DNA of 33,661 bases. Source: an uncultured Prochlorococcus sp. GTDB lineage: Bacteria > Cyanobacteriota > Cyanobacteriia > PCC-6307 > Cyanobiaceae. The stretch spans positions 1-33,661 of the forward strand of contig CACBFH010000010.1 in assembly GCA_902538515.1 (NCBI GenBank), in the 5' to 3' direction. How positions within the stretch are numbered: position 1 is the stretch's first letter; the number at the start of each line of letters is the position of its first letter. Shown piece after piece: positions 1-33,661 of this stretch. The notes under the pieces are model-generated. The model saw only the letters and a list, made by a program, of their open reading frames with translations. It was not told the DNA's origin and searched no databases. The position numbers and the translations under genes were made by a program.

Positions 1-183
1 TTAGATAATAAAAATAAAAATATTCTTGTAGAAAATATTATTGTTTTCTTTTTATTTACTGTTTTTTTAGTTTTTAAATCTTTAAAAACTTTATCTAGAA
101 TTTTTTCTTATGGAATCTTAAAAAAAGAAATATTAACTACTAAAAGTAACTTAGGGGTAGATATACAAATAAAAATTAAATAG
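1..183 (+). CDS. 3' end of an unknown protein with a membrane segment
   Basis: An open frame runs from the first base of the window to a TAG at 181-183, so only the last 60 residues are visible. They contain a hydrophobic stretch (about residues 9-25 of the visible part) followed by a Lys/Ser-rich tail ending in IQIKIK. The next gene starts 3 bases after this stop, which suggests one transcript for both. I do not recognise the family. The upstream part lies outside the window, so start and total length are unknown. Confidence 0.55.
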   Translation, partial: LDNKNKNILVENIIVFFLFTVFLVFKSLKTLSRIFSYGILKKEILTTKSNLGVDIQIKIK

Positions 184-186
184 GTA

Positions 187-540
187 ATGAAAATAGTTAT
201 AGTTTTTCTAATTTTAGGAGTTATTTTTTTTGTCTACAAAAAAAATAAATCTAAAAACCCAAAGAACTTAAAATTACATAAATTTAAAAATAAACTGCAG
301 AGCACTCAAACAAATATTGAAAGAATTTTTTTAAGGGAGGAAGAAAAAACCTTTTCAAATCCTAATATAAATATTTTTATTGGAATTTATGATAGTGAAG
401 AAAAAATAAATAGAAAATCCAACATACACAGAGCAAGACTTTCAAAATTTAAGAAATCCAAATTAAATGGTGAGATGATATTTCAAGACGATTCACAAAG
501 AATTTACAAATTTAATAATGGGAAAAAAGTTTACTTATAA
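187..540 (+). CDS. Unknown small protein with N-terminal membrane anchor
   Basis: 117 residues. The first 17 or so are hydrophobic (IVIVFLILGVIFFVYKK), followed at once by a Lys/Asn-rich segment, which fits a single N-terminal anchor with the rest on the cytoplasmic side. The remainder is polar, contains no Cys, and ends in a basic stretch. It begins 3 bases after the stop of the preceding membrane protein and is probably co-transcribed with it. It converges on the pentapeptide gene to the right, with 9 bases between the two stops. I do not recognise the family, and the role is unknown. Confidence 0.6.
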   Translation: MKIVIVFLILGVIFFVYKKNKSKNPKNLKLHKFKNKLQSTQTNIERIFLREEEKTFSNPNINIFIGIYDSEEKINRKSNIHRARLSKFKKSKLNGEMIFQDDSQRIYKFNNGKKVYL

Positions 541-549
541 TTTTAAATT

Positions 550-1068
550 CTAATTACACTCAAGACTTTCTCTTGTTGAAACGCCTGTTGTTGGATTGAT
601 CCCAGCAGCAATTTCACAAAGATTTCTTTGATCTTCGTTGTCAAGGATGGCATAAGAAAAATCTGCTCCTTCTATTTGAGCTCCTGCAAAACTGCTGCCT
701 GATGCGATCATATTTATTAAAACAGCATTTCTAAGATCTGTTTTTTGGAAATTAACTCGATCAGAAAGAGTATCGGTCAGGTCAATTCCATTTAAATTAG
801 AACCTTTTAAATCAGATAATGTTAAGGTTGTTCCATGTAAATCAACATCACTAAAATCGGCATCTCGCGCAACTGCTCCAGCTATAGAAGACAAATGAAG
901 ATCCTCTCCGTGGAAATCAAATCCTGAAATATTAGATCTTACATAACTTGGAACTTCATCTCCTTCGCCCTTAACAGCAACATTTGCTCCAGCAAAAACT
1001 GGAGAGGATAAAACCAAGAAGGAAAAAGTTATGCATAAAAAATATTTTAAAAAACTTAAAAATTTCAT
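550..1068 (-). CDS. Exported (lumenal) pentapeptide-repeat protein
   Basis: 172 residues. Residues 1-26 form a Sec signal peptide (KYFLCITFSFLVLSSPVFA, cleavage likely after FAG). From about residue 48 to 143 the chain shows the pentapeptide A(D/N)LXX pattern: FDFHG, EDLHL, ADFSD, VDLHG, SNLNG, IDLTD, VNFQK, TDLRN, ADFSY. Such repeats fold into a right-handed square beta-helix. The C-terminal cap carries two Cys about 20 apart (NLCEIAAG and ESLECN), which resembles lumenal cyanobacterial and chloroplast pentapeptide proteins of the TL17 type, where a disulfide is plausible. No enzymatic residues are evident; a scaffolding role in the thylakoid lumen or periplasm is inferred. The gene stands alone and converges on the 187-540 gene. 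Confidence 0.85.
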   Translation of the reverse strand: MKFLSFLKYFLCITFSFLVLSSPVFAGANVAVKGEGDEVPSYVRSNISGFDFHGEDLHLSSIAGAVARDADFSDVDLHGTTLTLSDLKGSNLNGIDLTDTLSDRVNFQKTDLRNAVLINMIASGSSFAGAQIEGADFSYAILDNEDQRNLCEIAAGINPTTGVSTRESLECN

Positions 1069-1151
1069 ATTAAAAAATTTGAATAAATTTATTTTATAAC
1101 AATTAGATAATTTTTTAAATTGATGTATAAATTTGGAACTCGTTTTTAAGA

Positions 1152-1673
1152 TTATTTAACACTATAAATTTTAAATCTAGGCTCTAGATTTGTTATACAA
1201 TCAAGAAGTTTTTTGTTGTCTTTGCTATTTGTAACCTTGAATTCAGATTCAACTGTACCTCCTTTATCTCTTATAGCTTGATTTAAAACTATGGAACCGT
1301 TCTCGTCAGATACTGATCTATGAAATGTTCCTCTAGGTATTCTTAGAATATATCCACAGGATTCTAATCTAACTTTATAAAAAGGATAATCCCAGCCAAA
1401 ATTGACAAGAAAAAATGTTCTTCCCCCAGAGATAGCCAATAGATTATCTTCTTGATTGTGATGGATGTAAAATTGCCAATTAGTAAATTCTTCATCATTT
1501 GGCGGACTAACTGCAGGACCACTGTGAATAACTAGATCTCTATAGTTTGATTCATTAACACTAATATCAAAAAATCTTACATCTTTTGTATCGCGAAATT
1601 TTTCATAACTTATCAATTCAAACATTTTAGATTTGTTTGGATTGATAACTGGAATTTTTAAACTTGAGTTCAA
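1152..1673 (-). CDS. Cupin-like conserved hypothetical protein
   Basis: 173 residues, soluble, no signal peptide. Two segments look like cupin motifs on a double-stranded beta-helix. The first, around residues 70-92, is IHHNQEDNLLAISGGRTFFL, with a His pair and Glu. The second, around residues 107-130, contains ILRIPRGTFHRSVSDENGS, with the P-G-T-F-H signature typical of cupin motif 2. Metal binding is plausible but not assured, since the full HxH...E set is not clear. The gene has 126 bases in front of it without another gene and is separate from the ATP-grasp operon. Function is unknown; a small-molecule isomerase, dioxygenase or binding protein are all possible. Confidence 0.6.
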   Translation of the reverse strand: MNSSLKIPVINPNKSKMFELISYEKFRDTKDVRFFDISVNESNYRDLVIHSGPAVSPPNDEEFTNWQFYIHHNQEDNLLAISGGRTFFLVNFGWDYPFYKVRLESCGYILRIPRGTFHRSVSDENGSIVLNQAIRDKGGTVESEFKVTNSKDNKKLLDCITNLEPRFKIYSVK

Positions 1674-1799
1674 TTTTCTTTAAAGATTAAACAAATGAAA
1701 ACAGATATATATATCCAAGAACGTATCAATTAACACTAAAAAAGAAACATATTATTATTTATATAATGTTATCTTTTTAAGAGATTAATAATTAAGTGT

Positions 1800-2657
1800 T
1801 TATTTAATTTTAAGAGGTTTGATTTCCCAGGATAAAGTATTTTCTAAATTATTTTTTCCTATAAAGTTTCCTGTAATTACAGAAGTTAAATTAGATTTTG
1901 AAGAGGATACCAATGTTAAATATCTATCATCTATTAATCCTTTTCCGCTTGGATCAAAACCTCTCCAACCAGCACCTGGAATATATAATTCAGCCCATGC
2001 GTGTAAATCCAACTCAGAGGGTAACGGATCTTCAAAATGATAACCACTTACAAACCTACTTGGGATACCAATAGACCTGCAAGCTTCAACCATTAGCATC
2101 GCTAAATCTCTGCATGAACCTATACGTTCTCTAAGTGTTCTGCTTGCAGGCCATGCTGGACCCGTATGTCTTTTTGTATATTTAACTCTGTCCTGAATAA
2201 TCTCTATTAGCTGGTAGGTAAATGATAATGCGTTATTAATGCTTCCTGCTAAAGCTTCTTGGGCAAGTTCTATGGCTGAAGGATCGTGTTGTCCATTTGG
2301 CATCCACCCCTCTAATGCACCCTGTAAATCTCTGTTAATAATGCTTCTACAAAAAGGTAATGTTAAATCCCTATTTTTAACCCCATCAATAATATTTGGA
2401 TGTTTAATAGTTTCAACTTCGCTAATTGATTCAATTATTAAATTATCTGTTAATCCATTGAATCTGATTCTATTAATCTCTTCACCGCTGGCAGCAAGTA
2501 GTGGATAAATAATTTCTGGTTCAGGGGTTATTTTTAATTCAAAGTTCTTTAGCTTTTGGAATCCATTTGACCTTGGCTTTATACATAATCTATGCTCCCC
2601 TAGTTGAACAGGGTCTTCGTATTTATATTCAAGTTTGTGAATGTATTTAATTCTCAT
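1800..2657 (-). CDS. Transglutaminase-like cysteine protease family protein (COG1305)
   Basis: 285 residues. The N-terminal third (about 1-105) matches the bacterial transglutaminase N-terminal beta domain (start MRIKYIHKLEYKYEDPVQLG). The catalytic papain-like core follows, with Cys182 in RIGSCRDLAMLM, His219 in LDLHAWAELY and Asp235 in WRGFDPSGKG, so the full triad is present. In bacteria such proteins are usually peptidases or amidases rather than cross-linking enzymes. It is the last gene of a three-gene minus-strand operon after the ATP-grasp and alpha-E genes, with 11 bases to the alpha-E gene. The set is widespread and is thought to make and process a peptide-like amide product. The substrate is not known, and there is no signal peptide, so it probably acts in the cytoplasm. 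Confidence 0.88.
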   Translation of the reverse strand: MRIKYIHKLEYKYEDPVQLGEHRLCIKPRSNGFQKLKNFELKITPEPEIIYPLLAASGEEINRIRFNGLTDNLIIESISEVETIKHPNIIDGVKNRDLTLPFCRSIINRDLQGALEGWMPNGQHDPSAIELAQEALAGSINNALSFTYQLIEIIQDRVKYTKRHTGPAWPASRTLRERIGSCRDLAMLMVEACRSIGIPSRFVSGYHFEDPLPSELDLHAWAELYIPGAGWRGFDPSGKGLIDDRYLTLVSSSKSNLTSVITGNFIGKNNLENTLSWEIKPLKIK

Positions 2658-2668
2658 TAATAAATTTA

Positions 2669-3610
2669 TTAATTAATAAAATATTTTTCTTGAATCAGAT
2701 CATTTAATTTATTTAAATCCATTTGCAATGAATCGATTGCCTCATGTAAACCATCATTGATTATATCTTCAATTCTGATATAACTCCACTTTGCTTTAAG
2801 CAAACCTCTCATGCATTCTAATTCTGAAGGATTTTCAGTAGATGGAGAGGTATCTATCGTTTTCAATGTATTACTTATCCCATCAAGACAGTATCTTACT
2901 GATCTAGGAAAAATTGGATCAAGTAAAAGAAATCTCGCAACTGAATTAGGCTTTATAGAATTCTGCACTGCTTTCCTAAACATTTGATAAGCTCCAGCTG
3001 ATCGTAAAAGTGCAATCCATTGCAACTCATCAAGAACTCCTCCAAGTTCATCTAAGCTGGGTAAGAGTAAATAATATTTAACATCTAAAATCCTGGATGT
3101 TTTGTCAGCTCTTTCGATTAATCTTCCAAGAATGCTAAATCTCCAGGCAAGATCTTTGCTTAGAGTCGCATCTGTAATTCCATAAAAAAGCTGACATTCC
3201 CTTCTTATTTCACTTAATTGTTCTTGTCTTGGTTTATTCCATATTGCCTCTCCTTCTTGCATATTCCAATATAAAATATTAATTTGTTCCCACATTTCTG
3301 TGGTCATCACATCTCTGATTTGTCTTGCATTTTCTCTAGCCATTTGAATGCAAGAAATTATACTGTTTGGGTTTAAACGATCTCTTATCAAAAAATTAAT
3401 AACATCGCCAGGTTTTTTCTCAGGGAATCTTTTATCAAAAGTTTCTCTGTCACTTGAAGCATCAATTAATGGGAGCCAAGGTTCTGCACTTCCTGGGGGA
3501 CAATCTAATGACATTGCTTCACTTACTTCCACGAAACGAGATATGTTTTCTGCACGTTCTAAATAACGATTGATCCAATAAAGAGATTCTGCTACACGAC
3601 TTAAGAGCAT
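2669..3610 (-). CDS. Alpha-E domain protein (COG2307)
   Basis: 313 residues, predicted almost fully helical. The opening MLLSRVAESLYWINRYLER is the hallmark start of the alpha-E family, and RENARQIRD and LGRLIERADKTSRILD are further conserved segments. The length is normal for the family (about 310). No catalytic residues are established. It occurs beside, and sometimes fused to, circularly permuted ATP-grasp enzymes, and may act as a partner or scaffold. Here it starts a single base after the stop of the ATP-grasp gene and is followed by the transglutaminase gene, so translation is probably coupled. The cellular role is unknown. Confidence 0.9.
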   Translation of the reverse strand: MLLSRVAESLYWINRYLERAENISRFVEVSEAMSLDCPPGSAEPWLPLIDASSDRETFDKRFPEKKPGDVINFLIRDRLNPNSIISCIQMARENARQIRDVMTTEMWEQINILYWNMQEGEAIWNKPRQEQLSEIRRECQLFYGITDATLSKDLAWRFSILGRLIERADKTSRILDVKYYLLLPSLDELGGVLDELQWIALLRSAGAYQMFRKAVQNSIKPNSVARFLLLDPIFPRSVRYCLDGISNTLKTIDTSPSTENPSELECMRGLLKAKWSYIRIEDIINDGLHEAIDSLQMDLNKLNDLIQEKYFIN

Positions 3611-3611
3611 A

Positions 3612-5054
3612 TTATTTACCTACAACCCATGTATCTTTGCATCCTCCACCTTGAGAAGAATTGACGACTAATGAACCTTTCTTTAATGCTACCCTCGTAA
3701 GCCCACCAGGACTTACCCATGAATCTTTTCCTCTCAAGATATATGGTCTTAAATCAACATGACATGGATAAAGTTCTCCATCACATAAGGATGGTACAGT
3801 AGATAATTCTAATGTTGGTTGTGCTACGAAATTTCTAGGATTTTTTTTAATTTTATTGGCGAATTCTTCTATCTCACTTGTTGTGGAATGAGGTCCAATT
3901 AACATTCCATAACCCCCAGCTTCTGCTACAGACTTAACAACAAGTTTTGGTAAATTTTCTAGGACATACTCTCGATCATTTTGGTAATGACATATATACG
4001 TTTCTACATTTTTAATAATAATTTCTTCATCAAGATAATATTTAATCATTTTTGGAACAAATGAATAAATCATCTTGTCATCTGCTATTCCAGTTCCAGG
4101 CGCATTTGCCAAAGCAACATGACCTGCCTTAAAAACATCAAGTAATCCGCTAACGCCAAGGGAGGAATCTTTTCTGAAATTAAGAGGATCTAAGAAATCA
4201 TCATCAATTCTTCTGTAAATGACATCTACTCTTTTTAATCCAGAGGTAGTTTTTAAATATACATAATCATCATTACAAACTAAGTCATGACCCTGAACTA
4301 GTTGGATGCCCATTTCTTGAGCTAAATAACTATGTTCAAAATAAGCACTATTAAAAATTCCAGGAGTAAGTAGAACTATCTTGGGGGTATCTGTCCATAC
4401 TGCAAGTTCTTGAAGAGTTTTTAAAAGATATGATGGATACTCATCAATTGGTTTTACTATTCTTCCAGAGAAAAGATTAGGAAAAATATTTTTCATAACT
4501 AATCTATTTTCTAAAAAATAAGCAACTCCAGAAGGGCACCTTAAATTATCTTCTAAAACATGCCAAGCCCCTTTTCTGTCCCTTATTAAATCAAGTCCTG
4601 AAATTTGACACCATCTATTTAGTGGAGGTTTGAAACCTATCATCTGAGGTCTCCAGCCTTCTGAACTCTCTATTAATTCTCTTGGAATGATTCCATCATT
4701 AATTATTTTTTGAGAATTATAAATATCATCTAGGAATAAATCAATTGCTTCAAGCCTTTGTTTTAGTCCTTTTTCTAACGTTACCCAATCATCTTTACTA
4801 ATTATTCTAGGAAGTGGATCAAAAGGTAATATTCTCTCAGTACCTTTTAAACCAGTATCGTTTAATCTAAAAGTTGCACCATGCCTTAGTAATAATTTTT
4901 TTGCGGCAGAATGATTCCTGTTTAATTCTTCAAGACCCATATTATCTAATGATGAAAGAAGTGGAATCAATATTTCTCTAGCAGAGTTAACATTATCCTT
5001 AAAGTATTCATCAAAACTATTTTTAGGCTGATAACTTGAAAACATATATCTCAT
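3612..5054 (-). CDS. Circularly permuted ATP-grasp family protein (COG2308)
   Basis: 480 residues, the usual family length. Recognisable blocks are RWCQISGLDLIRDRKGAWHV (about 148-167), LLTPGIFNSAYFEHSYLAQE with the following ligand-binding strand, VIYRRIDDDFLDP (about 277-289), ANAPGTGIADDK, and LVVKSVAEAGGYGMLIGP, a glycine-rich nucleotide-binding loop. FVAQPTLELSTVP near the C-terminus is also conserved. ATP-grasp enzymes of this class are predicted amide or peptide ligases. The gene heads the operon with alpha-E and transglutaminase genes. The first Met at 5054 is used; an alternative Met three codons on (MFSSYQ) is equally possible. Substrates are not known. Confidence 0.9.
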   Translation of the reverse strand: MRYMFSSYQPKNSFDEYFKDNVNSAREILIPLLSSLDNMGLEELNRNHSAAKKLLLRHGATFRLNDTGLKGTERILPFDPLPRIISKDDWVTLEKGLKQRLEAIDLFLDDIYNSQKIINDGIIPRELIESSEGWRPQMIGFKPPLNRWCQISGLDLIRDRKGAWHVLEDNLRCPSGVAYFLENRLVMKNIFPNLFSGRIVKPIDEYPSYLLKTLQELAVWTDTPKIVLLTPGIFNSAYFEHSYLAQEMGIQLVQGHDLVCNDDYVYLKTTSGLKRVDVIYRRIDDDFLDPLNFRKDSSLGVSGLLDVFKAGHVALANAPGTGIADDKMIYSFVPKMIKYYLDEEIIIKNVETYICHYQNDREYVLENLPKLVVKSVAEAGGYGMLIGPHSTTSEIEEFANKIKKNPRNFVAQPTLELSTVPSLCDGELYPCHVDLRPYILRGKDSWVSPGGLTRVALKKGSLVVNSSQGGGCKDTWVVGK

Positions 5055-5182
5055 AGTTTAGTAATTTTTACTTTAGCTTTATATCTTTATTCGTATTTAT
5101 GGCTACCAAAAATAATATCTCTTGACTCGATCTATATCATTATTTTGATCATTGAAGTATATTTCTAAAAAATCTAAAAGGT

Positions 5183-5419
5183 ATGAGTTCTAGTAATTGG
5201 CAATTTGTTTTTTTTAGATATTTCGCAAGCTTTCTTTTTATCCTCTCTCACAGTTTGCTGGTTCTTGATCATCTACCAGTAGGGGCGGCACTTCACGGAC
5301 TTGGAGAAGTTTTTATTGCGCCTTGGGCTTTTAGAGAAAGAGCATGGGATCTTGTTGTAATTGCAGTTTTATTTTTCTTCTTCGATATTTGGGGACTTAT
5401 AAACACTCCTTGGAATTAA
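5183..5419 (+). CDS. Small integral membrane protein, unknown
   Basis: 78 residues with two hydrophobic segments: about 8-27 (FVFFRYFASFLFILSHSLLV) and about 55-72 (WDLVVIAVLFFFFDIWGLI). The connecting loop HLPVGAALHGLGEVFIAPW contains two His and a Gly-rich turn. There is no Cys pair and no recognisable family. It diverges from the ATP-grasp operon, with 128 bases between the starts, and is followed after 31 bases by a secreted Cys-containing small protein. It looks like a conserved picocyanobacterial membrane protein of unknown role. Confidence 0.65.
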   Translation: MSSSNWQFVFFRYFASFLFILSHSLLVLDHLPVGAALHGLGEVFIAPWAFRERAWDLVVIAVLFFFFDIWGLINTPWN

Positions 5420-5450
5420 CTGATATTATTTATTTATTAATTCTGGGAAA

Positions 5451-5684
5451 ATGATATTAAAAATTAAGTCTTATTTTTATCAAATTTATAAAATAATTTT
5501 TCTTTTATTACTTACGAATATTTCCAATTTGTATGCACATAATAAATTTAATGGTGGTTGCAAAGATCATTGTGGGCAAAAAGTTAAAGTAATAAGCAAT
5601 AAAAACAAATTAAAAAATATTGATGATCTAATTAATATTGAGAGTAAAAATTCTTGCTTAAATAAATCACTATGCAGAGGATAA
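5451..5684 (+). CDS. Small secreted protein with GGCxxHC motif
   Basis: 77 residues. Residues 1-29 form a signal peptide with hydrophobic core IIFLLLLTNISNLYAH. The mature part begins with NKFNGGCKDHCGQK and has two more Cys near the end (SCLNKSLCRG), giving four Cys that could form disulfides or bind a metal. The GGCxxH start of the mature chain recurs in the unrelated locus at 25604-25789, which is also a tiny exported protein. No family is recognised. It lies 31 bases after the preceding membrane gene, possibly in the same transcript. Confidence 0.6.
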   Translation: MILKIKSYFYQIYKIIFLLLLTNISNLYAHNKFNGGCKDHCGQKVKVISNKNKLKNIDDLINIESKNSCLNKSLCRG

Positions 5685-5787
5685 GCACCTAAAAATTTTC
5701 AAATTTATTTGAAATAGATTCTTTGATGATCACCATAAAGTGAGTAATTTTTTTATTATTAGAAAAACTAAATTGTTTTAATATCAA

Positions 5788-6255
5788 ATGTCGACAAAAC
5801 CTCCTCTACCTCCCTTTAACGCTGAAACAGCAATTAAAAAAGTGAGATTGGCAGAAAATGCCTGGAATACGAAAAATCCAGTTACTGTATCACTTGCCTA
5901 TACAGAAGATAGTTTTTGGAGAAATAGAAGCGAATTTATTAAAGGAAGAGCAGAAATTGTAAGATTTTTGAAAAGAAAATGGAACAAAGAAATTGGTTAT
6001 AAACTTATTAAAGAATTGTGGGCATATGATTCAAATCGCATCTCTGTTCGATTCCAATATGAATGGCATGATCAAGAATATAATTATTTTCGTGCACATG
6101 GTAACGAAAATTGGGAATTTTCTGAGACTGGTTTAATGCGAAGAAGAGAAGCAAGTATAAACGATATATCTATAGATAAAAAAGATTGTCTTTTTACATG
6201 GGGAGAAGGCCCACGTCCAGAAGATTTTCCTGGCCTAACAGAACTTGGGCTTTAA
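5788..6255 (+). CDS. DUF1348 / SnoaL-like (NTF2 fold) protein
   Basis: 155 residues, matching the length of the DUF1348 family, which has the NTF2/SnoaL cone-shaped alpha+beta fold. Diagnostic blocks are AENAWNTKNPVTVSLAYTED, FWRNRSEFIKGRAEIVRFL, RISVRFQYEWHD, GNENWEFSETGLMRRREASI, and the C-terminal PRPEDFPGLTELGL. Members are soluble and uncharacterised; ligand binding or an isomerase-like activity is possible but not shown. The ATG at 5788 is the only good start, and 103 bases of non-coding DNA precede it. Confidence 0.85.
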   Translation: MSTKPPLPPFNAETAIKKVRLAENAWNTKNPVTVSLAYTEDSFWRNRSEFIKGRAEIVRFLKRKWNKEIGYKLIKELWAYDSNRISVRFQYEWHDQEYNYFRAHGNENWEFSETGLMRRREASINDISIDKKDCLFTWGEGPRPEDFPGLTELGL

Positions 6256-6363
6256 AATTTAAATATATCAATTTGAAATAAAAAATTCTTTAATATCAGT
6301 TGATAGTTCAAATTTTGGTAACTTCACTGAAATATTAACTTATTATTTATTTGATTTGGGGGA

Positions 6364-6501
6364 TTAATGATCTTTACAAGGTGAACATTCTTCACAATAT
6401 GTACATTCACAAGGACAAATGCATCCACAACTGGGGCAGGTTTCTTTTTTATTAGAAAAAGAAGCATTTGTTAGTAATATATTTTGTTTAGTAGTAATCA
6501 T
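6364..6501 (-). CDS. 45-residue Cys-rich protein, metallothionein-like
   Basis: A short frame of 45 codons plus TAA. A 20-residue N-terminal part (MITTKQNILL, then TNASFSNKKE) leads into a compact domain with nine Cys in 21 residues: C22, C25, C27, C29, C31, C33, C36, C39 and C42 in a CxxCxCxCxCxCxxCxxCxxC pattern, ending PCKDH. That density of CxC and CxxC pairs is characteristic of metallothioneins that sequester Zn, Cd or Cu in a thiolate cluster. It is not recognisably the SmtA type of Synechococcus, which has His residues and different spacing. A Zur-like palindrome lies about 100 bases upstream on the same strand (6602-6617), linking it to the zinc genes further right. Metal identity and function are inferred. 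Confidence 0.75.
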   Translation of the reverse strand: MITTKQNILLTNASFSNKKETCPSCGCICPCECTYCEECSPCKDH

Positions 6502-6601
6502 TATAATAAATTTTATGTTTAGTTATTAATAATATAGCTTATAAAATCAATCTCAGTAATAATAAATACCGCTTTTAAAAAAAAATAAATAACTATATTT
6601 T

Positions 6602-6617
6602 GAAAATTATTATCATT
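6602..6617 (-). promoter_or_regulatory. Zur/Fur-type operator candidate upstream of the Cys-rich protein
   Basis: Read on the minus strand this is AATGATAATAATTTTC, which differs by one base from the matching part of the znuA/znuC box at 17033-17052. It lies about 100 bases before the ATG of the metallothionein-like gene, with AT-rich -10-like sequences (TATAGT) downstream of it. The assignment rests on similarity alone, and the right half-site is weakened. Confidence 0.4.
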
Positions 6618-6707
6618 ATTATAATGTAAGTTATACTTCTTAAGTAATATTTAGTAATTAAAACTTATACACTTAAACTATAATTTGAAATAAATATTTC
6701 TTAAGAA

Positions 6708-7031
6708 TTAAATTATTTTGATCGATGATTTTTTTATCCACTTTATATCTAAAGAAAGTAAGTTATAAGAATCTATTTTCCATTTTTCTATATCCAAATT
6801 ATTTTTAAATTTTTCATCATGCAAGAATTTTGGTAAATCATGAACTATCTTTATTAATCCATCGACAACACAAAACTGACCAGGATTTAGAACATTTTGG
6901 TTAATTTGGCTTTGCCCAATGTATCCTAAATCAATGATTTCTTGTTGAAATTCTAAAAATATAAAAATCTCAAAAAGATTAAATTCAAATTCTTTAAAGT
7001 ATTTATAGTAGGGATCCCAACTTCTTTCCAT
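6708..7031 (-). CDS. Unknown soluble protein
   Basis: 107 residues, rich in aromatic and acidic residues (MERSWDPYYKYFKEFEFNLF), no membrane segment, one Cys (QFCVVDG). The pattern of alternating hydrophobic stretches suggests a small folded domain, but I recognise no family. It diverges from tatA, with 92 bases between the starts that probably hold both promoters. It is separated from the Cys-rich gene downstream by a spacer of about 200 bases containing a Zur-like site. Confidence 0.55.
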   Translation of the reverse strand: MERSWDPYYKYFKEFEFNLFEIFIFLEFQQEIIDLGYIGQSQINQNVLNPGQFCVVDGLIKIVHDLPKFLHDEKFKNNLDIEKWKIDSYNLLSLDIKWIKKSSIKII

Positions 7032-7123
7032 ATTTATTCATTGTTTAATAAAAATAAATGTGTGACTTTAGCTACCATTAGAAGAAGAAAAATTTTTTAA
7101 AATAGCTTCACATTAAATTTTAA

Positions 7124-7315
7124 ATGAACTTTTTTGGAATTGGGATACCAGAAATTGCCGTAATTGTTGTACTGGCATTGCTAATTTTTGGACCAAAACG
7201 TTTGCCTCAACTCGGAAAAACTATTGGTAAGACCTTTAAGGGATTACAAACTGCTTCTAAAGAATTCGAGAATGAAGTAAATAAGACTCTCAAACTTAAT
7301 GAAAATGATGAGTAA
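7124..7315 (+). CDS. tatA: Twin-arginine translocase subunit TatA
   Basis: 63 residues. It has the classic TatA/Hcf106 layout: a short periplasmic N-terminus (MNFFGIGIPE), one membrane helix (IAVIVVLALLIF), the hinge FGPKRLPQLGK, an amphipathic helix (TIGKTFKGLQTASKEFENEV) and a polar tail. The polar Glu before the helix and the FG hinge are present. TatA forms the pore-like assembly that exports folded proteins carrying twin-arginine signals across the thylakoid or plasma membrane. CynA, encoded 2-4 kb to the right, carries a twin-arginine-like signal. tatA is transcribed convergently to cynS. Confidence 0.92.
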   Translation: MNFFGIGIPEIAVIVVLALLIFGPKRLPQLGKTIGKTFKGLQTASKEFENEVNKTLKLNENDE

Positions 7316-7355
7316 TTAATTACTGTTTTCTATCTTTAAATAACGAAAAAATTTT

Positions 7356-7799
7356 CTACCACTTTTTATAGGGCAAGAATTTACCACACATTTTTACTAA
7401 GACTCTATCCCCTTTTGGGTCTTCAACCTTATCAACTTCAATTGAAAAGTCAATTGCACTCATGATTCCATCACCAAATTTTTCTTGGATTACATCCTTC
7501 ATCGGCAATCCATATACTTGCATTATTTCATAGAATCTGTAAATAAGAGGGTCTGTAGGGATAACGGGATCTAGACACCCTTTTACAGGCGGTGTTGTTA
7601 ATTGATCTTCTAGTTCTAATTGTAAATCAAGAGCTTTAATTAAAATTTTCGCTTCTCCCTCAGAAGCTGTAGCTTGCCCATAAAATAAGCTTGCAACCCA
7701 TACTTCATCTCTATCAATTAATTTACCTAAATCTTCAAAGGATAATTCTTTTTCTTTTTTTGCTTTTAATAATACTTTTGTAAATGAGGGTAGAGTCAT
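7356..7799 (-). CDS. cynS: Cyanase (cyanate hydratase), EC 4.2.1.104
   Basis: 147 residues, close to the usual 150-156. The helical N-terminal DNA-binding-like domain (about 1-75) precedes the catalytic domain. The three catalytic residues are visible: Arg88 and Glu91 in [13 protein letters not shown] and Ser114 in GIMSAIDFS, matching E. coli Arg96, Glu99 and Ser122 with a constant offset of 8. The enzyme acts as a decamer in the cytosol, combining cyanate with bicarbonate to give carbamate, which breaks down to ammonia and CO2. It is the last gene of cynABDS, 35 bases after cynD, so imported cyanate is used as a nitrogen source. Confidence 0.97.
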
Positions 7800-7834
7800 G
7801 ATAAATTTTTGATTTTTATAATTGCAGAAAAAGT

Positions 7835-8701
7835 TTAAGTAACCTCTTCTACAGCTCTTGTTTCTCTTAATAAATGTTTTTCCAAACGCAATTTTATTTT
7901 TAAATAATTTGGGTCTTGTTCAATCTTCTGCCTATCACGGGGTCTTTCTAAATCAACAGAAATTTCTTCAGAAATTATGGCAGAAGGACCGCTTGACATT
8001 AAAACAATCTTGTCAGACAAAAGCAACGCTTCTTCAATACTATGAGTAATTAAAACAACTGTTACTTTATTCTTTCTCCAAATAGATAATAATTCATCTT
8101 GTAAATAGGACCTTGTTAATGCATCAAGAGCCCCGAATGGTTCATCCATCAACAACATATTTGGATTAATAGATAATGCCCTGGCAATTGCAACTCTTTG
8201 CTTCATTCCTCCAGATAATTCTTTTGGGAATTTGTTTGAGGCTTTTTCTAAACCAACCATTGACAAATATTTTCTAGCTCTTTCTTTAACATCAGCTTTT
8301 GTTTTCGCTGGGAAAACAGTATTTAAGGCAAACTCAATATTTTGAATAGTTGTTAACCATGGCATCAAAGCGTAATTTTGAAAAATAACACCTCTATCTG
8401 GTCCTGGACCTTTTATGGCTTTTCCTTCAATAATAATATTTCCAGATGTTGGAGCTTGCAGGCCAGCTATTAGATTTAATAAAGTTGACTTACCACAACC
8501 TGAGGGCCCTATTATTGAAACAAATTTGTTCTTCTCAATTTTTAAATTAATATCCTTTATAGCCTCAAATCCACCCTTGATTCCTTTTGAACGAAAATCA
8601 AGAAACTTCTTTTCTTTAAAAAAAATCTTGCCTAAATTGACTAATTCAAGGTGAGAATAATTTTTATTAGAGGAGGATATTTTTGTTGATTTTTTGTTCA
8701 T
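7835..8701 (-). CDS. cynD: Cyanate ABC transporter, ATP-binding subunit
   Basis: 288 residues from the ATG at 8701. The frame stays open upstream into the cynB coding region, but this start leaves a 13-base gap after the cynB stop and removes an N-terminal piece unlike the family. Walker A is GPSGCGKST (about 65-73), the signature LSGGMKQ (162-168) and Walker B MLLMDEP (182-188), followed by the D-loop GALD and a switch His in [11 protein letters not shown]. It belongs to the nitrate/sulfonate/taurine (NrtD/SsuB/TauB) group. It would pair with CynB at the membrane and power uptake of cyanate delivered by CynA. Confidence 0.93.
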
Positions 8702-8714
8702 TTTATCAATAAGT

Positions 8715-9503
8715 TTATATACTGTAGTCGAATTTATCTTGAAGAAATCCAAAAAATTGATCCAAAATAAATCCTGTAAATCCAATAATTATTATTGCAA
8801 CAAATATATTTTCAAGAGATAAATTATTCCATTCATTCCAAATAAAATAACCTATTCCTGTACCCAATAGCATTTCTGCAGCAACAATTACAAGCCAAGC
8901 TGTTCCCATTGATATTCTCATCCCTGCAAGAATATTTGGCATGATTGCTGGCAAAATAACCCTCCTAATAGTTATTGATTTACTTGCTCCTAAAGATTTA
9001 GAAACTCTCAAATAATCAGGGTTAATACTAGCTACACCAAAAGCAGTATTAATTAAAGTTGGCCAAATACTGGTGATGAAAATAACAAAAATGCCTGTGA
9101 TCTCTGAGTTTCTAAAAACAAAAAGTCCTACAGGTAGCCAAGCTAAAGGGGAAACTGGTTTTAAAAGTTGCACATATGGATTTAGTGAAGACTGTGCTAA
9201 CTTCGACATTCCCATTAGAACACCCAAAGGAATAGCAACTAAAACAGCCAAGCTATATCCGATTAATACTCTTCTTAAACTTATGAGAAGGTTAGTTCCA
9301 ATACCCAAATCATTTGGACCATTATCAAAAAATGGATCGGATACCCACCAAATTAATGATCCTATTGTTTTAAACGATCCTGGGAAATTTTTGACTAATA
9401 AACCCTGTTGAGCAATTACTTGCCAAAGAATGATAAATATTAAGAGACTCAAAATTGCTACTGCAAAAGTAAGCCTTTTAGAAATAGCTTTGTTCATCAT
9501 CAA
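8715..9503 (-). CDS. cynB: Cyanate ABC transporter, permease subunit
   Basis: 262 residues with about six membrane helices; the first is near residues 12-30 (FAVAILSLLIFIILWQVIAQ). The cytoplasmic EAA loop is recognisable in VSKSLGASKSITIRRVILPA, followed by IMPNILAGMRISMGTAWL, typical of NrtB/SsuC/TauC permeases. Three consecutive Met codons open the frame, so the exact start is uncertain by 6 bases. It lies 64 bases after cynA and 13 bases before cynD in one minus-strand operon. The cyanate assignment comes from the linked cyanase; by sequence alone a nitrate or bicarbonate permease could not be excluded. Confidence 0.92.
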   Translation of the reverse strand: MMMNKAISKRLTFAVAILSLLIFIILWQVIAQQGLLVKNFPGSFKTIGSLIWWVSDPFFDNGPNDLGIGTNLLISLRRVLIGYSLAVLVAIPLGVLMGMSKLAQSSLNPYVQLLKPVSPLAWLPVGLFVFRNSEITGIFVIFITSIWPTLINTAFGVASINPDYLRVSKSLGASKSITIRRVILPAIMPNILAGMRISMGTAWLVIVAAEMLLGTGIGYFIWNEWNNLSLENIFVAIIIIGFTGFILDQFFGFLQDKFDYSI

Positions 9504-9567
9504 GATTATTCAACTAGAAAATCAAAATAGTTGTATTAATAAATACCAATAAATATAATTTTTTTAA

Positions 9568-11253
9568 TTAAAAACCATCCCTTTTAATTTGATCTTTAAT
9601 GTATTTCATTGGATTGCTAGGGTCAAACTCATCATAAGCTAAGATTTCTTTTCTAAATCTAGCTGTTGGTGGATTACCTCCCATTTCCCTTTCAAGGGCT
9701 TGAGCTTCATCTGTAAGAAATATTGAAGCACTATTGGGGTTAAAATCCCCTGCTTGAATAGCAGCTACAGCTCCACCTAAATCCCAACGAATTAATTGAG
9801 ACTGTATCCAGTGAGAGAAGCTCTGCCATGGATATGGTTTGAAATCGATTCTATCTGGTACATTTTGAGTCTTTCCTAGTCCATCTTCAAATTTGCCGGT
9901 AAGAACAGCTTCAACAACTTCTGTAGGTTGATTTAGAAATCCTCTTCCAGAAATAGCCTTAGCGACTTCTTTTCTGTTAGCAGGTGTTGAGACATAAGCA
10001 GCAGCGTCAATGATAGATTTATTAAGAGCTCTGAAAGTTTCAGGATGTTCTTTAATCCATGGTTCTCCAGCTGCAAACGCACAACATGGATGCCCTGGCC
10101 ATAATTCTTTAGTAAGAAGATGTATAAAACCTGCATCTTCGTAAACCGCCCTTTGATTAAATGGATCAGGCATTAAGTATGCGTCAATATCACCAGCAAC
10201 CAATTGTGCAATACTATCTGGTGGTGGAACAGGACGAATCTGAACGTCTTTATCTGGATCAACCCCACCTTTGGCAAGATAATATCTCAATAAAAGATTA
10301 TGCATTGAATATGGGAATGGAACTCCAAAAACAAAACCTTTCATGTCGGCAGGACCATTAACTTTTCCTTTATGACGGTTAGCAACTGTAATAGCTTGTC
10401 CATTTATATTTTCAATACTTGCTAGTTTCACACTAAATGGTGCAGTTCCTAATCCAAGTGTCATAGAAATTGGCATTGGAGCCAGCATATGGTAAGCATC
10501 TAATTCACCAGCAATTGCAGAATCTCTAACTGCTCCCCAACTTGGCATTTTGACAACTTTTACATCCATACCAAACTTGTTATAGAAACCCATTGGTTCG
10601 GCCATAATGATTGGAGAAGCACAAGTTATAGGTATGAAACCAACTCTTAAAGTTTGTTTCTCTAAGTTATTGACATCTATTGGAGTGTCATCAATTGGTT
10701 GTTTAGCAGGTTTATTTTGATTAGAACAAGCAACTGTAATAAGTGCTGCGCCTGCAGCCAAGCTAGATAAAAACTGTCTTCTTCCCATTGGAGAAGAAGC
10801 TTTTGTTTTAGCAAAGAACTTACCTGCTTGGGGCCCAAATGCTGCTTGAAAGGCTTGGTCTAACCCACCAGCTTCTTTAGCTAATTCTCTAAGCAATTGT
10901 TCTTTGTATGGATCACCATTTGAAGCGTTTTTATAAAATAAAAGATCTCTCATTTCTGCAGTTGAAATAGCATCAGCAATTTCATAAGCTTCATTTTTGA
11001 TGAGCCCCATCCTAGAAAAATCTGAAATTATTTCAGCAGGGTCATCTGGCATGTCTGCCATAAAATTCTCATGATCATTTCCGATCGGCCGACATTCTAT
11101 GCATACACAGAAATAACCATGATTGTTTGAGGAATTTAAAAAATTATTTTTAAAAAATGTTTTATTAACTGATGAGTTATTTTCTGAACCCTGATCTGTG
11201 GTTTTACATTCAAAATTGTATTTTTGAGTATAATTACTAGTTGGGATGATCAT
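9568..11253 (-). CDS. cynA: Cyanate ABC transporter substrate-binding protein with long N-terminal extension
   Basis: 561 residues. The binding protein proper (about 200-561; LRVGFIPITCASPIIMAEPM, MPDPFNQRAVYEDAGF) belongs to the NrtA/CmpA family of nitrate, bicarbonate and cyanate receptors. A twin-arginine-like lipoprotein signal, GRRQFLSSLAAGAAL followed by lipobox TVAC176, starts only at residue 157. Before it lies an acidic, helical extension of about 155 residues holding CVCIEC (49-54). Most family members begin at the RR signal. A start at Met156 (10788) is possible, but the NtcA site 55 bases before codon 1 and continuous coding quality favour the long form. The protein would deliver cyanate to CynB/CynD, and downstream cynS fixes the substrate. 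Confidence 0.9.
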   Translation of the reverse strand: MIIPTSNYTQKYNFECKTTDQGSENNSSVNKTFFKNNFLNSSNNHGYFCVCIECRPIGNDHENFMADMPDDPAEIISDFSRMGLIKNEAYEIADAISTAEMRDLLFYKNASNGDPYKEQLLRELAKEAGGLDQAFQAAFGPQAGKFFAKTKASSPMGRRQFLSSLAAGAALITVACSNQNKPAKQPIDDTPIDVNNLEKQTLRVGFIPITCASPIIMAEPMGFYNKFGMDVKVVKMPSWGAVRDSAIAGELDAYHMLAPMPISMTLGLGTAPFSVKLASIENINGQAITVANRHKGKVNGPADMKGFVFGVPFPYSMHNLLLRYYLAKGGVDPDKDVQIRPVPPPDSIAQLVAGDIDAYLMPDPFNQRAVYEDAGFIHLLTKELWPGHPCCAFAAGEPWIKEHPETFRALNKSIIDAAAYVSTPANRKEVAKAISGRGFLNQPTEVVEAVLTGKFEDGLGKTQNVPDRIDFKPYPWQSFSHWIQSQLIRWDLGGAVAAIQAGDFNPNSASIFLTDEAQALEREMGGNPPTARFRKEILAYDEFDPSNPMKYIKDQIKRDGF

Positions 11254-11307
11254 TTAATAATGTATTGCTTATAATTAAGATTATTTATCTAGAGTTATTT
11301 TTGAGAT

Positions 11308-11321
11308 GTATAAATTAATAC
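11308..11321 (-). promoter_or_regulatory. NtcA-binding site of the cyn operon
   Basis: A perfect GTA-N8-TAC palindrome (GTATAAATTAATAC), the consensus for the cyanobacterial nitrogen regulator NtcA. On the minus strand, -10-like sequences (TAGATA, TAATCT) follow about 17-24 bases downstream, in the arrangement of NtcA-activated class II promoters, where the site replaces the -35 box. Transcription would start about 20-30 bases before the cynA ATG at 11253. This fits nitrogen-stress control of cyanate use. Confidence 0.8.
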
Positions 11322-11427
11322 TTTTTAAAAACTATAAGTATAAATATTCTTGAATGAAAATATTTCACAAAACCTAAAAAAAATAGCTTAAAAAATCAAT
11401 CATATTAATTAGGCTGAATATTTTTTA

Positions 11428-11453
11428 ATTATAAAAATGATTATCATTTTCAT
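11428..11453 (-). promoter_or_regulatory. Zur/Fur-type box 1 abutting a minus-strand TATAAT
   Basis: Positions 11434-11453 read AAAATGATTATCATTTTCAT, containing a perfect 7-1-7 palindrome AAATGAT-T-ATCATTT. The box differs by one base from the znuA/znuC box. Directly beside it, on the minus strand, is TATAAT (11433 down to 11428), so the box occupies the -35 region of a promoter pointing toward cynA, whose start is about 175 bases further on. No other minus-strand gene lies between. Confidence 0.65.
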
Positions 11454-11480
11454 ACGGTAAAGTATTTTTTTTTTACCATT

Positions 11481-11515
11481 AAAATGATTATCATTTTCAT
11501 TTTAATAAATATAAT
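11481..11515 (+). promoter_or_regulatory. Zur/Fur-type box 2 followed by a plus-strand TATAAT
   Basis: Positions 11481-11500 repeat box 1 exactly over 20 bases. TATAAT lies at 11510-11515 on the plus strand, 9 bases beyond the box, so this box covers the -35 region of a promoter pointing away from cynA. Downstream on the plus strand I see no coding frame of note; a transcript would run antisense through the 11650-11934 gene. Boxes 1 and 2 are 47 bases apart centre to centre. Apart from these sites, the gene-free stretch 11254-11649 holds only the NtcA site. Confidence 0.6.
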
Positions 11516-11649
11516 TTTTGAATTTCTGTTACCTTAAATAATTTTAAATGATTAAATATTTTGCCTATAAGAATTAAATTTAAGATAAAAAATAAGCTTC
11601 TATTAAATTTTTAAATGTTTCTTGCAAAAAGTTGATCTACTAAAATTTT

Positions 11650-11934
11650 TCAATTTATTCTATAAATTTGATCTTTAATGCCTATCATTAAATGACTATT
11701 TGCTTGATAATTTTTATTAGGGGGATTGATTTGATTTTTAATTAAAAAAATAAAAGTATATATTAAAGGTAGAAGTAAAGACGACGCAGCAACTAAAGCA
11801 ATTATCTGGTTTAACCTAATAAATGGTTTTTTTACAAGATCCTCTCCGCACAAGCCACAAATCAGAGTACCTTTTGAGGATTGTTTTTGAAATTGATATT
11901 TAGGATTGCAATAGGGACAATAATATCTAACCAT
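11650..11934 (-). CDS. Small zinc-ribbon membrane protein
   Basis: 94 residues. The N-terminus carries two CxxC knuckles, CPYC (6-9) and CGLC (27-30), about 20 residues apart, the layout of a rubredoxin-like zinc ribbon. One membrane helix follows (about 47-69, IIALVAASSLLLPLIYTFIF), then a short polar tail. Cyanobacteria have several such anchored zinc-ribbon proteins, with unproven roles. It sits alone between the twin Zur boxes and a terminator. Confidence 0.65.
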   Translation of the reverse strand: MVRYYCPYCNPKYQFQKQSSKGTLICGLCGEDLVKKPFIRLNQIIALVAASSLLLPLIYTFIFLIKNQINPPNKNYQANSHLMIGIKDQIYRIN

Positions 11935-12000
11935 CTTTTAATTTTACTGTTTTAATCATTATCTATAAAACGATTAGAATGTCATCCTATTTTTTAAATT

Positions 12001-12031
12001 AAAAAAAAGAGGGCTTTATTAAGCCCTCTTT
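12001..12031 (-). terminator. Strong intrinsic terminator on the minus strand
   Basis: A perfect 11-bp stem, AAAGAGGGCTT with AAGCCCTCTTT (12006-12016 and 12021-12031), and a TATT loop. Read on the minus strand it is followed by a run of U from A12001-A12008, as expected for Rho-independent termination. It ends a transcript coming from about 12.3 kb. On the plus strand the tail is poor in T. Confidence 0.85.
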
Positions 12032-12125
12032 CTTCTCTTACTTATATTTTTGCTGAAGTTAATAACACACCTAAAGCAAGGATCCTTGTTGCTAACCTCT
12101 ATTAAGCTAATGCTGACCAAAATAA

Positions 12126-12215
12126 CTAATTGTCTTTAACTGGGGCAAAAACTCTAGAATTAAGCTTGTTTCTTAAAGGGCACCTAAACGATGCAGAAGA
12201 AGGAAGCTTAGACAT
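12126..12215 (-). CDS. Possible 29-residue micro-protein
   Basis: ATG at 12215 to TAG at 12126-12128, beginning MSKLPSSASFRCPLRNKL and ending APVKDN. It is basic, with one Cys and no membrane helix. After the stop the same frame continues as short open pieces interrupted by three stops, ending RILALGVLLTSAKI. This could mean a decayed longer gene or chance. No good ribosome-binding site precedes it. Confidence 0.25.
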   Translation of the reverse strand: MSKLPSSASFRCPLRNKLNSRVFAPVKDN

Positions 12216-12256
12216 TAATAAAAAATAATTGGAGCAGTTAATTAAATTAGTTCGGT

Positions 12257-12289
12257 TTATTCCGAAATTTCAGGCAGGCTATCGATCAT
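12257..12289 (-). CDS. Possible 10-residue leader peptide with strong SD
   Basis: ATG at 12289 to TAA at 12257-12259, encoding MIDSLPEISE. It is noteworthy only because AGGAGGTC lies 7 bases before the ATG, a near-ideal Shine-Dalgarno in a genome where such sites are sparse. The frame overlaps the hairpin of the candidate RNA. It may be a translated leader or accidental. Confidence 0.2.
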   Translation of the reverse strand: MIDSLPEISE

Positions 12290-12502
12290 TTTGAAAGACC
12301 TCCTAGAACTCTACAATATAAAATTAGGAAAATACTTCTCTAATGACAATCCGTTTTTATACGCATTGCTTTTTAATCAAAAATGCACGAAAGTAGTAAT
12401 CAATCGCGTTGATTTTTTTGAGATTTTTTTAGTAAGTTTTGCTTATTTCTTTTGATATTTAATTCGACTATCTTGATTTTAAATAATTGTAGGAAATCTT
12501 TT

Positions 12503-12658
12503 ATGAATCATTCGAGAGAAGTCTGTGAGACTGATAAATCTAATCCTATAGACGAATATTTTCAATGTCTCTCATATTGCGATATTCATCCAAAAGGGAT
12601 AGATAATGATTGCGAGGTCATTTGTTTGGAAAGGCATTTAAAAGCAAACTATTGGTAA
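12503..12658 (+). CDS. Unknown 51-residue Cys-containing protein
   Basis: Start chosen at the ATG at 12503, preceded at the right distance by AGGAA. The open frame extends 17 codons further upstream, but without a ribosome-binding site. The protein (MNHSREVCETDKSNPIDEYF onward) is acidic and soluble, with five Cys, four of them spaced over the C-terminal half (QCLSYCDIH, DCEVICLERH). This could bind a metal. It converges on the WD40 gene of the zinc cluster, with 19 bases between stops. No family is recognised. Confidence 0.6.
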   Translation: MNHSREVCETDKSNPIDEYFQCLSYCDIHPKGIDNDCEVICLERHLKANYW

Positions 12659-12677
12659 TTTTAATAATTTCTACCTT

Positions 12678-13751
12678 TTAATTAAATCCCTCTGAAGAAA
12701 GATTAGTACGGACTTTAAATTTCCAAACATTTACTACACCTTTTGCGTTAACTGCTGCGAGTGCACAATCATCAGGTCTCCAGGATATTGCCCCTACTAA
12801 ATCTCCAGCGAATGCAGCCCCAACTGGGTCTCCATTACCGTCTTTTTTTAGGAAACTTGCTACAACAGAACCATCTCTAGATCCGGAAGCTACAAGCATA
12901 CCTTTATTTGAAAAGGCTAGGCTCGAAATAGGTTCTGTATGGTGTAATAGCTCTCCTGGCATAGTTCCCTCTGGACCATCTCCTATAAAACTCCATACTG
13001 TGATTCTTTCACTACCACTAGTTGCCAATAATTTTCCACTTTCATCAAAAGAGAGGTGACTTGGTTTTCCAGGGTATCCTGTCATTTCAGCATCCATTCC
13101 TGTTGATCTTCTCCAAAAATGAACTGAATTGTCTTGACTCCCACAGGCAACTATATCTCCATCAGGACTTAATTCCATTGAAACTAATGATCCTTTCCAC
13201 TCGAGTTTTTGATTCGTTTTATTATTTACTATGTCAAAGAAAGTTACTCTCCCGTAGCAAGCAGTTGCTAGCTCATTTTTATTTGACCATTTTATTGCAC
13301 TCACTGTGCTTGGATGATCATCTGAGATCCATTTTTCATCTCCAATTTCATTAAAAATATATACTTTTTTTGAAGAAGCTACTGCAAGAAATAAACCATC
13401 ATTTGACCACTTAAGATGCTCTACCCAAGCTTTGCCAAGATCGAGAGTTTTAATTAGTTTTCCATCGTGGCAATTATATATTTGAATATTTCCATCTTGG
13501 CCGGAAGTTGCAAAAATTTCTCCTTCTGGATGAATGGACATAGCTAAGAGGCCGCAAGAATGAGTTTTTTCTTTTTTCCAAATAATTTTCCCAGTATCTC
13601 CTTCAAAGCCAAAAATACCTCCAGCTACATCTCCAACAATGAATAACTTTCCTTTAATAGCCCAGCCACAAACTATGGCATAATCGTTAACTTCAGCAGT
13701 CCATCCTTCGTGGAACATACCTCTTGGGCTAAATGATTCTATATCAGGCAT
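12678..13751 (-). CDS. WD40-repeat protein of the zinc cluster
   Basis: 357 residues and about seven WD40-like units, giving a full beta-propeller without other domains. Typical unit ends are EGEIFATSGQDGNIQIYN, GLFLAVASSKKVYIFN, DGDIVACGSQDNSVHFW, GKLLATSGSERITVWSF, MLVASGSRDGSVVASF and CALAAVNAKGVVNVWKF. There is no signal peptide, so it is probably cytoplasmic. WD40 propellers serve as protein-docking platforms. Its start overlaps the end of the COG0523 gene by 13 bases (13739-13751), a strong sign of coupled translation and a shared task, probably in zinc delivery by the GTPase. Which partner it binds is unknown. Confidence 0.88.
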   Translation of the reverse strand: MPDIESFSPRGMFHEGWTAEVNDYAIVCGWAIKGKLFIVGDVAGGIFGFEGDTGKIIWKKEKTHSCGLLAMSIHPEGEIFATSGQDGNIQIYNCHDGKLIKTLDLGKAWVEHLKWSNDGLFLAVASSKKVYIFNEIGDEKWISDDHPSTVSAIKWSNKNELATACYGRVTFFDIVNNKTNQKLEWKGSLVSMELSPDGDIVACGSQDNSVHFWRRSTGMDAEMTGYPGKPSHLSFDESGKLLATSGSERITVWSFIGDGPEGTMPGELLHHTEPISSLAFSNKGMLVASGSRDGSVVASFLKKDGNGDPVGAAFAGDLVGAISWRPDDCALAAVNAKGVVNVWKFKVRTNLSSEGFN

Positions 13752-15094
13752 TTTTCAAAATCTTCTTGCATCTCTTTTTCGTCCAAATTTCTACCTATAA
13801 AAACAAGTTGGTTTCTGCGAGGTTCATTACCCCATTCTTTATCAGGTTGTGCCGTGAATAACATATGTACCCCTTGGAAAACTATTCTCTGTGGGTTTCC
13901 TGAGTAGCTAATGAAACCTTTTGTTCTAAATATATCCACCCCTTTTTCTGAAAGAAGTCTGCCCAACCAAGTATTAAGTTTTTCTGGATCAACATCACCA
14001 AATCGTTCAATTGCAATTGAGGTTACTTCATCATCGTGTTCGTGCTCTGCTTGCCAGAATCTTTCAATATTAAATGAAATCTCTTTTGGATTATTTTTAT
14101 CGATCTTTATGATTTTCATATTGAATTCTTCAGCAGTGTGTTGTGTATATAAACCTATCTTTGATCCCTTTTCGATGTCTAATATGAATGATTTATCTCC
14201 TTTTTCTTCTAATTTAAGATTTATATGTTCTCCAAATGGAATAGTATTTCCAGGTTCTAAACTTTTAGACTTTTCAGCATAAAGTCTTACAGAGGATTCA
14301 GCACCATCTTTAAGTTCTTCTTCGGTTGATCCCTGATTTGTAAAAGCAACTAATGACATTTCAGGATCTGGTCCATCTTCTAAAATTAATTCATATTTTC
14401 CTGGAGCAAGATCGTAAACACCTGTCCATTCAAAAGGATATTCTGGTTCGAGAAATGTTGGTCTTCGTCTGAGAATTTGATCAAGATCAAATGCATTAAG
14501 ATTTAAAACAGTTTCTATTGGTACTTGGGCATTCTCAGCTCGAATAATTCGAGTCATTCGATTCATATCTTTTAATCTCGATTCAAGACTATTTAGAGCA
14601 TCATCTGAAACTAAATCTGTTTTATTAAGCACTAAAACATCAGCAAATGCTACTTGTTCAGAGCTTTCATCGCTTCTTCCTAATTGTTGATCAATATGTG
14701 CAGCATCAACTAAAGTCACAATCCCATCAAGTGTAAATTCAGAACTAATTTCTTCATCCATGAAAAATGTCTGAGCAACAGGACCAGGATCTGCTAAGCC
14801 AGTTGTTTCTACCAATACATAGTCAAACTTATCTCTTCTTTTCATAAGGTTGCCAAGGACTCTTATCAAATCTCCGCGAACGGTACAACAGATGCACCCA
14901 TTTGACATCTCAAATACTTCTTCATCAGCATTAATTACGAGTCCTTGATCTATGCCAACTTCACCATATTCATTCTCAATTACAGCTATTCTTTTACCAT
15001 GCTCTTCACTTAATATTCTATTAAGCAAAGTCGTTTTACCTGAACCTAAGAATCCAGTGAGGATTGTTACTGGAACTTTATCTTTGATACTCAT
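13739..15094 (-). CDS. COG0523/CobW-family GTPase, putative zinc metallochaperone, with extra domain
   Basis: 451 residues. The G-domain (1-210) has Walker A GFLGSGKTT (14-22), the family's metal-binding CxCC as CICC (67-70), Walker B with ETTGLADPGP, and NKTD (157-160). The CobW C-terminal domain is at about 352-451. Between them, at 221-335, lies a domain starting FEWTGVYDLAPGKYELILED, which is related to the two inserts in ZnuA next door and is absent from ordinary COG0523 proteins. HEHDDE (351-356) is a small His/Asp cluster. COG0523 proteins hand Zn or Co to target enzymes using GTP. It lies between znuA and the WD40 gene on the same strand, with a degenerate Zur box 50 bases upstream. 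The target is unknown. Confidence 0.92.
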   Translation of the reverse strand: MSIKDKVPVTILTGFLGSGKTTLLNRILSEEHGKRIAVIENEYGEVGIDQGLVINADEEVFEMSNGCICCTVRGDLIRVLGNLMKRRDKFDYVLVETTGLADPGPVAQTFFMDEEISSEFTLDGIVTLVDAAHIDQQLGRSDESSEQVAFADVLVLNKTDLVSDDALNSLESRLKDMNRMTRIIRAENAQVPIETVLNLNAFDLDQILRRRPTFLEPEYPFEWTGVYDLAPGKYELILEDGPDPEMSLVAFTNQGSTEEELKDGAESSVRLYAEKSKSLEPGNTIPFGEHINLKLEEKGDKSFILDIEKGSKIGLYTQHTAEEFNMKIIKIDKNNPKEISFNIERFWQAEHEHDDEVTSIAIERFGDVDPEKLNTWLGRLLSEKGVDIFRTKGFISYSGNPQRIVFQGVHMLFTAQPDKEWGNEPRRNQLVFIGRNLDEKEMQEDFEKCLI

Positions 15095-15144
15095 CTACCG
15101 ATTTTAACTAAAAAAACAATTAACCTAATAATATTAATAATAAT

Positions 15145-15159
15145 AAATGATAACCGTTT
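15145..15159 (-). promoter_or_regulatory. Degenerate Zur-type box before the COG0523 gene
   Basis: AAATGATAACCGTTT on the plus strand. The left half AAATGAT is identical to the znuA box, while the right half is altered (CCGTTT instead of ATCATTT). It lies about 50 bases upstream of the COG0523 ATG and just after the znuA stop, so the GTPase and WD40 genes could have their own zinc-responsive promoter besides read-through from znuA. Confidence 0.35.
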
Positions 15160-15172
15160 TTATTAGAAAAAT

Positions 15173-17011
15173 TTAATCTGAAAGTTTGTACCATTCAGAC
15201 TCAAGATTAGAGCCAGATTCTTTATCACAGCTTCCACCTAATGAATCAACAATTGTACAAGTGTTGTGAACTGCTACGCTCACAGTATTTCCTTTCATCA
15301 TTAATCCATCGACAAATATTTGATCAGAAGCTAAGGGTACAGAACTTTGCCTACTTAAGTTTTTTAATAACTTAGACGCTGGTATTTGTTCTGGAAATAT
15401 TGCCTTAACATTCTCTTCTTCTAACATACTCAAAGTTGAACTAATGTTTTCAGGCCTTAAGCTTGATGAATCGCCAAGAAAGTCTAGTAAACTAACCGTT
15501 TCAAATCCGAATGCAGCCCCATAATAATCCATAGCTTTGTGTTTTGAGACAAGAACCCTGTCTTGCATAGGTATTGTTGAGACCTGGTCAATAATCCATC
15601 CATTAAGACCGCTGAGTATAGATTCAGTTGAATCAATTCTTTCATTGATGGATTTCCTATCTTTTCTGTTAAAAATAGAGATATCCCTTTTTAAATTCTT
15701 TGAAATTACTTTACTCATTTTTATAATATTGGCTGGATCATGCCATACATGAGGGTCTAAACTTCCATGACCATGGTGGTGGTGGTGATGTCCATCGCCC
15801 TCATCTGGAACTTGAGCGATAGGCTCTACATCATTGTTGGATACATCTTTGAAGAAGTGTTCATCTGCTTCAAATTCAAAAGGCATATGTTCTGTAAAGA
15901 ATGTATATTTACCACTTTTTTTGATTTCTACATTAAATACTGTACTCTCTTTTCCTTGATCAAAATTAAGTGATATTGCTTTTGAACTTGCTAATAAAAT
16001 ATCATTATTAGTTTTGTAAATAGAATCATCAGATTCTAAAAGTCCCTTTGCAAGTTCTTCAGATTCTTCAATATCTCCAGATTTGAGGATAACCATTTTC
16101 ATAGCAGGATCTGCATATTCACCATCGACTTTTGCAAATGACCATTTATATGATCCTTCCTTCAGATCAAAAGTTCCTGCCCACTCGTATCCTTCTGCGC
16201 CATGTTCACTATGGCCTCCCATATCAGGTTCTTGGGCAACTGGTTCGATATCATTTTTAGCTAGATCTTTGAAAAAGTGTTCATCTGCTTCAAATTCAAA
16301 AGGCATATGTTCTGTAAAGAAAGCATACTTACCATCTTTTTTGATTTCTACATTAAATTCCGTGATATCTTTCTTTTGATCAAAATTTAAAACGAAGGCT
16401 TTGTCACTTGCAGAAAGAATACCATTATTGCTTTTTTCAATATTTTGATCAGATCCCAATAGATCTTCTGCTAACTCTTCAGATAATTCAATGTCATCTG
16501 ATTCAAGAATGACCATTTTCATAGCAGGATCTGCATATTCACCATCGACTTTTGCAAATGACCATTTATAATTTCCTGCTGAAAGTTCGAAAAGTCCAGC
16601 CCATTCAAAAGCTCCTCCTTCTTCACTAGATGGATTCTCAACTTCGATGGCACTTACACCTACAACAACAGTATTTGGCTTTTCTTCCCAGTTTTTCATA
16701 GTGGGAGTCATTTCTTTACCTAGAGTGAAAACTTTATCTGCGTTATTTAGCAATTGAGCTTGTCTTGGATTAATCTTGAGATCATGAACATCTTGTTTTC
16801 TATCAACTAAGCATGTAACTTCGTCAGAAGGTAATGCAATTGATTGAACTAAATCACAAACTAGTGGTTCTACAGCAACATATGATTTTCCTTTAGCCAT
16901 TACATCATGCGCAAAACCAGATAGTATTATGGTTCCTGCGATTACGGTATTTTTGAACATTGGCTTTGATGGTGTTTTTTTATTTAATAAAACTTTTTGA
17001 AAAATTGACAT
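15173..17011 (-). CDS. znuA: Zinc ABC transporter substrate-binding protein ZnuA with two inserted repeat domains
   Basis: 612 residues, about twice the usual size. A signal peptide (hydrophobic core about 21-34, cleavage near DVMA-KG; a start at Met18, 16960, would also work) leads into the ZnuA N-lobe with His76 in DVHD. The chain is then interrupted by two tandem copies of a 140-residue unit (about 135-274 and 275-414), each beginning EWAG and containing YADPAMKMVIL and FTEHMPFEFEADEHFFKD. A His loop (408-415), PHVWHDP (His421, His424) and the C-lobe with His491 in SKHKAMDYYG follow. The zinc ligands of the family are present, so it should capture Zn in the periplasm for ZnuB/ZnuC. A Zur-type box sits 21 bases before its ATG. 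Confidence 0.93.
   Translation of the reverse strand: MSIFQKVLLNKKTPSKPMFKNTVIAGTIILSGFAHDVMAKGKSYVAVEPLVCDLVQSIALPSDEVTCLVDRKQDVHDLKINPRQAQLLNNADKVFTLGKEMTPTMKNWEEKPNTVVVGVSAIEVENPSSEEGGAFEWAGLFELSAGNYKWSFAKVDGEYADPAMKMVILESDDIELSEELAEDLLGSDQNIEKSNNGILSASDKAFVLNFDQKKDITEFNVEIKKDGKYAFFTEHMPFEFEADEHFFKDLAKNDIEPVAQEPDMGGHSEHGAEGYEWAGTFDLKEGSYKWSFAKVDGEYADPAMKMVILKSGDIEESEELAKGLLESDDSIYKTNNDILLASSKAISLNFDQGKESTVFNVEIKKSGKYTFFTEHMPFEFEADEHFFKDVSNNDVEPIAQVPDEGDGHHHHHHGHGSLDPHVWHDPANIIKMSKVISKNLKRDISIFNRKDRKSINERIDSTESILSGLNGWIIDQVSTIPMQDRVLVSKHKAMDYYGAAFGFETVSLLDFLGDSSSLRPENISSTLSMLEEENVKAIFPEQIPASKLLKNLSRQSSVPLASDQIFVDGLMMKGNTVSVAVHNTCTIVDSLGGSCDKESGSNLESEWYKLSD
15770..16609 (-). repeat. 420-bp in-frame tandem duplication inside znuA
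   Basis: Copy 1 is 16190-16609 and copy 2 is 15770-16189, exactly 420 bases (140 codons) each. Two patches are identical in DNA: 59 bases at 16092-16150 and 16512-16570, and 47 bases at 15855-15901 and 16275-16321. Between them the copies differ more freely. This suggests a recent duplication, gene conversion, or strong constraint on these blocks. Confidence 0.9.
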
Positions 17012-17032
17012 AAAAAAATTTTTTTGACATTT

Positions 17033-17052
17033 AAAATGATAATCATTTTCAT
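17033..17052. promoter_or_regulatory. Zur box in the znuA-znuC divergent promoter
   Basis: AAAATGATAATCATTTTCAT, with a perfect AAATGAT-A-ATCATTT 7-1-7 palindrome as known for Zur/Fur family operators. It is centred 32 bases from the znuA ATG and about 105 bases from the znuC ATG. On the plus strand TAGTAT follows at the distance of a -10 box, so one site could block both divergent promoters when zinc is sufficient. Confidence 0.85.
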
Positions 17053-17147
17053 AATAGTATGCTAGGGAAAGTATGAAATGTCATGAAATTAAAACGATCC
17101 TTGTATCATTGGTAAGCTTATTAAATGACTTTTTAAAATATTGATTA

Positions 17148-17918
17148 ATGGCCACTTTAGTCGCTGAAAATTTAACCTATTCATATACTAAAAAAAGTAA
17201 GCCAGCTTTAAATAAGGTATCGGTTGAGATCAAACCTGGAACTCTAACAGCGCTAGTTGGTCCAAATGGTGCTGGTAAATCTACTTTATTAAAAATATTG
17301 CAAGGACAGAATGCTCCAGACAAAGGCGAAATAAAAATTGATGGTGAGAATTTACATAGATCTAGATCCCTTGTTGCTCTTATGCCCCAAAGAAGTTCAA
17401 TGAATTGGAAGTTTCCAATTACAGTAGAAAAATTAGTAGCTCTCGGACAAATAAAGTATTCAAGATCTAGAAGTAATACACCTTTTCAAATAAAAACTCT
17501 TCTCGCATATCCTAATGCTTGGATTAATAAATGTTGCGAATTAGAGGCGACAATGCAAAGGGTTGGCATTGCTAATTTAGCTAATAGAAGACTAGATTCT
17601 CTTTCAGGAGGACAACAGCAAAGAGCTTTATTGGCAAAGACTCTTATGTCCCCTGCAAAAATCTTTCTTCTTGATGAACCTTGTGCGGCTTTGGATCCTC
17701 CTGCAAAAGAGGATTTTCTAAAAATTGTTCGTCAACTTGCGGATATAGGTCTTTCTTTGGTTGTAAGCAGCCATGATTGGGGTGAGTCTCTTAATAACTA
17801 CGATCAAGTAATAGTTCTTGATAAAACTGTTTTAGCAGTTGGTAGACCTGATTCAATAAAAGATAAATTATATGATATCAACATAAACGCTCTAAATAAA
17901 AATAATTCCCTTAATTAG
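17148..17918 (+). CDS. znuC: Zinc ABC transporter ATP-binding protein ZnuC
   Basis: 256 residues. Walker A GPNGAGKST (38-46), Q-loop in LMPQRSSMNWKFP, signature LSGGQQQR (152-159), Walker B IFLLDEP (172-178), D-loop AALD and switch His in VVSSHDWGES place it in the Mn/Zn (ABC-3) ATPase group. A Cys pair (CC, 129-130) lies in a slightly long segment between Q-loop and signature. It starts about 95 bases after the Zur box, diverging from znuA. ZnuB, its membrane partner, lies 465 bases on in the same direction, with the zur gene between them on the other strand. Confidence 0.92.
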   Translation: MATLVAENLTYSYTKKSKPALNKVSVEIKPGTLTALVGPNGAGKSTLLKILQGQNAPDKGEIKIDGENLHRSRSLVALMPQRSSMNWKFPITVEKLVALGQIKYSRSRSNTPFQIKTLLAYPNAWINKCCELEATMQRVGIANLANRRLDSLSGGQQQRALLAKTLMSPAKIFLLDEPCAALDPPAKEDFLKIVRQLADIGLSLVVSSHDWGESLNNYDQVIVLDKTVLAVGRPDSIKDKLYDININALNKNNSLN

Positions 17919-17931
17919 AAAATGTTATTAC

Positions 17932-18366
17932 TTAATTTTGAGCTTGATAACAGTTTTGGCAAAGTCCGAAATATTCGAGTGTATGAAACAAAAGTTGAAA
18001 CTTTTTGGGATTTTTTTTAGGAGTATGAATATCTTTAACAGGACAACCTTCCATTTTCGAAGTCTCTCCGCATTGAACGCAGGTCAAATGATGAATATCT
18101 CTATCAACTGGAGTATACAGAACTTCTCCATTAGGGAGATGTCTAGAACGAATTAAGCCATGTTTTATCAAGATTTGCAGGTTTCTATAAACAGTTGTCA
18201 AACCCATAGATTTGCCTTTATCCAAAAGCTGCCTATGCAACTCTTGTCCGCTCAATTCATCATCACAATTATTCAATTCTTCAAGAAGTTGTTCTTGTCT
18301 TTTGGTAATGTCAGACTTAGTTACCATTTTTTTCGAGATCTTTTTTTGGCCCGCATTTCTGATCAT
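17932..18366 (-). CDS. zur: Fur-family repressor, probably Zur
   Basis: 144 residues from the first ATG (18366); a start at Met14 (18327) would give 131 residues, nearer the typical Fur length. The winged helix is at about 22-85, with recognition segment GLTTVYRNLQIL. The metal sites are visible: HHLTCVQCGE (His92, His93, Cys96, Cys99) and CQNC (136-139) form the structural zinc site, and His128 and Glu131 lie between. The name Zur rather than Fur or PerR rests on its place between znuC and znuB and on the matching operators nearby. It ends 13 bases from the znuC stop and starts 17 bases from the znuB start, all on the opposite strand. Confidence 0.88.
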   Translation of the reverse strand: MIRNAGQKKISKKMVTKSDITKRQEQLLEELNNCDDELSGQELHRQLLDKGKSMGLTTVYRNLQILIKHGLIRSRHLPNGEVLYTPVDRDIHHLTCVQCGETSKMEGCPVKDIHTPKKNPKKFQLLFHTLEYFGLCQNCYQAQN

Positions 18367-18383
18367 ACCGAATCATTTGAATA

Positions 18384-19169
18384 ATGTCTTTTATAAATAA
18401 CAACTGGTGGCTTGTTCCATTAATAATAACTATATTCTCAGGGATCTTATGTCCAGCAATGGGAACTGTACTTATTACTCATAAGAGATTATTACAAGTT
18501 AATTTAATCTCTCATTGTGTATTACCTGGACTTGCTCTCGCATTAGCGCTTGGAATTCACCCCTCAATTGGTGGTGTTATAAGTGGTCTTTTAGGCTCAG
18601 TAATCGTGGAAAGTTTAACTAATAGAAAAAGTGAAAATTATGAAGCAGTTATGAATACTATTCTTGCTGGAATGCTTGGATTTGGAGTCCTTATTATTCC
18701 TCTACTCGGAATAAGGATTGATTTGGAGGCAGTATTATTTGGCGATTTGTTAACAGCAAATTTTGGGGATTTACTTAGAACAATAATTGCTTTTTTAGTA
18801 TTTATACTTTTGATAACTTTTGGATATGAAAAGGTTGTTTATGTTGGATTAGATCCAGAAGGTGCATCTGCAAGTGGTATAAACGTTTCTTTATTAAATC
18901 TTGCTTTGAGTTTTACGACAGCATTAGTAATTGTTAGTTCAATGTCAGCAGTGGGAGTAATTCTCGTAATTGCTCTTCTCTCTACCCCAACTCTGTTAGG
19001 GCTAAATAAGGCTCAGAGTTTAAGAATTGCAATGATGAGGTCTTCATTTTTTGGATTATGCATCTCACTCCTGGGCTTTATTCTCTCATTAGTCTTTAAT
19101 CTGTCGCCTGGGCCTGCAATTAGCGTTATTTGTGTTGTATCTCTTTTGATTCCTAAACTTCGCAAATAA
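18384..19169 (+). CDS. znuB: Zinc ABC transporter permease ZnuB
   Basis: 261 residues with seven or eight hydrophobic helices, starting WLVPLIITIFSGILCPAMGT. It belongs to the ABC-3 family: LLQVNLISHCVLPGLALALA, GVILVIALLSTPTLLGL and the C-terminal SPGPAISVICVVSLLIPKL are characteristic. The permease carries zinc released by ZnuA across the plasma membrane, driven by ZnuC. There are only 17 bases between its ATG and the zur ATG, so its own promoter would have to lie inside zur. The alternative is that it is read from the znuC promoter through antisense zur. Confidence 0.93.
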   Translation: MSFINNNWWLVPLIITIFSGILCPAMGTVLITHKRLLQVNLISHCVLPGLALALALGIHPSIGGVISGLLGSVIVESLTNRKSENYEAVMNTILAGMLGFGVLIIPLLGIRIDLEAVLFGDLLTANFGDLLRTIIAFLVFILLITFGYEKVVYVGLDPEGASASGINVSLLNLALSFTTALVIVSSMSAVGVILVIALLSTPTLLGLNKAQSLRIAMMRSSFFGLCISLLGFILSLVFNLSPGPAISVICVVSLLIPKLRK

Positions 19170-19316
19170 TCAAATCTTAAAAGTCCAACCAGAGTTTAAT
19201 GCTTGAGCTTCTGGATTGTTTTTTAAAGCTACTTCCATAGCTTCTTTTTTATTATTTGCTATGACAACCTCATCAAATTCCTTACCGTTTTTTTTGAGAC
19301 TTACTTTAAAACGCAT
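19170..19316 (-). CDS. 48-residue conserved hypothetical protein
   Basis: ATG at 19316 to TGA at 19170-19172, directly abutting the znuB stop from the other side. The sequence MRFKVSLKKNGKEFDEVVIA, with NNKKEAMEVALKNNPEAQ and a final SGWTFKI, suggests a small alpha/beta domain: a beta strand, a helix and a short strand. No Cys and no membrane segment. I do not recognise a named family; coding is supported by the well-formed amphipathic pattern. Confidence 0.65.
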   Translation of the reverse strand: MRFKVSLKKNGKEFDEVVIANNKKEAMEVALKNNPEAQALNSGWTFKI

Positions 19317-19399
19317 AAAATTTTTTTAATTAATCAAACCTTAACCCTGAGTCAATTAGATTTAAATACTTTTTGAAGTTAATTGATGAAATAGAAACT

Positions 19400-19648
19400 T
19401 CAGTTATTTTGAAGTTTTTCTACTACGGATTCTTTCTCAATCTTAGCTACATCTTTTAATCCATTAGCATCAAACCAAGGAGCGTTTTCCCAATTAAATC
19501 CTTCCCCAAAAGTATTATCGGGAGCAGCTACGTACCAGTGGCATGATGAATCGGGAACATCTACAGCACATTTTGACCAGTCAGCTTCCCATTGAGGAAC
19601 TTGCACCCACATTACAGATGCTAATAAAAAAGAAAAAATTAAATTCAT
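19400..19648 (-). CDS. Small exported protein with two Cys, unknown
   Basis: 82 residues. A short signal peptide (MNLIFSFLLASVMWVQVPQW) precedes a Trp-rich mature part with two Cys 12 apart (SKCAVDVPDSSCHWYVA), likely a disulfide in the periplasm or lumen. Five or more Trp in so short a chain, and NWENAPWFDANG, are distinctive. No named family is recognised. It starts 9 bases after the stop of the 47-residue gene upstream, so the two are probably one transcript. Confidence 0.65.
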   Translation of the reverse strand: MNLIFSFLLASVMWVQVPQWEADWSKCAVDVPDSSCHWYVAAPDNTFGEGFNWENAPWFDANGLKDVAKIEKESVVEKLQNN

Positions 19649-19657
19649 AATCTTTTG

Positions 19658-19801
19658 TTAGCAAAATTTTGAAAGATTTTTTTTACATTCTTTCTTTCTT
19701 TTCTTCCAGTAATTTTCAAGTATTTGATACTTATGCTTTCTTCTAAATTGATTTAAAGGGAGATTAATTTGATTGATAACTGAAGTGTTCATGATTTTCA
19801 T
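19658..19801 (-). CDS. 47-residue basic protein, unknown
   Basis: ATG at 19801 (a second ATG three codons later) to TAA at 19658-19660. The chain (MKIMNTSVINQINLPLNQFR, then RKHKYQILENYWKKRKKECK) is strongly basic with a helical C-terminal half and two Cys. It may bind nucleic acid, but that is only a charge argument. It sits just upstream of the 82-residue exported protein on the same strand. An overlapping frame of similar length in the same region is less convincing. Confidence 0.5.
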   Translation of the reverse strand: MKIMNTSVINQINLPLNQFRRKHKYQILENYWKKRKKECKKNLSKFC

Positions 19802-19878
19802 GACTCAAGCTGTTTATGTAGGTCATGTTTAAGACAGTTTCTAGAATTTTTGAAGTGAATTTATACTTAATTTTTGTT

Positions 19879-20013
19879 TTATTTTTTTCTAGGTAGGTAT
19901 TTTTCGGGATGATTTTCAATATAAGTAAGCGAATATTTGACAACACCTACTATCACTGAAAAAAGTGCAATTGCCGAGATAATAAAAATGATTTTTTTGT
20001 AAATGCTTTTCAT
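19879..20013 (-). CDS. 44-residue single-pass membrane protein
   Basis: ATG at 20013 to TAA at 19879. Start MKSIYKK, one hydrophobic helix (IIFIISAIALFSVIVGVV), then KYSLTYIENHPEKYLPRKK. This fits a small membrane protein with a cytoplasmic basic start. No family is recognised. It is followed after 77 bases by the 47-residue gene. Confidence 0.55.
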   Translation of the reverse strand: MKSIYKKIIFIISAIALFSVIVGVVKYSLTYIENHPEKYLPRKK

Positions 20014-20112
20014 GAATATTTTAAGTTGTTGAATATTTTTTTCATCAAAGCCCAATTTTTACTGAAGGATTTAAATAATTAGTAATTTATACTGTAGCCT
20101 TATAAATTAACT

Positions 20113-20199
20113 TAGGAGTAGATTAAAAAGATCAGAAACTCCTCACACATTTTTTCTGATAACTTTAAAGTACTCGACCGCAATGATTGAGTACTTTTT
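20113..20199 (+). ncRNA. yfr10: Small RNA with Yfr1/Yfr10 motif
   Basis: The 11-base motif ACTCCTCACAC (20138-20148), nearly invariant in cyanobacterial Yfr1 and shared by Yfr10, is present. Here most of it lies in the loop of an 8-bp hairpin, ATCAGAAA (20131-20138) with TTTCTGAT (20153-20160). A terminator follows (20167-20199). TATAAAT (20101-20107) could be the -10, giving a start near 20113. Yfr1 has the motif between two hairpins and normally lies near trxA/guaB, so Yfr10 is the better match. Such RNAs bind mRNA leaders by the CU-rich motif. The 5' end is estimated. Confidence 0.7.
20167..20199 (+). terminator. Terminator of the Yfr10-like RNA
   Basis: A 9-bp stem, AAAGTACTC (20167-20175) with GAGTACTTT (20189-20197), with a 13-base loop, then a T-rich tail. 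Confidence 0.75.
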
Positions 20200-20231
20200 G
20201 TGTTTTATTGGATGTGACAGTTAATATAGAG

Positions 20232-20374
20232 GCCTATCTCTCACAACATTTCCAAAATTGGTAGTAACATCTTAAATGTGTGTAGGAGGAATTGATTTAA
20301 AAAAAGTGGAAACAAGGAAACACTTATTTAAATCAATTTTTACAAGACTTCTCTAAGAGAAGTCTTTTTTTTTT
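20232..20374 (+). ncRNA. Second small RNA, with a motif complementary to Yfr1/Yfr10 (Yfr2-type candidate)
   Basis: GTGTGTAGGAGG (20278-20289) pairs with CTCCTCACAC of the adjacent RNA over 10 bp with one bulged U. The Yfr2 family is known to carry a motif nearly complementary to that of Yfr1. The predicted RNA has a first stem ACATTT/AAATGT, the exposed motif, a long 12-bp stem (20290-20301 with 20327-20338) enclosing AAGTG/CACTT, and a strong terminator at 20344-20374. A TAATAT at 20222-20227 could be the -10. No open frame is worth mention. Family assignment is inferred from the motif only; the RNA seems longer than a typical Yfr2. Confidence 0.6.
20344..20374 (+). terminator. Strong intrinsic terminator
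   Basis: A perfect 10-bp stem, AAGACTTCTC with GAGAAGTCTT, a TAA loop and a run of T to 20374. It ends the second small RNA and insulates the DUF1499 gene. Confidence 0.9.
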
Positions 20375-20505
20375 GGCAAAAGAAATACATAAAACAAATT
20401 TCTTATAATTTTTTTATAAAAATAAATCTTTTATTCATCAAGAGCTACCTTTACAAATTATTGATTTCATTCGTTAGATTATCCAATATTAATTTCTTCT
20501 ATTTA

Positions 20506-20889
20506 ATGAAAATTTTTTTTATAGCAATTTTAATTTGTTCAAGCTTTTTATTCCCTTCCTCATCATTTGCCTCACATGTAGAACTAAAACCTTGTGTAGA
20601 GATTGCTCATTGTGTAAGAGAGGAATGGGAAGTTAAGAATATTGAAGAACCTTTTGAAGAGATTAAAACATTTATCGAAAACTCACCTAGAACTGAGATT
20701 GTAGAAATGGATGGCGATTATATTCATGCTGAGGCAACCAGTAAATGGATGAAGTATGTAGACGACTTAGAAGTATCCTTCTTACCTGAATCAAACATCT
20801 TATCAATAAGATCAGAATCAAGAGTTGGAGAAAGTGATTTAGGAGTGAATCAAAAAAGAGTTGATTTACTAAAATCGAAAATGTTTTAA
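20506..20889 (+). CDS. DUF1499 family exported protein
   Basis: 127 residues from the ATG at 20506. The frame is open 15 codons further upstream from a TTG, but the ATG gives a clean signal peptide (MKIFFIAILICSSFLFPSSS, cleavage after SFA). The mature part matches DUF1499: CVEIAHCVREEWEV, PFEEIKTFIENSPRTEIVEM, YIHAEATSKWMKYVDDLEVS, and the ending SESRVGESDLGVNQKRVD, which is typical of the family. Members are small periplasmic or lumenal proteins; no activity is established. The gene follows the two small RNAs and has its own 5' region. Confidence 0.88.
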   Translation: MKIFFIAILICSSFLFPSSSFASHVELKPCVEIAHCVREEWEVKNIEEPFEEIKTFIENSPRTEIVEMDGDYIHAEATSKWMKYVDDLEVSFLPESNILSIRSESRVGESDLGVNQKRVDLLKSKMF

Positions 20890-21022
20890 GTTAAGATTTA
20901 AAAATTAATTTTTATTTTATTTTGTATAACTTTTCCATTTTTAAAAAAAATTAGCAGTTAAAAAAGTGATAATTACCATCATGCCTTGATAATGGCAAAT
21001 TTATTAGATTTTCTTAAAAAAG

Positions 21023-21307
21023 ATGATCATAAATTCTATATATTTATTGTTATCTATTTTTGTTTTTTTCTGGTTTTATATAAACATTAAAAAAAATGGA
21101 CTTAAATGGATAATCAAAGGTCTTTTTCAAATTGGAATATTATTATTATTTATTGGCGGGTTTTTCAAGATATTTTTCACCTTATCCCCTAATTTATTTA
21201 TAAAAATATTTTTTCTTATTATTTATACATGGTGCACTGTTGGAATAAATGTAAATTTTATTATCCCCTTGATTAGTTTAATTGATCAAAAAATAGTGAA
21301 AAAATAA
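21023..21307 (+). CDS. Small three-helix membrane protein, unknown
   Basis: 94 residues with three hydrophobic helices, about 2-20, 34-53 and 58-84 (YLLLSIFVFFWFYI, IGILLLFIGGFFKIFF, IFFLIIYTWCTVGINVNFII), and a Lys-rich C-terminus. No family is recognised. A shorter frame in a different phase (20992-21090, 32 codons) overlaps the start and is less likely. The gene stands alone, and the 215 bases after it hold nothing I can support. Confidence 0.55.
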   Translation: MIINSIYLLLSIFVFFWFYINIKKNGLKWIIKGLFQIGILLLFIGGFFKIFFTLSPNLFIKIFFLIIYTWCTVGINVNFIIPLISLIDQKIVKK

Positions 21308-21522
21308 AACTAAAATATTCCTTAATTCTTATTAAAAAATAAATCTACTCCCTACATCTTCAATATTAAAATTTATAAGATTTATTTTTTTCCTTTTGAA
21401 AGTCTTTTTCTTGTATACCTAGTCTTTAATGCCAAATCTGTCATAATATAAATTCCTTATAAAAGAATGATTATTCCAATAAAGTATTTCATTATCTTTT
21501 ATGTAATTACTCTTTTTGAGAT

Positions 21523-21930
21523 TTATTCATTGTTCCAACTAATTTTAATATCTATTTCTTGAGATAAATTTCTTGTAACTGGACATTCTTCGGAAGCTTT
21601 TTTCAAAAAATCAATAGTTTCATTAGAAGTGCTCTCTGGTATAAAAATATCTATGATTAGTTCTTTTATCTTCCTCTCGCTATTTTGTGTCATTATTTTT
21701 TCAATATTTAAATATATACCTTTCAAATCAAATCCTTTCGATTTTGCTTTGATTGCCATAATGGTTAGCAGGCAAGTACCTAGAGATGTTGCTAATAAAT
21801 CAGTTGGGGAAAAACTTTCACCTTTGCCACAGTGATCTAAAGGTGCATCCGTTCTAATAAGACTTCCAGATTGTAGATGAATAGCCTCACAGTTTAAATT
21901 TCCTACATAAGAACATTTCACTTTAGTCAT
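21523..21930 (-). CDS. OsmC/Ohr family peroxiredoxin-like protein
   Basis: 135 residues, the usual OsmC length. The two active-site Cys are present: Cys53 in ATSLGTCLLTIMAIKA and Cys116 in KASEECPVTRNL, along with FSPTDLLATSLG. OsmC/Ohr proteins are dimeric thiol peroxidases that reduce organic hydroperoxides. This one is nearer the YhfA-like branch (SPTDLLATSLGTC with a HCGKGE loop) than to Ohr, so the substrate is uncertain. It is cytoplasmic and monocistronic by its surroundings. Confidence 0.88.
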   Translation of the reverse strand: MTKVKCSYVGNLNCEAIHLQSGSLIRTDAPLDHCGKGESFSPTDLLATSLGTCLLTIMAIKAKSKGFDLKGIYLNIEKIMTQNSERKIKELIIDIFIPESTSNETIDFLKKASEECPVTRNLSQEIDIKISWNNE

Positions 21931-22055
21931 TTTTAAAAAAATTAGGAAAAAATTATTAATAAAAAATTATGGAACATAACAAGATTATTGATTAGAAAAT
22001 TTTTTATTTGCATATTAGTGGAGTATTAAGGAAATTCATCATTCAAGTTTTGAAA

Positions 22056-22295
22056 TCAGTTTTTATATCCATATTCCTCTAAGCAATACTCAATTAATTC
22101 AATTGATTTATTAAGAGTTCTTTTGTTTTTATTTTCTAGATCGAAGCATTCATTTAAAACACGTATAGATTCATTTAAAAATAATTCTTCTTTGTTTTTT
22201 AAATCTTTAACTTGATTTATATAAATTAATTTTTTAATCCCAATAATGGAAATGATTATTGATATTGTAAAAATTGTTATTTTGACTTTATTCAT
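22056..22295 (-). CDS. Small anchored helical protein, unknown
   Basis: 79 residues: an N-terminal membrane helix (ITIFTISIIISIIGI) and a charged, probably coiled-coil tail with two Cys (LNECFDLEN and IEYCLEEYG). No family is recognised. It is flanked by non-coding spacers and looks like one of the many narrow-range picocyanobacterial proteins. Confidence 0.5.
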   Translation of the reverse strand: MNKVKITIFTISIIISIIGIKKLIYINQVKDLKNKEELFLNESIRVLNECFDLENKNKRTLNKSIELIEYCLEEYGYKN

Positions 22296-22359
22296 ATGAT
22301 TAGTTAATACAAATATTTTAATTTATTTAATATCTAAAAAATTTACATAGCAGATAGAA

Positions 22360-22461
22360 CTAAGTAATTACATATGTAGCTGCTGTTATTGCAATAGCAG
22401 TAATTGAAATGAAGATGTATGGAACAACCTTTAAAGGTATATATAGATTATTTTTAGACAT
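22360..22461 (-). CDS. 33-residue single-pass membrane peptide
   Basis: ATG at 22461 to TAG at 22360-22362. MSKNNLYIPLKV is followed by a helix VPYIFISITAIAITAATYVI and a final Thr. The size and shape resemble small photosystem or cytochrome b6f subunits, but no specific subunit matches. It stands 115 bases upstream of nothing else on its strand. Confidence 0.5.
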   Translation of the reverse strand: MSKNNLYIPLKVVPYIFISITAIAITAATYVIT

Positions 22462-22576
22462 AACTAGAAACTTTATACAAATAATTACATTCCCTTTAAA
22501 CTTTATAAGTCTTCAAATATACAAATTAATTTTCTTTGCAAAAATTCAATCCTTTTAAAGATTAACAAATTTATAT

Positions 22577-22783
22577 TCATTGGTTTTTCATTAAATAAAG
22601 TATTTCTAAATCTTGTCTTGAGTCCGATATTTTTCTTTTTAAGAAGATTAAATCTTCTTGGCTCATTTTTGATTCTTTTATCATCAATTCTGCTTGTTCA
22701 ATAGCATGTTCTATATTTCTAATTTTAATTTCTCTTATTGAGGGATCATCTTTACATGCTTTTTTAGTATTCGCATCTAACAT
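22577..22783 (-). CDS. Small helical coiled-coil protein, unknown
   Basis: 68 residues, almost entirely charged helix (REIKIRNIEHAIEQAELMIK, then SQEDLIFLKRKISDSRQDLE), with one Cys and no membrane segment. Two helices could form a hairpin coiled coil. No family is recognised. It faces the predicted promoter at 22807-22812 of the plus-strand candidate RNA. Confidence 0.5.
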   Translation of the reverse strand: MLDANTKKACKDDPSIREIKIRNIEHAIEQAELMIKESKMSQEDLIFLKRKISDSRQDLEILYLMKNQ

Positions 22784-22806
22784 GTGTACGAAAAAATCAC
22801 CTTTAA

Positions 22807-22812
22807 TATAAT
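22807..22812 (+). promoter_or_regulatory. -10 box of the candidate RNA at 22819-22929
   Basis: A perfect TATAAT. No clear -35 is seen 17 bases upstream, which is common in this genus. Confidence 0.45.
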
Positions 22813-22818
22813 CTAGAT

Positions 22819-22929
22819 TAAAACTTTATTATGTTATGACCGCAAATTTATTTAAAATAAATTATTATCTAATGTAAGAACTTTAACCTTAGCTAACCCT
22901 CTCTTCAATTGATCGAGTGGGTTTTTTTT
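22819..22929 (+). ncRNA. Candidate small RNA or attenuated leader
   Basis: A TATAAT at 22807-22812 predicts a start near 22819. The sequence contains a stem AATTTATTT/AAATAAATT and ends in a terminator with T8. No credible frame is present on the plus strand. It could be an independent sRNA, or a leader with premature termination ahead of the gene at 22964-23338. Confidence 0.4.
22895..22929 (+). terminator. Intrinsic terminator, plus strand
   Basis: AACCCTCTC (22895-22903) pairs with GAGTGGGTT (22915-22923) apart from one T-T mismatch, followed by a run of T to 22929. No annotated plus-strand gene ends here, which implies a short transcript upstream. Confidence 0.65.
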
Positions 22930-22963
22930 ATGGTGTAATATACTCCTAGCATTTACTACTAAT

Positions 22964-23338
22964 TTGGAAGATTCAAAACTTAATCCTGAGGAAAATAATT
23001 CAATCCAATCGTCCCCCAATTTGAATGAAGACAATAAAGACTTTAATGAGGGGAATAAAAAAGAAGAAAATGTTAAGGCATTTACAGAATTTCTAGAGAA
23101 AGCAAGTAATCAAGATTCTTCAGAAGAAAAAGTAAAACTTGATTCTGAGAGACAAAAACTAAAAATTGAAAAATCATTTTTTAAAAGATTTCTTAATAAT
23201 GGATTTGATGGCATTTCAACTAATCCAAACTATAAAATGTTGGCATTATTAATAATCCTTTTAATTAATTTGTCTCTATTTTTTGTAATTGGCAATATGG
23301 GTAAAGCGTTTTTAAGAAATGCAGGAATTATGGGTTAG
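22964..23338 (+). CDS. Acidic protein with C-terminal membrane helix, unknown
   Basis: 124 residues, starting at a TTG because no in-frame ATG lies upstream before a stop. Residues 1-60 are acidic and disordered-looking (LNPEENNSIQSSPNLNEDNK). A basic stretch (about 61-85) leads to one membrane helix near 91-109 (MLALLIILLINLSLFFVIG) and a short end, AFLRNAGIMG. This shape suggests a tail-anchored protein with a cytoplasmic arm. The family is not recognised. It lies 34 bases after the terminator at 22929. Confidence 0.6.
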   Translation: MEDSKLNPEENNSIQSSPNLNEDNKDFNEGNKKEENVKAFTEFLEKASNQDSSEEKVKLDSERQKLKIEKSFFKRFLNNGFDGISTNPNYKMLALLIILLINLSLFFVIGNMGKAFLRNAGIMG

Positions 23339-23434
23339 AAATTATTTGTTTCTTTTTGGATATTCATCTTTACAATTTTGATTCTTCAAATGAAACTGTG
23401 ATATTTTTTTGTCAAATTAATATTTAAATAAAAT

Positions 23435-23596
23435 TTGGATAATAAAGAGCCAGAAAATCCAGTATTTTACCTTTCTAATTTAGTCAAGAAATTAGATGTA
23501 AAAAACAGAAATGGCTTAGTAGCTTTAGCAATTGTAAACCTTTTAGTGATTCTTTTATTTAAATTTTATTTGAAAGGATCTGGATTATTATCTTGA
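23435..23596 (+). CDS. 53-residue tail-anchored small protein
   Basis: TTG start at 23435 (no ATG available) to TGA at 23594-23596. The polar N-terminus DNKEPENPVFYLSNLVKKLD is followed by a helix about 28-45 (GLVALAIVNLLVILLFKF) and YLKGSGLLS. The layout, acidic start, basic middle and C-terminal helix, echoes the larger TTG-started gene just upstream, so the two may be functionally related. No family is recognised. Confidence 0.5.
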   Translation: MDNKEPENPVFYLSNLVKKLDVKNRNGLVALAIVNLLVILLFKFYLKGSGLLS

Positions 23597-23614
23597 ATTT
23601 ACCTGCAGTTAGTA

Positions 23615-23929
23615 TTATTCAGCTTTTTCAAATTGCTTTGCTAATCTAAATGCCTTTTTAATTATTAGAAAGCCACCATATCCTCCGGCTAGTAAAGGTA
23701 ATACTATTAATGGGTTAGGAGAATAATCTGAATAATTTTTCACACCCTCAACATATTTATAACCTGAACATTTAAAAAAGATAAAGCTAAAAAATGTGAT
23801 ACTCCAACCAATGATTGATAAAAAACCACCTTTTTTATCTCCTTCGTAGAATCTGTCTAGACCTAAGCCCCAACCTCCTATTAAGAATATACCTCTAACA
23901 ACTGAATTTTTTTCTTGATTTCTGAGCAT
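23615..23929 (-). CDS. TM2-domain-like membrane protein
   Basis: 104 residues. The first half has the TM2 pattern of a Gly-rich helix followed by DRFYxGxxxxGxxxxI (GWGLGLDRFYEGDKKGGFLS) and a second helix (IIGWSITFFSFIFF). A third helix (PLIVLPLLAGGYGGFLIIKK) follows a loop with one Cys. TM2 proteins are small membrane proteins of unsettled function. It converges on the 53-residue gene, with 18 bases between stops. Confidence 0.75.
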   Translation of the reverse strand: MLRNQEKNSVVRGIFLIGGWGLGLDRFYEGDKKGGFLSIIGWSITFFSFIFFKCSGYKYVEGVKNYSDYSPNPLIVLPLLAGGYGGFLIIKKAFRLAKQFEKAE

Positions 23930-24061
23930 AAAAAAAAATGTTCACTTTGAAGTTAACTTATTTGTATTCAAGATGTGAGATGTTTTTATTAATTAATCTT
24001 CAAAATAAATTTTTAATGGATTTATTCTATAAATTACTAAAAATATTAGTCATTCTTTTAA

Positions 24062-24832
24062 TTAATCATTAGAGATTGTATTTGAATTCAACAAGGAAAT
24101 TGAAGGCCTTATATAAATAAAAATAGAACCATACATATCCTGCATAATTCTCATTTCTTCGTCTAAATACAAAATTGAAACCTGACAACTTGGTGATTCT
24201 TTATTCCAAGGTAACTTATTCCATACTTCTTTAACTGGATACCATCTATCCATAAGTAATTCACTAAATAATGGAATCTTATTAAGTCCATCAACTTTGG
24301 AAACTTTTGTCTTTTGTAAGTTCATATCAAGCAAATTGTTTCTTAAAACTAAATCACTTGCTGTAGTTATTACTCTTCCACCAAAAGTAGGCAATAGTTT
24401 GAACCAACCTAAGATAGGAATTGTTGTGAGCCCAAATATTGTAGTGTCGAAAGTAGATATAAATTCTTTTTTGTCAAAATCAATCTTTTGAGCAATTCTC
24501 CCAATAGTTGATATTCCAAAGGACCCTACTTGCAATTGATGTAATTTAAAAAAAAGATTACTTTTAAATTCATCATTTAATGCCTTTTCAATAGCAAGGA
24601 AGAAAGGAGAACTTCGAAATAATTCAACATTAGAAAAAATCAATTCCCACTCTCCAGACAATAATTTTTCAGATATTTCAAAACTAAAGTCTTTAAGAGC
24701 ATCAATCAATTCATCCATTTCATTAGCTTTTTCCTCATACATAGGAGAAATTAATTTATTTAATCTTTGCCCTCTATCTGTAACAGCAGCTATTTTGTAT
24801 ATATTTGACTTTATTTCTCCAATTTCTTTCAT
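24062..24832 (-). CDS. PAP/fibrillin family protein
   Basis: 256 residues. The plastid-lipid-associated protein/fibrillin domain (PF04755 type) is seen from SGEWELIFSNVELFRSSPFF (about 59-78) through VGSFGISTIGRIAQKIDF and the strand-rich middle to the C-terminal VSILYLDEEMRIMQDMYGS and IFIYIRP. Plant and cyanobacterial fibrillins bind lipids, attach to thylakoids or plastoglobules, and protect photosystems under light stress. The fold is lipocalin-like. No signal peptide. A second, shorter family member lies at 27264-27806. Confidence 0.85.
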   Translation of the reverse strand: MKEIGEIKSNIYKIAAVTDRGQRLNKLISPMYEEKANEMDELIDALKDFSFEISEKLLSGEWELIFSNVELFRSSPFFLAIEKALNDEFKSNLFFKLHQLQVGSFGISTIGRIAQKIDFDKKEFISTFDTTIFGLTTIPILGWFKLLPTFGGRVITTASDLVLRNNLLDMNLQKTKVSKVDGLNKIPLFSELLMDRWYPVKEVWNKLPWNKESPSCQVSILYLDEEMRIMQDMYGSIFIYIRPSISLLNSNTISND

Positions 24833-24917
24833 AACTACAATACAAGAAATACTAATTAATCTTAGGAATTTAATTTAAAGTTGATGGCAATTTTAATAAT
24901 GCTGGTAATAAAATCAA

Positions 24918-25100
24918 TTAATATTCTCCCCACCTTTTACCAATATCAAAACCCCATTCGGTGGTTAATTTAATTACTTCATCATGATTCGTGCATTTTG
25001 AAAGGGATAACTTTTTACTAGGATTATTTTTTATTAGCTCAGCAATTTGATTAAGTTGCTCTATTTTTTTTAAAAAATTACTTAGATCTTTATCTGACAT
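24918..25100 (-). CDS. Nif11-like small protein
   Basis: 60 residues beginning MSDKDLSNFLKKIEQLNQIA, the usual start of a Nif11 domain (MSxxxLxxFLxKxxxxxxL), then ELIKNNPSKKLSLSKCTNHD and EVIKLTTEWGFDIGKRWGEY. Nif11 domains occur as leaders of ribosomal peptides (prochlorosins) and as free proteins. Here there is no double-Gly cleavage motif, no core peptide and no lanthipeptide synthetase nearby, so it is probably a free-standing relative. It lies 4 bases after the 35-residue membrane gene on the same strand. Confidence 0.7.
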   Translation of the reverse strand: MSDKDLSNFLKKIEQLNQIAELIKNNPSKKLSLSKCTNHDEVIKLTTEWGFDIGKRWGEY

Positions 25101-25104
25101 TTAT

Positions 25105-25212
25105 CTAGGAAGTAAATTTTTGATCATAAGTAAATATGTAATAAAGAACCCAGGCAACACCAATAATAAGAATTGCAATCATTATATTTACTGACCAAAC
25201 TACTTCTATCAT
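25105..25212 (-). CDS. 35-residue single-pass membrane peptide
   Basis: ATG at 25212 to TAG at 25105-25107. MIEVVWSVNIMIAILIIGVA is hydrophobic from residue 4 to about 27, with the tail FTYDQKFTS. It is directly upstream of the Nif11-like gene (4 bases), so the two are probably co-transcribed. No named subunit matches. Confidence 0.55.
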   Translation of the reverse strand: MIEVVWSVNIMIAILIIGVAWVLYYIFTYDQKFTS

Positions 25213-25336
25213 GTAATTTTTTTATATATTTTTAATATATCTAAAATTTAAATTAAATTAACCGTTCATAATTTAAATCTAGAACAATACAATACTACTA
25301 AGTATATAAAATAGTCTTAAATAGTTTAAAAAAATT

Positions 25337-25516
25337 ATGGGAGAAGCTAAGAGAAGGGAAGAGTTAGGTCTACCACCTAGAGAAAAGAAAAAAGAAAAAC
25401 AAACATCTAAAAATCAACTAAACAAAATTTTAAATAAATATCCTTATTTACCTTTCATTGTAGGTTTTTCATTAATAGCAATATTAATTATCGATTTAGT
25501 TAATTACTACAAATAG
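25337..25516 (+). CDS. 59-residue protein with MGEAKRREELGLPPR start and one membrane helix
   Basis: ATG at 25337 to TAG at 25514-25516. The N-terminus MGEAKRREELGLPPREKKKE is a pattern I recognise from small cyanobacterial proteins, but I cannot name the family securely. A basic linker leads to a helix about 39-55 (PFIVGFSLIAILIIDLV). The basic N-terminus is probably cytoplasmic. It stands alone, 87 bases before the next gene. Confidence 0.65.
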   Translation: MGEAKRREELGLPPREKKKEKQTSKNQLNKILNKYPYLPFIVGFSLIAILIIDLVNYYK

Positions 25517-25603
25517 ATATATAAAAAAAGGGGATACTTATAGCAGAAGAGTAGATTATCTTCGCAATTGCGAAATTATTTTTCCATAATAAAAATAAAA
25601 CTT

Positions 25604-25789
25604 ATGAAACTTTTTAACACCTCATGTACCTTTATTCTAGGGGTACTCACTTTGTTTTCAATATCTAATGCAAATGCAGGTGGCTGTAGTTCTCATACTG
25701 ACAAGAAGGCAGAAATTGAATGCTTGTCTGATGATAAAAAATGTATAGAAGCGAAAGAAAAAGAATCACTATACAAAGTTGAGGCCTAA
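25604..25789 (+). CDS. Small exported Cys-containing protein
   Basis: 61 residues from the ATG at 25604; the frame is open 12 codons upstream from a TTG, but the ATG yields a standard signal peptide (FILGVLTLFSISNANAG, cleavage after ANA). The mature part is GGCSSHTDKKAEIECLSDDK, then KCIEAKEKESL: three Cys and an acidic tail. The GGCxxH start of the mature chain is shared with the exported protein at 5451-5684. Its stop codon directly abuts the ATG of the next gene, so translation is coupled. Function unknown. Confidence 0.65.
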   Translation: MKLFNTSCTFILGVLTLFSISNANAGGCSSHTDKKAEIECLSDDKKCIEAKEKESLYKVEA

Positions 25790-26092
25790 ATGTTTGATAA
25801 TCTTGGAACTGCTCTAGTTCAGGCATTAGGCTTCTTTGCTGTTTTTGGTTTTTTTGTTTATCAAACTTTATTCGCAGATAGTAAACCCAAAAATTCAAAA
25901 TCAAATCCTAAAAAAACAAAGATTTCCGACACAAAAGAATCTATTAAAAAAGAACCTAAAAAAGGCTTATTTAACAGAAAATCTAAACCTGTTGAAGAGA
26001 ATTTACCAGCCCAAAAAAAGGGATTATTTGGTAGAAAAAAAGAAGTTATCAAAGAAGAGATTAAACCAAAGAAGAAAGGTTGGTTTAAATAG
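25790..26092 (+). CDS. Membrane-anchored Lys-rich protein with KKGLF repeats
   Basis: 100 residues. One membrane helix at about 8-28 (ALVQALGFFAVFGFFVYQTL), then a highly basic, disordered region with a motif repeated three times: KKGLFNRKSK, KKGLFGRKKE and KKKGWFK at the C-terminus. Such a tail could contact membranes, nucleic acid or acidic protein surfaces. It starts immediately after the stop of the exported Cys protein. Another phase in this stretch is also open, but its composition is a by-product of the Lys codons. No family is recognised. Confidence 0.65.
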   Translation: MFDNLGTALVQALGFFAVFGFFVYQTLFADSKPKNSKSNPKKTKISDTKESIKKEPKKGLFNRKSKPVEENLPAQKKGLFGRKKEVIKEEIKPKKKGWFK

Positions 26093-26177
26093 GTAAAGAT
26101 ACTTAAACTCTTTTTTGATATCTTTTATACAAAAACTTTTTTTAGTAACTTTATAATCTTAAAAGATAATATTAAAA

Positions 26178-26312
26178 ATGAACCATAGAGAAATCACAAA
26201 AAAATATAGCGAGTTACTTAACAAGGCTGAGTTTGCTACTGGCCGTAAGGAAGTTGTAGGTCTTTTAAAAAAAGCTGCCAAATTGAAATCTCAGATTGAA
26301 ATCAATTATTAG
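26178..26312 (+). CDS. 44-residue helical protein, unknown
   Basis: ATG at 26178 to TAG at 26310-26312. MNHREITKKYSELLNKAEFA followed by TGRKEVVGLLKKAAKLKSQI and EINY reads as two amphipathic basic helices joined by a short turn. No Cys and no membrane segment. No family is recognised. It lies 85 bases after the KKGLF-repeat gene and 85 bases before the Psb34-like gene on the same strand. Confidence 0.6.
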   Translation: MNHREITKKYSELLNKAEFATGRKEVVGLLKKAAKLKSQIEINY

Positions 26313-26397
26313 AACTTAAAATTAGTTTAATTCTAAATGTAAAAAATTTTTTTAAATAAGTTTTTACATGAGATAATCTGCATATATTATTTTTCTT

Positions 26398-26577
26398 ATG
26401 AATAAAAAAGGTTATACAACCGAAAGCGGTGGTAGACAAAATGGTTTTGCAATTGAACCAGAAATTAACCCCATATCAGAAGGCGAATCAAAGAAATCCA
26501 TATTTTTATTTATTGGAATATTATTGCCTTTTCTAATAGGCGGTTTTTATTATTTAAGGACTCTGAATATATTCTGA
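26398..26577 (+). CDS. Psb34-like (ssl1498 family) light-harvesting-like protein
   Basis: 59 residues, ATG at 26398. The N-terminus YTTESGGRQNGFAIEPEINP closely resembles the YTTExGGRxNNFAIEP signature that I associate with the Ssl1498/Psb34 family, followed by one membrane helix (about 36-53, FLFIGILLPFLIGGFYYL). Psb34 binds photosystem II assembly intermediates (CP47 modules) and affects the attachment of high-light-inducible proteins. The recognition is from memory of the motif, so the name is probable rather than certain. It converges on a small gene 4 bases away. Confidence 0.7.
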   Translation: MNKKGYTTESGGRQNGFAIEPEINPISEGESKKSIFLFIGILLPFLIGGFYYLRTLNIF

Positions 26578-26581
26578 TATT

Positions 26582-26761
26582 TTATAAGCCATTTTTAGTA
26601 ATATATTCTTCTGAGCTAACTATATCTTGCATTAAGCTCTCTGATGAAGGATTAAATCCATTTTGCTCTAAAAAAGATTTAACTTTTTCAAATTTTTGCT
26701 GAATTTTTTTTGTATATGGAGTTGTCATCAAATAATCATCTTTTTCTGTTGAATAGTTCAT
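26582..26761 (-). CDS. 59-residue acidic helical protein, unknown
   Basis: ATG at 26761 to TAA at 26582-26584. MNYSTEKDDYLMTTPYTKKI, then QQKFEKVKSFLEQNGFNPSS and ESLMQDIVSSEEYITKNGL: a soluble protein with a central helix and a C-terminal acidic helix. No family is recognised. Its stop is 4 bases from that of the Psb34-like gene on the other strand. Confidence 0.6.
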   Translation of the reverse strand: MNYSTEKDDYLMTTPYTKKIQQKFEKVKSFLEQNGFNPSSESLMQDIVSSEEYITKNGL

Positions 26762-26899
26762 TTGATTAACGGATTACTTTTACAATTAAATTTTGCAAAA
26801 TATGCTATAAGTAGTGAAGTTATAAATATTACATAAATAATTTAATAGTAATAAATACTTATAAGTTGTTTGTGTGAGGTCGCAGTTGTTTGATTTTTT

Positions 26900-27187
26900 T
26901 TAAAGAGTACTTATAGTAACTAGTTCCATTAAATCTCGGGACTGCAGATATTTTTGAAATACTTCAGAATAAAATGCTTTTTTAGCAGCAAATTTTGATT
27001 CGAATTCAATTACTAATCCAAGCTGCCCTCCATCCCATTCATTTGAGGTTGATTCTTGTATTAAATCTCTTTTTACTATTACTCCTCCCACTGATTTAAT
27101 CCAAGGCAATACTGTCCTTATATATTCCAGAAATAAATCAGCATTTGGAATTGAAATTTTCTTTAGCCAATAGCTCTTTGTCATCAA
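26900..27187 (-). CDS. DUF1330 family protein
   Basis: 95 residues, normal for DUF1330, a dimeric alpha-beta barrel (ferredoxin-like) fold. Recognisable features are the N-terminal strand YWLKKISI, FLEYIRTVLPWIKSVGGVIV, the conserved R in KRDLI, and VIEFESKFAAKKAFYSEVFQ near the end, where the family has an ExxxxAxxxYxSxEYQ pattern. No activity is assigned. It diverges from the fibrillin gene, with 76 bases between starts. Confidence 0.78.
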   Translation of the reverse strand: MMTKSYWLKKISIPNADLFLEYIRTVLPWIKSVGGVIVKRDLIQESTSNEWDGGQLGLVIEFESKFAAKKAFYSEVFQKYLQSRDLMELVTISTL

Positions 27188-27263
27188 ATCAACATATTCT
27201 GGATAGAATATAGCACATGGAGGTAAGTATTTATCCTTAGCTATATACTCAAGCTTTTATTAA

Positions 27264-27806
27264 ATGGAAACCGAAAATAATCTATTAAATTTACTTCTTA
27301 AATCTCCAAATTCAGAGAGAATACCTACTATCGCCGAACAACTTGAAATTGATCATAATTTTTCCTTTAGCAAAGATAGAAATGATTTACAGGGTGTTTG
27401 GGAGCTTAGGTGGAGTAGTTCTGATAGTCCTTTTTTAAAATATTCTCCTTTTATTGATAACCTTCAAATTCTTGATTCCTTAAATTTAAATGGTCTTAAT
27501 TTACTTAAACCTAGAGGAATAAAATCAATTATTGGTACTGGTATTTTAATAAGACTTAATTACATAAATGAAAAAAAAATTGGGGTCAAATTTACACATG
27601 CTGGTATTATTGGTCCTAAATTTGGAAGAAAAAATATAAAGGCTATGAAAGAAATAAATAACGAACAATTAGGGTGGTTAGAGATAACTTATTTAAGCAA
27701 TAAGCTTAGAATCTGTAGAGGTGATAAAGGAACTTTATTTGTTTTAAGAAAAATACATTCACCGACTTTATTCAAGAATTTCAAGGAATTTATTAAAATC
27801 TATTAA
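27264..27806 (+). CDS. PAP/fibrillin-like protein (short form)
   Basis: 180 residues. LQGVWELRWSSSDSPFLKYS (about 42-61) is the fibrillin core motif (L.G.WELRWSSS), followed by a strand-rich domain and the C-terminal LEITYLSNKLRICRGDKGTL then FVLRK, typical of the PAP/fibrillin ending (YLD..LRI.RG..G..FVL). The N-terminal 40 residues are helical, as in cyanobacterial members. Likely a lipid-binding protein on thylakoids; the partner is unknown. It is a paralog in family, not a close duplicate, of 24062-24832. Confidence 0.83.
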   Translation: METENNLLNLLLKSPNSERIPTIAEQLEIDHNFSFSKDRNDLQGVWELRWSSSDSPFLKYSPFIDNLQILDSLNLNGLNLLKPRGIKSIIGTGILIRLNYINEKKIGVKFTHAGIIGPKFGRKNIKAMKEINNEQLGWLEITYLSNKLRICRGDKGTLFVLRKIHSPTLFKNFKEFIKIY

Positions 27807-27815
27807 AAATATAAA

Positions 27816-28109
27816 TTAATTTTTTATCCAAATAGATTTTAATACGAAATAAATTGGTAAATATTTAAATGATTCTTTAGGTATTTCATAACTTAAGAAT
27901 TTTAGTGCTTCTTCTAACCAGTAACCAATATCAAATCCTAAAAGAATTTTTTCTACAACAAACCAAAATTCTTTATCAAATATAATTCTGAAGTTTAAGT
28001 AAATATATTCCCAATGAAAGGTATTCCAATATTGGGTTAAAAATGAGGATAAAATAAGCCAAAATGATACAAATAGAAAACTTTTAATAAATTTATAAAA
28101 TTTTTTCAT
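27816..28109 (-). CDS. Aromatic-rich membrane protein, unknown
   Basis: 97 residues with an N-terminal membrane helix (about 7-26, FIKSFLFVSFWLILSSFLTQ) and further semi-hydrophobic stretches rich in Trp, Tyr and Phe (FWFVVEKILLGFDIGYWLEE; YLPIYFVLKSIW). No Cys and no known motif. It converges on the fibrillin gene, with 9 bases between stops. Confidence 0.5.
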   Translation of the reverse strand: MKKFYKFIKSFLFVSFWLILSSFLTQYWNTFHWEYIYLNFRIIFDKEFWFVVEKILLGFDIGYWLEEALKFLSYEIPKESFKYLPIYFVLKSIWIKN

Positions 28110-28240
28110 ATACCAGTAACTGACTTATTTAATTTCAAATATCCCTTATTATTATTTGGATCAAATTTTATTTCCATGAAATATATCCAAAAAGATATAA
28201 AAATATTGAGAAAATAGTAAATTTTCGTGGCATTAAAAAT

Positions 28241-28366
28241 CTATTCTTCTTTTTTTAGATTCTGTGCCTTTAGATTTTTATTCTTAAGAAAAAATCCTAA
28301 AAACAGAAAAGCAAAATATATTAGTAAACTTATGCCAAAAATCAAAACTATCTTTGAAATATCCAT
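28241..28366 (-). CDS. 41-residue single-pass membrane protein
   Basis: ATG at 28366 to TAG at 28241-28243. MDISKIV followed by a helix (LIFGISLLIYFAFLFLGFFL) and a basic tail KNKNLKAQNLKKEE. By the positive-inside rule the tail is cytoplasmic. No family is recognised. It diverges from the MAPEG gene, with 117 bases between starts. Confidence 0.55.
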   Translation of the reverse strand: MDISKIVLIFGISLLIYFAFLFLGFFLKNKNLKAQNLKKEE

Positions 28367-28483
28367 AAATGGTATTTTTTTATAAATTACAGCATTTTAG
28401 CAAAGTTTTATCTATGGTAATGATTCTTCATTTATCACGATAACGAGCTTCAATTATTAAGCTAATTATATTATTTAAATCAT

Positions 28484-28888
28484 ATGCAAGTAGCTTTTGT
28501 CTGGAGCCTTTGTCTATCAGTTGGTGTTGTTTTATTATCAATTATTCCATTAACTATAGGGAGAGTTAAAGCAGGATATTCTGTTGAAAATATGTCTGCT
28601 CCAAGGGCTTTATTCGATGAATTACCTTCTTTTGGAAAAAGAGCAGTTTGGTGTCATCAAAATTGTTGGGAAAGTATTTCCCTACATACACCCGCATGTC
28701 TTCTTTGTTTGATTACTTTAACTGACTCTAATATTGCAATAATTGCAGGATTTATTCATCCCATTTTTCGTTTTTTATATATTGGTGCATATGTATTTAA
28801 TATCCCCACAGCTAGAGGTTTAATGTGGGCTTCAGGAATTTTTACAACACTTTTGCTTTACAAAGAAGGCTTAACTCAATTGATATAA
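28484..28888 (+). CDS. MAPEG-superfamily membrane protein (COG3686)
   Basis: 134 residues with four membrane helices. Characteristic blocks are SVGVVLLSIIPLTIGRVKAG, RALFDELPSFGKRAVWCHQN, CWESISLHTPACLLCLITLT, and the final helix pair with FIHPIFRFLYIGAYVFNIPT. The N/E pair (QNCWESI) and R-rich helix 3-4 loop match the MAPEG fold, which includes glutathione-dependent enzymes in eukaryotes. Bacterial COG3686 members are uncharacterised; glutathione or lipid chemistry in the membrane is inferred only from the superfamily. Confidence 0.85.
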   Translation: MQVAFVWSLCLSVGVVLLSIIPLTIGRVKAGYSVENMSAPRALFDELPSFGKRAVWCHQNCWESISLHTPACLLCLITLTDSNIAIIAGFIHPIFRFLYIGAYVFNIPTARGLMWASGIFTTLLLYKEGLTQLI

Positions 28889-28893
28889 ACTAT

Positions 28894-29763
28894 TTAAACA
28901 ACAAACTTTTCTAAATCTTTTAATTGATATTCATTGATTAGTTCCACTTTATTTGATTTTGCTAGTTCATGAGCAGATTTTGTAAAGCCTGATTTTGAGA
29001 CTATCATTGCATGTGTACCTTTCCAAAATAATTTACCAGCTGAAATTTCCTGAACTGCTTTATTTCCAATAGCTTTTTCATGATCTTTGCATTGAATACA
29101 TATTCTCAAATCATTTATTGAAGCAATTAAGTCAACCCCTTGATCTCCTGTATTAGGGGTTTCTTTTACTTCCCAGCCATTTTGTTTGAGAATTTTCATA
29201 CAATGATTTTCAAATCTAATACCTTTTTTGTAGTTTTCCTTGTTTTTACTTGAGTAGTTTATTTCTATTAGGTTTATGCATGATTTCTCTATTTGACTTG
29301 CTATGAATACAAACCAATCTTCAGTCTCGAGTTTTCTAATAGATCCAATAATCTCATCATCAATAGTAGGATTTTCATTACAATATGATCTCCACTTTTC
29401 GAAAAATAATTCCACACTGCCAAATTTTTTTAAAATTACTTTTTCCCAGAAGTACGGTATGCCCTCTTTAAATCGCTTGGATCCATTAAATATATTTTTC
29501 TCAATGGCTTTTTCATCAAGAGGTGGATTGCCAATCCATTTTTTATAATCCTCGTTACCGTAAGCATCTATTTCCCTTAATCTGATCCTTTCCTCTAACA
29601 AATTGTATTTGTTTTCTTCTATTAAATTATTAATTGTTTGAATAAAGAAATTGGAATTTAAAGCATTATTTAATTTAAACTTTTTCTTCTTAATTTGATA
29701 ATCTCTTAAAATTACAAAAATTAAAAAGATGATAAAAATAATTAAAATAAATAAAATTTTCAT
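28894..29763 (-). CDS. Membrane-anchored Mrr-type restriction endonuclease-like protein
   Basis: 289 residues. Residues 3-20 form a membrane anchor (ILFILIIFIIFLIFVILR). The middle (about 35-170) is a helical region I do not recognise. The C-terminal 110 residues are an Mrr_cat-type PD-(D/E)xK nuclease domain: RFENH (Glu185), NTGDQGVDLIAS (Asp211), IQCKDH (Gln224, Lys226), then NKAVQEISAGK and HAMIVSKSGFTKSAHELA. All catalytic positions are kept, so it should be an active nuclease. Mrr relatives cut methylated DNA. No methyltransferase lies nearby. The membrane anchor would place the domain at the cytoplasmic face, perhaps guarding against incoming DNA. Confidence 0.85.
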   Translation of the reverse strand: MKILFILIIFIIFLIFVILRDYQIKKKKFKLNNALNSNFFIQTINNLIEENKYNLLEERIRLREIDAYGNEDYKKWIGNPPLDEKAIEKNIFNGSKRFKEGIPYFWEKVILKKFGSVELFFEKWRSYCNENPTIDDEIIGSIRKLETEDWFVFIASQIEKSCINLIEINYSSKNKENYKKGIRFENHCMKILKQNGWEVKETPNTGDQGVDLIASINDLRICIQCKDHEKAIGNKAVQEISAGKLFWKGTHAMIVSKSGFTKSAHELAKSNKVELINEYQLKDLEKFVV

Positions 29764-29783
29764 TAAAGATTTTTATTTTCTAC

Positions 29784-30035
29784 CTAAAAAGTTTTTGTTT
29801 TTCTAATAACAAAATTATTTTTTGTTATTACTGAGGATTCATTTACTTCAAAACCATTAATTGCTGATATTTCCCCTTTTATGCCTTCTAATGTTAATTG
29901 CTCGATAATGCCTTTTATTACTTCATCCTCGACTAATTTTCTATCAATCCTTTCAGGTGTAATATCTGTCAGCCATTTTGAGGTCTTTTTTTTTACAACC
30001 TCTGTAGGGTTAGTTATTTTTAAGTAGATAGCCAT
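29784..30035 (-). CDS. Unknown small soluble protein
   Basis: 83 residues: MAIYLKITNPTEVVKKKTSK, WLTDITPERIDRKLVEDEVI and a strand-rich end. It looks like a small alpha/beta domain with no Cys or membrane segment. It lies 20 bases upstream of the Mrr-type gene on the same strand and may be co-transcribed with it. I recall similar short proteins in picocyanobacteria but cannot name a family. Confidence 0.6.
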   Translation of the reverse strand: MAIYLKITNPTEVVKKKTSKWLTDITPERIDRKLVEDEVIKGIIEQLTLEGIKGEISAINGFEVNESSVITKNNFVIRKTKTF

Positions 30036-30075
30036 TTTTTAAGTCATTCAGTTGAATTATAAGCATTAAATCTTA

Positions 30076-30273
30076 TTAACTTTTATTATTGTTATTACTT
30101 TCCCACTCAAGAAATTGAAAAACAAAAATCGCAAAGATGGAGAAAAATACTATAAACAACCCTAACCATCCTATGAATTTGTGCTCTGTAAAGAGATTTG
30201 TAAGCATTGATTGTTCTTGATATCTTGACTCCATTTCATATTGGTAAGAGTCAATAACTTGAAATATATTCAT
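30076..30273 (-). CDS. Small membrane protein, unknown
   Basis: 65 residues: a polar N-terminal half (MNIFQVIDSYQYEMESRYQE) and one membrane helix at about 34-53 (IGWLGLFIVFFSIFAIFVFQ), then LEWESNNNNKS. No family is recognised. It lies 40 bases before the next gene on the same strand. Confidence 0.5.
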   Translation of the reverse strand: MNIFQVIDSYQYEMESRYQEQSMLTNLFTEHKFIGWLGLFIVFFSIFAIFVFQFLEWESNNNNKS

Positions 30274-30314
30274 AATTAATGATTTAAGAATCTTTCAATT
30301 AACGGGTAATAATT

Positions 30315-30734
30315 TCAACCGTTTAATTTAATAAAGGCTTCCGATAGGAAATCTGGTCTTTTTCTTATTATAGAAAAATTTAGTTTATTTATTAAGACTA
30401 AATTGACTTCAGCAATCGTTAAGATTTCTTTTTTCTTGTTAATAAATTTTGAATTTACATTAATCCTAGGACTTTCTTTAATATTGAATTCACTCTCTAT
30501 TGTTATTTTTTCACCAAGAAATAAAGGAGATTTATATTTTATTGAAGTATTGATTAAAGGTAAATCTAAGCCTTTTTTAGTAAGTTCAAAATAACTTATA
30601 CCTACTTCTAAAAGTGCATTTATTCGGCTTTCTTCAAGCCAATTAAAATATGTACCGTGCCACATTACTCCTGCATGATCTGCATGTTGAGGTAAAACAA
30701 TTTTTTCTATTTTCCAAAGTGGTTTTGAGTTCAT
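30315..30734 (-). CDS. Hotdog-fold acyl-CoA thioesterase (4HBT family)
   Basis: 139 residues. The YbgC/4HBT active-site motif is seen at HADHAGVMWHGTYFNWLEES (about 17-36), with Asp19 in the position of the catalytic Asp and GVMWHGTYFNWLEE equivalent to GVVYHxxYLxWxE. INTSIKYKSPLFLGEKITIE continues the sheet. Such enzymes hydrolyse acyl- or aryl-CoA thioesters. In cyanobacteria one relative acts on dihydroxynaphthoyl-CoA for phylloquinone, but nothing here fixes the substrate. Cytoplasmic; monocistronic by position. Confidence 0.85.
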   Translation of the reverse strand: MNSKPLWKIEKIVLPQHADHAGVMWHGTYFNWLEESRINALLEVGISYFELTKKGLDLPLINTSIKYKSPLFLGEKITIESEFNIKESPRINVNSKFINKKKEILTIAEVNLVLINKLNFSIIRKRPDFLSEAFIKLNG

Positions 30735-30841
30735 CTTTTATTTAAAAAATATTTTTTATTCAATGAAAAAAACTTATTTTGTTATTGTAGGTTAATTATG
30801 TTTATTAATATAAGAATCATCTAAACTATATTTATAAATTC

Positions 30842-31078
30842 ATGTTTAATCGTAAAAATAGAAGTAGAAAAATGAAGAAGATTTTCCAATGGGAAGAATA
30901 TTTAAATTGGAAAAATATGTCAAAAGAACAGAAATTGAATTTCAAGAGGGCGTGCCTATTCCCGTTTCTCGTCTATATAGTTTATGTTTTTCTTAATCAG
31001 TACTCCTTGGCAATACTTTTGTTACTAGGTCTTTATTTTTTAATTAGATTTAAAAATAGAAATAAGTTGGGCAGATGA
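30842..31078 (+). CDS. Small basic membrane protein, unknown
   Basis: 78 residues from the ATG at 30842; Met11 (30872) is an alternative start. A basic N-terminus (NRKNRSRKMKKIFQWEEYLN) is followed by two close hydrophobic stretches (FPFLVYIVYVFL and SLAILLLLGLYFLI) and a basic end (RFKNRNKLGR). This fits a hairpin membrane protein with both ends in the cytoplasm. No family is recognised. Confidence 0.55.
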   Translation: MFNRKNRSRKMKKIFQWEEYLNWKNMSKEQKLNFKRACLFPFLVYIVYVFLNQYSLAILLLLGLYFLIRFKNRNKLGR

Positions 31079-31180
31079 ATAATTTTTTATTTTGATTTAT
31101 TTAGATTTGTTTTAAAAATATCTATTTTTTCCAAATAACTTTATTGGTATATGACAATAGTATTAGATAAATTTTTTTTT

Positions 31181-31417
31181 ATGAAAAAGATTATTTTGTT
31201 TTTATGTATATTAATTTTTTCATTATTTTCTAATACGAATAATTTATTAGCAAATGAAATTGAAAATAACATTAAAGATAATATTTCTAATGAAATTGAA
31301 GAAATTAAGCCTGATAATAAAAAAACTAATATTTCTAATTCTTCGTTAGAAGATATATTTGGTGATGAACAAACTTTTCCATTCGTTGCAGGTTTAGGGA
31401 AAAATGCAGCGCATTGA
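31181..31417 (+). CDS. Small exported protein ending in FPFVAGLGKNAAH
   Basis: 78 residues from the ATG at 31181; the frame is open 10 codons upstream, but this start gives a proper signal peptide (IILFLCILIFSLFSNTNNLL, cleavage near LLA). The acidic Asn-rich middle leads to DIFGDEQTFPFVAGLGKNAA then H. I recognise that C-terminal block as strongly conserved in cyanobacterial hypothetical proteins, which suggests it is the functional part. Location would be lumen or periplasm. Function unknown. Confidence 0.68.
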   Translation: MKKIILFLCILIFSLFSNTNNLLANEIENNIKDNISNEIEEIKPDNKKTNISNSSLEDIFGDEQTFPFVAGLGKNAAH

Positions 31418-31461
31418 TTTCAAGTTTCTTGATAGTCTAGAAAAGATTTTTTTTAATACTA

Positions 31462-31626
31462 ATGAAAGGTCTTAGGGTCCTAGAACTTTCTGAAGCACTT
31501 AATGTTAATAGCTCTGACTTATTAGCTGTTTGTGCAATTCTAAAAATAAAAGCTACATCTAGATTAAGCATGCTTTCATTTGAAGAATGTAAAAAGATTA
31601 CTGATTACTATGAAAATAAAAATTAG
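31462..31626 (+). CDS. IF-2 N-terminal-domain-like mini-protein
   Basis: 54 residues, ATG at 31462 to TAG at 31624-31626. MKGLRVLELSEALNVNSSDL, LAVCAILKIKATSRLSMLSF and EECKKITDYYENKN resemble the small IF2_N domain (MRVYELAKELGVSSKELL..L..LGI...S..S.L). In translation initiation factor IF-2 this domain is the first part of a large GTPase. Here it stands alone. RNA or ribosome binding is possible but unproven. Confidence 0.6.
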   Translation: MKGLRVLELSEALNVNSSDLLAVCAILKIKATSRLSMLSFEECKKITDYYENKN

Positions 31627-31650
31627 ATTTTTTTTATATAAATATATTTA

Positions 31651-31905
31651 TTATTTAATCTCTTTAATCATTGATACTAAAGTTGAATGAATTTCTTCTT
31701 CAGATATTTCATTTTTAAAATTGATAATTGCTGACTGGCCATCGTAATTGATTTTTATATAACTGTTATTAATTTCTTCCATATAAGCATTCTCAAATCT
31801 TGATATCTTTCCATAATGAATAAGATATTTGTGAACCGAATCCATGTGATCATTGTTCATATGATCACAAACTCTTTTACTTGTTTCTTTACTAATAATT
31901 TTCAT
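31651..31905 (-). CDS. DUF2470 domain protein
   Basis: 84 residues comprising one DUF2470 domain: SKRVCDHMNNDHMDSVHKYL (about 10-29) with the conserved HMNxDH, then a three-stranded sheet and a final helix (ISEEEIHSTLVSMIKEI). The domain is the C-terminal part of HugZ-like heme-degrading proteins and of chloroplast heme-linked regulators of glutamyl-tRNA reductase, so tetrapyrrole binding is a fair guess. It follows the dihydrouridine synthase gene on the same strand after 15 bases. Confidence 0.82.
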   Translation of the reverse strand: MKIISKETSKRVCDHMNNDHMDSVHKYLIHYGKISRFENAYMEEINNSYIKINYDGQSAIINFKNEISEEEIHSTLVSMIKEIK

Positions 31906-31920
31906 TTAAAAAAATTTGTC

Positions 31921-32928
31921 TTAAGATAATGTATTTTTTTCATTATTCAAAGTTTTAATCATTTTAATTATTAAATTTTTAACTTCATTTTTATCAACAG
32001 CTCTAACCAAGTTATTTCTCAAATTTGATGCTCCTTTAAAGTCTTTACATGTCCATGAGATATGTTTCCTTGCAATTAGCAAGCCGTGATCTCCTTTTTC
32101 TTTTATTAATTCATCAAGATGCTCAATAATTAAATATAGTTTTTCTTCTGTGTTTGGTTCTTTAAAATTTTTATTTTCTCTAATGGCATAATCTATTTCT
32201 CCTATTTTCCATGGGGACCCTAAAATTCCTCGTCCAATCATTACACCATCAGCATTTGTTTTTTTAAGACAATTAAGAGCGTCATCTGGATTTTTGATGT
32301 CTCCATTAGCAATTATTGGAATTTCCAAAAACTTTTTAAGTCTCCCGATCATTTCCCAATCTGACTTGCCTGAAAAACCCTGTTTTCTAGTTCTTCCATG
32401 AAGTGTGATCATCGTTGCTCCCGCATCTTGAAGTTTGAATAAGAAATCCTCTATATTTTCTTCTTTACTATCCCATCCGAGTCGTGTTTTTACTGTTACT
32501 GGAATCCTAACAGCTTTTACAACATTTTTGACTAATTCTATAGCAAGTTTTCGGTCTTTAATTAAGGCACTGCCTCCACCTTTCTTTGCAATTTTTTTTA
32601 CTGGACATCCCATATTTATATCAATTAAGAATGCTCCAGAGTCCTCAGCTTGTTTAGCGGCTTCAGAAACAGCATACGGCCTATTATCAAATATTTGTAC
32701 TCCAATAGGACCTTCTTCTAAATCTATTTGATTGATTTTCTGTGTTCCAAATCCTTTTTTAAGACTTGTGGCATTTATCATTTCTGTAAAAAGTAAAGAG
32801 TTTGGAGCCCATTTACGTACAATTCGTCTAAAAATGTTATCTGTAACACCTGCTAATGGCGATAGCATGACCTTACTCGTGATTATCCTGTTAACTCCTC
32901 TTCCTTTTAGTTCTATATTTGAAGTCAT
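31921..32928 (-). CDS. dus: tRNA-dihydrouridine synthase (DusB/NifR3 type)
   Basis: 335 residues, the normal length. The FMN-binding TIM barrel has SPLAGVTDNIFRRI (23-36), INMGCPVKKIAKKGGGSALI with catalytic Cys108, VTVKTRLGWD, ITLHGRTRKQGFSGKSDW, IIANGDIKNPDDA and VMIGRGILGSPW (phosphate binding). The helical C-terminal domain recognises tRNA. The enzyme reduces specific uridines in the D-loop of tRNAs using NADPH. The start at 32928 leaves a 20-residue lead before the barrel, which is common. It is followed closely by the DUF2470 gene. Confidence 0.95.
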   Translation of the reverse strand: MTSNIELKGRGVNRIITSKVMLSPLAGVTDNIFRRIVRKWAPNSLLFTEMINATSLKKGFGTQKINQIDLEEGPIGVQIFDNRPYAVSEAAKQAEDSGAFLIDINMGCPVKKIAKKGGGSALIKDRKLAIELVKNVVKAVRIPVTVKTRLGWDSKEENIEDFLFKLQDAGATMITLHGRTRKQGFSGKSDWEMIGRLKKFLEIPIIANGDIKNPDDALNCLKKTNADGVMIGRGILGSPWKIGEIDYAIRENKNFKEPNTEEKLYLIIEHLDELIKEKGDHGLLIARKHISWTCKDFKGASNLRNNLVRAVDKNEVKNLIIKMIKTLNNEKNTLS

Positions 32929-33098
32929 ATAATTTAAATTTATTTAATCTTTCTTTATTATAAATTCAGATATGGAACTGATTTTATGTTTTCTATTTAA
33001 TTCTTAATTTATAATAGGTGCTTTTACTTAAATTGGCCTAAATGATTACTTTTTTTGTTAGCTTATATCAAGTTGGAACTTAAAAAGGAAATTTTTTC

Positions 33099-33491
33099 TT
33101 GTTTATATTATTATCTATTTTTCTGCCAATAATTATTTTTATTGCACCAATAAATGTAAAAGCTATACAAAGTAATTTAGATTTATCGAGTGCTCAAACT
33201 TCTGTAGGGAAAAGATTTGCTAAAGTTTTTTGTGATGCTAAGAGGGAAGGATTAGATTCTGATTTTGCTAGTGAATATGCTTTGAATAATACCTATTTAA
33301 AATTTGTAGCATTTCCAGACGATGACGAATATTTGGATAATTTATGGAATTTCACTCATAACAATATATTAGATAATTGTGGTGAATTTGTAGATATAAA
33401 TGATCTAAAAGACCTAGAGATTTTTTTTAAAGAAGAAGGTTTAATTGCATCAAATAGGGAACTCTATTTACCAACTTTTGAGAATAATTAG
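33099..33491 (+). CDS. Exported protein of unknown function (TTG start)
   Basis: 130 residues, beginning at a TTG at 33099 preceded by AAAGGA at a usable distance; no upstream in-frame ATG is available. A signal peptide (about 1-22, LSIFLPIIIFIAPINVKA) precedes a soluble part: SAQTSVGKRFAKVFCDAKRE, EYALNNTYLKFVAFPDDDEY and a C-terminal acidic helix. Two Cys (FCDAK and DNCGEF) could pair. TATAAT at 33010-33015 is a candidate -10. No family is recognised. Confidence 0.65.
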   Translation: MFILLSIFLPIIIFIAPINVKAIQSNLDLSSAQTSVGKRFAKVFCDAKREGLDSDFASEYALNNTYLKFVAFPDDDEYLDNLWNFTHNNILDNCGEFVDINDLKDLEIFFKEEGLIASNRELYLPTFENN

Positions 33492-33538
33492 ATTAAATTT
33501 TTAGCATGTACTAAAATATAAATAGAATATGAAATTTT

Positions 33539-33661
33539 ATGAAACTATTAGGTTTAAATTCACCTGAAATATTCATAATTTTAGTAATTTTGCTTTCAAT
33601 TTTAGGTCCAAAAAGAATTGAAAAAGGTTTCTTATTATTTAAAAAACTATTAAAATTCCTT
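33539..33661 (+). CDS. TatA/TatB-like protein, cut by the window edge
   Basis: ATG at 33539; 41 residues are visible before the sequence ends. MKLLGLNSPEIFIILVILLS, with ILGPKRIEKG and a following amphipathic basic helix FLLFKKLLKFL, matches the TatA/B outline: short N-terminus with Glu, one helix, a GPKR hinge, then an amphipathic helix. The usual hinge FG is LG here and the RLP part is RIEKG, so it is a divergent member. With tatA proper at 7124-7315, this could be a TatB-like partner or a specialised paralog. Confidence 0.6.
   Translation, partial: MKLLGLNSPEIFIILVILLSILGPKRIEKGFLLFKKLLKFL

Follow-up and report, generated by a model that had tools for sequence, protein, structure and literature searches.

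A shared predicted β-sandwich domain in the zinc receptor ZnuA and the adjacent COG0523 GTPase of a Prochlorococcus zinc locus: a probable metal-capture module

Introduction

Why should a periplasmic zinc receptor and the GTPase encoded beside it carry the same additional segment, twice in the first protein and once in the second? The question is raised by a zinc locus of an uncultured Prochlorococcus sp., a genus known for life at very low zinc. The locus lies in a stretch of 33,661 nucleotides (assembly GCA_902538515.1, contig CACBFH010000010.1), referred to here as the window. A first-pass annotation, made from the letters alone, had proposed that one domain, normally found in neither ZnuA nor COG0523 proteins, is used on both sides of the membrane as a zinc-binding or docking module linking uptake to intracellular delivery. 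To our knowledge, the role of the His-rich loops of zinc receptors and COG0523 chaperones is itself unsettled, partly because these strings lack order, which makes them difficult to study.

Results

The zinc locus

Both genes were found where they had been annotated. The zinc ABC transporter substrate-binding protein ZnuA (positions 15173–17011, reverse strand; 612 aa) matches PF01297 at 8e-39 with 134 bits against a cut-off of 29, starts with a signal-peptide-like stretch and shares its three core His positions with ten other aligned ZnuAs. It is adjoined by genes for a ZnuC-like ABC ATPase (17148–17918, forward strand; PF00005, 2e-31) and a ZnuB-like ABC-3 permease (18384–19169, forward strand; PF00950, 3e-43), between which lies a Fur-family regulator, probably Zur (17932–18366, reverse strand; PF01475, 2.5e-19). 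The CobW-type G3E GTPase of the COG0523 family (13739–15094, reverse strand; 451 aa; PF02492, 2e-61; PF07683, 4e-25) includes CICC, P-loop, ETTG and NKxD columns that are invariant in 35 sequences, as are H351 and H353 of its HEHDD motif, and its model resembles YjiA (1nij; Z 17.2, rmsd 15.9, 262 residues aligned). The end of this gene is overlapped by 13 bases by a WD40 β-propeller gene (12678–13751, reverse strand; PF00400, 9e-28).

Between znuA and znuC there is a Zur-box-like palindrome, TGATAATCATTTTCA (17037–17051), with one mismatch to the consensus used for comparison. The best match upstream of znuA has one to three mismatches in 36 of 36 testable picocyanobacterial locus entries, repeats of the window genome included, and two Desulfobacteraceae entries have four.

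Three homologous segments

ZnuA carries copy 1 at about residues 130–262 (16226–16624, reverse strand) and copy 2 at about residues 269–402 (15806–16207, reverse strand), the latter directly followed by HHHHHHGH, the polyhistidine tract of the His-rich loop as placed by alignment (15767–15790, reverse strand). The COG0523 copy occupies about residues 216–346, between the G domain and CobW_C (14057–14449, reverse strand), with the HEHDD motif directly after it (14030–14044, reverse strand). Profile A1, in which all three are included, matches them at 6e-73, 3e-74 and 8e-50, respectively, and gives slightly longer extents than those first annotated.

All three segments prove homologous by pairwise BLAST, shuffle controls and a COG0523-only profile. 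Copies 1 and 2 of ZnuA share 73% identity over 132 residues. In BLAST, the COG0523 segment aligns with copy 2 at an E value of 9e-6 (30% identity, 10.1 SD above shuffles) and copy 1 with 8e-5 (28% identity, 8.9 SD), and none of the 2000 shuffles made for each comparison reached the real score. The proposed similarity between CobW and ZnuA segments also proved significant at the profile level: a profile of 41 COG0523 copies, with zero ZnuA sequences, retrieved copies 1 and 2 at 5e-16 and 2e-14 and had no match at E<=10 among 20,000 shuffled ORFs. In a tree, the domain copies cluster by host protein rather than by organism, which indicates that there was no recent swap within the operon of the window. 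The test of a single origin for all ZnuA-type copies gave a p-AU of 0.054, neither establishing such an origin nor clearly refuting it, in a tree where the stand-alone protein L192 carried the wrong label ZNUA.

Insertion at the site of histidine strings

Comparison with domain-less relatives reveals a clean insertion at the junction of the COG0523 G domain and CobW_C. Among 25 domain-less COG0523 proteins from 20 Cyanobiaceae-type genomes, this junction holds long His-rich strings in 22 paralogues and, in three closer relatives, a short HxHEHD to which the HEHDD of the window aligns. In ZnuA, alignment places the insertion in the His-rich loop. Two Prochlorococcus ZnuAs (L098 and L109) are without the domain and have a His/Asp-rich string at that site; the neighbouring COG0523 protein is 97% identical to that of the window over the G domain. 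In 45 distinct non-COG0523 copies, largely picocyanobacterial, His makes up 21% of the 40-residue flanks on each side versus 2% inside the domain, and the flanks of 99 COG0523 copies are slightly enriched (1% before, 6% after, 2% inside). Since the domain stands at the site of His-rich strings in related proteins, it probably captures metal.

Conserved residues and their replacement by polyhistidine

Location in a host loop or linker, together with the variation of Prochlorococcus-type ZnuAs, which carry zero, one or two copies, would also fit a spacer or folding insert devoid of metal function and tolerated in flexible loops. We judge this very improbable: Glu, Trp, Gly, Asp, His, Glu and Phe are near-absolute in copies down to 19% identity with the window copy. 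Four of them are potential metal ligands. In ZnuA copy 1, these are the Glu of FEWAG, the Asp of YADPAM and the His and Glu of FTEHMPFEF, all kept in copy 2; in the COG0523 copy, they are found in FEWTG, GPDPEM and YTQHTAEEF. In a set of 60 distinct copies (29 from the window's own family), obtained by profile or tblastn from genomes not chosen by motif and before the Verrucomicrobiota search, the first Glu, the His and the second Glu are present in 60/60 and the Asp in 59/60.

All four residues occur in 114 of 134 distinct COG0523 copies, and not one of these 114 has at least 12 linker His. Nineteen of the remaining 20 do, and in 18 these form a His-rich loop which replaces the Asp loop; in L161, only the Asp is lost and no His is gained. 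The 19 polyhistidine variants, whose alignment is uncertain in the changed parts, are all from Verrucomicrobiota and mostly from one clade, which leaves about two independent events behind the association and inflates its Fisher p. As the first Glu is retained in 17 of the 19, it may be structural.

Fold and database searches

AlphaFold2 predicts ZnuA copy 2 as a confident β-sandwich (pLDDT 91, pTM 0.85), and the segment in the full-length COG0523 model has the same order of secondary structure elements. The best similarity to known folds is weak (1o6u: Z 4.4, rmsd 3.4, 86 residues aligned; CBM35: 3.6). No Foldseek match reached E<=1e-3; the highest-ranked were influenza haemagglutinin chains (E 0.06 and above), which we took as chance. 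A PDB sequence search with the eight-row profile A2 returned nothing at E<=5. Many of the weak nearest folds, which include GOLD and CBM35, are ligand-binding sandwiches, several of the carbohydrate- or ligand-binding kind, and the conserved Trp adjoins the first Glu; this makes it possible that the domain binds a non-metal ligand, or more broadly a small ligand or metal–ligand complex (a metallophore, a carboxylate or a nucleotide) instead of bare metal. Such a function appears quite improbable: these matches are weak at best, the module is common to two compartments, cytosol and periplasm, with different ligands of this kind, and the domain swaps with polyhistidine.

The domain is uncatalogued in the family databases searched. 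Each of 53 copies was scanned without a credible match in Pfam-A, which gave scattered single matches (best 0.014), or in NCBIfam, where two members matched PRK07906 (best 3e-4) and all others scored 0.012 or worse. ZinT (PF09223), suggested initially by a sequence pattern, was rejected: its profile matches neither the window proteins nor anything else in the window's genome, has matches in 3 of 14 control genomes, and finds none of the 53 copies at E 0.1. In viral contigs, 0 of 42 pattern matches were confirmed as relatives, and the two window copies submitted to PHROGs gave nothing below 0.04.

Distribution and gene context

The domain search confirmed 560 stretches with the domain. Its hosts are COG0523 GTPases in many phyla, ZnuA in several bacterial phyla and in haloarchaea, stand-alone haloarchaeal proteins and one membrane protein, and the only annotations met among carriers were GTP-binding protein, metal ABC binding protein and hypothetical protein. 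With 0.4 to 9% of genomes in seven phylum samples having any copy, it is fair to say that the domain is not a normal part of ZnuA or COG0523. The Haloarcula halophila record shows a second domain match. Fused COG0523–WD40 ORFs (L037 and L164), which miss the CobW_C end and could have arisen through assembly errors or gene decay, were left out, and two ZnuA copies spanning a run of N in one genome (G223) are likely an assembly artefact. A NicO/RcnA identity considered for the Alicyclobacillus membrane protein had no Pfam or NCBIfam support (Mntp, 0.0065, below that family's cut-off).

Recurrence solely in zinc-linked genes, expected from the first reading, does not strictly hold: apart from the copy in the unassigned membrane protein, one of the stand-alone copies is part of a urease (nickel) cluster and the other two have no obvious metal neighbour. 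The urease-adjacent copy suggests nickel as the metal, or else no preference among metals. In 20 whole genomes picked from the domain-search matches, the COG0523 copy is the sole copy in 16 and the ZnuA copy in one, while in two haloarchaeal loci (L118 and L194) ZnuA has the domain and the COG0523-like GTPases next to it do not. Of 35 other 10-kb loci, 16 contain ZnuA or ZnuB and 19 do not. One domain is indeed used on both sides of the membrane in adjacent zinc genes, but a link from uptake to delivery specific to this pair of proteins is not borne out.

A WD40 gene lies directly downstream of COG0523 in 47 of 52 testable non-picocyanobacterial loci; Poribacteria account for many of these. 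Such tight pairing, like the weak similarity of the β-sandwich to GOLD and CBM35 domains, would suit a docking or oligomerisation module which joins ZnuA to the permease or to some partner in the envelope and COG0523 to the WD40 protein or a client, the conserved residues stabilising fold or interface. However, the pairing persists with domain-less COG0523 (L162 and L163) and is therefore independent of the domain; the stand-alone forms and the varying copy number of ZnuAs give no hint of a fixed partner; and polyhistidine replacement fits metal better. We thus consider docking unlikely. This applies also to direct contact between ZnuA and COG0523, because the former should be periplasmic and the latter cytosolic, as judged from the presence and absence of a visible signal peptide.

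Discussion

The shared segment is probably a mobile β-sandwich of about 120 residues which captures metal, likely Zn(II), as a folded counterpart of His-rich loops. Of the roles first suggested for it, zinc binding is the best inference, drawn from its position in the His-rich loop, its four near-invariant potential ligands and the gain of polyhistidine upon their loss. The znu genes, the Zur-like gene and the Zur-box-like palindrome of the window speak for it too. In ZnuA, the domain would hang from the His-rich loop at the entrance to the binding site, catch scarce periplasmic zinc and pass it to the core site. In COG0523, where it replaces the polyhistidine linker from the G domain to CobW_C, it would perform the same capture and hand-over in the cytosol. 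The proposed ligands are the Asp, the His and the second Glu (DP, FTxH and xEF), with or without the first Glu (EW). More tentatively, the copies could form a general family of folded zinc relays, acting on both sides of the membrane in bacteria and haloarchaea, interchangeable with polyhistidine, in which a predicted Asp/His/Glu site would feed the active site tethered to it; the hosts would be receptors, GTP-dependent metallochaperones, stand-alone lipoproteins and at least one membrane protein.

Searches of open-licence papers brought up no account of the domain. A compact replacement for a His-rich string offers a site which can be solved, mutated residue by residue and measured, and hundreds of proteins (the 560 stretches), those of Prochlorococcus among them, gain a concrete, testable part.

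ZinT is a lipocalin-like barrel. As described in PMC7858048, the ZinT-like C-terminal domain of AdcA is likewise an extra domain on a ZnuA-type protein and aids zinc recruitment alongside the His-rich loop. It is, however, a C-terminal fusion, whereas the domain of the window is inserted in the His-rich loop, occurs also in cytosolic COG0523 and does not match the ZinT profile. The diatom protein ZCRP-B was considered as a carrier of the domain but dropped, being NikA-like (PMC9010474). AztD is presented in PMC6689063 as a periplasmic zinc chaperone of the β-propeller type and, by that description, is also a propeller protein tied to ZnuA-type and CobW genes; in contrast, the window propeller shows no signal peptide. 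COG0523 subfamily 5, which in the available text of Haas et al. (2009, PMC2770081) includes most eukaryotic homologues and has WD40 and znuABC neighbours and predicted Zur sites, resembles the window when compared by neighbours alone, since WD40 and znuABC genes are present here too; that text makes no mention of an inserted domain, which the closest domain-less relatives lack.

The nearest parallels are the histidine strings themselves. The domain has the same position in the protein as the His-rich loop of ZnuA, but is folded and has few internal His, and the window ZnuA still has a His tract of its own. In COG0523 GTPases, the polyhistidine linker, with the HxHxHxH motif described by Haas et al. 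(2009, PMC2770081), lies at the same junction of G domain and CobW_C; here a folded domain replaces the string and a short HEHDD is left.

Homology and predicted fold

The domain of about 120 residues that occurs twice in the window ZnuA and once in the adjacent COG0523 GTPase is homologous in the two proteins. By BLAST, the ZnuA copies share 73% identity and the COG0523 segment aligns with both (E 9e-6 and 8e-5; z 10.1 and 8.9 over shuffled sequences). A stricter test used a profile of 41 COG0523 copies containing no ZnuA row. This detects both ZnuA copies of the window (5e-16 and 2e-14), which bears out the relationship proposed in the first-pass annotation. It also recovers all 56 known domain-bearing ORFs of other types (not all distinct), and 20,000 shuffled ORFs yielded no match at E<=10.

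The domain is not a catalogued family in Pfam or NCBIfam. For 53 diverse copies, the Pfam scan returned no credible match (best 0.014, scattered) and in the NCBIfam scan two members matched a "hypothetical protein" model (3e-4 at best), all other scores being 0.012 or worse. A sequence search of solved structures with an 8-row domain profile matched none. ZinT was considered as its identity and was ruled out by a ZinT profile search.

The AlphaFold2 model of ZnuA copy 2 (47 aligned copies; pLDDT 91, pTM 0.85) is a predicted beta-sandwich with strands 6-12, 15-22 and 32-39, helix 43-55, strands 59-62, 67-69, 74-78, 85-92 and 96-102, and a short helix 106-109. In the full-length COG0523 model, which was computed from 35 aligned COG0523 proteins and no others (pLDDT 82, pTM 0.66), the insert includes strands 223-229, 232-238 and 245-251, helix 258-272 and strands 277-279, 290-294, 301-307 and 311-317, an equal order of elements except for one short strand. 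The remainder resembles YjiA (1nij), with Z 17.2 and rmsd 15.9 over 262 aligned residues. With the domain alone, Foldseek found no solved structure reaching E 1e-3. At a second look the highest scores, for the C-terminal part of supernatant protein factor (Z 4.4 over 86 aligned residues, rmsd 3.4) and for CBM35 (Z 3.6), are too weak and the superfamily is therefore left unassigned.

The zinc gene cluster

The source is a draft genome (1.15 Mb, 50 contigs, 74% complete) and the COG0523 G domain is 96-98% identical to those of Prochlorococcus and marine Synechococcaceae, the closest named records among the matches listed. The cluster includes genes for a WD40 protein (12678-13751, minus), the COG0523 GTPase (13739-15094, minus), ZnuA (15173-17011, minus), a ZnuC-like ATPase (17148-17918, plus), a Fur-family protein (17932-18366, minus) and an ABC-3 permease (18384-19169, plus). 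The stretch separating znuA from znuC holds TGATAATCATTTTCA (17037-17051), which differs at one position from the cyanobacterial Zur palindrome. Nineteen sites in the window carry up to 3 mismatches, against 11.5 expected, and only two carry one; the second of these is TGAAAATTATTATCA (6601-6615). Upstream of znuA, the best match has 1-3 mismatches in 36/36 testable picocyanobacterial locus entries (these include repeats of the window genome) and 4 in the two Desulfobacteraceae entries.

Distribution and host proteins

In phylum samples named after the centre genome of each set, all except Cyanobacteriota including at least one centre known beforehand to be positive, the domain was found in 31/386 Cyanobacteriota (three-row profile; probably a lower bound), 2/299 Pseudomonadota, 19/251 Chloroflexota, 1/247 Thermodesulfobacteriota (the known-positive centre itself), 6/246 Actinomycetota, 16/247 Acidobacteriota and 21/240 Verrucomicrobiota. 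Motif searches across 84,980 species genomes listed at least 590 stretches, of which 560 were confirmed; the 80 loci kept include, among the matches listed, Poribacteria, Acidobacteria, Chloroflexi and Rubrobacter. Plasmid records (11) add haloarchaea, Pantoea, Paraburkholderia and Alicyclobacillus. The Haloarcula halophila record NZ_CP119561.1 has a second match outside its first locus.

COG0523 hosts provide 134 distinct regions, each between the G domain and CobW_C. ZnuA hosts occur in picocyanobacteria, SAR324, Verrucomicrobiota, Desulfobacteraceae and haloarchaea. One SAR324 locus (874-2730 and 4311-5699) has the window's zinc gene set in a single run: ZnuA with two copies, znuC, znuB and COG0523 with one copy, adjoining a Fur-like gene. 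Stand-alone haloarchaeal hosts end in a His-rich tail and have a lipobox-like Cys; the Natrinema copy adjoins ureDEFG, and those of Halomontanus and Halosolutus are without metal neighbours. The gene of the urease-linked lipoprotein (locus L115, 4875-5426) directly follows ureF, which suggests nickel. In Alicyclobacillus a multi-span membrane protein, encoded near metal-sensor and cation-transporter genes, carries the domain flanked on both sides by His clusters.

A tree of 66 copies, with few columns, many open forks and one mislabelled stand-alone row, places ZnuA-type and stand-alone copies together (support 93/88, below the strict mark) and requires 4 changes of host label against 13.3 in shuffles. 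Copies therefore follow the host protein and not the organism, so that the window pair looks like an old co-occurrence and not a recent swap. Of 20 genomes searched in full, 16 have a COG0523 copy and no other, and two haloarchaeal loci have a domain-bearing ZnuA beside COG0523-like GTPases that lack it.

A candidate site and its natural variants

In the numbering of ZnuA copy 2, Glu5, Trp6, Gly8, Asp30, His104, Glu108 and Phe109 do not vary among 53 copies. Because the genome-scan motifs held some conserved residues, four were recounted in copies that profile or tblastn found in genomes selected without the motifs (29/60 from the window's family; the later Verrucomicrobiota set left out): Glu5, His104 and Glu108 are present in 60/60 and Asp30 in 59/60. 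From the strand order, Glu5, Asp30 and His104 would lie at one end of the sandwich.

All four recounted residues are kept in 114/134 COG0523 regions, none of which has 12 or more His, against 19 of the 20 that miss some. In 18 of these 19 His-rich variants a His-rich loop occupies the Asp-loop position and the FTxH-EF motif is altered, although these altered stretches cannot be aligned with certainty. The loop is a long string, often also containing Cys (L216-L233). All 19 are Verrucomicrobiota, mostly of one clade, and thus represent about two events. They amount to a natural experiment on the candidate site. Glu5 is kept in 17/19 and its role may be structural. In locus L161, Asp30 alone is lost and no His is gained.

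Insertion at histidine-rich positions

By sequence comparison, the domain enters both proteins at their histidine loop. In the window COG0523, FLEPE is followed by the domain and then EHEHDDEV; its closest domain-less relatives (L162-L164; 57-60% identity over the matched G-domain region) are continuous across the junction, where they have a short HxHEHD. His-rich strings stand at this G/CobW_C junction in 22 domain-less paralogues that are less closely related. In ZnuA, the domain starts where the His-rich loop starts. Two Prochlorococcus ZnuAs (L098 and L109, 3159-4271) have a DDHDDHDDH-type His/Asp-rich string in its place, and the adjoining COG0523 retains the domain; Prochlorococcus-type ZnuAs thus carry 0, 1 or 2 copies. 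In non-COG0523 hosts, His makes up 21% of the 40 residues on either side and 2% of the domain itself (45 distinct copies, largely picocyanobacterial); COG0523 flanks have only 1% and 6% (99 copies).

Possible function and known parallels

The first-pass annotation had proposed a zinc-binding or docking module linking uptake to intracellular delivery. Docking of ZnuA to COG0523 is unlikely since, judging from their sequences, the former is exported and the latter cytosolic; what remains tenable is shared chemistry on both sides of the membrane. On the simplest account the domain would capture metal beside a metal-using site, a role also ascribed to His-rich loops.

A WD40 propeller gene overlaps or abuts the COG0523 gene across many phyla, as in the window. 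It lies directly downstream in 47/52 testable non-picocyanobacterial loci (many Poribacteria), and ZnuA or ZnuB occurs in 16/35 10-kb loci, both counts standing without a matched control. The domain does not explain this pairing, because L162 and L163 have it without the domain. In two loci a single ORF (L037, 4305-6260; L164, 1501-2541) begins as COG0523 and, lacking the end of CobW_C, continues as WD40-like sequence; these ORFs could be real fusions, decay or assembly artefacts. For COG0523 subfamily 5, the WD40 pairing, with its ties to znuABC and to predicted Zur sites, is already described in PMC2770081. The known parallel to the window domain is AdcA, which has both a ZinT-like domain and a His-rich loop: loss of either was tolerated, and losing both impaired growth as well as the accumulation of zinc when zinc was restricted (PMC7858048).
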